Assembly (NCBI GenBank): GCA_020724265.1
Contig: DYHH01000001.1
Location: 130,674 to 194,673, forward strand
Source of the DNA: Melioribacter roseus
Lineage (GTDB): Bacteria; Bacteroidota; Ignavibacteria; Ignavibacteriales; Melioribacteraceae
Reading direction: 5' to 3'
Length of the DNA stretch: 64,000 nt
Part shown: in pieces, positions 1 through 64,000 of the stretch
Layout of the letters: the number at the start of each line of letters is the position of its first letter
Numbering within the stretch: position 1 is the stretch's first letter
Notes under the pieces: model-generated
What the model was told of the DNA's origin: nothing
The model's input: the letters and a program-made list of their open reading frames with translations, nothing else
The model's database searches: none
Made by a program: the position numbers and the translations under genes

Positions 1-1
1 A

Positions 2-514
2 TCTTCTTACGATATTCTACTTGAACTTCAAAAGGAATTTGAAAATTGTGATGACCTTTCTAAATTAATTTCGTTAAAAGAAAAACTTGGCTTAAAGGAT
101 GTGAAAGTGATTGAGAAAAATGAACCACAAATGAAATTCCGGCATTTCATTATCGAAAATAAATATCATGTATTTGTCGGGCGCGACAGTAAAAGCAATG
201 ATTATCTTTCAACAAAATTTGCAAAACAAAATGATTATTGGTTTCATGCACGCGGTTATGCCGGCTCACACGTGCTTCTTAGAGTTGACAATCCCAAGGA
301 AGGTGTACCAAAAAATATTATAAAAAATGCCGCGTCAATTGCCGCATATTTCAGCAAAGCTAAAACTGCCGGAACCGCACCGGTCGCATATACATTTGCT
401 AAATTTGTTACAAAACGCAAAGGTATGGAGCCGGGTAAAGTTATGATGCAAAAAGAGAATGTGTTGCTGGTTAAACCTGAAATCCCTAATAATTCAATCC
501 AAGTTGAAGATTGA
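2..514 (+). CDS. rqcH: RqcH/NFACT family protein, C-terminal part (5' end outside window)
   Basis: The reading frame is open from the first bases of the window, so this is the 3' part of a longer gene. The visible residues form the NFACT-R (DUF814) domain: a 'VGRDSKSNDYLSTKF' segment, then 'DYWFHARGYAGSHVLLR', then the 'YTFAKFVTKRKGMEPGKVM' region. In the family (bacterial RqcH, eukaryotic NEMF/Rqc2) this domain binds obstructed large ribosomal subunits and works with tRNA in alanine tailing. The coiled-coil hairpin normally preceding it is only just entered at the window start. Function is by family; the missing N-terminal NFACT-N domain cannot be checked. Confidence 0.85.
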   Translation, partial: SSYDILLELQKEFENCDDLSKLISLKEKLGLKDVKVIEKNEPQMKFRHFIIENKYHVFVGRDSKSNDYLSTKFAKQNDYWFHARGYAGSHVLLRVDNPKEGVPKNIIKNAASIAAYFSKAKTAGTAPVAYTFAKFVTKRKGMEPGKVMMQKENVLLVKPEIPNNSIQVED

Positions 515-538
515 CAGAAAAATTACCGTAATTTGTTT

Positions 539-640
539 TGTAAAGCGACGATCCTTCGTCGCTTACCCTAACTTCTTGTTAACTCCAAAGCAAGTGACCA
601 AAGTCGTCAGACTTCGACTCAACGAGATGGTCGATTTACA
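539..640. repeat. Inverted-repeat intergenic element, copy 1 (102 bp)
   Basis: The element starts TGTAAAGCGAC and ends GTCGATTTACA, i.e. terminal inverted repeats of 11 bp with one mismatch. Its left end contains a 9-bp perfect hairpin (AAGCGACGA, TCCT, TCGTCGCTT). The interior closely matches the element at 2426-2504. It lies between convergent genes. Confidence 0.7.
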
Positions 641-641
641 A

Positions 642-1565
642 TTAGAAGATTCTTTTTTTACGAATTGTTAATAATGAAGAAAAACTTTCTTTTTTTTCTT
701 CCGAAAGAAAACTGATATCAATCAACCTTTCCCATTTTTCAAAAACTGCTGAAAACTTTTCCAAGCTTTTTTGTATAACTTTTTCAGTTAATCCGCACAC
801 TTCTTTGCCGAAATAATCGACTAAGTCAGATTTGCTTAAATTATTTTTTCTTCCTCTTATCGGTAAAGCAATTTCTTCTTGTGCATTTTTCAGGACAATA
901 CTAGTATTTACCAAATCGTAGAATGGGGAGAATTCTATCTTGTCGTCTTTTCTAATTAGTGAAAAGTTTTTTAAATGCTGATCCTCATTACCGATTAGAA
1001 AATTGAATAAAGTTAACTCAAACAATTTTAGATTTTCCACCAAAGGAAAGGTGCAAAACTGATCGACAACTTGCACAACTTTTTCCATACTTGATTTGTA
1101 CTTTGTATTGCGTGAAGCACCGGATAATTGTGCAAAATCTTCAACTGCAATTTTTTTGTGTCTTCCTGTTCTGTCAAATCTTTTAACGAAGTAAGTAAGT
1201 GAATTATCTTTTCCGTATATCATTCCGTGTAAAGGAATGTTAAACCCAACTGTTTCTGCAAGACGCATTGTTAAATCTTCATTTTGCGGTACTTCTTCGT
1301 AAATATCGTTAGGAGGTTTAAAAATATATAGTCCTTTTTTATCTACAATTTCAAACTTACTTTCACCCACATTTAAAAATGCGCTTAACTTTGGCTGCAC
1401 ACCCTGGATTGACATCTTTGGCATTCTAGATACTGTTTCTTTTAGCAGCTCTTCTTTTGTATAGTTCAGATCATTTAATTTATCTAAATTTCTGGAGAGC
1501 AACTTTAATCCACTGTTTGAGTATCTATTTTTAGTTTTTTCGTATGTGATGGGACAGCGGTTCAT
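642..1565 (-). CDS. hipT: HipT-like Ser/Thr kinase toxin (HipA without N-subdomain 1)
   Basis: This 307-aa protein carries the HipA-type kinase core. Visible elements are the glycine-rich/phosphorylation loop 'MSIQGVQPK', the nucleotide-binding lysine in 'YIFKPP', the catalytic loop 'GNEDQHLKNFSL' (Asp and Asn present) and the metal-binding 'PFYDLVNT'. Full-length HipA is about 440 aa; the missing N-terminal subdomain is encoded separately by the preceding gene. That is the layout of the tripartite HipBST systems, in which HipT phosphorylates an aminoacyl-tRNA synthetase. Start and upstream stop overlap as ATGA, implying translational coupling. All catalytic residues look intact, so the kinase is probably active. 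The exact target cannot be read from sequence. Confidence 0.85.
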   Translation of the reverse strand: MNRCPITYEKTKNRYSNSGLKLLSRNLDKLNDLNYTKEELLKETVSRMPKMSIQGVQPKLSAFLNVGESKFEIVDKKGLYIFKPPNDIYEEVPQNEDLTMRLAETVGFNIPLHGMIYGKDNSLTYFVKRFDRTGRHKKIAVEDFAQLSGASRNTKYKSSMEKVVQVVDQFCTFPLVENLKLFELTLFNFLIGNEDQHLKNFSLIRKDDKIEFSPFYDLVNTSIVLKNAQEEIALPIRGRKNNLSKSDLVDYFGKEVCGLTEKVIQKSLEKFSAVFEKWERLIDISFLSEEKKESFSSLLTIRKKRIF

Positions 1566-1873
1566 TTCAATTCCTCAACAGTAACAGAACCGACTAAGTC
1601 CTCACCAACAAATATTAGCTGTGAAAAAAGATCATTAGAATCAATTTTCGCCGTACGTAATAAATTCTCCAGCATTATACCTTCAGGCAAAAGACCTTCA
1701 AAAAAAGGGGGGAAAGCATCGAATGAGAATTCTTTTTGGTTAACCGGCATAGTTAATGAAACCGGCTTACCCTCATAATCTTCAAAATAGATGAACCTAT
1801 ATTCATTGTTCATTTTTAACTCAATCAATTCTCCGGCGGGTTTGCCGTAATTATATATTTTAGCTCTCCTCAT
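1562..1873 (-). CDS. hipS: HipS-like small protein (HipA N-subdomain 1)
   Basis: This 103-aa protein matches the Couple_hipA / HipA N-terminal subdomain: 'AKIYNYGKPAGELIEL' at the start, then 'SLTMPVNQKEFSFDAFPPFFEGLLPEGIMLENLLR', which resembles the P-F-F-x-G-L-L-P-E-G motif of HipA N-termini. In HipBST systems the stand-alone HipS acts as the antitoxin while HipB boosts its effect. The gene overlaps hipB by 14 nt and hipT by 4 nt, so all three should be made from one transcript. The alternative, a HipA gene split by a recent frameshift, is less likely because each ORF has its own ATG and both junctions are clean overlaps. Confidence 0.8.
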   Translation of the reverse strand: MRRAKIYNYGKPAGELIELKMNNEYRFIYFEDYEGKPVSLTMPVNQKEFSFDAFPPFFEGLLPEGIMLENLLRTAKIDSNDLFSQLIFVGEDLVGSVTVEELK

Positions 1874-2090
1874 TTATTGCTTGGTCTCCGTCAATTAGTC
1901 GGCTTTCAATTTTTAGTTTTATGTTGAGTGCTTTCAGAACTTTAAGCAGCGAATTAAACTGAACTGTCTCTTTACCTTTTTCAATATCAAAAATAACCGT
2001 TTTGCCCAACCCGGATAGATCAGCTAATTCTTTTTGAGTAAGCCCTGCTTTCTTTCGATGAGATTTTATGATATCAGCTAACTTTTTCAT
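1860..2090 (-). CDS. hipB: HipB-like Xre-family antitoxin/repressor
   Basis: This 76-aa HTH_3 (Cro/C1) protein has 'LADIIKSHRKKAGLTQKELADLSGLGKTVIFDIEKGK', in which the recognition helix spans roughly residues 26-36, followed by 'LLKVLKALNIKLKIE'. The size and fold fit HipB. It is the first gene of the operon and therefore the likely autorepressor: three palindromic sites lie upstream, the nearest touching the start codon and covering the AAGG ribosome binding site. Confidence 0.85.
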   Translation of the reverse strand: MKKLADIIKSHRKKAGLTQKELADLSGLGKTVIFDIEKGKETVQFNSLLKVLKALNIKLKIESRLIDGDQAINEES

Positions 2091-2110
2091 TTTACTGCCT
2101 TGACGGTAAA
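2091..2110. promoter_or_regulatory. HipB operator-like palindrome, site 1
   Basis: TTTAC, 10-bp spacer, GTAAA. The site abuts the hipB ATG and covers its ribosome binding site, so binding could block both transcription and ribosome loading. HipB binding is inferred from position and from the two further copies. Confidence 0.6.
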
Positions 2111-2161
2111 TATAATCGTTTTATTCTAATATAGTGTTAATATTTATTTAAAGCAATATAA

Positions 2162-2181
2162 ATTACTGCGTAGGCGGTAAA
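2162..2181. promoter_or_regulatory. HipB operator-like palindrome, site 2
   Basis: ATTAC-TGC...CG-GTAAA with the same 10-bp spacer as site 1. Its first base is exactly 71 bp upstream of that of site 1. Confidence 0.6.
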
Positions 2182-2232
2182 TACTTGCGAATACAATTTT
2201 TGTTGAACGGAAATCTAAAAAGACAGAAATAA

Positions 2233-2252
2233 AATACTGCTAATACGGTAAA
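2233..2252. promoter_or_regulatory. HipB operator-like palindrome, site 3
   Basis: AATAC-TGC...CG-GTAAA, again with a 10-bp spacer and 71 bp from site 2. The DNA between the three sites is not repeated, so only the sites are conserved. Confidence 0.55.
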
Positions 2253-2425
2253 TATATTTGTTTACTTTATATTCTTTAAGTTCTAAAATATAGATGTATA
2301 ACAAATATGTTAAATATCTATGCTTGTCTATTAAGCTGTTGTCTATGGATAATTCTACTTATGAATGAAATTTGCTTGTTAATTATTTTTTGGAAGCGTG
2401 TGAGATCTTTTTCTCAGTGGGAGAT

Positions 2426-2504
2426 TGTAAAGCGACGATCCCTCGTCGCTTACCCTAACTTTTTGTTAACCCCAAAGCAAGCGACCAAGGATGGTCGCTT
2501 TACA
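2426..2504. repeat. Inverted-repeat intergenic element, copy 2 (79 bp)
   Basis: Perfect 11-bp terminal inverted repeats TGTAAAGCGAC / GTCGCTTTACA. The interior follows copy 1 (539-640) base for base over most of its length. No coding capacity. The size and ends suit a MITE- or REP-like element. The rest of the 2253-2559 gap shows nothing recognisable. Confidence 0.75.
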
Positions 2505-2559
2505 GATTTCATGCTTCAAATTTGTTTAACATTTCGGATTTAGAAATTGAAATTTGCTT

Positions 2560-3384
2560 TTAAACTCTTCCCTTCCAACCACTCATACTTTTATGAATAC
2601 CGAGCATCACAATAACTTTTTGAAAAAGTTTATCGGGTAAAATTCCTCTGAACAAAACAGCAAGCCGGACAGTTCTCGGTCGCTTAATACAGGACTTCTC
2701 TTTTTTAAGTGCGTCATTAACAATTGCATTGGCAATTACATCATGTGATTTTACTAACGGTACAATTAGATTGCCGAGAAAATTAAGTTTTGCACCTTCA
2801 AACATACCTTTGGCTAAATAACTCGGGTGAATTGAACTAAACTTTACACCCTTTTTATTTTTAGTAAGTGCTTCAAATCTCATGGATTCGGTGAAACCCC
2901 AAACCGCCCATTTTGTAGCAGTATACACAGCCATTTCTGAAACACCTAACATACTGGATGCTGAAGAAATGTTAACAAAAAATCCTTCATTTCTTTCATA
3001 CATATCATCAATAAATGCTTTTGTAGTGTAAATCAATGAAGTCAAATTTACATTAATTGTCTGTTCCCATGCGTCATCACTTACTTCATTTAAGTAACCG
3101 CCTTTTACAAATCCCGCATTGTTTATCACAATATCTACTTTACCCATTTCACTTTTGGCTGCAACAGCAGAAGCATAAACTTCGTTTTTATTAGTAACGT
3201 CACATTTGTGAAAGAAAAGTCGATCAGAATATTTTAACAATCCTTTTTTGGCATTTTCTATTGCGCCCTCATTTATATCCCATACGTTTACTTTACAACC
3301 TTCTTCTAAAAGTCTTTTAGTCGTCGCAAGACCAATTCCCATAGCGCCGCCCGTTACAACCACATTTTTGTTTTCTAATTTCAT
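2560..3384 (-). CDS. Short-chain dehydrogenase/reductase (SDR)
   Basis: Classical SDR, about 274 aa. The cofactor motif 'TGGAMGIG' is at residues 12-19, 'NNAG' follows the fourth strand, and the active-site pair is 'YTATK' with an upstream Ser in 'NISSASSMLG'. 'DINEG' after the second strand suggests NAD(H) preference because an Asp ends beta-2. The ATG at 3384 was chosen, with GAG 8 nt upstream; a TTG at 3396 would add four residues. The substrate cannot be predicted. The C-terminal 60 residues are basic and may contact membrane or lipid substrates, as in many SDRs annotated for fatty alcohols; this last point is inference. Confidence 0.85.
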   Translation of the reverse strand: MKLENKNVVVTGGAMGIGLATTKRLLEEGCKVNVWDINEGAIENAKKGLLKYSDRLFFHKCDVTNKNEVYASAVAAKSEMGKVDIVINNAGFVKGGYLNEVSDDAWEQTINVNLTSLIYTTKAFIDDMYERNEGFFVNISSASSMLGVSEMAVYTATKWAVWGFTESMRFEALTKNKKGVKFSSIHPSYLAKGMFEGAKLNFLGNLIVPLVKSHDVIANAIVNDALKKEKSCIKRPRTVRLAVLFRGILPDKLFQKVIVMLGIHKSMSGWKGRV

Positions 3385-3446
3385 TTTAACACTCAATAAT
3401 TTTTTATACTTTTCAATTTAATAAAATAAACAATATAAGAATACTC

Positions 3447-3962
3447 ATGCTAAACAATATTAGATGGAAGTCTCTGTTATACATAGTATTAGTTTCTCTC
3501 TTTCTAGGTTTTACTTACAATTATCTTTCTCCAAATGGGATTCCATTAGTGAAAGAAGTTATAGAATTTGGAGTTTATGATGAAGATGAGATAACTATAA
3601 ATAATACAGGCGATCTCGATTTTACAAACATCAAACTGATAGATTTGGAGAACGCATTTAAGCTATATAACAAAGGTATAAAATTTGTCGATGTTCGTGA
3701 TCAGTGGGATTATTCCGATGGTCATGTATTAGGTTCAATTAATCTACCTGAAGTTGAATTCTCTCCTCAACATAATTCGCTTTCTTTGTTATCGAAAGAT
3801 GAATCATTAATTCTTTATTGCTCCAGCGATGACTGCGGATTAAGCAAAAAAGTAGCCGTTGAACTTTTAAAACTCGGATATAAATCATTATTTGTGTTTG
3901 AAGAAGGTTGGGAGACTTGGCGTGACGCCGGTTACCCGGTTGAATTTGGAGGTGAATTTTAA
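3447..3962 (+). CDS. Membrane-anchored rhodanese-domain protein
   Basis: 171 aa. One N-terminal membrane segment (about residues 10-27) is followed by a linker and a rhodanese domain: 'FVDVRDQWDYSDGHVLGSINLP' and the active-site loop 'YCSSDDCGLSKK', whose first Cys is the expected persulfide-bearing residue, then 'EEGWETWRDAGYPVE'. Topology suggests the domain is periplasmic. It heads a rightward operon and overlaps the next gene by one base (TAATG). Pairing with a MauE-like protein suggests a role in thiol/sulfur handling at the membrane; that role is inference. Confidence 0.85.
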   Translation: MLNNIRWKSLLYIVLVSLFLGFTYNYLSPNGIPLVKEVIEFGVYDEDEITINNTGDLDFTNIKLIDLENAFKLYNKGIKFVDVRDQWDYSDGHVLGSINLPEVEFSPQHNSLSLLSKDESLILYCSSDDCGLSKKVAVELLKLGYKSLFVFEEGWETWRDAGYPVEFGGEF

Positions 3963-4411
3963 TGAAACATTTAACAAATAAATATATTCTGTTGACTGCT
4001 AAATTTTTTATTGGGTACATCTTCATTCTTGCTGGAATTGAAAAAATAGCCGATCCATCCGGATTCTCCAATTCGATTGAAAATTATCAATTATTACCTA
4101 ACCTATTTATAAACTTTTTTGCGATCGCTTTACCATGGATAGAGGTCGTGTGCGGGATCTTACTTATATTTAATAAATATGTAAAAGAGAATTCTTTTAT
4201 TTTTATCTCCTTGATGTCAGCCTTTACTATCATGATCTTCATCGCAGTTCTCAGAGGTTTGGATATAGATTGCGGATGCTTTGGAACTAATAATTCTCAA
4301 AATGTAGGAATAGTAAAAATTATTGAAAATCTGGGACTGATAATTTTAGGAATGTATGTTTTTGTTTATCATGAAAAAATTAATAAATCAATACCTCTTG
4401 AAAAAGTGTAA
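3962..4411 (+). CDS. MauE/DoxX-family membrane protein
   Basis: 149 aa, four predicted membrane helices. The start 'FFIGYIFILAGIEKIADP' is the typical DoxX/MauE opening. The 'DIDCGCFG' motif after the third helix is the C-x-C motif of MauE-like proteins, which are tied to disulfide or quinone chemistry at the membrane. It overlaps its neighbours by one base on both sides (TAATG). No methylamine dehydrogenase gene is nearby, so a methylamine role is unlikely. Confidence 0.8.
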   Translation: MKHLTNKYILLTAKFFIGYIFILAGIEKIADPSGFSNSIENYQLLPNLFINFFAIALPWIEVVCGILLIFNKYVKENSFIFISLMSAFTIMIFIAVLRGLDIDCGCFGTNNSQNVGIVKIIENLGLIILGMYVFVYHEKINKSIPLEKV

Positions 4412-5442
4412 TGAAAATTGATAATTCCTCTATAAAAAAAATACTCATGATTAAATTCAGAGGAATCGGTGATGTAATTCTTTCTACGGTTGTTTTAGAA
4501 AACCTCAAGAGAAATTTTCCAAATGCTTCGATTGATTATTTAACTGAAAAACCGAGTGATCAACTTTTAAACTTACTTGATGCGATAAGCAATGTTCATC
4601 TTTTTACTGACAAGAGTTTATCCGGAAGATTTAAGCTCATCCGTAAAATTCGAAAAGAAAAGTATGATCTAATTTTTGATTTTTATGCGAATCCATTCAC
4701 TGCACAAATAACATTTTTAAGCAGAGCAAAGTACAGAGCCGGTTTTCCCTATCGTGGAAGAAAATATGCATACAATTTATTTGGACCCGAAGAGCGCGGG
4801 AAATTTCATGCAGCCGATTTGCACTTAGAATTTCTGAAGAAGATTGGTTTATCTGTTACCACACGCAATCTAAAATTAAAAATTGACGATGAATCCATTT
4901 CATTTGCTCGACAGTTTTTTGAAAATACATTTTCACAAAAAGATTTTGTAATTGGAATCTCCCCAAGCGGAGGATGGAAATCAAAAAAATGTGATCCAAT
5001 TAAATTTGCCGAAATTGCAGATGCTTCAGCACAAAAATATAACGCTAAAATTCTGATTGTCTGGGGACCGGGAGATGAGAACGACACTGATGAAATTATT
5101 CGGTTGATGAAATCAAATGCAACAAAAGCCCCCGTTACTAATATCAAACAAATGGCTTCTTTAATCTCTCAGTGTAAAATATTGATTGCTAATGACAGCG
5201 GTCCAATGCACATTTCTACTGCAATTGGAACGCCCACATTAAGTTTGCACGGTCCAACTGATCCAAATCTTCAAGGTCCTTATGGCAGTAAACATAAATG
5301 GATAATTAAAAGTGATTTACATTGTATTATTTGCAATAAACTTGAGTGTCCTTACAACCATGAATGTTTTTTAGAATTAGATGTTGACGATGTTTTATCA
5401 AAAGTTGATAAGCTGATTGAAAAAAACAATATTGCTTTATGA
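4411..5442 (+). CDS. Glycosyltransferase family 9 (heptosyltransferase-like), first of three
   Basis: 343 aa, GT-B fold of family GT9. N-terminal 'KILMIKFRGIGDVILSTVVLENLK' is the usual strand-loop-helix. 'IGISPSGGWKSKKCDPIKFAEIA' opens the donor-binding half, and 'ANDSGPMHISTAIGTPTLSLHGPTDP' is the conserved C-terminal motif. The C-terminus has the cysteine set H-C-x2-C-x4-C-x5-C, shared with the third GT9 of the operon. Such enzymes transfer heptose or related sugars from ADP-sugars to lipopolysaccharide core. Acceptor and donor are not predictable. It overlaps the next gene by 4 nt. Confidence 0.85.
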   Translation: MKIDNSSIKKILMIKFRGIGDVILSTVVLENLKRNFPNASIDYLTEKPSDQLLNLLDAISNVHLFTDKSLSGRFKLIRKIRKEKYDLIFDFYANPFTAQITFLSRAKYRAGFPYRGRKYAYNLFGPEERGKFHAADLHLEFLKKIGLSVTTRNLKLKIDDESISFARQFFENTFSQKDFVIGISPSGGWKSKKCDPIKFAEIADASAQKYNAKILIVWGPGDENDTDEIIRLMKSNATKAPVTNIKQMASLISQCKILIANDSGPMHISTAIGTPTLSLHGPTDPNLQGPYGSKHKWIIKSDLHCIICNKLECPYNHECFLELDVDDVLSKVDKLIEKNNIAL

Positions 5443-6512
5443 AAGAAATCGAAATATACCTTCGTAAATTGTTATTATCACTGTATTTGTTCTTTAGGAA
5501 AAGCGAGAGGATAAATACAGAGCTTATAATTTCAAGTAAAGATAAAATCTTATTGATAAGATTAAATCGCATTGGTGATGCATTAGTTACAACGCATGTA
5601 ATAAAGCACATTAAAGAACATACCGGGTGTGAAATTCATGTACTTGCCGATAGAAAGAATCATTTCATCTTTGAGAATGATGCGAATGTTGATAAAACAT
5701 TAGTTTTCCCGAAAAAGTTAAAAGAAATAAAATTATTGCATGAGCAAATAAATAATTCTAATTATCATGCATTGTTTGATTTACATGACGACGTTTCAAC
5801 TTCTGTTTCGTTCTTTATTGGATTGTTGAATGTAAAAAACAAAGTTGGATATAATAAAAAATCAAAAAAATTATTTACTCATCTTGTTCCCTATCTTGAT
5901 CCGACTAAACATCATGTAATGGAGCGTTCTTTACAATTCTTGAATTTTTTAAATATTCCATTTGACCAAAATAAAATTAAAGTAAACTATCAACCGACCA
6001 ATGAAGCTTTACAATATGCAGATGAATTAATAAACAATCTTTTTAATGAAAAGAAATTCTTGGTGGGTATTAATATTTCAGCCGGAAGCGAAGCACGTTT
6101 TTGGGGAATTGAAAGATATAAGAAATTGATTTCGTATTTTTCGAAGTACGATGTAAATATATTATTGTTTTCTTCTCCGTCTGAAATTGAGAAGGCAAAA
6201 CAAATTACAGAAAATGAAAAACTAATATCTGCAGAACCGACTTTTAAAAAAATGACAGCGGTGTTAAAACAAATTGATTTTTTATTTTCACCCGATACTT
6301 CTCTCGTTCACATTGCATCCAGTTATAATTTACCTGTATTTGGTATTTACATTAATTATAATACGGATCATGTAGTTTGGTATCCGTATAATACCGAACA
6401 CGAAATAATAATAACGGAAAAACCGAATTTCAACGAACTTGAGTTTGATTCAGTAATTAACAAATTAAAAATATTTTTCGAGCGTATTTATTATGGCAAA
6501 AGAAATTCCTAA
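5439..6512 (+). CDS. Glycosyltransferase family 9, second of three
   Basis: 357 aa. A basic N-terminal helix ('YLRKLLLSLYLFFRKSERI') precedes the GT9 core 'KILLIRLNRIGDALVTTHVIKHIKE'. The donor half begins 'VGINISAGSEARFWGIERYKKLI' and ends 'SPDTSLVHIASSYNLPVFGIYI'. Unlike its two neighbours it lacks the C-terminal cysteine cluster. The start overlaps the previous stop as ATGA, and the 3' end overlaps the next gene by 20 nt. Confidence 0.82.
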   Translation: MKEIEIYLRKLLLSLYLFFRKSERINTELIISSKDKILLIRLNRIGDALVTTHVIKHIKEHTGCEIHVLADRKNHFIFENDANVDKTLVFPKKLKEIKLLHEQINNSNYHALFDLHDDVSTSVSFFIGLLNVKNKVGYNKKSKKLFTHLVPYLDPTKHHVMERSLQFLNFLNIPFDQNKIKVNYQPTNEALQYADELINNLFNEKKFLVGINISAGSEARFWGIERYKKLISYFSKYDVNILLFSSPSEIEKAKQITENEKLISAEPTFKKMTAVLKQIDFLFSPDTSLVHIASSYNLPVFGIYINYNTDHVVWYPYNTEHEIIITEKPNFNELEFDSVINKLKIFFERIYYGKRNS

Positions 6513-7620
6513 TTGTAAACGATTTACCGGTTATAAACCTTGTTATCCCGATCATAACTGTTGGACAGATGGTTGCAAGGATAATATTTCTTTCGGCACA
6601 AAAATTCTCATAATTAATTTAGATGCAATGGGTGATGTTTTAATGACAACGGCTCAACTTGCAACCTTGAAGAAAGTTTATCCGGAATCTACAATTATGT
6701 GGGTGACGTTAAAAGTTGCTCATAAGTTATTGGAGAACAATCCGTTGATTGATAAAGTCTATGTTTATGATGCTGAATCAATTTCTATACTAAGTTCAAT
6801 GAAATTTGATCTGGTAATGAATGTTGATAAATCCCAGCGTTCGGGTTCATTAGCTATGCAAGTCGATGCTGAGAAAAGATTAGGTTTCGGAATAAATGAA
6901 AGAGGTCAAATTATTCCATTAAACAAAGGTGCCGAATATAATTATTTATTAGGGATGGATGATCATTTAAAATTCAAAGTCAATCAAAGAACTGGGCAAG
7001 ATTATTTATCTGAAACTTTTGAAATCCCATACGAAAGAAACGATTATGTCTTTGAATTTTCAAATTCAGAAAAGGAATACATACAAGAATACAAAAATGC
7101 AATTGGTATTACAGATAAAGATGAAATTGTTGGTTTTAATACAGGTTGTTCAAACTTGTATCCAAACAAAAAGATGACAATTGAACAACACCAAGTTCTT
7201 ATCGAAAGATTCTTAAAAACAAATAGATTTAAAGTTATGCTGCTCGGGGGACCGGAAGATACTGAACGGAATAATATTATTGCCGAACCTTTTGGAGATA
7301 GAATTATTAATTCACCCACAACAAATGGTGTTAGAAAAGGTGCTTGTTATGAAAGTATTCCTCAAGTTATAATAACCGGTGATTCTTTTGGTATGCATTT
7401 GGCGATAGCTCTAAAAAAGTATGTTATTGCTTGGTTCGGTTTGTCCTGCTGGACAGAAATCGATTTATACGAAAGAGGAGTTAAACTTATACCTGAAGGA
7501 TTATTCTGTGCTCCCTGCTGGAAGAAAGTTTGTCCTTATGAATTAGAATGTATTCAGATGATTGATCTTGATAAGATGTTTAATGAAACCGTAAAATATT
7601 TTGACAGCCTAAGAAAATAA
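6493..7620 (+). CDS. Glycosyltransferase family 9, third of three, with cysteine-rich ends
   Basis: 375 aa. The first 30 residues hold four cysteines ('NCKRFTGYKPCYPDHNCWTD' then GC) before the GT9 core 'KILIINLDAMGDVLMTTAQLATLKK'. The donor half has 'VGFNTGCSNLYPNKKMTIEQH' and 'ITGDSFGMHLAIALKKYVIAWFG'. The C-terminus carries C-x2-C-x4-C-x5-C ('FCAPCWKKVCPYELEC'). The Cys residues could form a metal or Fe-S site or disulfides. Two ends rich in Cys are seen in some unassigned GT9 proteins, but the purpose is not established. Confidence 0.82.
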   Translation: MAKEIPNCKRFTGYKPCYPDHNCWTDGCKDNISFGTKILIINLDAMGDVLMTTAQLATLKKVYPESTIMWVTLKVAHKLLENNPLIDKVYVYDAESISILSSMKFDLVMNVDKSQRSGSLAMQVDAEKRLGFGINERGQIIPLNKGAEYNYLLGMDDHLKFKVNQRTGQDYLSETFEIPYERNDYVFEFSNSEKEYIQEYKNAIGITDKDEIVGFNTGCSNLYPNKKMTIEQHQVLIERFLKTNRFKVMLLGGPEDTERNNIIAEPFGDRIINSPTTNGVRKGACYESIPQVIITGDSFGMHLAIALKKYVIAWFGLSCWTEIDLYERGVKLIPEGLFCAPCWKKVCPYELECIQMIDLDKMFNETVKYFDSLRK

Positions 7621-7621
7621 T

Positions 7622-8512
7622 ATGTTCGAAAGACTATCCATTGATGCTTGTTATGAAAACAAAAAACGTCCGTTAATCCTTGACGGAGCAATTGGAAGTT
7701 ATCTTCAAGAAACAAGTACTTTTGAAGCTACTTCAATGTGGTCAAGTCTGTTGAATATTTCACAAAAACAAAAAGTAATAACTTTACATAAAGAATACAT
7801 TGAAGCCGGTGCCGATATAATTACAACAAATACATTCAGAACGAATCCAACAGCTTATAAGAATGTTCAAATTGATCTAAGCAATCAAGAAATTGTAAGA
7901 CATTCGGTAAATCTAGCACATGAAGCACGAGGCAGTCGAAAAGTGATAATTGCCGGTTCAAATGCGCCCGCAGAAGATTGTTATCAAATTGAACGTACAT
8001 TATCGATCGAAGAATTATTTGATAATCACAAAAAGCATATTCAATATTTATGGGATGCCGGTGCTGATATAATCCTTAACGAAACATTCAGCCATTTCGA
8101 TGAAATTGAGATCGTATCGCAACTATGCTCAAGAAAAAATATTCCGTATATAACGAGTATATATTTCACCGACGAATTAAAGATTCTCAGTGGTGAAGAT
8201 ATTTATGATGTTATTAATTATTTAAAAGGATTTAACCCGGCTGCAATTGCATTAAATTGCATCTCAACACAAACATTTTCTAACATTGAGATTAAGAAAT
8301 TATCCGGTATAAAATGGGGATTCTATTTGAACTGCGGTTCCGGGAAAGTGACAGATCACAATATTAAGTGCGGAATAAAGCCGGAATATTATTCTGAATT
8401 TGTAAAAAAATATTTATTCGAAAATCCGTTATTTATTGGTTCTTGCTGTGGTTCTAATCCCACACACACTAAAGCTCTGAAGGACTTATTTGATGAAATA
8501 TATCGAGATTAA
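7622..8512 (+). CDS. Homocysteine S-methyltransferase family protein
   Basis: 296 aa, a stand-alone homocysteine-binding barrel. 'LILDGAIGSYLQ' is the N-terminal motif and 'GADIITTNTFRTNP' the second. The zinc ligands are Cys in 'IALNC' and the Cys pair in 'GSCCGSNPTHTKAL', all present. Members use S-methylmethionine, betaine or methylcobalamin-linked donors; the donor here is unknown. It begins two bases after the third GT9 stop and overlaps ispE by 20 nt, so it is co-translated with unrelated-looking partners. Confidence 0.85.
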   Translation: MFERLSIDACYENKKRPLILDGAIGSYLQETSTFEATSMWSSLLNISQKQKVITLHKEYIEAGADIITTNTFRTNPTAYKNVQIDLSNQEIVRHSVNLAHEARGSRKVIIAGSNAPAEDCYQIERTLSIEELFDNHKKHIQYLWDAGADIILNETFSHFDEIEIVSQLCSRKNIPYITSIYFTDELKILSGEDIYDVINYLKGFNPAAIALNCISTQTFSNIEIKKLSGIKWGFYLNCGSGKVTDHNIKCGIKPEYYSEFVKKYLFENPLFIGSCCGSNPTHTKALKDLFDEIYRD

Positions 8513-9332
8513 AGCTCCCGCTAAAATTAACATCGGTTTGAATATAACTGGGAAAAGAGACGATGGTTACCATAACCTTGAAACATTCTTTTATCCTGTG
8601 CGTGACTTGCATGATAAGCTGACATTTGAATTAGCCGAGAGTTTTTCATTTCATTGCAATGAAGAAATAGTTAATAATGATAATGAAAATTTAGTCCTAA
8701 AGAGTGTTAGATTACTCGAAGAGTTTACCGGCAAAAAAATCTTTGTCAAAATCGAATTACAAAAATATATTCCGATTGGTGCAGGTCTCGGTGGTGGAAG
8801 CAGTGATGCAGCGGCAACTTTAATTTCATTAAATGAGCTTTTCTGTTTAAATATATCTTATAATAAGCTGATAGATATTGCACTTCTAATTGGATCGGAT
8901 GTACCGTTCTTTATAAAGGCAAAACCTGCAATAGGAAAATCACGAGGAGAAGATCTTACAATTAAGGAAATTGATCTTCCCTACCATATTGTTATTATTA
9001 ATCCGGGGATTCACATTTCAACAAAAGAAGCTTTTCAAAATATTAATCCGATGAGAGCAAATATTAATTATGATGAAGTTTTTCAGTCAGTTGATTCTTT
9101 CCAAAATAATAGAGATAAAATTGTAAATGATTTTGAAGATTATGTTTTTTCTAAATATCCTGAAGTAAAAAATATTAAAGATCGTCTTATTGATTTAGGT
9201 TCTGAATTTGCATTAATGAGCGGGAGTGGTTCGACTGTTTACGGACTATTCAAAGAGAAAATAACATTCGATGGGCTTTCGGAAATATTTCCAAAGGAAT
9301 ATTTTATTTTTATCAGTTCACCGAATTATTAA
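8493..9332 (+). CDS. ispE: 4-diphosphocytidyl-2-C-methyl-D-erythritol kinase
   Basis: 279 aa, GHMP kinase. 'APAKINIGLNITGKRDDGYH' at the start, the ATP loop 'PIGAGLGGGSSDAAATL' at about 93-109, and 'ALMSGSGSTVYGLF' near the end match IspE. The enzyme phosphorylates CDP-methylerythritol in the MEP isoprenoid pathway. The ATG at 8493 is preferred because AAGGA lies 8 nt upstream; a TTG one codon earlier is less likely. Last gene of the rightward operon. Confidence 0.93.
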   Translation: MKYIEIKAPAKINIGLNITGKRDDGYHNLETFFYPVRDLHDKLTFELAESFSFHCNEEIVNNDNENLVLKSVRLLEEFTGKKIFVKIELQKYIPIGAGLGGGSSDAAATLISLNELFCLNISYNKLIDIALLIGSDVPFFIKAKPAIGKSRGEDLTIKEIDLPYHIVIINPGIHISTKEAFQNINPMRANINYDEVFQSVDSFQNNRDKIVNDFEDYVFSKYPEVKNIKDRLIDLGSEFALMSGSGSTVYGLFKEKITFDGLSEIFPKEYFIFISSPNY

Positions 9333-9366
9333 GAAATTCAACTCATTAGAGCAGCATAATACTTTA

Positions 9367-10806
9367 TTATATTTTCACATCATCAATTGTTTGTTTCTTA
9401 TCTGCCTGAGTTGCACTAGTAGTATAAGGAATATTAATTGTAATTGAAGTACCGGGATTATTAATGTTCCCTATTTTTGAAGGACTTTTAATTGATATAC
9501 TTCCGCCATGCAGATCAATTACTTCTTTAACTAATGCTAAACCTAATCCACTCCCCTCATATTTTTGTTTTTTAACATTTGTAGCTCTATAAAATTCATT
9601 CATTACGTTTTTAATTTCACTGCTTGGGATACCGATTCCTGAATCTAATATTTCAATTGTAAGAGAAGATTCGTCATCAATTAAATCTACATCTACCCTT
9701 CCCTCTTTAGGTGTATATTTAAAAGCATTACATATCAAATTAGAAATCGCTAATTCAATCAATATTTTATCTGCTTGTAAATCTCGTTTAATTGTTCTTT
9801 TATCGTTAATATTTAGTTCCATTTCTTTTGTATTCATATCGGAACATCGTTTATCGATTACTTCTTGAATTATTTTAAGCACATCAATTTTTTCGGTGGA
9901 AGTTAAGTTCAGTAATCTTAAGCGTGAAATAAATAGAACATTATTAACAAGATTAAGTCCCTCCATACTCCTAATCTTAATTCTTTCAATTTTTTCTTTG
10001 AGTACATCTGGTAATGGTGCTATATATTCATCTAAAATTAAGTCTGCAATAGATTGAATAGCAGAAATAGGTGATTTGATTTCATGAACAACACCGATTA
10101 TGTACTTTTGTTTTTTCTCTTCAACAACTTCAATTTGGTCTAACGAACTTTTTAACTGCTGTTCTCTTTTATAAAGTTGGTGAGAAATTCTATTTGCAAT
10201 GTAAACACTTAATAACAACATAGAGGCATAAATAACCACGAATAACAATACATATGTAATGTTATGTTCCGGTGTTGCAAGGTACATTCCATTCATATGG
10301 TGAGCATGCAGTATTCCTAAGTATTGAAGAGATATCATTATAGTATAAAGTAGTAAATATACCGACAGTACCGCGTAAACAACAAAGCCGGGGAGAATTA
10401 AACTCCCTATAATCGTATGAAAAATTGCAAAAATATAAAGTGGTGAATCAATTGCCCCGGTGTAATAGATTAATACCAAAAGAGTTATTAGATCAAGCAT
10501 CATTTGAAGCAGTGATAGATGCAATGGATTGAATTTCCCCGGTATACATTGAATATTTCTTCTTAGGAGTTGTATTCCTATATTATAAAGGAGAATAATG
10601 AAAGAAATTAGAGGTAAAACAATTATCTGTTTGTAAGATAAATCTAATCCGAGTAGATTTTGTCCTCCAATAACAAAAAGAAGTAAAGCAACAACAAAGA
10701 GATAGCGAATTTTAATGAACCACAAATTTCTAGTTCTTATAGCATTCCAAAATTCATCGTAGTGGTGTGCCCATTTGGGAACGAGGACAATCATATTCAT
10801 TCTCAC
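9367..10806 (-). CDS. Membrane sensor histidine kinase
   Basis: 479 aa. About six membrane helices fill residues 30-205 (no large periplasmic domain), followed by a short coiled coil and a kinase core. The H-box is 'VVHEIKSPISAIQ' (His near 243), the N-box is 'NLICNAFKYTPKEG', and the G-boxes are 'DSGIGIP' and 'GSGLGLALVKEV'. All catalytic motifs are present. It is separated from the hydrogenase operon by a strong terminator and 154 bp, so it is a separate unit. Its partner may be one of the receiver-only proteins encoded at 14566 or 16479; that link is inference from proximity. The first in-frame start is GTG at 10806; ATGs at 10800 and 10794 are alternatives. Confidence 0.85.
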   Translation of the reverse strand: MRMNMIVLVPKWAHHYDEFWNAIRTRNLWFIKIRYLFVVALLLFVIGGQNLLGLDLSYKQIIVLPLISFIILLYNIGIQLLRRNIQCIPGKFNPLHLSLLQMMLDLITLLVLIYYTGAIDSPLYIFAIFHTIIGSLILPGFVVYAVLSVYLLLYTIMISLQYLGILHAHHMNGMYLATPEHNITYVLLFVVIYASMLLLSVYIANRISHQLYKREQQLKSSLDQIEVVEEKKQKYIIGVVHEIKSPISAIQSIADLILDEYIAPLPDVLKEKIERIKIRSMEGLNLVNNVLFISRLRLLNLTSTEKIDVLKIIQEVIDKRCSDMNTKEMELNINDKRTIKRDLQADKILIELAISNLICNAFKYTPKEGRVDVDLIDDESSLTIEILDSGIGIPSSEIKNVMNEFYRATNVKKQKYEGSGLGLALVKEVIDLHGGSISIKSPSKIGNINNPGTSITINIPYTTSATQADKKQTIDDVKI

Positions 10807-10924
10807 ATTATTAACTGAAGAACTAAAACTTGGAATAGCTTATCTGACAATAAATATATTGATATCCTTTTATAATGTAAATAGAAATAGAATATAATAG
10901 AATATATTGTCGGAATTAATTGAT

Positions 10925-10955
10925 GAAAAAAGAGAGGGAGTTTTATCTCCCTCTC
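10925..10955 (-). terminator. Rho-independent terminator of the hydrogenase operon
   Basis: On the minus strand a perfect 9-bp stem (GAGAGGGAG / CTCCCTCTC) with a 6-nt loop is followed by six T. It begins 5 nt after the stop of the last operon gene. Confidence 0.9.
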
Positions 10956-10960
10956 ATATT

Positions 10961-12880
10961 TTAAGCGATGTATTTCCCTCTAGGAGTATAATGTGTATGC
11001 AGTAACTTGTGAGAAATGTGACCGCAAGGACCATCTGTCAAGAAATCATTATAGAGTTCAAGTACATGCTTATTTTCGTGTGATTTTCTTAATGGTAATG
11101 ATGCATCTTCATTATAAATTGCTTCGGCACGTTTTGCTCTAATTTCCTGAGAAGTTGGAATAGGTTGACCACCGCCGCCTAAACAACCTCCCGGGCATGC
11201 CATAAATTCAATAAAATGACATTCAGAGAATTTACCACCGGCTTTAATATCTTCCATTATTTTTTTAGCATTCGCAGTACCATGTGCAATAGCTACCTTT
11301 AATGTAGCTCCTTTTAGCCAATCCCAATTAGGAACAAGTGGTTTTAGTATTTCCGGAACCGGACCAACTTTTTCGATCGGAAGTTCAGCATATCGAATTC
11401 CTTCAAAACCTCGTACAGGAACTATATTCATATTTTCAAAAACATTTTCAACTTTTACACCGGTAACAAGTTCAATAATGGTTCTTAAAGCTGCTTCCAT
11501 TACACCGCCTGTTGCACCGAATATGAGTCCTGCACCTGAAGCATCTCCGAATGGGTCATCAAAATGAGATTTACCCATTTCAGGTAGATAGATACCCGAT
11601 TCTTTTATCATCTGTGCAAGTTCTCTTGTGGTTAAACCGTAATCAACATCCTTATAACCGGAATCAACCATTTCTGGTCGGTTGCATTCGTATTTCTTAG
11701 CTGCACAAGGCATTAACGCAACACTAACAATATTGGCAGGATCAATTCCTTCTTTTTTTGAATACCAAGTTTTAATTAATGCACCGAACATTTGCTGCGG
11801 AGATTTAGCAGAACTGACATGATCCAGATATTCCGGGTAGAAGTGTTCAATGTATTTTACCCAGCCGGGTGAACAAGAAGTGAACTGGGGAAGAGCTATT
11901 TGTTTATCACCTTCAACAAGTGCTTTATATAACCTTATTATTAATTCAGTTCCTTCTTCCATAATTGTTAAATCGGCTGTAAAGTTTGTATCGAAAACTT
12001 TATCAAAGCCGATTCTTCTTAAGGCTGTATTCATTTGACCGGTAAGCGAATGACCCGGACCTAAATCAAATTCTTCACCAATTGCAGCTCTTGGAGATGG
12101 TGCAGTTTGAATTACAACATGTTTTGTAGGGTCATCAATTGCAAGCCATATTTCATCCGAAGGATCGTTTGCTTTAAGTGCTCCGGTTGGACAGCGGTTA
12201 ATACATTGTCCGCAATTAATACAAATTACATCGGCTAAAGGTTTGTCGAGAAAAGTTCCAATCCTTGTTTCATGACCTCTATAAATTGATTCAAGTACAC
12301 CAACTTCTTGCAAATCGATGCAAGTTCTTACACATCTTTTACACAAAACACACTTGTTCATATCGCGTACAACAGAATAAGAAGATTTATCTTCTTCAAA
12401 TAAAGGTGCACTCACATGTCCGAATGTAAACTGATCAACGCCATACTCTTTCGCAAGTGATTGTAATTCGCAATTATTGTTTCTAACGCACGCATAGCAT
12501 TCACCGTAATGTTCACTTAGTAGCAAATCAATAACGTGTCGTCTTGCTCTTCTAACTTGCGGAGAAGTTGTATGAATTTTTAACGAATGAGTTATCGGGT
12601 ATGCACAAGATGCTTGCAAAGTTCTCATACCTTCAACTTCTACCAAACAAACACGACAAACACCAGCTATACATAAATCATCATGATGACAAAGTGTAGG
12701 AATATGTATCTGGTTTTGTTTGCAAGCTTCCAGTATTGTTGTTCCCAACGGTACTGAATATTTATTACCGTTAATTTCAATGCTTACCATCGAACCAATA
12801 CCTTCAGAGGATTTTGGTTTTTCAATGGTGTGCCCTTTTTGGCTTTCGGGAGCTCTGGTTTCTTTATTTTCTTTCATCAT
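10961..12880 (-). CDS. hydA: FeFe hydrogenase catalytic subunit (HydA/HndD type), variant H-cluster motif
   Basis: 639 aa. Domains in order: disordered start (1-30), [2Fe-2S] ferredoxin ('TLCHHDDLCIAGVCRVC'), His-Cys [4Fe-4S] ('HYGECYACVRNNNC'), two [4Fe-4S] ('CVLCKRCVRTC' and 'CINCGQCINRC'), H-cluster domain and small-subunit-like tail. H-cluster motifs: L1 reads TSCSPGW, L2 MPCAAKKYE, L3 FMACPGGCLGGGGQP. L1 normally reads TSCCPGW; the second Cys, a cubane ligand (Cys300 in CpI), is Ser here (codon TCA). The other ligands are present. The gene overlaps its NuoF-like partner by 4 nt (TGATG); the second ATG (12877) has the better spacing to GGAGG. Presumably the catalytic subunit of a soluble NAD(P)-linked trimer with the two preceding genes. 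Confidence 0.9.
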   Translation of the reverse strand: MMKENKETRAPESQKGHTIEKPKSSEGIGSMVSIEINGNKYSVPLGTTILEACKQNQIHIPTLCHHDDLCIAGVCRVCLVEVEGMRTLQASCAYPITHSLKIHTTSPQVRRARRHVIDLLLSEHYGECYACVRNNNCELQSLAKEYGVDQFTFGHVSAPLFEEDKSSYSVVRDMNKCVLCKRCVRTCIDLQEVGVLESIYRGHETRIGTFLDKPLADVICINCGQCINRCPTGALKANDPSDEIWLAIDDPTKHVVIQTAPSPRAAIGEEFDLGPGHSLTGQMNTALRRIGFDKVFDTNFTADLTIMEEGTELIIRLYKALVEGDKQIALPQFTSCSPGWVKYIEHFYPEYLDHVSSAKSPQQMFGALIKTWYSKKEGIDPANIVSVALMPCAAKKYECNRPEMVDSGYKDVDYGLTTRELAQMIKESGIYLPEMGKSHFDDPFGDASGAGLIFGATGGVMEAALRTIIELVTGVKVENVFENMNIVPVRGFEGIRYAELPIEKVGPVPEILKPLVPNWDWLKGATLKVAIAHGTANAKKIMEDIKAGGKFSECHFIEFMACPGGCLGGGGQPIPTSQEIRAKRAEAIYNEDASLPLRKSHENKHVLELYNDFLTDGPCGHISHKLLHTHYTPRGKYIA

Positions 12881-14073
12881 TTACCTCCCTTTCCATTGTT
12901 GAATATTTCCTCTTTGAAATTTTCCAGGATCGAAATAAATGGATTCGGGGAAGATTGCCCCAAACCGCATTTAGATGATATACGCATAGTTTCACCCAGT
13001 TCTTTTAACTTGTTTATATAATTGAAAGTGTATTCACCTTTCTCAATCATCTCAACACCTTCCAACAATTTTACGTTACCGATTCTGCAAGGAGTACATT
13101 GACCGCATGATTCTTCAACAAAAAATTCCATAAAGTTCTTTAGTACATGTAACATATTTCTCGATTCATTAAAAACCATAATTGAACCACCTGTACCTAA
13201 GTCTTCGTATCCTAATTGTCTATCAAATTGAGATTTCGAAATACACAAACCGGAAGCACCACCGACTTGCACGGCTTTCGTATTATCGGCTTCAACAATT
13301 TTTAATAATTCATTAATTGTTGTTCCCCATGGTAATTCATATACACCGGGTTTTTTGCAATCACCGGAAACAGAAAATAATTTACTTCCGGTAGATTTGT
13401 CGGTACCGTGCTGAGAATACCATGAACCACCTTTTGTAACTATATGTGCCACTGAGGCGAATGTTTCTACATTGTTTACCGTTGTAGGTTTTCCGTTCAA
13501 ACCAGTATTTACAGGGAAAGGAGGTCTATTTCTTGCTTCTCCTCTATGTCCTTCCAAAGATTCAATCAAAGCTGTTTCTTCTCCGCAAACATAAGCACCT
13601 GATCCAAGTCTAATTATTATATCGAAATCGAATCCTTTCTTTCCGAGTATATCTTTACCGAGCAGATTATCTTTTCTCATTTCTTCTAGATAATCTTGCA
13701 ATGATTTCAGCATATATTCATATTCACCACGCAAATAAACAATTCCCTCTTTAGCACCTATTGCATATCCGCCAACAACCATTCCGTCAAAAACTAATTC
13801 AGGATATTCTAGAAGAAGAACTCTATCTTTAAAAGTTCCGGGTTCACCTTCATCGGCGTTACATATAACATATTTTTTGTCAGATTTAGCAGCAGCGGTA
13901 AGCATCCATTTTGTAGAAGTCGGAAATCCCGCACCACCTCTACCTCTTAGTTTAGATTCTTTCAATTCGAAGAGGACATCTTCTCTACCGATAGAGATTG
14001 CTTTTTTAACAGCATCTCCACGATTATATTCTGAAAAGATAACTGCCCCTTCTCTTTTCACTTTATTTTCCAT
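12877..14073 (-). CDS. hydB: NuoF/HydB-like flavoprotein subunit, short form
   Basis: 398 aa. FMN/NADH-binding core: 'RGRGGAGFPTSTKW', 'CNADEGEPGTFKDR' and 'GAYVCGEETALIESLEG'. The [4Fe-4S] ligands are in 'ESCGQCTPCRIG' plus 'KCGLGQ'. It lacks both the N-terminal thioredoxin-like [2Fe-2S] domain and the C-terminal 2x[4Fe-4S] domain seen in the 659-aa paralogue of the same operon. Short forms like this occur in NuoF and in some NADH-dependent, non-bifurcating hydrogenases; the functional reading is inference. An AGAGGAG site precedes the ATG. Confidence 0.9.
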   Translation of the reverse strand: MENKVKREGAVIFSEYNRGDAVKKAISIGREDVLFELKESKLRGRGGAGFPTSTKWMLTAAAKSDKKYVICNADEGEPGTFKDRVLLLEYPELVFDGMVVGGYAIGAKEGIVYLRGEYEYMLKSLQDYLEEMRKDNLLGKDILGKKGFDFDIIIRLGSGAYVCGEETALIESLEGHRGEARNRPPFPVNTGLNGKPTTVNNVETFASVAHIVTKGGSWYSQHGTDKSTGSKLFSVSGDCKKPGVYELPWGTTINELLKIVEADNTKAVQVGGASGLCISKSQFDRQLGYEDLGTGGSIMVFNESRNMLHVLKNFMEFFVEESCGQCTPCRIGNVKLLEGVEMIEKGEYTFNYINKLKELGETMRISSKCGLGQSSPNPFISILENFKEEIFNNGKGGK

Positions 14074-14081
14074 TTTCTCCT

Positions 14082-14555
14082 CTATTTTAATTTTTCCAAA
14101 ATTTCAATTGCTTTTTCCGGAGTTAAATGGGAATAAACTTGATCATTAACCAGCATAGCCGGTCCTTGATCACACATTCCAAGGCAGTTAGCATACTCCA
14201 GAGTAACACTTTTATCTTTTGTAGTTTCACCGAATTTAATTCCAAGTTCACGTTCAATTGCTTTGGCTACTGCTTCCTTACCAAACATATCACATGTAAT
14301 TGTTTGACATAGACGAACTACATTTCTTCCCATCGGTTTGTGTGTAAGAAAAGAATAAAACGTTACAACACTATAAACTTCAACGGGGTGAATATCTAAT
14401 AATCTCGCAACTTCCTGTTGAGCAAAATCGGAAATGTACTTATGATTTTTTTCGATTCCCTGAAGAATCGGAAGGAGCGATGATCTGTCTTTACCGTAAA
14501 GATCTACTAACTTACCGATCTCTTCGGATAAGGAATTTTTTTCCAATACAAGCAT
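14082..14555 (-). CDS. hydC: NuoE/HydC-like [2Fe-2S] subunit
   Basis: 157 aa, thioredoxin-like ferredoxin. Cluster ligands C-x4-C ('CQTITC') and C-x3-C ('CLGMC') are all present. The N-terminal helical bundle contains 'LLPILQGIEKNHKYIS' and 'PVEVYSVVTFYSFL', typical of the family. The ATG at 14555 was chosen because AAGGAG lies 6 nt upstream; a TTG two codons earlier is in frame. It passes electrons between the flavoprotein and the catalytic subunit. Confidence 0.9.
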   Translation of the reverse strand: MLVLEKNSLSEEIGKLVDLYGKDRSSLLPILQGIEKNHKYISDFAQQEVARLLDIHPVEVYSVVTFYSFLTHKPMGRNVVRLCQTITCDMFGKEAVAKAIERELGIKFGETTKDKSVTLEYANCLGMCDQGPAMLVNDQVYSHLTPEKAIEILEKLK

Positions 14556-14565
14556 CTTCAACTCC

Positions 14566-14937
14566 TTAATTTTTGTTTAACAGTTTGTTGACTTTCTCAA
14601 TTAGTTCTTCAGGCGAAATCGGTTTTTCAACAAAATCATCAACCGGAACCATATCGCTTTGTCCGAAATCATAACCGGTAGTTTTTGATACGGAAGTGTA
14701 CATTAGTATCGGTGTTTTAACATTGTTTTTTCTAAATTTCTGAGCCAAGAAGAAACCATCATCGGGTTCATCCATCATTACGTCAAGTATAATTAGATCT
14801 GGATTTTTCTCCATAACAATTTTGTAACCATCATCAGGATTACTAGCGGTAATGATATCAAAACCATGAGATTTCAGAACTAACTTACTGGCTTCAATGA
14901 TGTCCGGATCATCATCAATAATTGCAATTAAGGCCAT
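14566..14937 (-). CDS. Stand-alone response-regulator receiver
   Basis: About 123 aa, receiver domain only. Acid pocket 'IIDDDPD', phospho-acceptor Asp in 'IILDVMMDEPDDGF', Thr/Ser in 'MYTSVSKT' and Lys in 'VEKPISPEEL'. No output domain. The ATG at 14937 fits a GGAG 6 nt upstream; two earlier in-frame ATGs exist. The insertion 'MMDEPDDGFFL' after the acceptor is shared with the second receiver (16479), suggesting the pair duplicated. It lies between kinase and hydrogenase genes of one operon. Confidence 0.88.
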   Translation of the reverse strand: MALIAIIDDDPDIIEASKLVLKSHGFDIITASNPDDGYKIVMEKNPDLIILDVMMDEPDDGFFLAQKFRKNNVKTPILMYTSVSKTTGYDFGQSDMVPVDDFVEKPISPEELIEKVNKLLNKN

Positions 14938-14954
14938 TTTCATCTCCATGTTAA

Positions 14955-16472
14955 TTAGTTGTTGTTATTTATGGGTAAGTAAATCGTAAATGTCGTTCCT
15001 TTACCATATTGACTTTCGACTTCAATCTTACCGTGATATGAATCGACAATTTGCTTTACTATTGTCAATCCGAGACCAGTTCCGCTTATTCCTCTTGTGT
15101 GTTCGTTCTTAACTCTATAAAATTCTTGAAATAATTTTTCTTTGTCGTCATCTTTCAATCCGATACCGGTATCAATGACTTTTACAATCAAATAGTTTTC
15201 ATTGGACCCGGTGATAATATTTATACTTCCTTCTTCTTTGTTGTACTTAACAGCGTTGCTTAAAATATTTGTAAACAATCTTGTTATTTCATTTTGATCA
15301 GCTTTAATAACCGGAACATAATTTTCCATAACAATATTGAATGAGATACTACGTTTTTGAGCTTCAATTTCCAGCAGTTCAACTGTAGATTTTATTATTT
15401 CCTTGATGTCAAGAGTTACAATTTCGCGCTGTTTTGTTTTTAATTCCATCCTTGATATATCAAGCAAATCGTTAACTAAATCGAGCAGACTTCGTAATCT
15501 TAAAATTGATCTCGATACAAAATCATCTCTTTGCTGATCGCTGATATTCAAATTTTTATCAATAATTATTTTTAGAAACCCGAGTACCGCTGCAACAGGT
15601 GTCTTTAATTCATGAGCTACCATCGATACGAATTGGTTTTTTATCAGTTCAATCTTTTTCAGCTCGGTAATATTTCTAATTACAACAGCGACTCCGGCAA
15701 GCGTTCCGTCAGGATTCGGAACCGGGGAGGTTACTGCTTCAACAAAGAGTTCGTTATGAATAATTTCGATCTGGGTTGAATATGATTTTTTAATTAGTTC
15801 ATCACTTCCCAAATAATTATCAATTAAGTCAATGATTTTATCCGGAAGTTTGGAAAGTAATTCTATATTATTTTTTGCTTCAACAATATTCAAATTTTTG
15901 AATACGGCATTATTCCTATAAACAACTTCCCCTTGTTTGTTAATTACAAGAACACCATCGCCAATTAAATTAATAATTGTACTTAGTCGGCTTCTTTCGT
16001 TAGCAAGTTCAAGTAAGTTGGCTTCTCGTTCTTTTTTAAGTTGCTCCGACTCAAGCATCAAAACTCTTTGAGTGTAAGCTTTTTGAAGATTGTAAAGCAA
16101 TTCATCAGGTGTAAATGGTTTGGGAATATAACCGTAAGCACCTAGCCTGGTTGATTCAATAGCAGTATCATAACTTGCGTATGCGGTTGCAATCAAGCAA
16201 ACAGTATTTGGTCTGGCATTTTTAATTTCTGCAAGAACTTGAAGACCGTCAATATCAGGCATTTTCAAATCTATAACAGCTAAGTCAAAATCGTTATTAG
16301 TTCCTTTTTCAATACCTTCAGTTCCGTTTTCGGCAGTTTCAACGTAATAACCTTCCATTTCCAGCAGTCGCTGAGTTCCAAGGCGTAAACCTTTCTCATC
16401 ATCAACGATTAAAACTTTCGGTGTCGATTCTTTTATCAGTTCTTTGGCTTTATTTTCTTTTAATTCTTCCAT
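14955..16472 (-). CDS. Receiver-PAS-histidine kinase hybrid
   Basis: 505 aa, soluble. Receiver (about 18-135; 'VLIVDDEKG', Asp in 'AVIDLKMPDIDG', Lys in 'IPKPFTPDEL'), coiled coil, PAS domain (about 165-270), then kinase core: 'MVAHELKTPVAAVLGF' H-box, 'NAVKYNKEEG', 'DTGIGL', 'GTGLGLTIVKQI'. Every catalytic motif is intact. An N-terminal receiver on a kinase suggests it is an intermediate that takes phosphate from another kinase, probably the hydrogenase-domain kinase at 16870. That order is inference. Confidence 0.88.
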   Translation of the reverse strand: MEELKENKAKELIKESTPKVLIVDDEKGLRLGTQRLLEMEGYYVETAENGTEGIEKGTNNDFDLAVIDLKMPDIDGLQVLAEIKNARPNTVCLIATAYASYDTAIESTRLGAYGYIPKPFTPDELLYNLQKAYTQRVLMLESEQLKKEREANLLELANERSRLSTIINLIGDGVLVINKQGEVVYRNNAVFKNLNIVEAKNNIELLSKLPDKIIDLIDNYLGSDELIKKSYSTQIEIIHNELFVEAVTSPVPNPDGTLAGVAVVIRNITELKKIELIKNQFVSMVAHELKTPVAAVLGFLKIIIDKNLNISDQQRDDFVSRSILRLRSLLDLVNDLLDISRMELKTKQREIVTLDIKEIIKSTVELLEIEAQKRSISFNIVMENYVPVIKADQNEITRLFTNILSNAVKYNKEEGSINIITGSNENYLIVKVIDTGIGLKDDDKEKLFQEFYRVKNEHTRGISGTGLGLTIVKQIVDSYHGKIEVESQYGKGTTFTIYLPINNNN

Positions 16473-16478
16473 TAAGAC

Positions 16479-16886
16479 TTATTCATCAAAATAATTATTC
16501 AATTTGGATATTAGTTCATCTACAACAACAGGTTTGTTAAGTATACCGTCACATTTAATCCATTCTCTTTCTTCTTTTGTTTCTGAAGAAAATTTAAAAC
16601 CTGTATTGTAAGTAGCGGATGTAAGTATGAATACAGGTATCCTTTTACCATGTTCAGTTTTTTTAATTCTATGACATAGAATAAAACCGGAATCATATTC
16701 TTCCATAATAAGATCTATAATTGCCAGATCAGGCTTTACTTTAGTGAAGACTTCAAAACCTTCCTTACCGGATTCTGCAGTAACAACGTTAAATCCTTTT
16801 GATTCCATAAGAAGTTTATTTTGTTCAAGAAGGTCTATATCATCATCAACAAGTAATATTGTTTTTATTTTATCTGAATGCTGCAT
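16479..16886 (-). CDS. Stand-alone response-regulator receiver
   Basis: 135 aa. 'ILLVDDDIDLLEQN', acceptor Asp in 'AIIDLIMEEYDSGF', Thr/Ser in 'ILTSATYNTG', Lys in 'LNKPVVVDEL'. A 14-residue insertion rich in charged residues ('KFSSETKEEREWIKC') lies before the last helix-strand unit. No output domain. The start overlaps the kinase gene by 17 nt and has a good AGGAG site, so kinase and receiver are translationally coupled and are the likeliest cognate pair. Confidence 0.88.
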   Translation of the reverse strand: MQHSDKIKTILLVDDDIDLLEQNKLLMESKGFNVVTAESGKEGFEVFTKVKPDLAIIDLIMEEYDSGFILCHRIKKTEHGKRIPVFILTSATYNTGFKFSSETKEEREWIKCDGILNKPVVVDELISKLNNYFDE

Positions 16887-18888
16887 GATTTACTCCTAAT
16901 TCATTTTTGTATTTGTCATCTAAAATTTGCAAAGGCAATTTTATTGTGAAAACACTTCCGGAGCCTTCATTACTTTTAACAGAAATATCACCTTTGTGCA
17001 TTTTAATTATCCCGTAAGTAATTGCTAAACCCAAACCAGTACCCTTCCCCATTTTTTTTGTTGTAAAAAAGGGTGTGAAAAGTTTTTTCATATTATCTTG
17101 AGGTATACCGCATCCAGTATCAATAACATCAACAACAATTGAGTTTTCTTCATTTTTTATATTGATAGTTAAATTCTTTGTTTCCGATTCTTCTAAAGCT
17201 TCGCAACCGTTATTTATTACGTTTAAGAATACTTGTTTAATTTGCTCTTTATCTGCAGTAGTAATCTTAATTTCGGTTTGATCATTAACATTAATAATTA
17301 TGTCTTTGAATGCAGGATTAATTCTTATTGTTTTTACTACTTCATCTATAACCGAAGGAATGTTGACCGAAGTTACTTTTAATTTACCGTGTCGGGCAAA
17401 ATTCAAAAGGTTAGACACAATATTCTTACATCTATTTGCCTCTTCAATAATCATTGAGTAATCTTCTGCATTTGTAATCTCGCATTGTTTTGCTTCAATC
17501 TCTCGTTTAAGCATAGATGCATAAAGAATAATTGTACCAAGCGGATTATTTAATTCATGTGCAACACCGGCGGCAAGTTGCCCGATTGAAGCTAATTTTT
17601 CTGCACTTTGCAGTTGCTCTTGTGTATTCTTCAAATCTTTGTAAGCATTTTCCAATTTTTCAATCAAGTAAGGAAGACACATATCTTCTTCCGCTAAGTC
17701 TTTAGCAATTGCAACAGCATATTCTCTACAACTTGGATAACCACACGCACCGCAGTTTAACTCATCTTGTTTTTCATATTTATTAGTACGAGCTAATATT
17801 TCTCTTATTTTCTCTTCAGTAGGCATCGGTCTCCGCTGCGATCTTGCATGAAAATTTCTTCTCAAGTCAAGATTCCTACTGTTATATATTTCGCTTTTCC
17901 ACTCTTTCTTGTCTAAGTTGTGAATGTATTTCTCAATAAACTCAATTACTTTTTCTCGTCTCGAAAATAGATTTAGATTAGTATCTATTGCCGGACCATT
18001 TATACATCCTTCACAGAAGAGAATATCAATAAATTTTGATTTTATTTTATTCTCAGCAATGTCATTAATTATGTGTTGGACTTTTTCTTTACCGTCAACT
18101 ACAATTACATTTCTTTCCAACACATCAGATGAAATGTCGGCAGTTTTTAATAATCCGCCTGTTAACGGGAATGATTTACCTACATTAGCATAAGGTGGAT
18201 CATATTCCCCTTCTTCAAGTCCACCAATATTTATATTTAGCTCTTCAAAAATTTCCTTCAATTCAGTAAATGTTAGAACAGCATCAATAACACCCTCAAC
18301 TTCAGGGTCGATTATTTCACTTTTCTTTGCAACACATGGACCAATAAACACGACACTGCAATCATCGCCAAAATTATCTTTTAAGTATTTACCCATCGCA
18401 ATCATCGGAGAAACAATTTTAGCAAGGTTTGGCACTAAATCAACAAAATATTTTTCGATATAATTATTTATTGCCGGACATGGAGAAGTGATTATTGTCT
18501 TTCCATTTATTTTCTCAAATTCTTCACGATAAAGTCTTATAATTAAATCCGCACCAAATGCAGTTTCACACACATGTGTAAAACCTATTTTTCTTAAAGC
18601 TGTCGGCACACGACTATAATTATCCGGGAATGATGCCGCCAATGAAGGCGCAATTATTGCAATTGTTTTATGCGAAGGTATTAGATTAAATAGAACTTTT
18701 TCCTTATCACTTAAAATGCTTTTTGCTTTTTGAGAACATACTTTTACACAATGACCGCAGCTTATGCATCGCTCTTGAATTACAACGGCTTGACCACCTT
18801 CAACTCTTATAGCTGTTGCAGGGCATTCACGGACACAGGAATAACATCTTTTACACTTTTGCGCTATTGTAGATACTATTCCTAACAT
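16870..18888 (-). CDS. FeFe-hydrogenase-domain histidine kinase (putative H2/redox sensor, group C type)
   Basis: 672 aa. Two [4Fe-4S] motifs (Cys in residues 12-25 and 41-51), an FeFe hydrogenase domain (about 70-340) with reduced motifs 'SPCPAI', 'GPCVAKKSE' and 'FCEGCINGP', a further [4Fe-4S] motif 'CGACGYPSCREYA' (about 379), then a kinase: H-box 'GVAHELNNPLGTI' (His near 444), 'NVINNGCEAL', 'DTGCGIP', 'GTGLGLAITYGI'. No membrane segment. This order matches the histidine-kinase-linked group C FeFe hydrogenases proposed to sense H2. Its place between two catalytic hydrogenases supports that role. Biochemical proof for this family is limited. Confidence 0.9.
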   Translation of the reverse strand: MLGIVSTIAQKCKRCYSCVRECPATAIRVEGGQAVVIQERCISCGHCVKVCSQKAKSILSDKEKVLFNLIPSHKTIAIIAPSLAASFPDNYSRVPTALRKIGFTHVCETAFGADLIIRLYREEFEKINGKTIITSPCPAINNYIEKYFVDLVPNLAKIVSPMIAMGKYLKDNFGDDCSVVFIGPCVAKKSEIIDPEVEGVIDAVLTFTELKEIFEELNINIGGLEEGEYDPPYANVGKSFPLTGGLLKTADISSDVLERNVIVVDGKEKVQHIINDIAENKIKSKFIDILFCEGCINGPAIDTNLNLFSRREKVIEFIEKYIHNLDKKEWKSEIYNSRNLDLRRNFHARSQRRPMPTEEKIREILARTNKYEKQDELNCGACGYPSCREYAVAIAKDLAEEDMCLPYLIEKLENAYKDLKNTQEQLQSAEKLASIGQLAAGVAHELNNPLGTIILYASMLKREIEAKQCEITNAEDYSMIIEEANRCKNIVSNLLNFARHGKLKVTSVNIPSVIDEVVKTIRINPAFKDIIINVNDQTEIKITTADKEQIKQVFLNVINNGCEALEESETKNLTINIKNEENSIVVDVIDTGCGIPQDNMKKLFTPFFTTKKMGKGTGLGLAITYGIIKMHKGDISVKSNEGSGSVFTIKLPLQILDDKYKNELGVNHAAFR

Positions 18889-18895
18889 ATTTATT

Positions 18896-20629
18896 TTACT
18901 TTCGTTTTAGTATACTTTTTCTATCTATGTAATTAGTATGTAATATTTCATGTGCAATATGACTATTAGGTTCTTCTAAAAATTCGTTATATAATTTTTG
19001 AACCGATTCGTTTTCGTATGATCTTCTGGTTTTAGCATTTGCATCAATTTCATAAAGGGCTTGGACTCGTTTTCTAATTTTTTCAGGTTTTGCATGAATC
19101 GGTTGACCGCCTCCGTTTATGCAGCCTCCGGGACAAGCCATTACTTCAATAAAGTGATATTTGGAATCACCGTTTTCTATCTCATCCAATATTTTGCCGA
19201 CATTTCCTATTCCATTCACAACTGCTGCGTTTAAGGTGATATCATCATTTATTTTTATGCTTTTTGATTTAACCTTATTTTCAGTACGAAAATCTTCTAA
19301 TTCAAGTTTATCCAAATGATTACCTGCTATTTTGAAATATGCAGTTCTTATTGCTGCTTCCATAACGCCGCCTGAAGTCCCGAATATAGCAGCTGCACCG
19401 GTAGATTCTCCTAACGGATTATCAAATTCATCTTCAGGTAAATCAACAAAATCAATTCCAGTCATTTTAAATATTCTTACAAGTTCTCTTGTAGTAAGAA
19501 CTGCGTCAACATCTTGCAAATGTTCTTGATTAAGTTCCGGTCTCTCTGCTTCAAATTTTTTCACCGTGCAAGGCATAATTGAAACAACGAAAATATCTTC
19601 GGGATTGAGACCCATCTTTTTAGCATAATATGTTTTTAACACTGCCCCTTCCATTTCATGTGGTGATTTACAAGTAGAGACATGAGGTAAAAGATTCGGT
19701 CTATTTTGTTCTATATATTTAACCCAACCGGGGCAGCAGCTTGTAAACATTGGGAGTTTACCACCGTTGTTAATTCTACTTATTAATTCAGTTGCTTCTT
19801 CCATAATTGTTAAATCAGCGGCAAAGTTTGTATCAAATACTTTTTTAAAACCTAATCTTCTTAGTGCTGTTATTAATTTACCTGTTACATTTTTTCCAAG
19901 TGGCAGATTATATTCTTCACCGAGACTTGCTCTAACAGCAGGTGCAATTTGAACAATCGGAAACTTTGATTTATCGTTCGTTGCTGCTGCAACTGCTTTA
20001 ATATGGCTTTTTTCTCGTAAAGCCGCTGTTGGGCAAACCAATATACATTGTCCGCAAAGAATACAATCACTTACATTCAAACCTTTGTTATAGGGTGTTG
20101 TTACATTACTTTTAAACCCACGGTTGGTAAAATCAATTGCACCGACTTTCTGAATTTCGTTACAAACACGAACGCAGCGACCACAAAGAATACATTTAGC
20201 CGGGTCTCTTTCCATTGATGCACTGGAAATATCGATTGCGTGATCTTTCTTTTCTCCAACGAATCTATGTTCACGAATACTATAAGTTTCGGATAAATCT
20301 TGCAACTCGCAATTTTTGTTTCTAACACAAATCAAGCAATCCTGAGGATGATTTTCTACCAGCAATTCAACTATAGTTTTGCGAGATATTCTAACTCTTG
20401 CAGAGTTTGTTAGAACATTCATTCCTTCGGATACCGGGTATGCACAACTCGGAATCAAACCTCTCATACCATCTACTTCAACCACACAAATTCTGCAAGC
20501 ACCTGTTGGGAATAAATCTTTCATATGGCATAATGTAGGAATGCTTATTCCGACGGATTTAGCCGCATCCAGAATTGTCATTCCCTCTTCAGCTTTTACT
20601 TTTATGTTATTTATAGTTAATTCAACCAT
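18896..20629 (-). CDS. hydA: FeFe hydrogenase catalytic subunit (HydA/HndD type), canonical motifs
   Basis: 577 aa. [2Fe-2S] ('TLCHMKDLFPTGACRIC'), His-Cys [4Fe-4S] ('HPQDCLICVRNKNC'), two [4Fe-4S] ('CILCGRCVRVC', 'CILCGQCILVC') and the H-cluster domain with canonical L1 TSCCPGW, L2 MPCTVKKFE and L3 VMACPGGCINGGGQP. The ATG at 20629 was chosen: AAAGGT is 6 nt upstream, while the TTG at 20644 would put that site inside the gene. With the next two genes upstream it forms a complete HydABC/HndACD-type trimer. Confidence 0.93.
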   Translation of the reverse strand: MVELTINNIKVKAEEGMTILDAAKSVGISIPTLCHMKDLFPTGACRICVVEVDGMRGLIPSCAYPVSEGMNVLTNSARVRISRKTIVELLVENHPQDCLICVRNKNCELQDLSETYSIREHRFVGEKKDHAIDISSASMERDPAKCILCGRCVRVCNEIQKVGAIDFTNRGFKSNVTTPYNKGLNVSDCILCGQCILVCPTAALREKSHIKAVAAATNDKSKFPIVQIAPAVRASLGEEYNLPLGKNVTGKLITALRRLGFKKVFDTNFAADLTIMEEATELISRINNGGKLPMFTSCCPGWVKYIEQNRPNLLPHVSTCKSPHEMEGAVLKTYYAKKMGLNPEDIFVVSIMPCTVKKFEAERPELNQEHLQDVDAVLTTRELVRIFKMTGIDFVDLPEDEFDNPLGESTGAAAIFGTSGGVMEAAIRTAYFKIAGNHLDKLELEDFRTENKVKSKSIKINDDITLNAAVVNGIGNVGKILDEIENGDSKYHFIEVMACPGGCINGGGQPIHAKPEKIRKRVQALYEIDANAKTRRSYENESVQKLYNEFLEEPNSHIAHEILHTNYIDRKSILKRK

Positions 20630-20650
20630 TGTATTACCTTTCAATTAAAA

Positions 20651-22630
20651 TTAGTTGACGATAATCGCATCAAACCTGCAAGTTTCCAGACACATTCCAC
20701 ACTTAATGCATTTCGATTCAACAATATGATGAGGATGTTTTTTCTCACCTAAAATTGCTTCACTCGGACATTTGCGAGCGCATAAACCACAACCGTTGCA
20801 AATCGAGGTATCGATAGTGTATGTTAATAATTCTTTACAGACTCCAGCCTCACATCTTCTTTCGTAAAGATGAGTTTCATATTCATCTCTAAAATATTGA
20901 AGACCGGATAGAACAGGGTTAGGAGCACTTTGTCCCAATCCGCATAATGATGTATCTTTTATAACAGCTGCTAATCTTTGAAGGTGAATAATTCCCTTAA
21001 ATCTTTGCAACTGAGCTAATTTGTTTCCGTTTCCATTATATGCTGAAGGGATGCGCTCAATAATTTCGAGCATTCTTTTTGTACCTTCTCGGCATGGTAC
21101 ACACTTTCCGCAAGATTCTTCTTGAATAAAACTTAAAAAGTATTTCGCTACATCTACCATACATGTATCTTCATCCATTACAACAAAACCACCCGAACCC
21201 ATCATAGCTCCAACCATTTTCAAAGATTCGTAATCAACCGGTGTATCTAAAACTTGTTCAGGTAAACAGCCACCGGAAGGACCTCCGATTTGAATAGCTT
21301 TGAATCTTTTACTATCCGGTATACCACCACCGATATCAAAAACAACATCGCGTAAAGTTGTACCCATCGGTACTTCAACCAAACCGCTTAGTTCAATTTT
21401 TCCGCTTAGCGCAAAGACTTTGGTACCTTTTGAAGATTCGGTACCGATTTTTGAAAACCAATTTGCACCTTGTGTAATTATTGCTGTAACATTTGCGAAA
21501 GTTTCAACATTGTTTATAATAGTTGGTTTTCCCCATAGACCATAATCCGATGGATAAGGGGGACGAGGTCTCGGCATACCTCTTTTACCTTCTATTGAAG
21601 CAATAAGAGCTGTTTCTTCTCCGCATACAAAAGCACCTGCACCTTTTTTAATTTTTATTTCAAGATCAAATCCTGATGCTAATATATTTTTCCCAAGTAA
21701 TCCATATTCTTTACATCTGTCAATGGTGTTTTGCAATCTCTTAATAGCAAGCGGATATTCTGCACGGCAATAAACGTATGCAATACTTGCACCAATTGCG
21801 TATGCACCAATTATCATTCCTTCAATTAATCTAAAGGGATCACTTTCAAGAATTGAACGATCCATAAATGCACCAGGATCTCCTTCATCAGCATTACAAA
21901 TCAAATATTTTTGATCTGATTTTTGATTGTGAGCCATTTCCCATTTTTTCCCGGTTGGGAATCCACCTCCGCCTCTTCCTCTTAATCCACTCGCAAGAAT
22001 TTCATTTACTACATCTTTCGGTGTCATTAATCGTAGAGTTTTATCCAATGCTTTGAAACCTCCGTTTGCAATATATTCATCAATTGATTCGGGGTTAATC
22101 AAGCCGCAGTTTTCAAGAACTACTCTTTTTTGTTTTTTGAAGAAAGGAATATCAATAATTCTTTTGACTCCGGAATCTCCGTGTCCATGAGTTCCGAGCA
22201 ATTTATCTTTGTAAACATCTTTCCGGACAATTGTAGCTTGGATAAGATTTGGAACATCTTTAGGAGTTACTTCACAATATGATATTCTTTCACCTTCGGG
22301 TAATTTAATATCAACAATAACTTCTTTAGCGCAATATCCGATGCATCCGGTTGGAACTATAACAGCATTCAATCCTTTAGCGGCTAATTCTTCTTCAATT
22401 GCTTTTTTTACTTTATCGGCACCGGAAGCAAGCCCGCATGTACCCATCCCGATAAAGATGATCGGCAAATCGTGAATTTCGTATCTCAATCTCCGATTAT
22501 AATCTAAAATATTTTCTCTTTGAGATGGGCTTAAAGATTCATCCGTGCAATGAGTAATAAACTCACTAATAGGTTTCTCTGGAGAATGATAACTTTGATT
22601 AAATTTTATTTCTAAGAATGATTTCATCAT
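20651..22630 (-). CDS. hydB: NuoF/HydB-like flavoprotein subunit, long form
   Basis: 659 aa. N-terminal thioredoxin-like [2Fe-2S] domain ('GMGTCGLASGA' ... 'PTGCIGYC'), FMN/NADH core ('RGRGGGGFPTGKKW', 'CNADEGDPGAFMDR', 'GAFVCGEETALIASIEG', 'ESCGKCVPCREG', 'CGLGQ') and a C-terminal pair of [4Fe-4S] motifs ('CNGCGLCARKC', 'CIKCGMCLETC'). This is the domain set of the beta subunit in electron-bifurcating HydABC enzymes, which couple ferredoxin and NAD(H) to H2. Bifurcation is inferred from architecture. Overlaps the preceding gene by 4 nt. Confidence 0.92.
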   Translation of the reverse strand: MMKSFLEIKFNQSYHSPEKPISEFITHCTDESLSPSQRENILDYNRRLRYEIHDLPIIFIGMGTCGLASGADKVKKAIEEELAAKGLNAVIVPTGCIGYCAKEVIVDIKLPEGERISYCEVTPKDVPNLIQATIVRKDVYKDKLLGTHGHGDSGVKRIIDIPFFKKQKRVVLENCGLINPESIDEYIANGGFKALDKTLRLMTPKDVVNEILASGLRGRGGGGFPTGKKWEMAHNQKSDQKYLICNADEGDPGAFMDRSILESDPFRLIEGMIIGAYAIGASIAYVYCRAEYPLAIKRLQNTIDRCKEYGLLGKNILASGFDLEIKIKKGAGAFVCGEETALIASIEGKRGMPRPRPPYPSDYGLWGKPTIINNVETFANVTAIITQGANWFSKIGTESSKGTKVFALSGKIELSGLVEVPMGTTLRDVVFDIGGGIPDSKRFKAIQIGGPSGGCLPEQVLDTPVDYESLKMVGAMMGSGGFVVMDEDTCMVDVAKYFLSFIQEESCGKCVPCREGTKRMLEIIERIPSAYNGNGNKLAQLQRFKGIIHLQRLAAVIKDTSLCGLGQSAPNPVLSGLQYFRDEYETHLYERRCEAGVCKELLTYTIDTSICNGCGLCARKCPSEAILGEKKHPHHIVESKCIKCGMCLETCRFDAIIVN

Positions 22631-23115
22631 ACACTCGCTGATTCAAGATTTGATATTTCTTTTTTAGCTTCTGTTTTATACTTCTTAATTATTTTAGGAA
22701 TTTCTTTAACTGAAATACGTCCGTAGTATTCTTCATTGATGTTAATTACAGGTGCAATACTGCAAGCACCAATACATGCAACGGTTTCTAATGTAAATAG
22801 TTTATCCCGTGTTGTACCTCCTGCTACAATATTTAACTCTGATTCCAAAGCTGTTAAAATATTTGCAGAATTTTTTACATGACATGCAGTTCCCCTACAA
22901 ACGCGAATTACGTTTTTACCAAGCGGGGTTAATCTAAATTGGTTATAGAAAGTCGCTACACCATAAACACTGCTGACAGGCATGCATAGGAAAGACGCAA
23001 CATCTTGTAATGCTTCTTCAGGTAAATAACCATATTCATCTTGAATTTGCTGCAATATAGCTATGAGGTTGCTTCTGTCATTTGCCGGATAGTGTTTGAA
23101 TATATCTTTGTGCAT
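22627..23115 (-). CDS. hydC: NuoE/HydC-like [2Fe-2S] subunit, first gene of operon
   Basis: 162 aa. 'LIAILQQIQDEYGYLPEEAL' and 'PVSSVYGVATFYNQF' precede the [2Fe-2S] ligands C-x4-C ('CRGTAC') and C-x3-C ('CIGAC'). The ATG at 23115 has GGGGA 5 nt upstream; the TTG at 23127 is an in-frame alternative. It is the promoter-proximal gene of the ten-gene operon running to 10961, in which no gap exceeds 22 bp. Confidence 0.92.
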   Translation of the reverse strand: MHKDIFKHYPANDRSNLIAILQQIQDEYGYLPEEALQDVASFLCMPVSSVYGVATFYNQFRLTPLGKNVIRVCRGTACHVKNSANILTALESELNIVAGGTTRDKLFTLETVACIGACSIAPVININEEYYGRISVKEIPKIIKKYKTEAKKEISNLESASV

Positions 23116-23144
23116 CTTAATCCCCAATCGTTTACACTAAATTG

Positions 23145-23159
23145 GCAATAAATGTGCCA
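23145..23159 (-). promoter_or_regulatory. Sigma-54 (-24/-12) promoter of the hydrogenase operon
   Basis: Minus strand TGGCAC-ATTTA-TTGC: the GG and GC are exactly 10 nt apart, as the sigma-54 consensus requires. The predicted start near 23133 leaves room for the GGGGA ribosome binding site at about 23121-23125 and the ATG at 23115. The geometry therefore supports the call independently. Confidence 0.75.
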
Positions 23160-23254
23160 TTTTCAACAGAATTCAAAACAAGTTAAATAGAGATATATTT
23201 CGCAATAAAAATTTATTTTAGATTAAATTCCTTTCCTATCTTTAGGAATAATTA

Positions 23255-23268
23255 GAGAAATATTTCTC
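23255..23268. promoter_or_regulatory. 14-bp perfect palindrome upstream of the hydrogenase operon
   Basis: GAGAAATATTTCTC. It lies about 120 bp upstream of the predicted sigma-54 start, the usual range for an enhancer-binding activator, and about 95 bp upstream of the divergent CDF gene. Either gene could be its target. Confidence 0.4.
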
Positions 23269-23363
23269 AAATAATCGAATATATTGAGTTTTTGATGCAG
23301 AAATATAATTTTTATTTTATAGAGGAGATTTTGCGTATCTTTGCAAAAAAGGATTAAATTCTT

Positions 23364-24377
23364 TTGTTTTTTTCTATGACTGAGAACGAAAATATTAAAT
23401 TGAAGAAAAAAGCGGCTATCATCTCTCTTTTAGTCGGAGTTGGAATGTTTGCCGCAAAAATTACTGCATATCTAATAACCGGTTCAAATGCTATTTTTTC
23501 TGATGCCGCTGAATCTGTTGTTCATGTTATGGCTACTACCATGGCTCTTTATAGCATCATTCTTAGTTCACGACCACCGGATAAATCTCATCTTTACGGG
23601 CATGGAAATATCGAATATTTTTCTGCGGGCATTGAAGGATTACTGATCGTAATTGCAGCACTTACAATTATATATACATCGGTTGAAGATATAATTATTG
23701 GTGCAATACCGGAAAAATTAGGAACAGGTACTATGATTATTGCAGCAGCCGGTATTATTAATCTGTTCTTAGGTTTTTATTTAATCAATAAAGGTAAGCA
23801 AACTCATTCATTAGCATTAGTAGCCGACGGAAAACATGTTTTAACCGATTCCTACACAAGTATTGGAGTTATAGTTGGATTAGTACTAGTAATGTTGACT
23901 GATTTTTATTTACTCGATCCAATTTTTGCAATTGGTGTTGCATTGAATATTTTATACACAGGTTACAAACTAATGAGAGAATCTGTTGGTGGATTAATGA
24001 ACGAGACAGACAAAGATTCACTAAAAACTCTTGTTGATAAGTTAGCAGTTATGAAAAAAGATTATTGGATTGACATGCACCATTTAAGATTTTGGAAATC
24101 AGCAGAAAAAATATTTGTTGATTTTCATCTAACACTTCCCTACTACTTTAATATCAAGAAATCTCATGTTGAGGAAGAAGAAATTGTTGAAGATCTTAAT
24201 AAAGTTTTTTATGAAGCACAGGTAAGAATTCATTTGGATTACTGTTATCCGGAGTTATGTAAGTATTGTAATTATTTACCTTGTGAAGTTCGTGAAGAAG
24301 AAAAAACTGTTTCTTTTGAATGGAATACAGAAAAGTTAATTGGTGATCCGATTGAAGAGAAAACACATGATACTTAG
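23364..24377 (+). CDS. Cation diffusion facilitator (CDF) transporter
   Basis: 337 aa, six membrane helices in the first ~215 residues and a cytoplasmic C-terminal domain. Metal-site residues are in helix II ('NAIFSDAAESVVHV') and helix V ('ADGKHVLTDSYTS'): Asp plus His/Asp. The C-terminus ends with a Cys/His-rich segment ('HLDYCYPELCKYCNYLPC'), unusual for the family and possibly an extra metal site. The TTG at 23364 has AGGA about 10 nt upstream and the ATG at 23376 does not, so TTG is kept as start. Probably exports Zn2+, Fe2+ or similar ions. Confidence 0.85.
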   Translation: MFFSMTENENIKLKKKAAIISLLVGVGMFAAKITAYLITGSNAIFSDAAESVVHVMATTMALYSIILSSRPPDKSHLYGHGNIEYFSAGIEGLLIVIAALTIIYTSVEDIIIGAIPEKLGTGTMIIAAAGIINLFLGFYLINKGKQTHSLALVADGKHVLTDSYTSIGVIVGLVLVMLTDFYLLDPIFAIGVALNILYTGYKLMRESVGGLMNETDKDSLKTLVDKLAVMKKDYWIDMHHLRFWKSAEKIFVDFHLTLPYYFNIKKSHVEEEEIVEDLNKVFYEAQVRIHLDYCYPELCKYCNYLPCEVREEEKTVSFEWNTEKLIGDPIEEKTHDT

Positions 24378-24378
24378 T

Positions 24379-24864
24379 TTAGAACAAACCAAGCTGCATT
24401 TCTTTATTTGAAAGCTTTAATTCATGTTGTATAAGCCAGTCTTTTTTATCAATTCCACCGGCATAACCGGTTAATTTACCATTTGCTCCCACAACTCTAT
24501 GACAAGGTATTATAATAGGTATTGGGTTATGCGAATTTGCATTTCCAACTGCTCTCCCTGCTCCCGGATCACCTACCTCATCAGCAATTTCTTGATAAGT
24601 TTTTGTAGAACCAAACGGTATTTTCAAAACTTCTTTCCATACATTTTTCTGAAAATCTGTACCGGAAGGATTCAATTTGAGATCGAATAAGAATAATTTT
24701 CCACTAAAATATTTGTTCAATTGATCAATACATTTTCTTAAGTAAAACGAGTTATTTTCTTCTGTTTCAATATATTGATCAATAAAATGAATGTATATTA
24801 TTGCATTATTCTCTTCAGCAATTTCTAAATAACCAACCGGTGATTTCAGTATTGCCCTATTCAT
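24379..24864 (-). CDS. ogt: Methylated-DNA-protein-cysteine methyltransferase
   Basis: 161 aa. The active-site motif 'IPCHRVVGANGKLTGYAGG' is intact, with helix-turn-helix 'TYQEIADEVGDPGAGRAVG' before it. The protein removes O6-alkyl groups from guanine in a suicide reaction. The ATG at 24864 is preferred over a GTG three codons earlier. Its 5' end overlaps the YjbQ-like gene, so the two are co-transcribed. Its stop is one base from that of the convergent CDF gene. Confidence 0.9.
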   Translation of the reverse strand: MNRAILKSPVGYLEIAEENNAIIYIHFIDQYIETEENNSFYLRKCIDQLNKYFSGKLFLFDLKLNPSGTDFQKNVWKEVLKIPFGSTKTYQEIADEVGDPGAGRAVGNANSHNPIPIIIPCHRVVGANGKLTGYAGGIDKKDWLIQHELKLSNKEMQLGLF

Positions 24865-25285
24865 AGGTTTCACCCGAGATAGTTACAACAATTTTGCGCG
24901 ATCCGCCTTGATTCCTATGTTCGCATAGATATATTCCTTGCCAGGTCCCCAAGTTTAGTTGTCCTTCTTTAATAGGGATATTCAAAGATGCTCCCAAAAT
25001 TGACGATTTTATATGTGCCGGCATATCGTCAGAACCTTCAAATCTGTGTTCATAATATGAAGCATTTTCAGGTACATATTTGTTAAAATGAGTTTCTAGG
25101 TCCCTTCTCACATCGGGAGATGCATTTTCATTAATTGATAAAGACGCAGATGTATGCTTAATAAAAATATTTGCTATCCCAACTTTAAAATTTTTTAATT
25201 GACTAATCCCGAGGATAATTTCGTCGGTAATTAAATGGAATCCACGCGGGCGGGGTTTTAATAGTAATTCTTTTTGAAACCACAT
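24857..25285 (-). CDS. YjbQ-family protein (secondary thiamine-phosphate synthase-like)
   Basis: 142 aa, full length for UPF0047. Conserved motifs: 'GIANIFIKHTSASLSINENASPDVRRDLE', 'DDMPAHIKSSILGASLNIPI', and 'LNLGTWQGIYLCEHRNQGGSRKIVVTI'. Family members show weak thiamine phosphate synthase activity when overexpressed; the natural role is unsettled. Confidence 0.88.
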   Translation of the reverse strand: MWFQKELLLKPRPRGFHLITDEIILGISQLKNFKVGIANIFIKHTSASLSINENASPDVRRDLETHFNKYVPENASYYEHRFEGSDDMPAHIKSSILGASLNIPIKEGQLNLGTWQGIYLCEHRNQGGSRKIVVTISGETYE

Positions 25286-25331
25286 TACGATTTATTATTT
25301 ACAATTGAATATTGACTATTATTTCTTCTAA

Positions 25332-28300
25332 TTAGAATAATTTCTCTAAACTATCTATAAGTTTTTCTTTTAATACAGGTTTTGAAATAAAATCACTAAA
25401 ACCGGCAGCAATAAATTTATCTCTATCGCCAGGTAAAACATACGCAGTAACAGCAATTATTGGTTTTTTATGGTACCCGGGAAGTTTTTGAATTACACGT
25501 AGTGCATCCAAACCATTATATTCGCCTTCAAGATTTATATCCATAACAATAAAATCGAACTCTTTACCTTTAATTTTTGGAAGTGCTTCTTCAAAACTTT
25601 TTGCAAATTCAATTTCCTGTAATTCTTTCATCTGAACCTTGAATAAAATCTGCGAATCTATTTGGTCTTCAACATAAAGGCATCTTAAAAGAGCAAGATT
25701 TAGTGGTTTCTTCTCATCTTTTACAGTTGGCTTAGTAATTTCTTTTTCTAAAATTGGTGTTTCTGCTTTAGTGAGTGGTTTTTCAACTGGTGTTTGAGAA
25801 GCAGGAGAAGTTACTTGTTCTTTAATTTTTATGTCTTCGGATTCTTTTTTCTCATGAACTTCTTCTTTTCCCGCTTTTAATTCAGCTTCTTTTGCTTTTA
25901 GTAATTCTTCCCTTTCCTTTGCTGCTATAGCAAATTCATCATCGGTTTCAATTGCCTCAACTTCTAGAACATCCGGAAAAATAATCCCAAATTCTGTAGG
26001 TTTATCATCTTTGCTAATAATCTCATTTCGTGCATTGAGCGAAACAATAAGTTTTCTGAACAACTTGGTTGTTATTCGAGAAAATCCATGACTTTTTCGA
26101 ATAGAATCTTCATCTTTTGTAAAAATATCATTCAGTCCGTTGAGTAAATGTGATGTTATAGCATCTCTCTTATCTTTAATGCTAACTATATACTGATTTG
26201 AGCCATACGAATATGCAGATAAATAGATTTTACTTTCTTTGCTTATCTGCATTGCGTACTTAAGAAATTGGGTTATAAGAGTTGTAAAGTGATGTTTATC
26301 AGTAGTTAATTTAAGCGAAGAAGATATTTTGCCGTATGTTAATTCTGTTTTATTTGTACGGGCTGTTCTTTCAGTACTACTCTGAATTTCTTCCAATAGA
26401 TCAACAAACACAATTTCCTTTGGCTGGAATTGAATCTTATTATCTTCAAGAGCTGCATATTCTGCGGCAGTGTCCATCGTTTGAAGTAACATTTTCTGAT
26501 TTTCTTTTATAATATCAACTGCTTCTTTCTGCTCTTCGGTTGGTTTATCTAAACTTTCATTTATCTCTTGAATAAATCCAAGTATAACATTAATCGGTGT
26601 TAATATTTCGTGAAAGACATTAGAAAGGAACGACGGTTCAACTGATTTTTTTTCACCGTCAACTGCAGGTATTGATTCGACCGGCGGAGTTTTATATTTT
26701 ATTTTTCCAATAATGGTTATAGATTCTAATTCACCGTTAAATTCGTGAATTGGGGTTGCAATAAGTGATACTTCATTTAGTTCACCGGAAGAATTTTTAA
26801 TGGATGTCTTAAATTTATGTGGTTCCTTTGAATCGGTGTGAATTACAGTTTTATTAAATTCCGCCCTATCATCATCTTTAATTAATGAAAGAAAAGGTTT
26901 TTTCTCAAGATCATTCTTTGTAAAACCGAGAGTTCTAATAACGGATTCATTTGCATATGTTATAAAGCCATCTGCGTCAGCAATAAAAATCAAATCACTG
27001 CTGTTTTCAAAAGCGGATTTAAAGACTTTTATTTTTTTATTGTTCTTTACTTCATCAGTTACATTCTTTACAATATTTATATGAGCACTTTTACCTTTAA
27101 ATTCGAGCGGTGACTTACTAATTTCTACAATAACCGAAGTACCATCTTTCTTTTTATGACGCCATGGTCCGGTAAATTCGTTTGTTTGCGACTTTTTATT
27201 AGTACTTTCAAGCAAGGTTTGTATATCCTCAGGCGCATAAAGATCTGTTAGATCCATATTCAAAAATTCATTTTTGGAATAGCCATACAGTTTTACAGTA
27301 GCATCATTGACTTCGAGAAATTTTAAGTTCTCCAGATCATAAATGAACATTGGCTGAGGGCTGATTTTCATTATCGCGTCATACATTTTTAATATTCCCG
27401 CTGTTATTGTATCTACTTTGTGTTTCTCGATAAATAGGAAAAGAATTTCTAATGTGATATTTGATTCATTATAACTTCTTAATGCGAGTAATTCAACAAA
27501 TTCAGAGATCTTAAGAGTTATCTTTTCAGTTTTGTCATTAGATAAGAATTTTTTTATCTCCTGTAAAACTTGCTCTTCCTTAAAGACATCAAGAATTTCG
27601 CTATTTGATAAATCTGTTTGTCCGCTAATATATTTTCGTACTCCATCATCAAATGTTTTTACAATCCCTTTCGGGTTTGTTATTATATAATTAAGTCCGA
27701 CATTTTTCACAAACTCAAGCAACTTATTCTCAATGCCATAAGCTGATCTTTCTTTAGTTTGTGTTGGTTGAGAAATTCCTATTAATGCCACGACATTATT
27801 ATCAACATCAACTATTGGGAATTCTACAATTTCGTATGGGTTGCTTCCGTAAGGTGAAGACGAAGACATCCCTTCAATTACAACCGAATTAGTAGTTTCA
27901 AAAATATAATTATCGATTGTAGAGTACAGTTTATTCTGGAAGTGAGGCAGAACGTCTTTTTCAAATCGTCCTTCCAATTGTTTAGCTTTTACTCCAAGTA
28001 CAGTTGCAAATTTCTGATTAACTAAAATATAACGGCGTGTATTATCTTTAATCCAAAAAAATCCCTCAAGTAAATCTATTTGCTTTTGAATTTTGGCTTT
28101 ACCAATAAATGTGAAAGGAAAGGCTGATTTTATCGATTGAATAATCTCGAATAGTTTATCATCGTGATTTATCTTACTCATCTCTTCAGTAACAATAGTA
28201 AATCTACGTGACTCTTTTTTACCTTTGTTATTGTTAAGTAATCTTATCGTAGTAATAAATGTTTTTTGTACTTCATCCGTAAATGGAACAACAGATATTT

Positions 28301-28568
28301 CATATTCATCCGAGTGTTCTGTTTTTTGTGTAAGAAGATTTTCCTTTACACTTTTTTCATAAGTTTTCGATTCATAGAGCAGTCTTTCTAAGACAGATGA
28401 AAATTCTTTATCCAGTACTTCAAAAATGCTAGTATTGAAAGTTACATCCGGTAAAAACTTTTTTCCCTTTTGATTAAAATCTATTACACGCCCTTCATCA
28501 TCCAAGATAAAGGTTGGAAATGGAATTAAATTCTCCAAAATAGTTAATATGTTTTTATCGATTGTCAT
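25332..28568 (-). CDS. Multi-PAS hybrid histidine kinase with degenerate ATPase domain
   Basis: 1078 aa, no membrane segment. At least four PAS-like modules ('FPTFILDDEGRVIDFN', 'GFFWIKDNTRRYILVN', 'PQPMFIYDLENLKFLEVN', 'SDLIFIADADGFITYAN'), a DHp helix with H-box 'FHEILTPINVILGF' (His near 655), an ATPase-like region, a Lys/Glu-rich linker and a C-terminal receiver (about 956-1078; acceptor Asp in 'IVMDINLEGEYNG', Lys in 'FISKPV'). The ATPase region lacks the N-box Asn ('QFLKYAMQIS'), the DxGxG motif ('DKRDAITS') and the GxGxG lid. It may therefore not autophosphorylate. TAATG overlap with the FN3 lipoprotein gene links it to the envelope locus. Confidence 0.85.
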   Translation of the reverse strand: MTIDKNILTILENLIPFPTFILDDEGRVIDFNQKGKKFLPDVTFNTSIFEVLDKEFSSVLERLLYESKTYEKSVKENLLTQKTEHSDEYEISVVPFTDEVQKTFITTIRLLNNNKGKKESRRFTIVTEEMSKINHDDKLFEIIQSIKSAFPFTFIGKAKIQKQIDLLEGFFWIKDNTRRYILVNQKFATVLGVKAKQLEGRFEKDVLPHFQNKLYSTIDNYIFETTNSVVIEGMSSSSPYGSNPYEIVEFPIVDVDNNVVALIGISQPTQTKERSAYGIENKLLEFVKNVGLNYIITNPKGIVKTFDDGVRKYISGQTDLSNSEILDVFKEEQVLQEIKKFLSNDKTEKITLKISEFVELLALRSYNESNITLEILFLFIEKHKVDTITAGILKMYDAIMKISPQPMFIYDLENLKFLEVNDATVKLYGYSKNEFLNMDLTDLYAPEDIQTLLESTNKKSQTNEFTGPWRHKKKDGTSVIVEISKSPLEFKGKSAHINIVKNVTDEVKNNKKIKVFKSAFENSSDLIFIADADGFITYANESVIRTLGFTKNDLEKKPFLSLIKDDDRAEFNKTVIHTDSKEPHKFKTSIKNSSGELNEVSLIATPIHEFNGELESITIIGKIKYKTPPVESIPAVDGEKKSVEPSFLSNVFHEILTPINVILGFIQEINESLDKPTEEQKEAVDIIKENQKMLLQTMDTAAEYAALEDNKIQFQPKEIVFVDLLEEIQSSTERTARTNKTELTYGKISSSLKLTTDKHHFTTLITQFLKYAMQISKESKIYLSAYSYGSNQYIVSIKDKRDAITSHLLNGLNDIFTKDEDSIRKSHGFSRITTKLFRKLIVSLNARNEIISKDDKPTEFGIIFPDVLEVEAIETDDEFAIAAKEREELLKAKEAELKAGKEEVHEKKESEDIKIKEQVTSPASQTPVEKPLTKAETPILEKEITKPTVKDEKKPLNLALLRCLYVEDQIDSQILFKVQMKELQEIEFAKSFEEALPKIKGKEFDFIVMDINLEGEYNGLDALRVIQKLPGYHKKPIIAVTAYVLPGDRDKFIAAGFSDFISKPVLKEKLIDSLEKLF

Positions 28569-30412
28569 TAGTTAAAAGGTGTCGTAATTGTAACTTCGTT
28601 AGAATAATTTGAGTACTGTTGCGTATTAAGTAATGCCCTAACTCTATATGTATATTGAGTGTTAGCATCTAAATTCGTATCGGTATAAAAAATAGTAGCT
28701 CCGGTTCCGACAGCTCCTCCAATAGTACCAACCACTGAAAATTCATTTTCAGACGGGAATGAGTTTCTTTTACGTTCAATGAAATAAACAAATTCATTTT
28801 CAAAAATATCATTCCATTGAAGTACAGCAGTATTTCTAGTAATCGATGCTGCCGGTATTGATAATACTATTGTGCCTGTATGACCGCGGGTACTGACTTC
28901 ATTTGAGAAATCGGAATTAAGATTCCCTTTAAATGCTCTTACCTTAAAGAAATATTCATTATTCACAGGATCGGGTACAGTTACGGTGATTCCATAAACT
29001 CCTTTACCCTCTTTAGGACCGTAAGTAGCGTAAGAAGAATAATTGCCCGAACTTCCTACTTTACCGAATACAGTGAAACCATCTTCATCGTCAGAATTAT
29101 CATTCCAAACAAGCGAGAATTGATTTGCGGAACCGTGTACGTTATAAATTTGCAGCGTGGTCGGTTTCGCCGGTGGAAGATCAGGAACAAATACATCATC
29201 TATATTACTGTAAGGTGTGTAAAAACCTTGTGATGTTAGATGACGGGCTCGATAATAATAAGTAGTACCGACAACGAAATTCGAATCCATAAAAACATTA
29301 ACATCCGCTGCAGTGTTTCCTACTTGAACGAAATCTCCTGTATTCCCTTCTCTGCGCTCTATAAAAGTTCCTACTTCTTGATTAGTATTATCTGTCCACC
29401 TAACAACAATCATTCTTAACTGATTATCAAATTGTGCAATTAGATTAGTAGGGGCTGGCACATCTGCCGCTGCAGTTGTTGCAGTAGCTATATTTGACCA
29501 AGCACTTTGCGATGTACTATTAAATGACGCAATTCTGTATGAATATGTTGTACTTGCTAATAAACTTTTATCAGTATATTCTCTTGCTGTTGGGGCAACC
29601 ACTGCAACTTGTTCAAAATTACCGGTGCTGGGATTGGTTCGTTGAATTCTAAAACCAAGTATATTTACTTCATTGCTTTCCCAGGTTAATAGAATTTGAC
29701 TTGCGCCTAAAGCTTGTGCTTGCAAGTTAAATGCTTCTCCCCCTGTTGTACTAACTTCATTACTGAAGGCAGAATTTCCGTATCTATTAATTGCTCTTAC
29801 TTTATAGTAATAAGTCAAGAGTTCGGAAAGACCAATGTCGTTAAAGCTGATTGTATTTTTTGGCAATGTTCTATATAGATTATATTCTTCGTTAGTTCCG
29901 ACTCTCCTCCACAATTCATAATTATCCTCGGTTTTTGCATTATCATCCCAAAATAGATTAACGGAACCTGTAGAAATTTTTGTCAAAACTAAATTAGTTG
30001 GAGCAGGCGGTGCTTCTAAAGTTTCTACAACAGGAAGATTTTTTTGAACTTCACTTGTTCCGTATTTACCAGCAATGTTTCTTACATTAACAAAATAATC
30101 AATTTTAGTACCCAACAATGTTGAGTCGACATTTAAATATATATCAGTATTAGATCCTCCGGTTGCTTCAAAAACTTCGACAAATCTACCGGATTGACTT
30201 TCAATAATGACTTCAAATTGATCAAGTCCTTCGCCTCCCGGATAATCAGATGCTTCATAATATATTTTATTACTTCCTACTTGCACAGTATCACCTGATG
30301 TTGGGCTGATAATTCTAATAGTTGGTCTGGTTGACTGAGTTTCAGTAATGTTTTCGACACATGAAAACATTAATAGAGTCGAAAGCAGAATGATTAAATT
30401 AACTTTCATCAT
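28568..30412 (-). CDS. Lipoprotein with multiple fibronectin type III domains
   Basis: 614 aa. Lipobox 'LLMFSC' gives Cys17 as the lipidated residue. Four to five FN3 modules follow, recognisable by repeated 'L.W.....E..Y.i.R......F..v', 'Y.Y.vra.n' and 'S..s.ev...T' patterns, one about every 95 residues. An Ig-like first domain ('PTIRIISPTSGDTVQVGSNKIYYEA') sits after the anchor. No enzyme domain. A surface or periplasmic binding/spacer role is likely. One-base overlap with the hybrid kinase gene. Confidence 0.85.
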   Translation of the reverse strand: MMKVNLIILLSTLLMFSCVENITETQSTRPTIRIISPTSGDTVQVGSNKIYYEASDYPGGEGLDQFEVIIESQSGRFVEVFEATGGSNTDIYLNVDSTLLGTKIDYFVNVRNIAGKYGTSEVQKNLPVVETLEAPPAPTNLVLTKISTGSVNLFWDDNAKTEDNYELWRRVGTNEEYNLYRTLPKNTISFNDIGLSELLTYYYKVRAINRYGNSAFSNEVSTTGGEAFNLQAQALGASQILLTWESNEVNILGFRIQRTNPSTGNFEQVAVVAPTAREYTDKSLLASTTYSYRIASFNSTSQSAWSNIATATTAAADVPAPTNLIAQFDNQLRMIVVRWTDNTNQEVGTFIERREGNTGDFVQVGNTAADVNVFMDSNFVVGTTYYYRARHLTSQGFYTPYSNIDDVFVPDLPPAKPTTLQIYNVHGSANQFSLVWNDNSDDEDGFTVFGKVGSSGNYSSYATYGPKEGKGVYGITVTVPDPVNNEYFFKVRAFKGNLNSDFSNEVSTRGHTGTIVLSIPAASITRNTAVLQWNDIFENEFVYFIERKRNSFPSENEFSVVGTIGGAVGTGATIFYTDTNLDANTQYTYRVRALLNTQQYSNYSNEVTITTPFN

Positions 30413-30502
30413 TTTGTTGGTTACCAGTTAGTTTTTCAAACCGGTAATTTAATGAATATTTTCTTAACCGATATATAAATACCATATACTCTTAAAATAA
30501 GT

Positions 30503-32410
30503 CTATAATGGAAGTATATTTTCAAAGTCAATCAAAAATATTCTTGTTTCATTTGGCTTTAGATTTTTGATATACATGTAAAGTGAATTTGATTCTTTAT
30601 CAAATTCATAAACAGGTATATCCGTATTTATAATTTCAGAGCTAACATTAACATTTCTAACAGGTTTATTAATATTCACTTCAGCAACAAACTCTTCTAC
30701 TATAATATCGCTCGGATTTGTAACTTCTACACTAATTCTTCTTTTACTTCTCCATTCATATCTGACCTCGATATTCCCTCTTCTTTTCCACCAGGATAAA
30801 ATTTCGTCGACAGATGTTATCCAAAGATTATTTTGTTTTGCATATTTCACAACATCATTTATAACATCAACATACTGAGGTTGGAGTTGAAAATCAGTAT
30901 GGACTTTTAAAATATATAATCCTCCTTCAAACAACAGTCGATTTATATCTTCTTCGTAAGTGTATAGTTGAAAAGACCTTTCTTTAAGTCCATATTCTCC
31001 AATAATCTTACGATCATCGCGTGCTGTTTTAGTAAAAATCAGCATTGGTTGTTCATTTCTAAATACAGTTTTAGGTACAGATCTATCTGTTAGTGAATCA
31101 GTTACCATATAGTTATAACCGTATCTAGCCATTCCAACCATAGTATTGTCATCAAAATAACCATATTCGGGCATCAACCCGTTTACTTTTGTTCCAGAAA
31201 TTGATTCAAGTGTATCTTTTGCAATTCCCATATTTGTAAATTGCAGTTGTTGATCATAAAGAGAATTTAATGTATCAAAAGGTGATTCAAGAAAACCGAT
31301 ATCTACAATGGCACCCAAATCAACTTTACCTGCAATAGATTTAATTAATGAAGGATATGTTATTGCAGTTTGCGGGCGTACAAACACCGATGCCGGAAGT
31401 TTATGACGGTTTATAATTGGTAAGACATTATTAATATTATAAGGTTGCTCATTTATAATCGGGACAAGGATCATAGCAGCATCATACGGTGCCGGCCAAT
31501 CTTTTATATTTGCAGTAGGTTTATACGTCAGCCAATTGATGCTGTTGTTAAATAATTTTTCGAAATAGATATAATCTTCTTGTTCGCCTAAAACAGAATT
31601 TAGTTCAAAACCGAACCAAACAAATCTTCCTTTACCATAAGTACCATAAGCTATCCCGGCACTTCTTTTGATTTCTTCCATTACAAGTCCGGCTTCACGG
31701 ATAAAATCATACCAGAAACTAACTTGTGTCGTTCTTGGTTCAAGAACTTCTGCATAAATTGGTCTATCCCATGTTGCAATCTTAAGCGAATACCCGGTAG
31801 GAATTCCTGAAGTAAGAGGTAAATTTCCTCTTAATGTATGTACTTTTCTCTCAAAATCTCGCGGGTGAATTTCTTTGTAAAAATTCATACCAAACACTTC
31901 AGTAAAAAATTCCCATCCTCTCCATTTTGCTTCATCTGAGAAAGTTGCAATTCCACTTGTAACGAAAATACTTCCGCCTCTTTCAAGATATTTTTTTATT
32001 TGGACAAGTTGTTTGTCACTCATAGATTTCGCTGCCGGAAGGATAATAAGTGGATAATCAAAATGTTCACCGAGCTCAATCATTTGGTCGCTGATAATAT
32101 CGTAATTCATCTTAGATGCTTTAATAAATATTTCCCAAGTATCGATATTATCACTAATCCAAGTACTACCTTGCGGAAGCATGTTTTGAGTATATTCTGA
32201 ATAAAGTATTGCAGCTTTTTTCTGTTTATCCCATGTAAAAACACTAAGGTTTTTCTTAGAAGGTAAAATTTCGGAAACTTCATAATTACCGTAAACATTT
32301 TTCACAACAAGCATAAAGATCAATATAGCTGCAGCCAATAAAACCAGCCCGCTTAGAAAAATAATAAGGTAATTAACCCTAAGACCTAATTTTGATCTTC
32401 TTACCGCCAC
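30503..32410 (-). CDS. Membrane-anchored protein with amidotransferase-like and inactive polysaccharide-deacetylase-like domains
   Basis: 635 aa. One N-terminal membrane helix (about 13-34). A Rossmann-like segment resembles class I glutamine amidotransferase/GH42 trimerisation folds ('YPLIILPAAKSMSDKQLVQIKKYL', 'GGSIFVTSG', 'GIAYGTYGKGRFVWFGFEL'). A NodB-like barrel follows (about 315-535) and an Ig-like tail ends the protein. In the NodB part the usual metal-binding DD is replaced ('AAMILVPIINEQP') and the HxxxH motif is absent ('LGAIVDIGFLESP'), so deacetylase activity is unlikely. GTG start; the 5' end overlaps the small membrane protein gene by 10 nt. Position beside a GT2 synthase suggests a PgaB-like accessory role without catalysis. 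Confidence 0.75.
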   Translation of the reverse strand: MAVRRSKLGLRVNYLIIFLSGLVLLAAAILIFMLVVKNVYGNYEVSEILPSKKNLSVFTWDKQKKAAILYSEYTQNMLPQGSTWISDNIDTWEIFIKASKMNYDIISDQMIELGEHFDYPLIILPAAKSMSDKQLVQIKKYLERGGSIFVTSGIATFSDEAKWRGWEFFTEVFGMNFYKEIHPRDFERKVHTLRGNLPLTSGIPTGYSLKIATWDRPIYAEVLEPRTTQVSFWYDFIREAGLVMEEIKRSAGIAYGTYGKGRFVWFGFELNSVLGEQEDYIYFEKLFNNSINWLTYKPTANIKDWPAPYDAAMILVPIINEQPYNINNVLPIINRHKLPASVFVRPQTAITYPSLIKSIAGKVDLGAIVDIGFLESPFDTLNSLYDQQLQFTNMGIAKDTLESISGTKVNGLMPEYGYFDDNTMVGMARYGYNYMVTDSLTDRSVPKTVFRNEQPMLIFTKTARDDRKIIGEYGLKERSFQLYTYEEDINRLLFEGGLYILKVHTDFQLQPQYVDVINDVVKYAKQNNLWITSVDEILSWWKRRGNIEVRYEWRSKRRISVEVTNPSDIIVEEFVAEVNINKPVRNVNVSSEIINTDIPVYEFDKESNSLYMYIKNLKPNETRIFLIDFENILPL

Positions 32411-32892
32411 TTAAGTTGATCCTCTTTTTTCTTTTTTTCAACTTCTTTAGTCGGCTCAACATAACCTTCTTTAGTATAACGCATAAACTTTTTTCGTTCT
32501 GAAGTAGAATATCTGTCCTCAGCCGAAGTTGCGTATCTGCCGCTTGATCCGGTAGAAGGAGGTGGAGAAGAAACATATGTCGGTCTCATCTCAGGACCAG
32601 ATTGAGCTCTTTGTTGTTCATACATAGGGCTTCTCCTTTGGTACTCTGTAACTCTATCTCTTGTAGGATAAGGTTCTTCATATGTTCTTCGCATTCCTGC
32701 ACCGGTATGCTGCTCGGCAATAACAGGAGTTGGTGAAATAAGTTCTGCCGGTATACTGGAAGGCTGCGGTGCTTGTGCCGCTTTACCTTTGCGTTCACGT
32801 ACCTTATAAAGAATATAAGCTCCCACAGCAAGAATAAAAGTTGATATTGTGGCAACAAGAACTATTAAAGAAAGTATTGGAATTAATTCCAT
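32401..32892 (-). CDS. Small single-helix membrane protein with basic disordered tail
   Basis: 163 aa, not assigned to a known family. One N-terminal helix (about 5-29), then about 130 residues rich in Pro, Ser, Tyr, Arg and Lys with no predicted fold, ending in a Lys run. A GGAG site precedes the ATG. It sits between the GT2 synthase and the pseudo-deacetylase with a 19-bp gap and a 10-bp overlap. By position it could be the small synthase partner (as PgaD is to PgaC), though no sequence similarity is visible. Confidence 0.7.
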   Translation of the reverse strand: MELIPILSLIVLVATISTFILAVGAYILYKVRERKGKAAQAPQPSSIPAELISPTPVIAEQHTGAGMRRTYEEPYPTRDRVTEYQRRSPMYEQQRAQSGPEMRPTYVSSPPPSTGSSGRYATSAEDRYSTSERKKFMRYTKEGYVEPTKEVEKKKKEDQLKWR

Positions 32893-32911
32893 AATTTACT
32901 CCAAATAAATA

Positions 32912-34354
32912 TTAAACTTTTTTATTTCTTACACCAACCGATGGTGATTTTGCAATCACAGTTTGTGAACTGCTTCCCGATCTCTCAAGTTTACCCCAAG
33001 TCATACTAATACCAAGAAACTCTTCAACAGTAGCCATAGCTTTTGTAATGTCTATTAATAAAATGAATATTAATCTGTAAAATATTGAATAAGGTACTAA
33101 CCTAAATTCTTCTCTTTCAGCGGCAATACAATAAATAGCAGCCATCATATCAAGCAGCATTATTCCAACCCACCAGAAAAATACTAAACTCGACATTCCG
33201 TAAAATGCAGCAACAATAAAGAATAAGTTTGCAAATATATTCATTGCAGGCCACACAAGTGCTTCATAGAACATCGACCATAGAATCAAAGTATTATTAA
33301 AATTAATTGTCGGATTAAGTATATGTTTTTTATGTTTACGAATCGCTTGTAAAATTCCGCGAGTCCAACGATATCTTTGTTTAAGAAGTTGATGAAGTTT
33401 TACAGGAGCTTCGGTAAAAGCCATTGCATTTGGTTCATAGTTAATCTTCCATCCCTTTTCAAGAATTTTCAGAGTTATATCAGCATCTTCGGCAAAAGTA
33501 TCACTTGAATAATAACCTGCATCTCTTAACGCACTTTTTCTAAATATTCCTATTGGACCTGGAATGATATTGACCATCTTAATAAATCCCTGGGCGCTTC
33601 GAGGCATATTAAGACCTTCAACATATTCAAGCGCCTGTAAATCAGTTAAGATACGTTTTCTATTTTCTACTTTTACATTACCGGCAACTGCACCTACGTT
33701 CGGGTCAATAAAATGTCTGATTCCCATTTTCAATGTATTGGAAGATAGTTGTGAATCTCCATCCATACAGAGAACAAATTCAGCTTCCGAATACTGGATA
33801 CCGGCATTAAGAGCTTTGGATTTTCCACCATTTGGTTTATTGATTAAACTAACTTTTACCAATGCGGTTCTTCCCTGTTGATAACCAACTACTTCTTCTG
33901 CAACTTTTGCGGTATCATCTGTTGAACCATCATTTACAATAATTATTTCATAGTTAGGATATTCTATATCAAGAAGTGACTCTATCGAATTACGTAATAT
34001 TTTGCCTTCGTTAAATACCGGGACGATTATAGAAATAAACGGATAATACCCTTCTTTACTTTCAACAGTATATTTGGTGAGATATAGATATGCCATAACA
34101 AGAATAGAAAAGTATCGGAATAAAAGAACGAATAAGAATATTACCAATGCAACAATTGATGAGTAAACGAAAAGTCCGCTCCAAGTTAAAACTGTTAATG
34201 GTAACGTAACAAGTATAATTATAATTAAAAAAAGTGAGGTAAGACCGGTTAGGAAAATTACTCGTAATTTTTCTTTCCCTTCATTACGCTTTGGTTCTTT
34301 TCGTTCACGATTATCAAGTGCAATTTTATATTTTTGTAATTTTTGTTCCATCAT
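32912..34354 (-). CDS. Processive GT2 glycosyltransferase (PgaC/NodC-like polysaccharide synthase)
   Basis: 480 aa. Two N-terminal helices, a GT-A domain and three or four C-terminal helices. Catalytic motifs: 'VPVFNEG', 'IVNDGSTDDT', 'CMDGDS' (DxD), 'FAEDADITLK' (TED-like catalytic base) and 'QRYRWTRG' (Q-x-x-RW), the full set of processive beta-glycan synthases such as PgaC, hyaluronan and cellulose synthases. No PilZ domain. It most likely polymerises a beta-linked glycan from a UDP-sugar and feeds it through the membrane. First gene of a leftward unit. The sugar identity is not predictable. Confidence 0.88.
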   Translation of the reverse strand: MMEQKLQKYKIALDNRERKEPKRNEGKEKLRVIFLTGLTSLFLIIIILVTLPLTVLTWSGLFVYSSIVALVIFLFVLLFRYFSILVMAYLYLTKYTVESKEGYYPFISIIVPVFNEGKILRNSIESLLDIEYPNYEIIIVNDGSTDDTAKVAEEVVGYQQGRTALVKVSLINKPNGGKSKALNAGIQYSEAEFVLCMDGDSQLSSNTLKMGIRHFIDPNVGAVAGNVKVENRKRILTDLQALEYVEGLNMPRSAQGFIKMVNIIPGPIGIFRKSALRDAGYYSSDTFAEDADITLKILEKGWKINYEPNAMAFTEAPVKLHQLLKQRYRWTRGILQAIRKHKKHILNPTINFNNTLILWSMFYEALVWPAMNIFANLFFIVAAFYGMSSLVFFWWVGIMLLDMMAAIYCIAAEREEFRLVPYSIFYRLIFILLIDITKAMATVEEFLGISMTWGKLERSGSSSQTVIAKSPSVGVRNKKV

Positions 34355-34384
34355 TTATTTTATGCTTTTTTGCAATAAAAATAA

Positions 34385-34400
34385 AACAAATCGAGTGCCA
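34385..34400 (-). promoter_or_regulatory. Possible sigma-54-like promoter of the GT2 unit
   Basis: Minus strand TGGCAC-TCGAT-TTGT, with GG and G at consensus spacing but GT in place of GC at -12. It lies about 30 bp from the start codon. The rest of the 260-bp gap 34355-34614 shows no gene. Confidence 0.3.
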
Positions 34401-34614
34401 GAGAATGTTTATATTTTGAGCTGTTATCCCATTTTTTATTAGTTCAATTTGTTCCAATTAAGTACAATATTATATTAATGCCTCAATTCTGTACACATTT
34501 GTTAGCAATATAAGTTTTTAATTAAATCATTGCAACAAAATAACTTAATAGATAATCATTAAAGTAAGCCTTAAGGAAATACTGATTTCTTCAAACAAAA
34601 TTAAAGATTTGAAA

Positions 34615-37524
34615 TCAGAAAATTGACCATAAAGCACTAATTGAAAGTGAAGCCGAGGAGTATCCGGACTGTTCTCTGAATGTATTACTTAAGAACCCGG
34701 TGAGAGCAATTCGAAATGATTCAATAACCGTAAAATAAACATTCGTTGACAATTCTCTCAACAAGTAATCGTTTTTAGGTATATAACCTATTTTTCCGGC
34801 TAATTTTATTTCCCATCTTTCATCTAAATAAACCAACCACCTTGCAAAGATGCTATGCTGGTAAAAATCTTGCGGCGAGTAGTAAATTGGCAATGTATAT
34901 TTGAAGTCGGAGAAAAAGTATTCATAACCAACTTCGAGATTTGGATAAAAGTTTCTACTGATTCTACCAATAAAATTATTTCCAATATTTTCTTGTAACG
35001 GAGTAATCGTATTACCTAAAATTGTAGTTCCTTCTTTTGTACGAAAAAGTTGGTATAGAATTTCAAGATTCACATTTGTTTCAAAATTGTAATAAGCGTT
35101 CAGAGATCCAAGTTCCCCGGTAAGACGTGTAAAAACAAGTCCGGGAGAATATAATAACGTAGATGCATCACTTCGAGTATAAAAAAGATCAAAACCGTAC
35201 TTATATCCGTCTCTATGTTTATAGTCAAATTTTACACCTGCCTCAATAACAGGAGATTTGACAATCCCCGGTGAATACATTTCGCCATAACTAAATCTGA
35301 AAATAAGATTGTCTTGAGGTCTAATAAATAAATTTCCTTTAAAAGTGGTATACTGAAAACCACCAAAGTCATTGGATAAATTACCGCGTATCCAGCTTAA
35401 TCCACCGCTTATATATGGAAGTAACCCGGTTTCAAGATTACCGCCCCAATACCTGTAGCGAAAATCCAGATCATCGGCAAAGAAATACGCAACGGGTTGT
35501 ATTACCATGTAAGAAAATAAATAACCACCAATATATCTAAACCCTTTAGTTAAAAAACTCTCATCCTCAGGTCTAACAGGAAGCCACCCTATTCTTTCTT
35601 GAATTATTTTCGGTTCGGACGGATCATTATCAAGCATATAATTGTACACAACCCTTGCACTATCGTACATCTCAAGTTGTGAATAACTATCACCCAAATA
35701 AAGTTGAATTTCCATATCATAAGGGTCTTCATCAGAAAGCCTGGTAAACTCTTGAAGCGCTTTTTGTGAATCACCGCTCCAATAAATAACTTTGGCTCTA
35801 AGTTTATCCATTTCCAAATCGTAATCATCATTTAGAGCTTGATCGTACATATCAATAGCATCATAATATCTTTCGGCACCGACATAGACATCTGCAAGTT
35901 CATATTTTAAGTCAGAAGTAGGAATAGCTTCAAGAAAATATTGTTCATAATATGGAATAGCTTCATCATATCTTCCATTCATAGCAAGAGTTCTCCCCTC
36001 TTCCAACCTTTCAAGTTTTCTATTTTCTTCTTCCCTAATAAAATGAAACTCTAACATAGAATTTAACTGCTGTGCATCCGGATTATCCGGATCTATCTGT
36101 GCTGCTCTATCGCTATAATTTTGTGCAGTAAGGAATTCGTTTTGCTGAAAATTCAATGTGCCAAGAGCTATAATAGCATTTATATTATTGGGTTGAGATT
36201 GAACAACTCTTTCAAGCCGAGATTCAGCTAAATCCAAATCTACATTTTCCCAAACAGCAACTTGTCCGGCTAAAAGTAGATAATCAATGTTGTTCGGATT
36301 CCTTTCTAATAGTCGATTTACTTCTTCATATGATTCTGATAATTTTCGTTGATAAGCATAAATCTTAGCAAGTCTAAATCTGAATTCTTCATCCTCAGGA
36401 GTAAGTTCAAGATATTCGGTAATTAGTTCTTCAACAACATCATAATCATCAAGGTTGGAATAATAGTCAACCATTCTAAGTAATGCTTCTCTATTATTTG
36501 GTTCTTCTTTTAAAATGGTTAATGCCGAATCAATCTTTGCTTCATAAAATTCTTGTCGTTTGGTAATAATGCTTTCCTTCAATTCTTCAAATCTTGTAGT
36601 TCCTTCATGATTTGGAGCTAAGTATTGTAATTGTTGAAAAGCTTCTTCGTATCGTTTTTCCTGCAACAAATAATCAATTAAATTAAAACGAGTACCTTCA
36701 TCATTCGGATTATTTCTAAGCAGTCGATAGTATCTATCGATAGGATATTCCTCTCTCTCAAATGATCTTGGTGTTTGAAGAGTTAAATAACCTTGTCTCA
36801 AAGCTAAGTCCAATCCATCTTCGGCTTCTTTAAAGAATGGTTTGAAACTCAATGCAGTTCTAAATGCGCGTTCGGCATTGCTATAATTACCTAACCACAT
36901 TGTAAAATATCCGTACCTGCTCCAAAGCCGCCAGTCATCAGGGTGTTTTTCTACCCAACGGGCTAATTTAATTTCGCCTTTTCTAATCGAACCGGTGTGA
37001 GATAATATTTCGGTGTAACGAATAATTTCATCCGGGGAAGCATCTTCATCTCGTTCTAAATATTGATCGTACCAAATTTCAGCAATTGCCCATTCTTCCA
37101 ACCATCTGTAAGATTTTCCTATTTCCAAATAGTTAAAAGGATTATTAGGATCAACAGCAAGTTCTCTTTTATATCCTTCAATTCGTTCATATAGTAATTT
37201 ATGCCAGGTGCTTAAGACTCTCTCAAGATTTCTTTTATATTCTTGATTAACTGCATCTAACCTAGTTGCTCTTCTTAAATCGAGAACTGAAAGCTGATAC
37301 TGCTCGCGTTGCTCGTAACATAATCCTCTAAGGTTATATCCTTCAGCTTCTCTTGCATTTTGCGATATATACTTATTTAGTTGGTCAATAGCTTCGCCAT
37401 ACCTTCCGGCTTGCATATGTACTAGAGCTCTCCTTTTCAATTCTTCAGAAGAATTTTGAGCAAAGAGTTGTGGTACAACTATTATAAGAAGAAAAAAGAT
37501 GAGTATTTTTGAACTAAAGTTCAT
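34615..37524 (-). CDS. TPR-repeat outer-membrane beta-barrel protein (PgaA/YaiO-like exporter)
   Basis: 969 aa. Signal peptide ends near 'LFAQ'. Residues about 30-660 are a long TPR superhelix (at least twelve repeats, e.g. 'ALVHMQAGRYGEAIDQLNKY'). From about 690 the protein is an aromatic-rich beta-barrel of the YaiO/PgaA kind ('YRYWGGNLETGLLPYISGG', 'NLIFRFSYGEMYSPG'), ending in a phenylalanine, as outer-membrane barrels do. TPR plus barrel is the architecture of polysaccharide export porins PgaA, BcsC and PelB. ATG at 37524 overlaps the ATPase gene stop (GTGATGA); a GTG one codon upstream is possible. Confidence 0.85.
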   Translation of the reverse strand: MNFSSKILIFFLLIIVVPQLFAQNSSEELKRRALVHMQAGRYGEAIDQLNKYISQNAREAEGYNLRGLCYEQREQYQLSVLDLRRATRLDAVNQEYKRNLERVLSTWHKLLYERIEGYKRELAVDPNNPFNYLEIGKSYRWLEEWAIAEIWYDQYLERDEDASPDEIIRYTEILSHTGSIRKGEIKLARWVEKHPDDWRLWSRYGYFTMWLGNYSNAERAFRTALSFKPFFKEAEDGLDLALRQGYLTLQTPRSFEREEYPIDRYYRLLRNNPNDEGTRFNLIDYLLQEKRYEEAFQQLQYLAPNHEGTTRFEELKESIITKRQEFYEAKIDSALTILKEEPNNREALLRMVDYYSNLDDYDVVEELITEYLELTPEDEEFRFRLAKIYAYQRKLSESYEEVNRLLERNPNNIDYLLLAGQVAVWENVDLDLAESRLERVVQSQPNNINAIIALGTLNFQQNEFLTAQNYSDRAAQIDPDNPDAQQLNSMLEFHFIREEENRKLERLEEGRTLAMNGRYDEAIPYYEQYFLEAIPTSDLKYELADVYVGAERYYDAIDMYDQALNDDYDLEMDKLRAKVIYWSGDSQKALQEFTRLSDEDPYDMEIQLYLGDSYSQLEMYDSARVVYNYMLDNDPSEPKIIQERIGWLPVRPEDESFLTKGFRYIGGYLFSYMVIQPVAYFFADDLDFRYRYWGGNLETGLLPYISGGLSWIRGNLSNDFGGFQYTTFKGNLFIRPQDNLIFRFSYGEMYSPGIVKSPVIEAGVKFDYKHRDGYKYGFDLFYTRSDASTLLYSPGLVFTRLTGELGSLNAYYNFETNVNLEILYQLFRTKEGTTILGNTITPLQENIGNNFIGRISRNFYPNLEVGYEYFFSDFKYTLPIYYSPQDFYQHSIFARWLVYLDERWEIKLAGKIGYIPKNDYLLRELSTNVYFTVIESFRIALTGFLSNTFREQSGYSSASLSISALWSIF

Positions 37525-38798
37525 CACTCATTATATTTTGTGAGTGGAGTATACATGTTTCCTGAAGTTCTATCTGCTTCAAGTGCATACTTAATTAATG
37601 TATCGGCGTTATCAATATTTTCTTCAATTTCAATACTGTATATAGAAATAAATTCTTGAATTGCATGAATGTAATCCATATCTGTACTTGGCAAATTACT
37701 TTGAACATTCTGGATATAGCTAATTACATTTTTGGAACTGCTTTTAACAAGAAGCACCAGTACTTTACCGTCGATTACGCATATTTTGTCTTTTTTATCA
37801 CTGGCAAGTCTAATTGCGTTCTGCAATTGATTTAATGTCAATAAACCTTTAACATCAGCTATAGGGTCTAGTTTAAACGAGACCAAATTAAATGTTTGAC
37901 CTGTACTTTTATAAAGTGCAATTTGGTTATTAACAATCAATTGAAAATCATTGTAATTATATACATTTGAATAAGAACTAATTTCTTTGTTTCTATAGCC
38001 GTTACCATTTTGTTTCGATACGTGAGGGATTGACGGCGTATGAATTTCTTTTGTTTTATCGTAAATAACTTCTGTTTTTTCTTTCTTTACGAAATCAGTT
38101 GTTACACCTTTATATGGTTCAATCTTATATTCCGAACTAAATTGTCCTTCTGTATGACCAACATTAGGACTTATAATTACTTCTCCCCCCTGAAAGCGGT
38201 CTTCGAATTTTTTAATAACTTTTCTAAAGTAGATCAATCCAGTAACATATTGAGCAACCGAGTCAACAATTTCTTCAGCTTTTTCTGTTGCAGGTTCTCC
38301 GATTATAAAGAGGCTGCTTACATCTCTTTCTTCAATGTGTTCAAGAGTTCTTAAGAATCCATCTTTTAAAATTTCGAGATTGTTAAATCCAATAAACGGG
38401 GTTAATTCATCAAAAATGATTCTTTGCGGATTATATTGATTAACAACAGTTATAATATCATTCATATATTCTAAAAGATATTCATCTTTATTCGGCATTT
38501 CGTAAATATCATTGGGAGGAGCAACTCTAACAACAATAATAAGATTTTGATTCATATATGATTGTATATCAAAATTCAAAGATGCTGCTTGAATCATCAA
38601 ATCTTTGGGTCTCATGGTTGTGAAAAACAGACAAACTTCTTGTGATTTGGCGGCTTCCAGAGCGAATTGTAAACCAAGCAATGTCCTGCCGGATTTACGA
38701 GGACCTACAAGAAGGTAACTTCCGCCTCTATATATTCCACCCCATTTTTTATCTAAAAAGTTAAAACCGGATGATATTAATCGGATACTAGAACTCAT
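37524..38798 (-). CDS. KaiC-like RecA-superfamily protein with altered Walker A
   Basis: 424 aa. Residues 1-235 match the KaiC/RadA-like fold: 'GFNFLDKKWGGIYRGGSYLLVGP', Walker A-like loop GPRKSGRT and Walker B-like 'RIIFDELTPF'. The invariant Walker A lysine (GKT) is Arg here (codon AGG), so ATP hydrolysis is doubtful. After a linker (235-285) a C-terminal domain (about 285-415) resembles a decayed GGDEF/nucleotide-cyclase fold ('KICVIDGKVLVLLV' in the signature position); this resemblance is weak. It overlaps the exporter gene, implying joint expression and a control role. Confidence 0.65.
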   Translation of the reverse strand: MSSSIRLISSGFNFLDKKWGGIYRGGSYLLVGPRKSGRTLLGLQFALEAAKSQEVCLFFTTMRPKDLMIQAASLNFDIQSYMNQNLIIVVRVAPPNDIYEMPNKDEYLLEYMNDIITVVNQYNPQRIIFDELTPFIGFNNLEILKDGFLRTLEHIEERDVSSLFIIGEPATEKAEEIVDSVAQYVTGLIYFRKVIKKFEDRFQGGEVIISPNVGHTEGQFSSEYKIEPYKGVTTDFVKKEKTEVIYDKTKEIHTPSIPHVSKQNGNGYRNKEISSYSNVYNYNDFQLIVNNQIALYKSTGQTFNLVSFKLDPIADVKGLLTLNQLQNAIRLASDKKDKICVIDGKVLVLLVKSSSKNVISYIQNVQSNLPSTDMDYIHAIQEFISIYSIEIEENIDNADTLIKYALEADRTSGNMYTPLTKYNE

Positions 38799-38940
38799 AT
38801 TAACCTCTATTGACTACTAATCTTACTCAATGATAATGCCATAAAAATCAATCATTTTGAGGAATAATAGTAATTTTTGAAAACAATAAATTCTAAAAAT
38901 GAGACTAAATCACGGTTATGATTCATAATAGTACAAGTCA

Positions 38941-40587
38941 TCATCTTTTCGAAAAAAAGCCAAAAACGAACAATGCCGTAGCGTTAGATGAAATTGTCGG
39001 TTCGTTCGAAATATAATCCATTCTGTCATCAATATAAACTATTTCCTCAGATTGAAATTCAGAGAAACGATCTAGTTTTTCAAATTTAATACTATATTCA
39101 CCAAGCAGTTTCCTAGGAATTGGTCCGGCTGATAAAGCTCCGGTTAACTGCCCTCCGTTAAAATGAGCAATCTGGTGATGAAAATTTTTAGTATAAGTTT
39201 CACCAAATCTTGAAATAAAAACAACTCCCCAAGGATTTCTGCCTAAAATAAAATCTCTTTGAATAATTGCCAATGCATTAAAAGATCTATCATTAGAGAC
39301 TTTCTCGTAAAGAATATTTTGTAAAACAATTCCTAACAAAGCGTTGTTCGATCCCCATGAAACTTCAACTCCCATTTCGAAAGGAGAAATAGAACTGGTT
39401 TCTAAAAAATGCTCTAAATTATTCTTCAAATAATTGACATATTTTTTATCAAAAAAGGAGAGTTTGTAATGAGCTAAGGCATTCATATCTCCCCAACTCC
39501 ACCAGAAATCTGATTTTGCAGAATCAGCATAAGTTTTAGCATCATTTAACAATGAGTTTCTGTTTGTTGATAAATATAATTCTATTGCTCCAAGTGCCAT
39601 TTTTCCTTCGTAACTTTTATCAACATAGGCGCCTGTACCTTCATTTGCAACATCTTTTACGTTATGACGAATTGAGTAATAATTTTCGGCAAGTGTTAAA
39701 CATTTATCTGCAAACTGATCATAACGAAGAGTTTCTTTCCAAATACGATGAGCTAACGAAAGCGTAGCAACATAAATTCCAATAAGATTCTTTCCAATTC
39801 CAATAAAAGCCGGCCTATTAAATTGAAGCGGATCATCTTCCGGCATTCGCCATCCAACATTCTGATCTTCTTCGTTCTGAACTTGTGTAACAAATTTGGA
39901 ATTATATGATGCTCTGATTAACCAATCCAAACCGATCTTTGCTTCTTCAAGTATATCGGGTACATTATTATTATTATTATCAAATCCAAATTTGATAGGA
40001 TCAAATTCATATGCGAACAGCATTAAATAAGTAGTAAATGCAGTTGTATTAAGAAATTTTGTATAATCACCTGCATCGTGCCAACCACCGGTGAGATCTA
40101 TTCTTTTGTTAATTTCTATTCCGTTTTCAATTATGCTTGTTGCATCTGCAATATGACAAATATCGTGTCCGATTGGTGAAGTATAACCGCATCTTTGAAC
40201 CCGGTAAAAAGTAATTAATGAATCGACGACATTATTGAAAAGGTTATCTGCAATTTGAAATTTTGTCGACTTGTAATCAGCTACTTGAATGTAAAAAGTA
40301 TCATTTTGCCTAATTGTAGAAAAATCAATTTTGTAGGAGAAGTTAAATTTACCGTACTCACCTCTGGAAGATTTAATTAAACCCCTATCGGAAATTTTTC
40401 CGTTTAGATTTTTAACAACAAATTCTCTTCCTTCCAATTCCGTCTTTGAAAGAATAACCGCAGTTTTAGAATCATTAGGAAGATAACCTATTTGATTAGC
40501 TCTTATAAAAACTTGAGCATCTAAAACAACTACAATTAATAAAAAAAATACGAGGGTCAACCTCGTTTTTTCAATGAATTTTTCCAT
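38941..40587 (-). CDS. Glycoside hydrolase family 9 (endoglucanase-like)
   Basis: 548 aa with signal peptide (about 1-24), N-terminal Ig-like CelD_N domain ('VFIRANQIGYLPNDSKTAVI') and a GH9 (alpha/alpha)6 catalytic domain. Catalytic Asp residues are in 'GGWHDAGDYTKF' and the acid Glu is in 'YISNEPTISSNA'. 'LGRNPWG' and 'HHQIAHF' are also conserved, so the enzyme should be active on a beta-1,4-glucan or related glycan. Lying next to a GT2 synthase/exporter locus, it may trim or release the exported polymer as BcsZ does for cellulose; that link is inference. Confidence 0.9.
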   Translation of the reverse strand: MEKFIEKTRLTLVFFLLIVVVLDAQVFIRANQIGYLPNDSKTAVILSKTELEGREFVVKNLNGKISDRGLIKSSRGEYGKFNFSYKIDFSTIRQNDTFYIQVADYKSTKFQIADNLFNNVVDSLITFYRVQRCGYTSPIGHDICHIADATSIIENGIEINKRIDLTGGWHDAGDYTKFLNTTAFTTYLMLFAYEFDPIKFGFDNNNNNVPDILEEAKIGLDWLIRASYNSKFVTQVQNEEDQNVGWRMPEDDPLQFNRPAFIGIGKNLIGIYVATLSLAHRIWKETLRYDQFADKCLTLAENYYSIRHNVKDVANEGTGAYVDKSYEGKMALGAIELYLSTNRNSLLNDAKTYADSAKSDFWWSWGDMNALAHYKLSFFDKKYVNYLKNNLEHFLETSSISPFEMGVEVSWGSNNALLGIVLQNILYEKVSNDRSFNALAIIQRDFILGRNPWGVVFISRFGETYTKNFHHQIAHFNGGQLTGALSAGPIPRKLLGEYSIKFEKLDRFSEFQSEEIVYIDDRMDYISNEPTISSNATALFVFGFFSKR

Positions 40588-40619
40588 ATGATTTATAAAA
40601 ATAAAAAATCAGTAAGTTC

Positions 40620-41252
40620 TTATTTTTCGTTTTTTTCTTCCGGGAATGTGGTACCGAACACATGATCCCACGCTGGTTGACTTACACCAAATCCTTTATC
40701 AGAATGTTTGTAATGGTGAAGCATGTGATGATTTTTAATAGCAAGCCAAAATTTATTTTTCATATTAAAATGATGGATTGCATAATGCGTAATATCATAA
40801 AAAATATATCCGACAATAAAACCTGCAAAAAACGGGGCGACTAATACCTGTCCGAAGATATAATAAAATATAACATAAAACATTAACGCCAAAGGAATTG
40901 AAACCGAAGGAGGCATGACTAATCTTTTGGAATCCTTTGGATAATCATGATGAACGCCATGAAAAATAAAGTGAATTCTATTCCCGAATTTGCTTTTAGC
41001 ATTAAAATGGAAGATAAATCTGTGAAGGAAGTACTCTGTAAAAGTCCAAATAAAAAGTCCAATTGCAAAGTATAGAATTACATTGCCTATCGTCAGTTCA
41101 AAAGTAAATAAGCTCCTGTATAAAAAGAAAAGTACAACCGGCACATACAACCAAAGTGGAACAGTCCAATGTACCTTTGAAAGGGCTTCCCAAAAATCAT
41201 TCTCAAACATTCTTACTGTTTCATCTTTGTTTGATACATAATTTTTTGCCAT
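40620..41252 (-). CDS. Fatty acid hydroxylase / sterol desaturase superfamily protein
   Basis: 210 aa, four membrane helices. The di-iron histidine motifs are complete: 'HRFIFH', 'HGVHHDYP', 'HYAIHH' and 'HHMLHH'. The spacing and size fit bacterial fatty acid 2-hydroxylase homologues, which hydroxylate acyl chains of sphingolipids or similar lipids. It lies 32 bp upstream of the GH9 gene on the same strand and may share its transcript. Confidence 0.88.
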   Translation of the reverse strand: MAKNYVSNKDETVRMFENDFWEALSKVHWTVPLWLYVPVVLFFLYRSLFTFELTIGNVILYFAIGLFIWTFTEYFLHRFIFHFNAKSKFGNRIHFIFHGVHHDYPKDSKRLVMPPSVSIPLALMFYVIFYYIFGQVLVAPFFAGFIVGYIFYDITHYAIHHFNMKNKFWLAIKNHHMLHHYKHSDKGFGVSQPAWDHVFGTTFPEEKNEK

Positions 41253-41722
41253 TGATTTACCAAATTGTTATTAAATATTGAACCGAATATAAATAAAATG
41301 GGACTTAGTGTAAATATTTTCCGATTACTATGATTTACGATAATTTTTAAAGGAATATAGGATTTTTAGGTGGTAAAAAATGAGAGAGGTTCTCTCATAG
41401 TTGATTTTGGTTCTTATACTCAACTTAAAACTGTATTTATAGTGTTATTCTACATTTTCGATTATGTTAATGTCGAACATACGGCTCTTCATAATTTTTT
41501 TCTGTTACCATAATTTTAGGGTGAACTTAGTAATAATGAAATTAAATAATTAGTGACAATTCGTGCAATTCGTGTCTGCTATAATATTCAGCTTTTACAA
41601 CCCAATATTCTAACCAAGGCTGCTCACTTAATAAAAATATTCATAACAAATTTCTTCCATTTATTTTGTGAATCTTTTCCAAATACTACTGCATCAAACG
41701 TTAGAAAAAAATAGGAATATCT
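41253..41722. other. 470-bp intergenic region between divergent genes
   Basis: No convincing gene. The only clear structure is the minus-strand terminator at 41374-41398. Short ATG-started ORFs of 14-15 codons exist on the minus strand near 41430-41520 but lack ribosome binding sites. Confidence 0.5.
41374..41398 (-). terminator. Orphan rho-independent terminator
   Basis: Minus strand 8-bp stem (ATGAGAGA / TCTCTCAT, 3-nt loop) followed by six T. No annotated minus-strand gene ends here, so it may mark a small RNA or short transcript. Confidence 0.6.
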
Positions 41723-41962
41723 ATGCCACAAGCCAAAGTAATAATGTTCTCTACACCAACATGCAGTTTTTGCAATACTGCAAAAAGATATTTCAGAGAA
41801 AATAAAATTCGTTTTACCGATGTTGATGTTTCAAAAGATCAAAAAGCTGCAATTGATATGCAAAGGAGAACAGGTCAAACCGGTGTACCGGTTATTCTAA
41901 TCAATAATAAACCAATCGTAGGTTTTGATAAAAACAAAATTGACAAAATGTTAAATCTATAA
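41723..41962 (+). CDS. Glutaredoxin family protein (NrdH/Grx-like)
   Basis: 79 aa. Active site 'TPTCSFCNTAKRYF' (C-x-x-C), cis-Pro in 'TGVPVILINN' and 'PIVGFDKNKIDKML' are typical. It reduces disulfides or glutathione/thiol adducts in the cytoplasm. AGGA lies 8 nt upstream. It is 12 bp ahead of groES, likely as one transcript. Confidence 0.9.
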   Translation: MPQAKVIMFSTPTCSFCNTAKRYFRENKIRFTDVDVSKDQKAAIDMQRRTGQTGVPVILINNKPIVGFDKNKIDKMLNL

Positions 41963-41974
41963 AGGAGAATTAAA

Positions 41975-42244
41975 ATGAAAGTAAAACCAATGGATGATCG
42001 CGTTCTTGTAGAACCGATGGAACAAGAATCAAAAACAGCAAGCGGTATTATTATACCGGATTCTGCAAAAGAGAAACCGGTTATCGGTACTGTAGTTGCA
42101 GTCGGAACCGATGAAGATTTACAAGACAAAATTAAAGTCGGCGATAAAATACTTTATGCTAAATACGGCGGCGAAGAAATATCAATTGAAGGTATAGATT
42201 ATAAGATAATTCAAAGAGCTGATATTTTAGCAGTAATGGAATAA
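41975..42244 (+). CDS. groS: Co-chaperonin GroES
   Basis: 89 aa, a single Cpn10 domain: 'KPMDDRVLVEPMEQESKTASGIIIPDSAKEKP' includes the mobile loop that docks on GroEL, and 'VGDKILYAKYGGEEISIEG' is the roof/core. Strong AAAGGAG site. groEL usually follows; here the next gene on this strand is 12 kb away and unrelated, and a terminator-like hairpin follows the stop. Confidence 0.93.
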   Translation: MKVKPMDDRVLVEPMEQESKTASGIIIPDSAKEKPVIGTVVAVGTDEDLQDKIKVGDKILYAKYGGEEISIEGIDYKIIQRADILAVME

Positions 42245-42249
42245 TTGAA

Positions 42250-42280
42250 TGTAAAGCGACGATCCTTCGTCGCTTTTTTA
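42250..42280 (+). terminator. Terminator formed by an inverted-repeat element end
   Basis: TGTAAAGCGACGA, TCCT, TCGTCGCTTTTTT: a 9-bp stem plus T run, 6 bp after groES. The left end is the same sequence as the elements at 539 and 2426, so a repeat end serves as the terminator. Confidence 0.75.
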
Positions 42281-42370
42281 TGTAGCTAATTAAAGAATTA
42301 TAGGCTTACTCTTTTACTCTTGGATTGAACTAATAGAAACATTGCACTTAAAACGCAGCACTTTTTTAGC

Positions 42371-42498
42371 CGCGAATTCGCGAATAAATAAGCGAGCAAG
42401 TAACCAAAGTAACCTTGAAGGATAAGGAGCTCTAAACCACTTACGCTTACCTTCAAGGTTAGGTATTTTAGCAAATAAGCGAGCAGGGATGCTCGCTT
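42371..42498. repeat. Palindrome-rich intergenic DNA
   Basis: Contains a 12-bp palindrome CGCGAATTCGCG (42371-42382), an 11-bp inverted repeat AACCTTGAAGG / CCTTCAAGGTT (42411-42421, 42450-42460) and a 9-bp hairpin AAGCGAGCA-GGGA-TGCTCGCTT (42477-42498). The last ends in GCTTTACA like the TGTAAAGC elements. No coding capacity; the rest of 42245-42501 is featureless. Confidence 0.6.
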
Positions 42499-42501
42499 TA
42501 C

Positions 42502-42531
42502 AAAAAAAGGCTGCCCAACTCTGAGCAGCCT
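42502..42531 (-). terminator. Rho-independent terminator after miniprotein gene A
   Basis: Minus strand AGGCTGC / GCAGCCT stem (7 bp, 10-nt loop) followed by a run of T. It is 36 bp past the miniprotein stop, so the miniprotein lies inside the transcript. Confidence 0.85.
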
Positions 42532-42567
42532 TACTGAAATCTATTTAGTAATTATTTCTTACTTTGT

Positions 42568-42657
42568 CTAAAAAAATGCGGATTGACAGGCGATAAGCGA
42601 TAGTGTTATTACCACCGCCCATGCAAACATGTATATTGTTAGTGCAAGCTTTCTCAT
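42568..42657 (-). CDS. 29-aa membrane miniprotein A
   Basis: ATG, 29 codons, stop TAG. Ribosome binding site AGAGGAA 7 nt upstream (42665-42671). The peptide starts Met-Arg-Lys, has a hydrophobic stretch 'LALTIYMFAWAVVITLSLIA' long enough to span a membrane, and ends CQSAFF. It is identical at DNA level to miniprotein B (46862) and shares length, basic start and the ending 'AFF' with the divergent miniprotein C (51323). Each lies just downstream of a T9SS surface-protein gene and, for A and B, upstream of a terminator. Too short for standard gene callers. No known family recognised. Confidence 0.65.
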   Translation of the reverse strand: MRKLALTIYMFAWAVVITLSLIACQSAFF

Positions 42658-42701
42658 TTTATTTTCCTCTCTTTTTCAATTTTTTTATTCATTATTAATT
42701 T

Positions 42702-42721
42702 GTGCGGCTCGCTGACCGCAC
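42702..42721 (-). promoter_or_regulatory. Hairpin between surface-protein gene and miniprotein A
   Basis: Minus strand GTGCGG / CCGCAC 6-bp stem with 8-nt loop, not followed by a T run. It could be an attenuator or RNA processing/stability site. The same hairpin is at 46996-47015 in the duplicated segment. Confidence 0.45.
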
Positions 42722-42747
42722 TTAAATTTTACAAAAAATAAGTAGTA

Positions 42748-45700
42748 TTATTTAAGAAGAATCATCTTCTTCGCTTGCACAAATTCGCCTGCAGTGATCC
42801 TATATATATATGTCCCGCTCGATACCTTTATACCGAAATTGTTTTCTCCGTTCCAATTTACATTGTGTCTGCCTGCTTTTACTTCTTCGCTTAACAATGT
42901 CTTTACTTCTTGTCCCAACATATTGTATATCTTTATCGTTACAAAGTTTGCTTCCGGTAACGAATAATTTATCGTTGTTGTCGGGTTGAACGGGTTCGGA
43001 TAATTCTGCTCTATGCTGTAACTTAGTGGTAGTTCTTCGTCTCCATCTACACTGGTGACCGACCCTACCTTGAAATTACCTGTGTTTGAATAATTCGATG
43101 TACTGCCGCTTGTCTTACTTCTTACTCGCCAGTAGTATTCACCCTCTGCCAAATCCGTAACTTGTGAATTTAACTGTGCTATGTTGTCATACTTCGTTGC
43201 ATTGCTAAAGTCCGGATTTGTTGATAACTCAACTTCGTACGAGAGGGCTGATTGTGATTGAGTCGGTAAATACCAAGATAACGTAGGACTATTTGTTCCT
43301 ATCGTTACTCCTCTGGCTGGTGAACCGACTAACGGCATTACCGCACTTGCTCCGGCATCTACTGTGAACTTCCATACAGATGACGGATTCTCCCATGTTG
43401 CGCCTCCGTCATACGATAACTCTACATACCACCAATATGTAGCTCCTTCGGTTAACGGTCCGCTTACTGTTGCACTGGTTGTCGTTGTAACTACTGTCTC
43501 TACGTTTGCATTGAATAACTCGGTGTTGCTATAGGTTACTCTAAAATGAGTTACTCCCAGCATAGACCCGGTTACATACCAATAAAATGTCGGCGACTTT
43601 GTTAATATTATGCTGTTATTTGCCGGGTTTGTTAATAATATATTTGCATCGTTTCCGGCTATTGTGAATGAACTGTATGAGAAATCTCCATGAGCAGGTG
43701 GATTAACTCCATCATAGAGAGCAACTGCCCAGTAATAAGTCTCACCATATTCTAACGGACTGGTAAAGGTGTAGAAAGTTTCATTGATGTCTGAAGTTGT
43801 GTAACTACCGTCATAAGTAGTTGCCCAATTACCGGAATTTGATCCTTTCTGCCAACGTACAATGAATGAAGCCCAGCCAAGTGTTGAGCCGTCTACCCAC
43901 CAACTTAATGTTGGTGTATCAGTATAAACTGTCGGATTACCTACAGGCCAGCTTAAAACTACCGAACTGCTAAGACCACCGGCAATACTGAATTCTGCCG
44001 TTGTTGAAAATATTTCATCAGGACCTGTTACGTATGCTCTTACTCTCCAATAATAATATTCTCCAGCAACCAAACCACTACCTTGTACATATAAATCAGT
44101 TGTTGGTCCGAAAGTTTCATCTATTGTTCCAAACGTATTATCCGTACTTACCTGTACTTCAAAATTAACATTTGTATTTGCACCGCCAATCCACCAATAA
44201 AATGTTGGTGCGGTTGTATAAATCTCTAACCCACCTGTTGGATATGACGGATTTGCTGCTGTAGGAACTAAACCCGGTGCATCATATGTTTTAAATGATG
44301 CTATTGATGAATAATTAGTCTCTAAGCCGTATGTTGTTCTTACCTGCCAATAATATGTTGTTGATGGGTCTAAATCAGTCCCGATATAAACATACATGTT
44401 TGAACCGGCACTAATTGTACCCAACGGATTTGATAAAACACCTAAGGCTTCTGTCGGATCATCCGAATATATTACTTCAAATGTAGCTCCAGGTTCCCAT
44501 TGCATCGTGTACCAATAAAATGTTGGGTCTAAATAATAAATCTCCAAACCGCCGGTTGGGTATGATGGGTATGCTTTTACTGCACCGCCCTTTGTTGTGA
44601 AAGAAAATACGGTTGAATACTTCACGACTCTGTCATCAAAATCAAATTCTCCAGGTGTTGAGCCGTCATCGTAATATGCACATACTCTCCAATAAAATTT
44701 AGATCCGCCGGATAATCCATTTACTGCTTTATACAAATCCGTAAGATTATCGAACCAAAATACAGGATTAGCTCCTTGAGCTGCATCATTTTCTAAATCA
44801 GCCCATTGAACATAATCAGGAGCCAATGGCTGTTCTATAACTTGTAGGAAAAATTTAAGCGAACCAACTGCTTGATTCAGACCCCATGTAAATGTAGTAG
44901 GATCATAAAGATATAATTCCACACCATTACCAGGATTCCACAAATTGACAGTAACATTTGCAACAGTAGTAAAATACCATGCCTCAGAAGGATATTCAAA
45001 AGCACCGACTTCTGCAATTACTCTCCAATAATATTTTGTATTATTATTTAAAGGTATTTCTTCAAAATCAATGCCCGTAAATTTGTGACTATCAGTTCCG
45101 GAAGCAACAGTATGTTCCAATACTAAATCACCAACAAAATCAGTTGAGGTAGCAATTTGAATTCTGTATCCATCTGCTCCGCCATCAATCCACTCAACTG
45201 TAGGTTTTATTGAAACTCCAGTAATTGAATTGACAGGGGAAACAAGTGTCGGTACTACATCAAATGTCCAAGGACCGTTTGATGAAGTAGCCGGTGAATT
45301 ATCTAAAGGAGTATTGGTATCATCAATTGTTACATCCCAGGTATAAGTTCCATAATCTAAATCTAACGGGAAAGTATAAGGACTTGTTTCGGTATTATTA
45401 TATGCAAAACCATTATTACCTGATACATCCAATGTATAAGTTACATTTGAAACCGCAGCAGAAGTACTCCATGTAAGTGTCGGTGTTCTATCTGACGAGC
45501 TAAAACCGTCTGCAGGAGAGTCAAGTGTTAAATCAGGGAAATCTGTTTTAAAATCTTCAGTAGCCGAAGCATTATCTTCAGCCCCTTTTGTAGCTCTTAC
45601 CCTTACATCATAATTGGTATTATGCTCTAAAGCAGAGCCTACAGTATGAGGTGAAGTTGCACCGGAAGCTGAATACTCTAATGTTCCGAAACCGTCATCA

Positions 45701-46491
45701 CTAATTTCAACAATAAATGTAATACCGGTACTATTGCCATCTTGAGTCCATTCAATATCAGGTGTTACAGAATGATTAACCGGACTACCTGTTGGATTTG
45801 TAATCACTGGTGTTGCAATTAAGGTCGTAAAAGATACTTCCGCATAGTCTTCGGTTGAAGAAGAAGCATCAGTTACTGCAACAACTGCAAAATAATCCTC
45901 ATTATACGTGTTTGATGCTGTTGTTGTATATGGTGAGGTTTCACCTAGAGATGATTCAACATCACCCGCATGACCACTTCCGGTATTATCATTTATATAG
46001 ATATCATAATCATACGGTGGAAATCCACCTGTTGCATCAGTCCATGAAACATCTGGATTAAGAGCTGACGGAGATGCGGGTGGTGTGGTTGTGCCTGCTG
46101 TTAGAGCGGGTCCAGTACTTATTGTGATAGCCGCTGAAAGATTACCAGGATCATCCGAAGTATTTTCCAGAGTAAATGTATAAACTGTATTGTCGTCTAA
46201 AGTAGTAGCCGGGACATCAACTGTGTATGAAGGTCCGCCTCCACTTGAAATAAGCCCACTGACAGTTTTATCTGTACCTGCCGAGCCAGCCAATTGTCCA
46301 GGTCCAACTACAGCAGTAAACACTACTTCATAAGTGCTTGGACCATTATTGGCTGCATCGGTGAAAGTTATTGTTAAGATTGCATTCTCGTCAACCAAAG
46401 TATAATTTGTAGGTGAAGTTATAGATGGTTGAGCAAGAATTAAGCTAGTAAACAAAAGCAAACTAGCCAGTAACGTAATTAGTTTTTTCAT
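42748..46491 (-). CDS. T9SS-sorted FN3-like repeat surface protein 1
   Basis: 1247 aa. Signal peptide ends near 'LILAQ'. About ten FN3/Ig-like modules follow, with recurring 'P.F.W......Y.v.is', 'L.....YYWRV.a' and 'W.F.t' strands. The C-terminal ~90 residues are the T9SS type A sorting domain ('NYPNPFNPTTTINYSLPEAN', 'IYNMLGQEVKTL', 'SGTYIYRITAG', 'KKMILLK'), so the protein is exported across the outer membrane and attached to or released from the surface. The last ~264 residues are identical to those of surface protein 2. The leader RNA at 46492-46628 precedes it; the ribosome binding site GAGGG lies in a hairpin loop 7 nt from the ATG. Confidence 0.88.
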   Translation of the reverse strand: MKKLITLLASLLLFTSLILAQPSITSPTNYTLVDENAILTITFTDAANNGPSTYEVVFTAVVGPGQLAGSAGTDKTVSGLISSGGGPSYTVDVPATTLDDNTVYTFTLENTSDDPGNLSAAITISTGPALTAGTTTPPASPSALNPDVSWTDATGGFPPYDYDIYINDNTGSGHAGDVESSLGETSPYTTTASNTYNEDYFAVVAVTDASSSTEDYAEVSFTTLIATPVITNPTGSPVNHSVTPDIEWTQDGNSTGITFIVEISDDGFGTLEYSASGATSPHTVGSALEHNTNYDVRVRATKGAEDNASATEDFKTDFPDLTLDSPADGFSSSDRTPTLTWSTSAAVSNVTYTLDVSGNNGFAYNNTETSPYTFPLDLDYGTYTWDVTIDDTNTPLDNSPATSSNGPWTFDVVPTLVSPVNSITGVSIKPTVEWIDGGADGYRIQIATSTDFVGDLVLEHTVASGTDSHKFTGIDFEEIPLNNNTKYYWRVIAEVGAFEYPSEAWYFTTVANVTVNLWNPGNGVELYLYDPTTFTWGLNQAVGSLKFFLQVIEQPLAPDYVQWADLENDAAQGANPVFWFDNLTDLYKAVNGLSGGSKFYWRVCAYYDDGSTPGEFDFDDRVVKYSTVFSFTTKGGAVKAYPSYPTGGLEIYYLDPTFYWYTMQWEPGATFEVIYSDDPTEALGVLSNPLGTISAGSNMYVYIGTDLDPSTTYYWQVRTTYGLETNYSSIASFKTYDAPGLVPTAANPSYPTGGLEIYTTAPTFYWWIGGANTNVNFEVQVSTDNTFGTIDETFGPTTDLYVQGSGLVAGEYYYWRVRAYVTGPDEIFSTTAEFSIAGGLSSSVVLSWPVGNPTVYTDTPTLSWWVDGSTLGWASFIVRWQKGSNSGNWATTYDGSYTTSDINETFYTFTSPLEYGETYYWAVALYDGVNPPAHGDFSYSSFTIAGNDANILLTNPANNSIILTKSPTFYWYVTGSMLGVTHFRVTYSNTELFNANVETVVTTTTSATVSGPLTEGATYWWYVELSYDGGATWENPSSVWKFTVDAGASAVMPLVGSPARGVTIGTNSPTLSWYLPTQSQSALSYEVELSTNPDFSNATKYDNIAQLNSQVTDLAEGEYYWRVRSKTSGSTSNYSNTGNFKVGSVTSVDGDEELPLSYSIEQNYPNPFNPTTTINYSLPEANFVTIKIYNMLGQEVKTLLSEEVKAGRHNVNWNGENNFGIKVSSGTYIYRITAGEFVQAKKMILLK

Positions 46492-46628
46492 AAAAGCACC
46501 CTCATGCTTTGTGAATAAAATAAACTTTGGCTGGGTTTCAATATTTATAAATTATTAATTCTGTTTCCCTCAAAACAGATTCAATTTCCCTTGAAAATTG
46601 AGAAAGAAGATAATTCTTTTTTGGCTGG
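46492..46628 (-). promoter_or_regulatory. Structured 5' leader RNA, copy 1 (two CCAGCC boxes, two UGAGGG hairpins)
   Basis: In minus-strand order: box CCAGCCAAA (46620-46628), hairpin with 7-bp stem (46581-46601), hairpin CTGTTT-TGAGGG-AAACAG (46561-46578), box CCAGCCAAA (46526-46534), hairpin AAAGCA-TGAGGG-TGCTTT (46493-46510), then the ATG. The loop of the last hairpin holds the GAGGG ribosome binding site. The two other leaders keep boxes and loops while the distal stem bases change in pairs. No known riboswitch class recognised. Confidence 0.75.
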
Positions 46629-46634
46629 TGATAA

Positions 46635-46663
46635 AATATAAGAGGTATTTTTATATAAGTCAA
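46635..46663 (-). promoter_or_regulatory. Sigma-70 promoter of surface protein 1
   Basis: TTGACT (46658-46663), 17-bp spacer, TATATT (46635-46640). The expected start site is at the first CCAGCC box. Confidence 0.8.
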
Positions 46664-46795
46664 TAATTATTTTAGATATTATATCTTATTACCAGTTATA
46701 TACATTTTCTTTATATCTTCAGTCCAAGAAGCAAAAATATTTGATTATATGCAAGGGACTTAATGTGCCGTAGCTCACGTATAAAATCTTATACA

Positions 46796-46825
46796 AAAAA
46801 AAAGCTGCCCAACTCTGAGCAGCCT
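46796..46825 (-). terminator. Rho-independent terminator after miniprotein gene B
   Basis: Same stem as at 42502-42531 apart from one base (GCTGC / GCAGC core with T run). It lies 36 bp after the miniprotein B stop. Confidence 0.82.
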
Positions 46826-47836
46826 TACTGAAATCTATTTAGTAATTATTTCTTACTTTGTCTAAAAAAATGCGGATTGACAGGCGATAAGCGATAGTGT
46901 TATTACCACCGCCCATGCAAACATGTATATTGTTAGTGCAAGCTTTCTCATTTTATTTTCCTCTCTTTTTCAATTTTTTTATTCATTATTAATTTGTGCG
47001 GCTCGCTGACCGCACTTAAATTTTACAAAAAATAAGTAGTATTATTTAAGAAGAATCATCTTCTTCGCTTGCACAAATTCGCCTGCAGTGATCCTATATA
47101 TATATGTCCCGCTCGATACCTTTATACCGAAATTGTTTTCTCCGTTCCAATTTACATTGTGTCTGCCTGCTTTTACTTCTTCGCTTAACAATGTCTTTAC
47201 TTCTTGTCCCAACATATTGTATATCTTTATCGTTACAAAGTTTGCTTCCGGTAACGAATAATTTATCGTTGTTGTCGGGTTGAACGGGTTCGGATAATTC
47301 TGCTCTATGCTGTAACTTAGTGGTAGTTCTTCGTCTCCATCTACACTGGTGACCGACCCTACCTTGAAATTACCTGTGTTTGAATAATTCGATGTACTGC
47401 CGCTTGTCTTACTTCTTACTCGCCAGTAGTATTCACCCTCTGCCAAATCCGTAACTTGTGAATTTAACTGTGCTATGTTGTCATACTTCGTTGCATTGCT
47501 AAAGTCCGGATTTGTTGATAACTCAACTTCGTACGAGAGGGCTGATTGTGATTGAGTCGGTAAATACCAAGATAACGTAGGACTATTTGTTCCTATCGTT
47601 ACTCCTCTGGCTGGTGAACCGACTAACGGCATTACCGCACTTGCTCCGGCATCTACTGTGAACTTCCATACAGATGACGGATTCTCCCATGTTGCGCCTC
47701 CGTCATACGATAACTCTACATACCACCAATATGTAGCTCCTTCGGTTAACGGTCCGCTTACTGTTGCACTGGTTGTCGTTGTAACTACTGTCTCTACGTT
47801 TGCATTGAATAACTCGGTGTTGCTATAGGTTACTCT
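46804..47836. repeat. Direct repeat, copy 2 (about 1033 bp, pairs with 42510-43542)
   Basis: Read side by side with 42510-43542 (offset 4294 bp), I see no mismatch from the terminator stem through miniprotein B and the C-terminal part of the surface-protein gene up to 47836. Single-base differences then start and the two genes diverge. Coding and intergenic DNA are equally conserved, which points to recent duplication or gene conversion rather than selection alone. Confidence 0.85.
46862..46951 (-). CDS. 29-aa membrane miniprotein B
   Basis: Identical to miniprotein A (42568-42657), including the AGAGGAA site; it lies inside the 1-kb direct repeat. It starts 90 bp after the stop of surface protein 2, with a GTGCGG/CCGCAC hairpin between them, and is followed by a terminator. 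Its identity to A reflects recent duplication, so only miniprotein C gives independent evidence for coding. Confidence 0.65.
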   Translation of the reverse strand: MRKLALTIYMFAWAVVITLSLIACQSAFF

Positions 47837-50800
47837 GAAATGAGTTACTCCCAGCATAGACCCGATTACATACCAGTAAAATGTCGGCGACTTCGTTAAT
47901 AATATACTGTTGTTTGCTGGATTTGTTAACGATATACTAGCATCATTTCCGGCTATAGTGAAACTTCCTTCAGCAAAATCTGAATATGGTCCTCCGGGAT
48001 GATCATGTGCTGCAACTGCCCAGTAATAAGTCTCACCATATTCTAACGGGCTGGTAAAGGTGTAGAAGGTCTCATTCATATCTGATGTTACATAGATAGA
48101 GTCATTTGCCAATACTTGAGTTAACCATTGTGCAGGTGTTTTATCTTTTTTAGACCAAACAACTTTATAATGGAACCAACCCAAAGTAGAGCCTTCCATA
48201 TACCATGAAAGTGTTGGGGTATTTGTATATACCGTCGGATTACCTACAGGCCAATTAGCTACCGGGTAACTATTTAAACCACCTGTAACACTAAATTCCG
48301 CAGTTGTTGATAAAACGTCAGGATGCGGAGCTTTTGAGGATCTAACTCGCCATAAATATGATTGGCCAGGTAATAATCCACTACCTTGAATATATGTATC
48401 TGTAGTGGGTCCAAATGTTGTTGGCCATGTTGTTCCGCCGTCAGTACTCAACTCTACTGTAAAGTTAACATCAACATTCATTGCGCCTATCCACCAATAG
48501 AAATATGGTGCTGTTGTGTATATCTCCAATCCTCCGGTTGGATAAGACGGATTTGCTACTGTAGGTACTAAACCCGGTGCGTCATATGTTGTAAAGGTTG
48601 CTATTGATGAATAGTTTGTCTCAATTCCATATGTTGTTTCTACTTGCCAGTAATATTGTGTTGATGGGTCTAAATCTGTCCCGATATAAACATACATGTT
48701 TGAACCGGCACTAATTGTACCCAACGGATTTGATAAAACACCTCCGACTTCTGTCGGATCATCTGAATATATTACCTCAAATGTAGCTCCCGGCTCCCAC
48801 TGCATTGTATACCAATAAAATGTTGGGTCTAAATAATATATTGTTGCTCCGCCTGTTGGCCACGATGGATATGCTTTTACTGCGCCGCCTTGCGTATCAA
48901 AATAAAATACTTGTGAATACTTAACAACTCTATCTTCATGATCAAAGGCGTTTGAAGTTGAGCCGTCATCATAATATGCAACTACTCTCCAATAATACCT
49001 TGTACCGCCGGTTAATCCATTTACATTTCTCCAAGAATTGGATTGATGGTCATAGAAAAAGTCAATACTTCCCGGTGTTGCAATTTCGGCATCTACATCT
49101 GCAAACCATTCCGCAGTTGTTGGTTCTGTACCGGCAGCTTTAATTTGCAGATAATATTTTAGTGCACCTTGTGTTTGGCTTATTCCCCAAGTAAACATTG
49201 CCGGATCATAAGCATACAATTGCATTTGATGACCTGGATTATACAAACTAATATTAATATTAGTAACTGTCGTGAAAAAATTGACTTCGGATTCATAAAT
49301 CGGATCACTATTACCATCCAAAGCAATAATCTGCCAGTAGTACTTTGTATTATTTGCAAGCGGGAAATTCGGTATGTTTTCATTAGTATTATATGTTAAA
49401 ACAGTACCGACATTTTCGTCGAATAATGGTGCTGATAGATCACTATTAATGCTAATTATTAGTTGATATTCAATTGTTGCGGCAGGACCAGTTTTTAATT
49501 CACCCCATAGAAATGTCGGTTCAATTGATACACCGGTTATACTGTGAATTGGTTCTTGTAATCCTTCCCATTCATAAATTACATAATCGGTTATAGTAAC
49601 ACCGGTACCGCCAGGGTTAGAAGCATGAGCTGGACCTGATGCATCTCCCCAATTATTATTCTCATAAGCTAATACATAGTAAGGACCGCCATTGTCATTA
49701 TCAATACCTAAACCTGGATTAACTCCACCGCCATCAGTATTAAAAAAGTTACAATTTTTTACAACGATTCCTGAATAATCTCCGTCAACATTGATAGCAT
49801 AATCTAACGCTGAATCAAAATTGAATTCTAAACCATCAATTGTAACATTGTTTGCTGCGATAGTAATTGCTGGTGAAGCATTAGTAATGATAGGATCGTT
49901 AAAGCCCTTGAATACTAACTCCTTGTCAACAACAAAAGAATTAAATGGTCCGGGTCCAATAACAAAAATTGCATCGCCGTCTAATACATCAATATCATCA
50001 ATTAGATCTTGAATACCGTCAGGATTGGTACCGTTTACATAAAAGGTCCACGGTACATCAGGGTCTCTTGGTTCGTCAGGGTCGTTACCGTACCATGGTG
50101 AGTATAAAACATCATCGGATACTTCACCACCTGAACCTGTGGGATTTGTCGTTGCATGATAAGGCCCAGTAGCATGACCCCACCAATTCCATTCCGCATT
50201 TACAGTTTTCCCTGTAATATTATTAATTCCACCAAGAATTTTATTGTTTTCAATTAAATTATCTAGATTTGCTTCTCCACGTGCACCAGTACGTACATAT
50301 ATACTTAATGCATCATCGCTAAAAGTGTTGTCGGTGATAGTGTTACCGGTTACTTCATAAATGTCCATTCCACGATTATCAACACCGGCCGGAACATTAA
50401 AAACATTATCGGTTATAATGTTGTTATTCGTTAAAAGATTTAGACCTCTTGGACTGTTGAATTCATTATCCGTAACGCTCACAACACCGTCTAATGATGA
50501 AGCAGAAATTAAGCTAGCTGAGGTTGTATTAAAAACGTTGTTGCTAATATTTGCGGCAGTCACTCTCGCATTATCAATTGAGAATCCACGTGAACCTGTT
50601 AAATTACTGTTTGTCAAGGTTAAGGTGTGTTCCGTACCGGGATTTCCGGCAACAGAAATTAAGTAATACGTACTAGTATAGTGGATAATAGAATTTGTTA
50701 TAACTACATCACCTTGAACTCTAATAGCCTGTATAAAAGAAGTACTTTCAAACCGTAACCCATCAAAAGTAAGATCTTCTGGCCAACCTGATGTGCCACT

Positions 50801-51109
50801 TCCAGTTGTGATCGTTCCCACTACAATTGTTTCACCTGATGTTGTATTGGCATCACGAGCAGCACCAACACCTGCAGAAACACCATGCTGTGCTCCCCTA
50901 ATTGTTAGACCATCCTTTGTATTTACATTAAGGTTTTCAGTATATGTTCCCGATGGAACATCAATTACATCTCCTGGACTAGAAGCATCAATTGCATCTT
51001 GAATTGTAGCAAAACTCCCAGCGCCATTAATTGTGATTTGCGCATTAAGTCCAATTAGACTTAAGAAAAAAATTAGTGGGACTAACCGTAGTAGTAGTTT
51101 GAGTTTCAT
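47042..51109 (-). CDS. T9SS-sorted beta-helix and FN3-like repeat surface protein 2
   Basis: 1355 aa. Signal peptide 'LLLRLVPLIFFLSLIGLNAQ', then a right-handed beta-helix region (about 30-500: 'FATIQDAIDASSPGDVIDVP', 'LTIRGAQ', many 'N.i..N.f' rungs), FN3-like modules, and the same C-terminal sorting domain as protein 1. An in-frame ORF extends upstream to 51190 but would run through the conserved leader RNA. The ATG at 51109 fits the signal peptide and the GAGGG site, and is the correct start. Beta-helix folds often bind or cleave polysaccharide; no catalytic residues could be assigned. Confidence 0.87.
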   Translation of the reverse strand: MKLKLLLRLVPLIFFLSLIGLNAQITINGAGSFATIQDAIDASSPGDVIDVPSGTYTENLNVNTKDGLTIRGAQHGVSAGVGAARDANTTSGETIVVGTITTGSGTSGWPEDLTFDGLRFESTSFIQAIRVQGDVVITNSIIHYTSTYYLISVAGNPGTEHTLTLTNSNLTGSRGFSIDNARVTAANISNNVFNTTSASLISASSLDGVVSVTDNEFNSPRGLNLLTNNNIITDNVFNVPAGVDNRGMDIYEVTGNTITDNTFSDDALSIYVRTGARGEANLDNLIENNKILGGINNITGKTVNAEWNWWGHATGPYHATTNPTGSGGEVSDDVLYSPWYGNDPDEPRDPDVPWTFYVNGTNPDGIQDLIDDIDVLDGDAIFVIGPGPFNSFVVDKELVFKGFNDPIITNASPAITIAANNVTIDGLEFNFDSALDYAINVDGDYSGIVVKNCNFFNTDGGGVNPGLGIDNDNGGPYYVLAYENNNWGDASGPAHASNPGGTGVTITDYVIYEWEGLQEPIHSITGVSIEPTFLWGELKTGPAATIEYQLIISINSDLSAPLFDENVGTVLTYNTNENIPNFPLANNTKYYWQIIALDGNSDPIYESEVNFFTTVTNINISLYNPGHQMQLYAYDPAMFTWGISQTQGALKYYLQIKAAGTEPTTAEWFADVDAEIATPGSIDFFYDHQSNSWRNVNGLTGGTRYYWRVVAYYDDGSTSNAFDHEDRVVKYSQVFYFDTQGGAVKAYPSWPTGGATIYYLDPTFYWYTMQWEPGATFEVIYSDDPTEVGGVLSNPLGTISAGSNMYVYIGTDLDPSTQYYWQVETTYGIETNYSSIATFTTYDAPGLVPTVANPSYPTGGLEIYTTAPYFYWWIGAMNVDVNFTVELSTDGGTTWPTTFGPTTDTYIQGSGLLPGQSYLWRVRSSKAPHPDVLSTTAEFSVTGGLNSYPVANWPVGNPTVYTNTPTLSWYMEGSTLGWFHYKVVWSKKDKTPAQWLTQVLANDSIYVTSDMNETFYTFTSPLEYGETYYWAVAAHDHPGGPYSDFAEGSFTIAGNDASISLTNPANNSILLTKSPTFYWYVIGSMLGVTHFRVTYSNTELFNANVETVVTTTTSATVSGPLTEGATYWWYVELSYDGGATWENPSSVWKFTVDAGASAVMPLVGSPARGVTIGTNSPTLSWYLPTQSQSALSYEVELSTNPDFSNATKYDNIAQLNSQVTDLAEGEYYWRVRSKTSGSTSNYSNTGNFKVGSVTSVDGDEELPLSYSIEQNYPNPFNPTTTINYSLPEANFVTIKIYNMLGQEVKTLLSEEVKAGRHNVNWNGENNFGIKVSSGTYIYRITAGEFVQAKKMILLK

Positions 51110-51240
51110 ATAAGCACCCTCATGCTTTGTTAATGTAAAATTTTGGCTGGGTTTAAATATTTTTTCTAATCTTTCTCCTGCTTCCCTCAAAGCAGATTTG
51201 ATCTCTCGATTGATGCGAGAATATATTCTTTTTTGGCTGG
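51110..51240 (-). promoter_or_regulatory. Structured 5' leader RNA, copy 2
   Basis: Boxes CCAGCCAAA at 51232-51240 and 51142-51150, hairpin TCTCG-(7 nt)-CGAGA (51204-51220), distal hairpin CTGCTT-TGAGGG-AAGCAG (51178-51195), proximal hairpin AAGCA-TGAGGG-TGCTT (51112-51127) ahead of the ATG. Compared with copy 1, the distal stem changes T to C and A to G at paired positions. Confidence 0.75.
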
Positions 51241-51248
51241 AGGCTAAA

Positions 51249-51276
51249 AATATACACTTGAGAATTATAATACAAG
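51249..51276 (-). promoter_or_regulatory. Promoter of surface protein 2 (-10 clear, -35 weak)
   Basis: TATATT at 51249-51254, at the same distance from the leader box as in the other two copies. The -35 region is only CTTGTA at 16-bp spacing. Confidence 0.5.
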
Positions 51277-51322
51277 TACAATTCGGATATTTTAACCTAT
51301 TATGTTCCAGTTCACTTTATAT

Positions 51323-51412
51323 TTAAAAGAAAGCGGTCTGTGCTGCATACAAAGCCGAGCCAATAACAATCACCATTATTGTAAACAACACATACGAAAA
51401 TTTACTTTTCAC
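51323..51412 (-). CDS. 29-aa membrane miniprotein C
   Basis: GTG start, 29 codons, stop TAA. AAGGAG lies 8 nt upstream (51421-51426). Met-Lys-Ser-Lys start, hydrophobic core 'FSYVLFTIMVIVIGSALYAA', end QTAFF. It has exactly the length of miniproteins A and B with only 9 of 29 residues identical, mostly at the C-terminus, so conservation is at protein level. It starts 46 bp after the stop of surface protein 3. No terminator is visible before the leader of surface protein 2. Confidence 0.65.
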   Translation of the reverse strand: MKSKFSYVLFTIMVIVIGSALYAAQTAFF

Positions 51413-51458
51413 TTGTAAATCTCCTTACAATTATTTTGGTATTAATCAATAATCAAAT

Positions 51459-53993
51459 TTATTTTAAAAGAATCATCTTTTTTACTTCAGTATAATTACC
51501 GGCAGTAATTCTGTACAAGTATGTTCCGCTTGAGACTTTTTGACCGTAATTATTATCCCCTTTCCATGTTAATTTATGATTACCGGCATTAACTTCTTCG
51601 TGTATGAGTGTTTTTACTTCGCGACCAAGCATATCATAAATTTTAATTGTAACATATGATACTTCCGGTAAAGAATATTTTATTGTTGTAACCGGATTAA
51701 AAGGATTGGGGTAATTTTGTTCAAGACTGTAAGACAGTTTTAATTCTTCATCTTCTTCGATACTTGTTACAGAGCCAATTTTAAAATTAGCCGGTGTAGA
51801 ATATGATGAAGATTCGCTGTTTGTTTTACTTCTTACACGCCAAAAATATTCACCTTCATTCAACCCGGAGAGCTGAGCGTTTAGTTGAGCAATGTTATCA
51901 TAAACAGTTGCACTGCTGAATTCAGGATTACCGGCAATTTCAACTTCATAAGTGAGTTGAGATTCAGATTGAATAGGAAGATACCAGGAAAGCATCGGTG
52001 AATCGGAATCAATAGTTACACCTCTTGCGGGCGAACCGGCGAAAGGAACAACAGCACTTGCACCGGGATCAACTGTAAATTGCCACGTCGGAGATGCTAT
52101 ACTATAAGTCGAACCTCCATCATATGAAACCGAAACATACCACCAATAAGTAGCACCTGCTTGCAAGTCATCAACAATTTGAACATTTGTTGTAATTGTT
52201 TCCAATTCTTCATATAGAGTAAATAATGAAGTTTGGCTGTATGTAACTTTGTATTTATCAATGCCTAAAGCAGAACCGCTCACATACCAATAAAATGTCG
52301 GCTTAGTTGTATAAACTACACTGTTATTTTCAGGATTGGTTTGTTCAATAACTGCATTACCTCCGGCAAGTGTAAATGAGTTAAATACATAATCACTATG
52401 AGAAGGTAGAGTGACACCATCATATAATGCTACTCCCCAATAATAAGTTGAACCGTAACTCAAAGGATCATTAATTTCGTAATATGTTTCATTAATATCC
52501 GCAGTCTGATAAGAACCTGTAGTAGCACCAGCCCAATTACCGGGAGCAATATCTTTGTTCCATTTTACAATGAATGAATCCCAACCAAGTGTAGAACCTT
52601 CAACATACCAGCTCAAAGTTGGAGTATTGGTGTAAATTAAAGGATTCCCAACGGGCCAATTCAAAACAACCGTGCTGCCCATTCCACCGGCAACTGAGAA
52701 TTCTTCGATATCGGATTCTATAGTTGTTAATCCGTCAGTTGAAGAAACTTTCCACTGATAGCCAGTACCCGGGGTTAAACCACCAATTTGCAGATAAGTG
52801 TCAACAGTTGTTCCCATACTTACAAAACCACCGCCATCATCTACAAAAACTTCGAAAGTTAACGTACCGCTGTTGTATGCTTCTATATACCAATACATTG
52901 TGGGAGATGTTGTATAAATTGTAATATTATCAGTCGGATAACTTAAAGTTGGTTTTGTAGGCACAATTCCCGGTGCATCATAAGTTGTAAACTCAGCAAT
53001 ATCGGAATAATTTACTGCAGCACCGTTAATTGTTTTTACCTGCCATAAATAAGTAGTTGAAGGATCCAGGTCAGTATTTTGTTCCGCAAAAGTATTTGAA
53101 CCGGCTGATAAAGGTGCAGCGCCGTCGTCATCTAACTTGGAAAGATCACCGCCGTTATCGCCATCTTTAACAACATATACTTCGAATTCAGCATCAGGAT
53201 CATATTGGTTAGTGTACCAATAGTAAGTAGGGGTTAAATTATAAATAATATTTCCTCCAACCGGCCATGAAGGATAAGCTTTTACTGCACCTCCTTGGGT
53301 ATCAAATTCATAAACAGCAGAAAACTTGACGACACGGTCATCAACATCGAACGATCCTGAAATAGACCCGTCATCAAAATAAACTATCACACGCCAAAAA
53401 TATTTAGTTCCCCCTGTTAAACCACTTACACTTTTTGAGGTGTTTCCTAAATTATCGAAAGCAAAATCGGGGGTTTCCCATTCAAGTGCTGTTGGTAAAC
53501 TAACGGAAGATATAATTTGTAAATAAAATTTAAGACTGCCGACAGAAGAACCGAGGTACCATGAAAATTGAACGGTAGAAAAAGGATAAATTGCAGCGCC
53601 ATCAGAAGGATTAGATAACGTGATATTTATATTAGAAACGGTTGTGAAGAAATACGCATCAACGACAGGTTCAATATTATTCGCACCTGCTCCTGAAGCA
53701 TCGGCAATTCTCCAATAATACTTTGTGTTGTTATCTAAAGGAGAATATCCTAAATCAGCAAACCCGGATTCGGTAACTTGATATTCTGTCAATGCATTTA
53801 CGTCAACTTCCATAAAGTCGGTTAAGAAGTCATCGGAAGTAGAGATTTGAAGAAAGTAAGCACCGGAAGCTGTCCATTGGAAATATGGTAATATTGAAAT
53901 TCCGGTTATGCCATTATCGGGTTTTGGTTGGGCTAAAACCAGATTTATAGAAAATAAAATCGAAAGGATATAAAAAGTCGTTATCTTTTTCAT
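51459..53993 (-). CDS. T9SS-sorted FN3-like repeat surface protein 3
   Basis: 844 aa. Signal peptide ends near 'INLVLAQ'. About seven FN3-like modules, then the T9SS type A sorting domain ('NYPNPFNPVTTIKYSLPEVS', 'IYDMLGREVKTLI', 'SGTYLYRITAGN', 'KKMILLK'). It is the shortest and most diverged of the three but shares long module-level similarity, for example 'GGAVKAYPSWPVGG' versus 'GGAVKAYPSWPTGG' in protein 2. First gene of the three-gene cluster, with its own strong promoter. Confidence 0.88.
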   Translation of the reverse strand: MKKITTFYILSILFSINLVLAQPKPDNGITGISILPYFQWTASGAYFLQISTSDDFLTDFMEVDVNALTEYQVTESGFADLGYSPLDNNTKYYWRIADASGAGANNIEPVVDAYFFTTVSNINITLSNPSDGAAIYPFSTVQFSWYLGSSVGSLKFYLQIISSVSLPTALEWETPDFAFDNLGNTSKSVSGLTGGTKYFWRVIVYFDDGSISGSFDVDDRVVKFSAVYEFDTQGGAVKAYPSWPVGGNIIYNLTPTYYWYTNQYDPDAEFEVYVVKDGDNGGDLSKLDDDGAAPLSAGSNTFAEQNTDLDPSTTYLWQVKTINGAAVNYSDIAEFTTYDAPGIVPTKPTLSYPTDNITIYTTSPTMYWYIEAYNSGTLTFEVFVDDGGGFVSMGTTVDTYLQIGGLTPGTGYQWKVSSTDGLTTIESDIEEFSVAGGMGSTVVLNWPVGNPLIYTNTPTLSWYVEGSTLGWDSFIVKWNKDIAPGNWAGATTGSYQTADINETYYEINDPLSYGSTYYWGVALYDGVTLPSHSDYVFNSFTLAGGNAVIEQTNPENNSVVYTTKPTFYWYVSGSALGIDKYKVTYSQTSLFTLYEELETITTNVQIVDDLQAGATYWWYVSVSYDGGSTYSIASPTWQFTVDPGASAVVPFAGSPARGVTIDSDSPMLSWYLPIQSESQLTYEVEIAGNPEFSSATVYDNIAQLNAQLSGLNEGEYFWRVRSKTNSESSSYSTPANFKIGSVTSIEEDEELKLSYSLEQNYPNPFNPVTTIKYSLPEVSYVTIKIYDMLGREVKTLIHEEVNAGNHKLTWKGDNNYGQKVSSGTYLYRITAGNYTEVKKMILLK

Positions 53994-54106
53994 GGAAGCA
54001 CCCTCATGCTTTGTTAAAAAAAATTGGCTGGATTTTTAAGAAATTTATATTCGATCCCTCAATCGAACTTAATTTCAAAGTAAAAATAGGAACTCTTTTT
54101 GGCTGG
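53994..54106 (-). promoter_or_regulatory. Structured 5' leader RNA, copy 3
   Basis: Boxes CCAGCCAAA (54098-54106) and CCAGCCAAT (54023-54031), distal hairpin TTCGAT-TGAGGG-ATCGAA (54050-54067), proximal hairpin AAGCA-TGAGGG-TGCTT (53996-54011) ahead of the ATG. The distal stem shares almost no bases with copies 1 and 2 yet pairs perfectly and keeps the loop. Confidence 0.75.
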
Positions 54107-54114
54107 TAAGTGTG

Positions 54115-54143
54115 AATATATAGGTTTAGAAATCCTCTGTCAA
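54115..54143 (-). promoter_or_regulatory. Sigma-70 promoter of surface protein 3
   Basis: TTGACA (54138-54143), 17-bp spacer, TATATT (54115-54120): near-perfect consensus, with the start expected at the leader box. Confidence 0.85.
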
Positions 54144-54327
54144 GCATTTTTTTTAAAATATTATTTTTTTAATAGCAAATTACAATTGTAAACACAATTG
54201 ATTCATTCAAAATTGGAAGATGGAAAGATGGAATTAAGGAAGAATGGAAAGAATGTTCGCACATAATCAGCAATGATGTAAAGATAATTTTTCCAATTAG
54301 TTTAGAACAGAAAGAATAACTGAAGAC

Positions 54328-54375
54328 TTAATTCGCCAATTGGCGGCTTAGCTTTTTGTTTTTCATTTTTCTCAT
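54328..54375 (-). CDS. Candidate 15-aa basic peptide
   Basis: ATG, 15 codons, TAA, with a strong GGGAGG site 10 nt upstream (54386-54391). The sequence is very basic (MRKMKNKKLSRQLAN). A perfect 12-bp palindrome CGCCAATTGGCG (54334-54345) overlaps its 3' end. It could be a leader peptide or chance. The rest of 54144-54598 shows only the promoter region of the next gene. Confidence 0.25.
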   Translation of the reverse strand: MRKMKNKKLSRQLAN

Positions 54376-54598
54376 AGTATTTTATCCTCCCTATATTTGA
54401 AGCGAATGTTTACCTATTTAAGCTTTTTTTTAAAGTCACTTTAAATGTGAACAGAACTCAAGGGAAAAGTTCAGTTATCTAATTCGAATTCATTTCAATA
54501 ATTTTTAAGGTTGCTTATTGATATTAAAAGGAGATTATCACATATTGACCACAATTTTTATTTATTAAAATATTTTTACAAATAATTAAGTTATAATT

Positions 54599-55984
54599 AT
54601 GACAACTCCTTCAGCTCCGAGAGAACAATGGGGTTCTAAGTTAGGATTTATATTAGCTGCAGCCGGTTCTGCTATTGGACTTGGTAACATCTGGAAATTT
54701 CCATACGTGGTCGGAGAAAACGGCGGATCTGCATTTATAATAATTTATTTGTTGTGTACAGCAATAATCGGTTTACCGGTTTTAGTTGGTGAAATATTAA
54801 TTGGTAGAACAACACAAAGAAATCCAGTTGGAGCTTTTAGAGCTTTAAGCGGTTCTCGGTTTTGGGCTGGCGTTGGTGGTATGGGTGTTGCTGCCGGATT
54901 TTTAATCTTATCTTTTTATGCTGTCATTGCAGGATGGTCGGTAGGATATATTTATGAATCTTTTTCAGGAGACTTATTTAAGTATGCCGATCCAACTAAA
55001 GCTGCAGTCCATTTTGAAGAGTTGACCCACGATGTTGTCTGGATTATCGGTTACTTTGGATTTTTTATGATACTTACAATGGGTTTAGTTTATGCCGGTG
55101 TTCAAAAAGGTATTGAGCGCGGAAGTAAAATAATGATGCCCGTTTTATTCTTATTGTTGATTTTTGTTATGATAAGAGGTATAACGATGGAAGGTTCGGG
55201 TGCGGGTTTAGAATTTCTTTTAAAACCTGACTGGTCACATGTGAGCGGTCAAACATTTTTGATTGCTTTGGGACAAGCTTTCTTTACACTTAGCATGGGT
55301 ATGGGTGCAATGCTAACATATGGTAGTTATATGTCGAAAAAAGATAGTGTCCCCTCTTCTGCACTTCAAATACTTTTGCTTGATACTGCAATTGCGTTAG
55401 TTGCAGGTATTGCAATTTTTACATCTGTTTTTGCAACCGGATTAGATGCTGCCGCAGGTCCCGGATTAATATTTCATACATTGCCGGTTGTTTTCATGAA
55501 AATGCCAGGCGGTGAAATCTTTGGACCGATATTTTTTATTTTACTTTCTATTGCAGCTTTAACTTCCGCTATTTCTTTATTGGAAGTTATTACTGCATAC
55601 TTTGTTGATGAAAAAGGATGGACAAGACATCGAGCTGTGATTGTTTTTGGCAGCGTTACTTTTTTAATTGGTATTCCTTCCGCATTATCATTTAATGTTT
55701 TATCCGATACAACAATTTTCGGTTTGAACTTTTTTGGTCTTGTTGATTATTTGACGGCTAATATTATGCTTCCGCTCGGTGGATTGTTGATAGCGGTTTT
55801 CATTGCATACGTTTGGAAATTTGACAAAGCACTTATTGAATTGAAAAACGGTGCTGAAAGATTGTTCAATAAAAATCCCTTACTTATAACATTATGGCAA
55901 ATATTTATTAAATTTTTTGCACCCGTATTAATTTTCTTGGTACTTCTTCATTCAACAGGAATTTTAGATGTTCTCGGATTATAG
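54599..55984 (+). CDS. Sodium:neurotransmitter symporter family (NSS/SNF) transporter
   Basis: 461 aa, 11-12 membrane helices, LeuT fold. The N-terminal 'WGSKLGFILAAAGSAIGLGNIWKFPYVVGENGGSAF' carries the sodium and substrate site of helix 1; 'ALGQAFFTLSMGMGAMLTYGSYM' is helix 6. Members take up amino acids with Na+. The ATG has no ribosome binding site close by, although AAAGGAG occurs 65 bp upstream. The next gene is 37 bp away on the same strand and also encodes a sodium symporter. Confidence 0.9.
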   Translation: MTTPSAPREQWGSKLGFILAAAGSAIGLGNIWKFPYVVGENGGSAFIIIYLLCTAIIGLPVLVGEILIGRTTQRNPVGAFRALSGSRFWAGVGGMGVAAGFLILSFYAVIAGWSVGYIYESFSGDLFKYADPTKAAVHFEELTHDVVWIIGYFGFFMILTMGLVYAGVQKGIERGSKIMMPVLFLLLIFVMIRGITMEGSGAGLEFLLKPDWSHVSGQTFLIALGQAFFTLSMGMGAMLTYGSYMSKKDSVPSSALQILLLDTAIALVAGIAIFTSVFATGLDAAAGPGLIFHTLPVVFMKMPGGEIFGPIFFILLSIAALTSAISLLEVITAYFVDEKGWTRHRAVIVFGSVTFLIGIPSALSFNVLSDTTIFGLNFFGLVDYLTANIMLPLGGLLIAVFIAYVWKFDKALIELKNGAERLFNKNPLLITLWQIFIKFFAPVLIFLVLLHSTGILDVLGL

Positions 55985-56021
55985 TTTCATGTTCTTTTTC
56001 AAAAATTAAAAAAAGAGGATA

Positions 56022-57659
56022 ATGAAAAAATCAACTGCTGCTCTTGTCACATACGCAGTAATATTTTTATTAGTGCTTATGTGGGGTGTTTCGTTGTTTG
56101 AAACTGTTTGGGTATTCCCGGGTAATTTCGATTTCATCGGCAACTTCCCTTCCAAAGATGTTCCACTAGGTTCAATTCCATTTATGGTTATTGCGCTATT
56201 AGGAACAGGTATATTTGTAACTATAAAACTTGGTTTTCCGCAGTTAAGATATATCTGGCACGGATTAAAAGTAACCGGCGGCATTTATGATGACCCAAAT
56301 GATGAGGGAGACCTTAATCATTTCCGCGCATTAACTACTGCTCTTTCTGCTACTGTCGGCATCGGTAATATAGCAGGTGTTGCAACAGCTCTATATTACG
56401 GTGGACCGGGTGCCTTGTTTTGGATGTGGGTAACAGCTTTCTTCGGAACAACTTTAAAATTTGCCGAGTGTACTTTAGCGCTGCATTTCAGAAGTTTCGG
56501 TAAAGACGGCTTTACACAAGGCGGACCAATGTATACAATTGAAAAAGGACTTGGTCAAAAATGGCGATGGCTTGCAATCGCTTTCGCAAGTTTTGCGGTC
56601 ATTTGTTCTTTTGCTACAGGAAATGCAATCCAAGCTTTTACTGCATCGGATCAGATGTACTCGGAAGTTGTACAGATAGTAGGAGCAGAACATTTTCTTA
56701 CAAGCAAATTTACTCTGTTCGAGGGATTGACGGTTTCAATTCAACAAATTATAAATGGTTTGCTATTAGTTACGGTTGTCGGTGCTGTAATTATCGGGGG
56801 TATCGGAAGAATTGGTAAAGTAACCGGATTTTTAGCACCAATAATGGCAGCAGTTTATGTAACTGCCGCAATATTAATACTTTTCTCAAACTTCGATTCA
56901 CTTGCTCATAGTGTAGGATTAATATTTCAAATGGCATTTAATCCTCCTGCACAAGTTGCCGGTGTCGCTGGAGGTATGTTTTTATTTATACTAAACACAA
57001 TGATGTGGGGAATCAAACGAGGTCTTTATTCTAATGAAGCCGGACAAGGAAGTGCTGCTATTGCACACTCTACCGCAAAAACAAAGTACTCTGTTAGAGA
57101 AGGTTCCGTTGCATTATTGGAACCATTTATCGATACAATTATGATTTGTTCGTTAACTGGTTTAGTTATTCTTTCAACCGGGGCTTGGCATCATACAGAA
57201 TTTTACGTGAAATTTATCGACCCTAATTTCGGCGGTGAAATGATGAACAGCAGTATATTAACTTCTTATGCTTTTAAAGAAGGTTTAAGCTGGTTAATCG
57301 GATGGGGTGATAAAATAGTTACTACTTCGGTATTGCTCTTCGCAGTTTCAACAGCAATTAGTTGGTCGTATTATGGTGATAGAGCAACTGATTATTTGTT
57401 CGGAGCGAAAGCAATTATTTATTATAAATGGGTTTTCTTATTGTTTGTATTTATCGGTGCAATTGCAGAATTAGAAGCAGTTTGGAGTTTCGGAGATGCG
57501 GCTTTAGGATTTATGACCTTTCCAAATTTAATTTCTATTGTATTACTTTCAGGTTATTTGAAGAAAATTACAAAAGAGTATTTTTCTTATAAGCATTTAA
57601 CATATAAAGAATTTGTTGCTCAGGGAAAAACCTCCGAAGATCATGAATTAGAACCTTGA
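56022..57659 (+). CDS. Alanine/glycine:cation symporter (AGCS family)
   Basis: 545 aa, about 11 membrane helices. Family motifs: 'GDLNHFRALTTALSATVGIGNIAGVATALYYGGPGALFWMW', 'GGPMYTIEKGLGQKW' and 'RGLYSNEAGQGSAAIAHSTAKT'. It imports alanine or glycine with Na+. An AGAGGA site precedes the ATG. Followed by a terminator. Confidence 0.92.
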   Translation: MKKSTAALVTYAVIFLLVLMWGVSLFETVWVFPGNFDFIGNFPSKDVPLGSIPFMVIALLGTGIFVTIKLGFPQLRYIWHGLKVTGGIYDDPNDEGDLNHFRALTTALSATVGIGNIAGVATALYYGGPGALFWMWVTAFFGTTLKFAECTLALHFRSFGKDGFTQGGPMYTIEKGLGQKWRWLAIAFASFAVICSFATGNAIQAFTASDQMYSEVVQIVGAEHFLTSKFTLFEGLTVSIQQIINGLLLVTVVGAVIIGGIGRIGKVTGFLAPIMAAVYVTAAILILFSNFDSLAHSVGLIFQMAFNPPAQVAGVAGGMFLFILNTMMWGIKRGLYSNEAGQGSAAIAHSTAKTKYSVREGSVALLEPFIDTIMICSLTGLVILSTGAWHHTEFYVKFIDPNFGGEMMNSSILTSYAFKEGLSWLIGWGDKIVTTSVLLFAVSTAISWSYYGDRATDYLFGAKAIIYYKWVFLLFVFIGAIAELEAVWSFGDAALGFMTFPNLISIVLLSGYLKKITKEYFSYKHLTYKEFVAQGKTSEDHELEP

Positions 57660-57668
57660 TAAATTTAT

Positions 57669-57722
57669 AAGTCTTGAAGGTGAACTTAACATTTGAGTTG
57701 GTTTGCCTTCAGGACTTTTTTT
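57669..57722 (+). terminator. Rho-independent terminator of the symporter pair
   Basis: AAGTCTTGAAGG pairs with CCTTCAGGACTT (one G-U pair) around a 21-nt loop, followed by a run of T. It begins 9 bp after the stop. Confidence 0.8.
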
Positions 57723-57874
57723 GACTTAAGGAAAATACTACGGAAAAATTAATTCCAATCTTTTCATGTTATTCACATAAAATTGTTTATAATCTTTTCT
57801 GATTTATCATCTTTTTTTTATTCCATTCACTTAATATATTAGTAGATTCACTTTTCAGAATAAGCGGAGAATGT

Positions 57875-59077
57875 ATGGCAAATATTAACAAGATTAAAGG
57901 GAGAATTGGAATACTTACCGGTGGAGGCGATGTTCCAGGTTTAAACCCGGCAATTCGTGCAGTTACTATAAGAGCTAATCGTGAAGGATATGAAGTTATT
58001 GGAATTCGTAGAGGTTGGGCAGGTATGATCGATATTCATAGGGATGAGAAATATGATAACAGCAAAAACTATTCGGTACTTACCGAGGAACTTGTCAACA
58101 AAACCGGAAGAACCGGGGGTACTTTTCTGCATTCGTCAAGAACAAGACCAAGTCACGTACCTAAAATAAACGTACCGGAACATTTACGTGATAAGTATAA
58201 AGATGAAGTAAATGATCTCACCGAAGATGTGATGAAAAATATTGATTTTCTCGGTCTCGATTACCTTATTCCTATTGGCGGCGATGATACACTTAGCTAC
58301 GGAGTTCATCTTCATAACCAGGGGATGAAAGTAATAGCAATTCCTAAAACAATGGATAACGATGTTCCCGGAACCGATTACTGCATCGGATTTAGTACTT
58401 GCGTAACCAGAACAATTGAATTAACGCATATGTTAAGAACAACTGCCGGGTCACATGAGAGATTTCTTGTAATTGAAGTATTCGGTCGTTATGCGGGTTT
58501 TACAGCGCTACTGCCAACAATGGCAGGTGCCGCTAATAGATGCGTTATTCCTGAACACCAATTTGATATTGATAGATTGACAGAACTAATGGTAAAAGAT
58601 CGAGAAACAAATCCAAGTAATTATTCAGTAGTACTCGTATCCGAAGGAGCTATGTTTGAAGGTCAAGATATGGTTTTTGAAAATGCCGAAATGGATATGT
58701 ATGGTCATAAAAAACTTGGTGGTATCGGTGATATCGTTTCAAGTAAATTAAAAGAAATCTCACCCAAATATAATAACGGTAAAAGAGTCAATGTAATTAA
58801 TCAAAGATTAGGATATATAGTAAGGTGCGGAGACCCGGATGCTATCGATTCTATTGTACCTATGGCTTACGGTAATTTAGCTCTTGATCTTATTTTAGAA
58901 AATACATCCGGTAGATTAGTTACACTTAAAAACGGTAGATATGATAACGAACACCTGGAAGTTGTTACCAGCTTTAAGAAAAAAGTTGATGTTGAAAAAT
59001 ATTACAACATTGATAGACTCAGACCTTATTACAAAAGCTTCGAATCAAAACCGCTGTTTATTATGGCAAGTGATTAG
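57875..59077 (+). CDS. 6-phosphofructokinase, PPi-type active site
   Basis: 400 aa. 'GILTGGGDVPGLNPAIRA' binds the phosphoryl donor. The discriminating residues read GGDD (Asp where ATP enzymes have Gly in GGDGS) and PKTMDND (Lys in the motif where ATP enzymes have Gly). Both are the pyrophosphate-dependent signature. 'VFGRYAGFTAL' and 'QRLGYIVRCGDPDAIDS' complete the fructose-6-phosphate site. It would run glycolysis reversibly with PPi. A GGAG site precedes the ATG. Confidence 0.88.
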   Translation: MANINKIKGRIGILTGGGDVPGLNPAIRAVTIRANREGYEVIGIRRGWAGMIDIHRDEKYDNSKNYSVLTEELVNKTGRTGGTFLHSSRTRPSHVPKINVPEHLRDKYKDEVNDLTEDVMKNIDFLGLDYLIPIGGDDTLSYGVHLHNQGMKVIAIPKTMDNDVPGTDYCIGFSTCVTRTIELTHMLRTTAGSHERFLVIEVFGRYAGFTALLPTMAGAANRCVIPEHQFDIDRLTELMVKDRETNPSNYSVVLVSEGAMFEGQDMVFENAEMDMYGHKKLGGIGDIVSSKLKEISPKYNNGKRVNVINQRLGYIVRCGDPDAIDSIVPMAYGNLALDLILENTSGRLVTLKNGRYDNEHLEVVTSFKKKVDVEKYYNIDRLRPYYKSFESKPLFIMASD

Positions 59078-59107
59078 TATATAAGAGTAAGATTTATTTA
59101 TAATGCA

Positions 59108-59128
59108 CCGCAGACATAAAGTCTGCGG
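59108..59128. terminator. Hairpin between convergent genes
   Basis: CCGCAGAC-ATAAA-GTCTGCGG, 8-bp perfect stem, between the phosphofructokinase and helicase stops. There is no long T run on either side. It could be a weak bidirectional terminator or another short repeat. Confidence 0.5.
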
Positions 59129-59142
59129 CTACATTATTTTGT

Positions 59143-61332
59143 TTATGCTAATTTCAGATTGGCAAATTTAATTAGAAGAGTTTTCATACCGTGTGATTCA
59201 AAATCAATTGTTATTTTTTGGTCATTCCCCATCCCGTTAATGGAAAGTATCTTTCCTTCACCAAATATTTCGTGGTGTACTCTGCTGCCTACCCTTACTG
59301 ATCTTCGTTCTTGATTATACTCATCGTCATAGCTCGGTTGATAAAATTCATCATAATTATCTGATTTTTTTCTCCGTCCGGATTTTCTACCTGTTCCACC
59401 GTTTAATTCGGTATAAGTATTAGGGTCAATTTCCTCAAGAAATCTTGATCTACTTTGATAAGCAACTTCACCGAATCGATATCTTGAACGTGCATAAGTA
59501 ATAAACACTTTCTTTTCGGCACGCGTCAATGCTACATAAAATAAACGACGCTCTTCTTCATCATTAGCATTCATATCGAATTTTGAGTTAAGCGGGAAAA
59601 GATCTTCTTCGCACCCGGTTACAAAAACAATCGGAAATTCTAATCCCTTTGCAGAATGTATAGTCATCAATGTGACACTGTTTTTTGATTCGTCTAACTG
59701 ATCGACACCGGAAATAAGTGAAACTTCTTCAAGAAATGTATCGAGGTCAGCATTTTTATTTTCTTCGTTATACTCCTGAATTGCTTTTAATAATTCTTGA
59801 ATGTTGTCATAACGCTGCTTGGAATCTTGAGTATTTTCTTCTTTATAAATACGCAGAACACCAAGTTCGTCAATTAAAGCTGAAGTAAGTTCAGCCAAAG
59901 AGAGTTTGTCTTTTAATTCGATATATTTATCAAGAAGCAGCTTAAACTGTTTTACATTTTTTTGAATACGCTCTTTTACCGCAATTACCTCAAAAACTCT
60001 TGACATAGTTGTAAATAAACTAATATCTAACTTACGGGCAAACTCAATCATTTTGGATATCGATGTATTGCCTATTCCTCTTTGCGGAAAATTCATTATG
60101 CGTAATAAGCTTTCTTCATCTTCTTGATTTGCCAAGATTCTTAAATAAGCAATAATATCTTTCACTTCTTTTCTTCGATAGAATTCAACACCACCTATAA
60201 TTTTGTAGGGAATTTTATCTCTTCTGAGAGCTTCTTCCAAAGCACGAGATTGTGAATTAACACGATATAATATTGCGATGTCATTTAAAGATATTTTTTT
60301 CTGCGATACTTCTTTTTTGATTTTCTTACTTATTTGGAATGCTTCATCCTTTTCATCAGCACATCTCAAAATTGAAAGTTGTTCGCCGTCATTATTTTCC
60401 GTCCATAAAGTTTTCCTGATTTGATTTTTATTATTCTTTATTACAGAATCGGCGGCTTGCAGTATCATTTTTGTAGAACGATAGTTTTGTTCAAGTCGAA
60501 ATACTTCGGCTTTATCAAAATCTCTTTCGAAATCCAGCATATTACCGATATGAGCACCTCTCCAGCCGTATATACTCTGAGCATCATCACCAACAGCGCA
60601 TACTTTGGTACGAGGTGTTGCAAGAAATTTAACTATTTCGTATTGAGCTTTGTTAGTATCCTGAAATTCATCAATAAGAATGTATTTGAATTGTTTGCGA
60701 TAATTTTGTAATACTTTTTGATGATTATTAAATAACTCAATCGGTTTTAACAACAAATCATCAAAATCCATTGCGTTATTGATATGAAGCCTCTTATTAT
60801 ATTCCCGGTATACTTTTGCAATTGTTTTCTCTTGAGGAGTTTGTGCAAAATCCTTTTCGTATTCGTCCGGACCAATCATTTGATTTTTCAAATTACTAAT
60901 TCTACTGTGTATAGAGTTCCCCGTCAATCCCGCAATATCTATCTCAAATTCTTGAAGAATATTATTTACAAGAGAAACAGAATCTTCTTTATCATATATC
61001 GAAAAATTTGTTTTGTAATTTATTTTATCTGCTTCTTGTCTTAAAATTCTTGCCAATATGGAATGGAAGGTTCCCATCCAAATTTTCTCAGCTTTTTTAC
61101 CTACTAAATGAGTAATTCTTTCTTTCATTTCATTAGCAGCTTTATTTGTAAATGTAAGAGCAAGAATATTTTCCGGTTCAAATCCATCCGCTAAAATATA
61201 TGCAATTTTGTGTGTAAGAACCTTTGTTTTCCCGGAACCTGCACCGGCAACAATCATATGTGGTTTTGAGTTGAATTCAACTGCAGCTACTTGGGCGGGG
61301 TTTAATTCTTCTAAAATCTTTGTTTTGGACAT
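59143..61332 (-). CDS. UvrD/PcrA-family ATP-dependent DNA helicase
   Basis: 729 aa, SF1A helicase. Motifs: Q-motif 'LNPAQVAAVE', I 'AGAGSGKTKVL', II 'LIDEFQDTNKAQ', III 'VGDDAQSIYGWRGA', IV 'LEQNYRSTKMIL', V 'VTLMTIHSAKGLEF', VI 'RRLFYVALTRAEKKVFITYA'. The C-terminus has a PcrA-like tail 'VGSRVHHEIFGEGKILSI', which binds RNA polymerase in PcrA/UvrD. Roles in nucleotide excision repair and removal of recombination intermediates are known for the family. Confidence 0.93.
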   Translation of the reverse strand: MSKTKILEELNPAQVAAVEFNSKPHMIVAGAGSGKTKVLTHKIAYILADGFEPENILALTFTNKAANEMKERITHLVGKKAEKIWMGTFHSILARILRQEADKINYKTNFSIYDKEDSVSLVNNILQEFEIDIAGLTGNSIHSRISNLKNQMIGPDEYEKDFAQTPQEKTIAKVYREYNKRLHINNAMDFDDLLLKPIELFNNHQKVLQNYRKQFKYILIDEFQDTNKAQYEIVKFLATPRTKVCAVGDDAQSIYGWRGAHIGNMLDFERDFDKAEVFRLEQNYRSTKMILQAADSVIKNNKNQIRKTLWTENNDGEQLSILRCADEKDEAFQISKKIKKEVSQKKISLNDIAILYRVNSQSRALEEALRRDKIPYKIIGGVEFYRRKEVKDIIAYLRILANQEDEESLLRIMNFPQRGIGNTSISKMIEFARKLDISLFTTMSRVFEVIAVKERIQKNVKQFKLLLDKYIELKDKLSLAELTSALIDELGVLRIYKEENTQDSKQRYDNIQELLKAIQEYNEENKNADLDTFLEEVSLISGVDQLDESKNSVTLMTIHSAKGLEFPIVFVTGCEEDLFPLNSKFDMNANDEEERRLFYVALTRAEKKVFITYARSRYRFGEVAYQSRSRFLEEIDPNTYTELNGGTGRKSGRRKKSDNYDEFYQPSYDDEYNQERRSVRVGSRVHHEIFGEGKILSINGMGNDQKITIDFESHGMKTLLIKFANLKLA

Positions 61333-61421
61333 AAAAATCCCTATTTCTTGAAAATTTAGTCTGCAAATATAATAAAACCGACTCCATTTATCAAAAAATT
61401 TGAGATTGAAAGATTTGGAAT

Positions 61422-61450
61422 AAAAAACCGGGAATAAAAACCCGGTTTTT
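61422..61450 (-). terminator. Rho-independent terminator of the aminopeptidase unit
   Basis: Stem AAAACCGGG / CCCGGTTTT with an 8-nt loop and T runs on both strands. It starts 18 bp after the aminopeptidase stop on the minus strand and could also stop rightward transcripts. Confidence 0.85.
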
Positions 61451-61467
61451 GAAGGAATTTAGAATTT

Positions 61468-62427
61468 TTAGATTAGTAACTTACCTTTTTCCATTATTAG
61501 CTTATTATCAAAGTAGACATTCGGTTGTTTTATAACACCATCAACATGAAAAGGTACATGAACTTTTCCGCCCATACTTTTATTATCGCCTAAAGCAATA
61601 TGAACCGTACCAAGAACTTTTTCGTCTTCCAGAAGCATACCGCTTAATTTTACCTTATCATTTGTTCCGATGCCAAATTCCGCTATATTTCTTCCCTTAT
61701 CACCAAATTTAGAAACCATTTTCCAAAGTTTCTCGGCTTCATTACCACCGGAAATTTCGGTTGCTAAACCTTTTTCAACTTTGATCTTAATTACATTTTT
61801 AAGAATACCTACTCCGGCGAAAGAACCATCCGAAACAAAAACACCTTCGGATTTTCCTTCAATTGGTGCAACAAAAGCTTCACCGGTTGGAAGATTTCCA
61901 CTTTCTCCTTTCTTATGGAACAAGCCTTTACTAGGAATAACTTTCCGATTTGCAATAGGCATTGTTATATCAGTTCCTTTTGTAGTAGTAACTCTAACAA
62001 CCTTAGTTTTCTCTAATCTCTTCTTTAGTTTCAGTGTGAGAGCAGCAATTTTTTTATAATCGGCATTAAGCCCTCTAATCATAACCTCTTTGGTTATACC
62101 GGGAAAGGTTGCAACTCTTACACCTTTTGCAGATGCACTTCTTCTTGCGTCTGTATGAGTTAATGATTTTGCAGTCGGACAAAGTACTACATCGAATTTT
62201 TTCATCAACTCAGCAACATACTCCGGGGGCTCTTCACCATTAATCTCTCGTGATTTCATTTCAACAAACAAAGCTTCGTGACCTAAACTTAGAGCATTCT
62301 CATAAAGTGATAGACCGATTTCTCGCTTTAGTTCATCAGTTACAATTAATATCTTTTCATTTTTTTTGGCACCCATGCAGTCACGGATAGCAATTTGAGA
62401 AGCTCTGTCTAATTTTGTTAACGGCAT
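61468..62427 (-). CDS. M29-family aminopeptidase (thermophilic aminopeptidase-like)
   Basis: 319 aa, slightly short for M29 (about 370-410). 'NLPTGEAFVAPIEGKSEGV' contains the metal ligand Glu, 'NIAEFGIGTN' another Glu, and 'LGTVHIALGDNKSMGG...PFHVDGVI' the His/Asp ligands. It removes N-terminal residues with cobalt, zinc or magnesium. AAGGAG precedes the ATG. Downstream of the outer-membrane gene by 10 bp, same strand. Confidence 0.85.
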   Translation of the reverse strand: MPLTKLDRASQIAIRDCMGAKKNEKILIVTDELKREIGLSLYENALSLGHEALFVEMKSREINGEEPPEYVAELMKKFDVVLCPTAKSLTHTDARRSASAKGVRVATFPGITKEVMIRGLNADYKKIAALTLKLKKRLEKTKVVRVTTTKGTDITMPIANRKVIPSKGLFHKKGESGNLPTGEAFVAPIEGKSEGVFVSDGSFAGVGILKNVIKIKVEKGLATEISGGNEAEKLWKMVSKFGDKGRNIAEFGIGTNDKVKLSGMLLEDEKVLGTVHIALGDNKSMGGKVHVPFHVDGVIKQPNVYFDNKLIMEKGKLLI

Positions 62428-62437
62428 TTTTACTCCT

Positions 62438-63181
62438 TTATAATGGAAAACCTAAATTTAGCTGAACTGCAGCTGCAAAACCTCCCTTTTCAATAAAAGG
62501 TTTGTTGATAGATGGATGTACAAAATTTATTCTATCAGAATTTTCTACAGAATCAATTTTAAAGAAATGATACATTGCAGTTCCTTCAATACTAATATAT
62601 CCTTCAATAAGATTAATTATTAAACCGGTTCCAATGTAGTAACCAATTTCAGGTCCGTCATTTTCATATTTATTTTCGGTTAATACTTCATTGTCAGAAA
62701 TAATTTTTTCTTTTAGTTCAATATTATAGAATGTTATTCCGCCTTCTATTAATTTCAGATGAAGAAAATTAAATACAGGTAAACCAAAATCTAGACCAAA
62801 GCCCCAATGATTACTTGTTAATTCATATTCATTTTTTAAAAATACTCCGACTTGATTAGGATCTTCAAATGAGTGTTGTTCTTTCGAGAATTGGAAAAAA
62901 CCTTTAGCCGTAAGAAAAACATGGTTAAATTCAGCGCGTAAAATATTTGCACCGAATCTAAACCCGGTGGCTTTTTCGAATTGAATCGGGGAATTAACTT
63001 CAGATTGATTGTTGGCAAAAATTAAATCTAAGCTTTTATTAAGACCAACCGGTTCATATGTATGCTGTCCATAACCGCCGTAAAAACCGCTTAAACCAAG
63101 ACAACCAAAACCAAATGTTTGAGCAGTCAGTGATGAAGCTGCATACAAAAATGATAATATTATAAGAGTACCGATTTTCAT
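62438..63181 (-). CDS. Outer-membrane beta-barrel-like protein, unknown function
   Basis: 247 aa. Signal peptide ends near 'ASSLTAQ'. The rest is alternating polar/aromatic strands with Gly turns ('FGFGCLGLSGFYGGYGQHTY', 'HWGFGLDFGLPVFNFLHLKL', 'IGYYIGTGLIINLIEGYISI'), ending 'VQLNLGFPL', which fits a small outer-membrane barrel. No specific family recognised. Confidence 0.65.
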   Translation of the reverse strand: MKIGTLIILSFLYAASSLTAQTFGFGCLGLSGFYGGYGQHTYEPVGLNKSLDLIFANNQSEVNSPIQFEKATGFRFGANILRAEFNHVFLTAKGFFQFSKEQHSFEDPNQVGVFLKNEYELTSNHWGFGLDFGLPVFNFLHLKLIEGGITFYNIELKEKIISDNEVLTENKYENDGPEIGYYIGTGLIINLIEGYISIEGTAMYHFFKIDSVENSDRINFVHPSINKPFIEKGGFAAAVQLNLGFPL

Positions 63182-63236
63182 TATATCTATATTGATATCT
63201 TTATTATTAATCTACAAAAAATAGAGAATAACTACA

Positions 63237-63560
63237 TCATTTTATCGTGTAAAATCGTATGAACTTTTTATTTTCCAACTGCGTAAGAAATAGTGAAACA
63301 CGCTGGTCTATCTTCTCATCTTTGGAGAATCTAACTTGTGTCAATTCAATTATTCGCTTAACATTATTTTTGCCGTCGCAGTTTAGCCAAATGAAGCTAC
63401 CGATTTCATCAAGTTCAATTTCAGCAACTTTTTCCTTTCTAGGTTTGATGAATTTATCCAACCAGGTTTTTTCAAATTTATCATAATGAACAAACACTTT
63501 TTCATTTTTAATTTTATGGCTGCATTCTCTTACAGGTATATAATCAGAAATATCAATCAT
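63237..63560 (-). CDS. PqqD-like (RRE-type) protein
   Basis: 107 aa. 'EIELDEIGSFIWLNCDGKNNVKRIIELTQVRF' is the PqqD core (L-D-x-x-G-x-x-I-W...DG...V..I), followed by the final helix pair. In the family this domain binds precursor peptides for radical-SAM or other maturases; stand-alone versions of unknown role are frequent. No maturase or peptide gene is visible here. Its start overlaps the MFS stop (TGATG). Confidence 0.75.
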   Translation of the reverse strand: MIDISDYIPVRECSHKIKNEKVFVHYDKFEKTWLDKFIKPRKEKVAEIELDEIGSFIWLNCDGKNNVKRIIELTQVRFSKDEKIDQRVSLFLTQLENKKFIRFYTIK

Positions 63561-64000
63561 TCTTTTTTACCTGAAGGATATTCAAGACCATGACCATCAG
63601 GCCCCATTTCACTTCGTCTTAACATAAATGCAAAGAATAATCCTAAGAATCCTAGTATAGAAAATATCCACATACCATATTCGTAACCTGATGGGTTCTG
63701 AGCCGAGGCACCGCCATAATCATTTGCCGCACCTATCATCCAATTGAAACCGGCTAAACCAATTTGTTGAATTAAAGTCATTAATGAATAAGCAGTTCCA
63801 AGTCTATTTGCACTTACAATATATGCAACAGAGGGCCACATAACTGCAGGTATTAGCGAAAAAGCAACTCCCATTAATGCAATCGGAACGAATAGAGAAA
63901 TATCCGTATATACCATCATTAAATAAACAGGAAGAAGTACTAACGAACCTGCCATCATAAAGAGAGAGCGTTTCCCAACTTTGTCGACAATTAAACCAAA
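63557..64000 (-). CDS. MFS transporter, C-terminal part (5' end outside window)
   Basis: The frame remains open to the window end, so the gene is truncated there. 'FGLIVDKVGKRSLFMMAG' is the MFS motif A-like loop between two helices; 'GVAFSLIPAVMWPSVAYIV' and 'FSILGFLGLFFAFMLRR' are further helices. At least four helices are visible, consistent with the C-terminal half of a 12-helix carrier. The substrate is unknown. Confidence 0.8.
   Translation of the reverse strand, partial: FGLIVDKVGKRSLFMMAGSLVLLPVYLMMVYTDISLFVPIALMGVAFSLIPAVMWPSVAYIVSANRLGTAYSLMTLIQQIGLAGFNWMIGAANDYGGASAQNPSGYEYGMWIFSILGFLGLFFAFMLRRSEMGPDGHGLEYPSGKKE

Follow-up and report, generated by a model that had tools for sequence, protein, structure and literature searches.

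A repeated CAGCC(A/G)A box in structured leaders of T9SS surface-protein genes, a candidate site for an RNA-binding regulator

Three leaders of common layout

In a 64-kb window of Melioribacter roseus DNA (the whole stretch that was analysed), three genes for T9SS surface proteins are preceded by similar leaders in which short boxes alternate with hairpins, which raises the question of which of these elements are conserved and what they may do in the mRNA. A first-pass annotation had described a CCAGCC box, a hairpin, a UGAGGG hairpin, a second box and a second UGAGGG hairpin ahead of the ATG, and this order is present in the leaders of all three cargo genes, here called W46, W51 and W54. Their features are the following.

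42568..42657, minus strand: 29-aa membrane microprotein downstream of W46
42748..46491, minus strand: T9SS cargo W46, 1247 aa, T9SS tail
46494..46509, minus strand: proximal hairpin of W46, AAGCA-TGAGGG-TGCTT, with the Shine-Dalgarno sequence inside (register genus-specific)
46528..46534, minus strand: box 2 of W46 (motif match)
46560..46579, minus strand: distal hairpin of W46, TCTGTTT-TGAGGG-AAACAGA (covariation test)
46622..46628, minus strand: box 1 of W46, CCAGCCA, at the predicted transcript 5' end
46635..46663, minus strand: predicted promoter of W46, TTGACT-17-TATATT (promoter scan)
46862..46951, minus strand: 29-aa membrane microprotein downstream of W51, residues identical to those of the W46 microprotein
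47042..51109, minus strand: T9SS cargo W51, 1355 aa, T9SS tail
51112..51127, minus strand: proximal Shine-Dalgarno hairpin of W51
51144..51150, minus strand: box 2 of W51 (motif match)
51177..51196, minus strand: distal hairpin of W51, TCTGCTT-TGAGGG-AAGCAGG (covariation test)
51234..51240, minus strand: box 1 of W51 (motif match; promoter score 7/12 only)
51323..51412, minus strand: 29-aa membrane microprotein downstream of W54, GTG start
51459..53993, minus strand: T9SS cargo W54, 844 aa, T9SS tail
53996..54011, minus strand: proximal Shine-Dalgarno hairpin of W54
54025..54031, minus strand: box 2 of W54 (motif match)
54049..54068, minus strand: distal hairpin of W54, GTTCGAT-TGAGGG-ATCGAAT (covariation test)
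54100..54106, minus strand: box 1 of W54 (motif match, promoter position)
54115..54143, minus strand: predicted promoter of W54, TTGACA-17-TATATT (promoter scan)

All six CCAGCCA boxes and all six TGAGGG sites were found at these places. CCAGCCA has 11 copies in the window where 2.9 would be expected, and AAAGCATGAGGGTGCTT, with up to 3 mismatches allowed, has 3 copies against 0.15 expected. TGAGGG by itself was not enriched in the window (14 seen, 14.75 expected), and the folding energy of the whole leaders was unremarkable (z -1.10, -0.36 and -0.85 for W46, W51 and W54). The existence of a shared leader feature is itself near-certain. The first-pass annotation recognised no described class in it, and none came up in Rfam: the window gave no match at gathering score, and at E up to 5 the region 46400-54300 gave four weak matches, none of them inside the leaders.

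All three cargo proteins end in T9SS tails, confirming that the leaders stand ahead of T9SS surface proteins, and each of these three genes is followed by one that encodes a membrane microprotein of 29 residues. Most mRNAs with the leader code for large, Ig/fn3-like surface proteins that are exported by the T9SS and belong to a single family, and a few code for further secreted proteins; in one genome (G156), a leader with three CAGCC copies belongs to a T9SS cargo that has both cohesin and dockerin domains and is not a member of the main cargo family. Pattern searches of the window's genome found the leader on 3 genes, whereas 117 T9SS sorting domains there exceeded the cut-off; by these counts, it was rejected as a general T9SS cargo signal.

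As the annotation had proposed for at least two copies, a consensus sigma-70 promoter places the predicted start at the first box, which begins 6 nt downstream of it in W46 and 8 nt downstream in W54; the same scan returned 29 sites in the region overall against 29.5 expected. The W51 promoter has TATATT and a poor -35. When, among the far boxes, the one with the highest promoter score was taken as box 1, a choice that favours leaders with several boxes, a score of at least 9/12 was reached at box 1 in 24/28 leaders, 23 of these 24 having a 17-nt spacer, compared with 2/37 at box 2 and 106/1600 at random positions. Thus, box 2 marks no second start, and we rejected it as a second promoter. One genome (G048) has, as judged by eye, two tandem promoter-like sites with a box at each predicted start, and a further, third box close to the ATG. 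Taken by itself, the promoter-plus-box pattern is weak, since it matched 25 times in 79 genomes and its reverse 17 times; by eye, about 15 of the 25 head plausible leaders.

The GAGGG hairpins

The distal stem had been reported to keep its pairing while its bases change, and this was upheld in the five leaders of the genus (the three window leaders and two of the same-genus genome G002), where 34 of 35 cells were paired and 6 of 7 pairs were altered on both sides. Shuffles did as well in 0/500 cases for the covariation score, 3/500 for both-side changes and 18/500 for pair types, and slid registers of the stem were only 37-57% paired in the same leaders. Within the genus, the distal hairpin is well supported as a real paired element. 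A second genus, g2 (G004, G153 and G155), builds a GAGGG hairpin on different stems, and since the distal-hairpin register of the two genera differs by 1-2 bases, covariation was counted within the first genus only. No GAGGG lies between box 1 and box 2 in G013, G009, G011, G019, G037, G050, G157 or G158, and G019 has an additional GAGGG 3' of box 2. Homologous leaders lacking the loops, which the first-pass annotation had named as evidence against its own proposal, were therefore found in part: these leaders of other genera keep at least one box but no distal GAGGG. With distal GAGGG hairpins seen in only two genera and absent from boxed leaders of homologous genes in others, the twin UGAGGG hairpins were rejected as a sensing core.

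The proximal GAGGG is the Shine-Dalgarno sequence. Since the proximal hairpin is identical in sequence in four genus leaders, it offers no base changes that bear on its pairing, and in the second leader of G002 it is disrupted. Of the 37 leaders in which a GAGGG precedes the ATG, only these four can form five pairs from the loop in the window register, so the proximal hairpin was rejected as a conserved switch. Nor is the proposed pairing of CCC in box 2 with GGG of the Shine-Dalgarno sequence kept, the former being UCC in W54 and in the second leader of G002. The GAGGG hairpins of the two genera appear to be a local addition that displays a Shine-Dalgarno-like sequence, and we read the GTG close before many ATGs as probably part of the Shine-Dalgarno region and not a start.

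The box across genomes

What persists across genera is a sense-strand box, (C/A)CAGCC(A/G)AA, with one copy at the predicted 5' end, downstream of a promoter resembling TTGACA-17-TATATT, and one to four more ahead of the start codon, most often near -42; the stretch between the boxes is variable and often structured. CCAGCC was found on the sense strand in 27/46 leaders chosen by cargo protein homology (38 copies), in 31/50 family leaders (45 copies) on adding four that entered by motif pattern (L070, L071 twice, L073-4563), and in 5/24 further named leaders (7 copies). Dinucleotide shuffles gave a mean of 0.7 copies for the 50 and 0.3 for the 24, with a maximum of 3. Antisense GGCTGG was found in 0/74 leaders, and antisense box copies were absent from all 82, six of which came from the motif model (L289, L290 twice, L293, L295 and L296; L294 was excluded). 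As the leaders are mutually related, the box counts are not independent. CCAGCC is absent from 19/50 family leaders and CAGCC from 37/82 leaders, and three leaders (L069, L071+7659, L290+5867) have boxes near the ATG only and none at the start. These sets exclude homologs without a recognisable signal-peptide start (six segments, L075, L076, L091, L098, L101 and L108, and 13 listed in the second homolog set) and one leader below 150 nt from each set; the tandem leaders of G147 (record L160) were counted once, as was L292, which equals L159.

When a sequence-only model running from box to ATG was scanned against 391 genomes of the class, themselves taken from a larger group, 27 loci matched at E <1e-3, all within the family, probably the Melioribacteraceae; these comprise 20 model loci and 7 new ones, and the best match outside the family had E 0.002. 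Weak matches, E 0.002 to 0.1, occurred in 81 genomes outside the family, a number exceeding the E-value prediction, although the E-values are rough.

For folding, box 1 was the far box that had a -10-like hexamer, if there was one, and otherwise the first box; so delimited, the RNA between the boxes was stabler than shuffles (mean z -1.40, n=23), 16/23 stretches lying below -1 and 4/23 above 0. The boxes had a predicted openness of 0.68 against 0.41 for other G/C positions, a difference partly due to base composition, and the box is predicted to be a single-stranded recognition element.

What may read the boxes

The sequences themselves demonstrate the box, the strand it lies on and the two positions it favours, together with the promoter at box 1 and the covarying distal hairpin of the genus. 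The reading that we favour, still tentatively, is that a putative RNA-binding protein recognises the boxes at either end of the leader, those at the 5' end and those near the ribosome-binding site; the inter-box hairpins would draw the two box-bearing ends together, and binding would set the translation or the lifetime of the surface-protein mRNAs. Of the cis-acting switch for a protein or ligand that had first been suggested, the cis-acting leader stands, while nothing found indicates a small-molecule ligand.

Instead of a protein, a small RNA with a UU(U/C)GGCUGG seed might pair with the boxes, an explanation we hold to be unlikely. The base 3' of CAGCC is A or G in 91/93 box copies, as expected if it made A-U or G.U pairs with one U, and in G002 a TTTGGCTGG site follows the stop codon of a T9SS cargo gene and precedes a terminator-like hairpin. 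Against it, all exact TTTGGCTGG sites outside leaders, 31 in G000 and 18 in G002, were inspected: five loci match between the two genomes, each inside an open frame of at least 450 nt, and only L225 and L255 lie in frames below 200 nt, neither of them being matched among the sites of the other genome. Among the matches listed, GGCTGG followed by a T run occurred 238 times versus 181 for the reversed pattern (9 genomes, overlaps counted), with G013 standing out at 32 versus 7. Exact-pattern searches found no conserved box-complementary small RNA.

Next in order, and likewise improbable, is a passive leader, in which the 5' box, the hairpins and the Shine-Dalgarno-like loop stabilise the mRNA or aid ribosome standby with no regulator involved. 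Structured 5' ends, or upstream Shine-Dalgarno-like sequences that do not initiate translation, act in this way in STAB-SD of Bacillus and in ompA-type stabilisers, and the present leaders resemble these in having a structured 5' end or such an upstream sequence. The structured inter-box RNA, the GAGGG displayed in the distal hairpin of two genera, box 1 at the predicted 5' end and the abundance of the products, as suggested by strong promoters and tandem gene copies, all agree with it. It leaves unexplained the one to four repeats near the ATG and the A/G constraint after CAGCC, and we know of no repeated CAGCC(A/G)A boxes in STAB-SD or ompA-type stabilisers.

That the boxes are DNA sites for a transcription factor is more doubtful still: box 1 does overlap the predicted start site, but the box is non-palindromic and always on the sense strand, box 2 goes with the ATG rather than with a promoter, and neighbouring-box spacings below 45 nt (n=24; 7 at 6-7 nt, 11 at 13-17 nt) have no helical phasing.

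Control of the CsrA type through the GAGGG hairpins seems very improbable, its canonical form being disfavoured, though less firmly within the genus. Leaders regulated by CsrA/RsmA carry A(N)GGA in single strands or loops, one copy overlapping the Shine-Dalgarno sequence. The present ones resemble them in showing purine-rich G runs in hairpin loops, of which one lies at the Shine-Dalgarno sequence, and a CsrA gene is present in 63/79 family genomes, including that of the window; AGGGA, moreover, occurs at the distal hairpin of 5/5 genus leaders, a local feature, and has 7 copies in 23 leaders where shuffles have 2.7 (maximum 8). The recognition motif of CsrA includes GGA (PMC4679880), whereas GGA is depleted here (14 against 31.2), is missing from 14/23 two-box leaders and is found neither in the Shine-Dalgarno GAGGGTG nor in the g2 hairpins. 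A.GGA occurs about as often as chance predicts (10 against 12.2), what is conserved is CAGCC(A/G)A and not A(N)GGA, and G038, G051, G154 and G008 have boxed leaders without a CsrA match.

A metabolite riboswitch built from the twin hairpins is the least credible reading, since beyond a distal hairpin that covaries in the genus, the hairpins vary among genera, a compact conserved aptamer core was not seen and Rfam was negative. Leader motifs found computationally in Chlorobi and Bacteroidetes, phyla related to the present one, are described in PMC2864571; such of these motifs as have Rfam entries were covered by the Rfam search and did not match the present leaders.

For the putative RNA-binding protein acting on both boxes, the nearest parallel that we found is the TAACTGA heptamers of Beggiatoaceae, which are direct repeats proposed (MacGregor 2015, PMC4679880) as sites for post-transcriptional regulators of the S1, Csp or Csr families; they lie within several nt of the start codon, apparently replace the Shine-Dalgarno sequence and precede genes without a functional pattern. 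Both systems have short direct repeats ahead of start codons, and the present leaders have up to four sense-strand boxes before the ATG; they differ in sequence, in adding a box at the predicted 5' end and a Shine-Dalgarno sequence, and in serving mostly one surface-protein family. A literature search of open-licence papers found no RNA-level control of T9SS cargo.

More cautiously still, judging from sequence, these leaders could form an undescribed RNA regulon of this lineage in which a sequence-specific regulator recognises single-stranded CAGCC(A/G)A boxes, both at the extreme 5' end of the mRNA and beside the ribosome-binding site, bridges them over a hairpin spacer and sets the supply of surface proteins to the T9SS. 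The work highlights a recurring gene pair, a surface protein and a membrane microprotein, and the box, a short, testable handle for mutation, hints at an RNA-binding regulator that may be new and sequence-specific.

Leaders of three surface-protein genes and their hairpins

Inspection of the window sequence confirmed the three minus-strand leaders of the first-pass annotation, each preceding a large protein (leaders and proteins are both designated W46, W51 and W54). All three proteins bear Por_Secre_tail, FlgD_ig and Ig_Rha78A_N domains, which fits the expectation for T9SS surface cargo, as had been proposed. Aligned, the leaders have in common two CCAGCC boxes, box 1 at the predicted transcript 5' end and box 2 near the ATG, and a GAGGG in the distal hairpin between them. 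The block preceding the ATG, ACAAAGCATGAGGGTGCTT, is identical in the three except for one starting letter in the neighbourhood of W46, and its exactly shared portion is AAAGCATGAGGGTGCTT. The sigma-70 promoter claimed for at least two copies is present as a consensus at W46 and W54, 6 and 8 nt upstream of box 1, respectively; at W51 the -10 element is present and the -35 is poor. CCAGCCA is over-represented in the window (11 observed versus 2.9 expected), TGAGGG as such shows no excess there, and the full window leaders are not unusual in folding stability. Rfam gave no match in the leaders even at a relaxed threshold, in agreement with the earlier remark that no described class was recognised. 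Although the window's own genome contains 120 sorting-domain matches, 117 of them above the cut-off, pattern searches found the leader at three genes only, the other cargo leaders being scanned by pattern alone.

The strongest claim of the first-pass annotation, that the distal stem keeps its pairing while its bases change, was upheld within the genus. Across the window leaders and two leaders of the congeneric genome G002, 34 of 35 cells are paired and 6 of 7 pairs have changed on both sides; none of 500 shuffles matched the covariation score, 3 of 500 matched the number of both-side changes, and slid registers pair at 37-57% only. Three leaders of a second genus (genomes G004, G153 and G155) carry CCGC-GAGGG(C/T)-GCGG, with the same loop letters on a different stem and a register displaced by one or two bases relative to the first genus. 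GAGGG lies between the boxes in 8 of 23 two-box leaders versus 0.72 expected from base composition, and all eight belong to these two genera. The proximal hairpin is genus-specific in its window form, surrounding the Shine-Dalgarno sequence, the GAGGG before the ATG, which in other leaders reads GAGGGTG, GAGGTG or similar. Hence the twin UGAGGG hairpins did not hold as the core of the element, which is instead the box CAGCC(A/G)A.

Several features accompany these genes. By eye, the first codons, which encode the signal peptide, hold short segments that could pair: GCTAGT...ACTAGC in W46 and in G002 (window, loci L036 and L037), and GTTAGT...ACTAAT in W51. A sodium:neurotransmitter-symporter-family gene (window 54599-55984, plus strand) is divergent to the cargo array, a neighbourhood also kept in genomes G002 and G013. 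Three small genes, one downstream of each cargo gene, encode membrane microproteins of 29 residues:

42568-42657, minus strand, after W46, residues MRKLALTIYMFAWAVVITLSLIACQSAFF
46862-46951, minus strand, after W51, same residues MRKLALTIYMFAWAVVITLSLIACQSAFF
51323-51412, minus strand, after W54, GTG start, divergent

A relative, often with an ALYACHVTYFS-like end, lies downstream of 24 of the 47 distinct cargo genes having enough flank, and those scored without it may include divergent forms.

The box and its placement

Since homology among the first 11 leader-bearing proteins found extends beyond the tail, the family (taken as Melioribacteraceae, 79 genomes) was searched with 753 residues of W54. 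Homologs occurred at 51 places in 31 genomes, and the DNA upstream of them was taken as leaders and read. At that threshold the second genus yielded one homolog (genome G148); its boxed leaders entered via a motif pattern, and further leaders were added from a scan of named genomes. Sense-strand CCAGCC was present in 27 of 46 leaders found by homology (31 of 50 with four motif-found ones added) and in 5 of the 24 further leaders, while its complement occurred in none of 74; shuffled leaders gave a mean below one copy and a maximum of 3. The shorter CAGCC is present in 45 of 82 leaders and absent from 37. It is followed by A or G in 91 of 93 copies, and the second base thereafter is A in 79.

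Copies concentrate at two positions. In 24 of 28 leaders box 1 stands 5-11 nt behind a promoter with at least 9 of 12 matches, 23 of these promoters having a 17-nt spacer, which places the box within about five bases of the expected start. Box 2 has such a promoter in 2 of 37 cases, comparable to random positions (106 of 1600). A CAGCC begins 35-50 nt before the ATG in 34 of 82 leaders, with additional copies out to about -82. Four boxes precede the Shine-Dalgarno sequence in genomes G038 and G051, and some leaders (L069, L071+7659, L290+5867) have near-ATG boxes only. By eye, a leader of several hundred bases in genome G048 (L124) shows two tandem promoter-like sites with CCAGCC at each expected start and a third box close to the ATG. 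Among 24 short inter-box spacings, 7 measure 6-7 nt and 11 measure 13-17 nt.

Distribution across genomes

A sequence-only model spanning box 2 to the ATG, built from 29 leaders, was run on 391 genomes of the class. All 27 matches below 1e-3 fell in the family, 20 being model loci and 7 new, and the best of the weak matches outside it scored 0.002. Five of the new loci have box 1 plus near-ATG boxes; of the other two, L290+5867 has the near-ATG boxes only and L294 a single box with masked letters. A promoter-plus-box pattern hit 25 sites in the 79 genomes and its reversed form 17; by eye, some 15 of the 25 sites are leader-like. One of these leader-like sites heads a T9SS cargo gene that does not belong to the main family and whose product combines cohesin, dockerin and sorting domains (genome G156), and another, with one box, heads the gene of a DUF4402 protein (G014), indicating more than hitchhiking of the element with a single gene family. 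We conclude that the leader element is real and lineage-specific.

Proposed recognition of the box

In the 23 two-box leaders the inter-box RNA folds more stably than shuffles (mean z -1.40; 16 below -1, 10 below -2, 4 above 0) and the boxes are predicted to be more open than other G and C (mean unpaired probability 0.68 versus 0.41), although nominal significance is inflated by the kinship among leaders and the openness follows partly from composition. That the boxes keep to the sense strand, have A or G after CAGCC, gather at two positions, recur within leaders and are predicted to be open points to recognition as single-stranded RNA, and judged from sequence the recogniser would most likely be an RNA-binding protein. 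Pairing of a small RNA with the boxes is a less likely alternative: G002 does have an exact box complement, TTTGGCTGG, between a T9SS cargo stop codon and a terminator-like hairpin (L255, reverse strand near 400), but all exact anti-box sites outside leaders were inspected (31 in the window's own genome, G000, and 18 in G002), and the five shared ones sit in long open frames. CsrA-type control via the GAGGG hairpins is improbable, for although a CsrA gene is present in 63 of the 79 family genomes, the window's own included (G000:C25:55267-55425), and AGGGA occurs within the genus distal hairpin, AGGGA in leaders is raised only mildly (7 versus 2.7 expected), GGA is depleted (14 versus 31.2), A.GGA is at chance (10 versus 12.2), and G038, G051, G154 and G008 have boxed leaders yet no CsrA match.

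Nearest in kind to the boxed leader, going by excerpts of PMC4679880, are the TAACTGA heptamer repeats upstream of start codons in Beggiatoaceae. The Chlorobi/Bacteroidetes leader motifs excerpted from PMC2864571 that have Rfam entries do not match the box leaders, the excerpted text of PMC9723704, which catalogues structured 5' regions in a flavobacterial transcriptome, names no box-type leader, and a search of open-licence papers returned nothing on such a leader. The leader element is thus new relative to the sources searched, and we infer that it functions in regulation.
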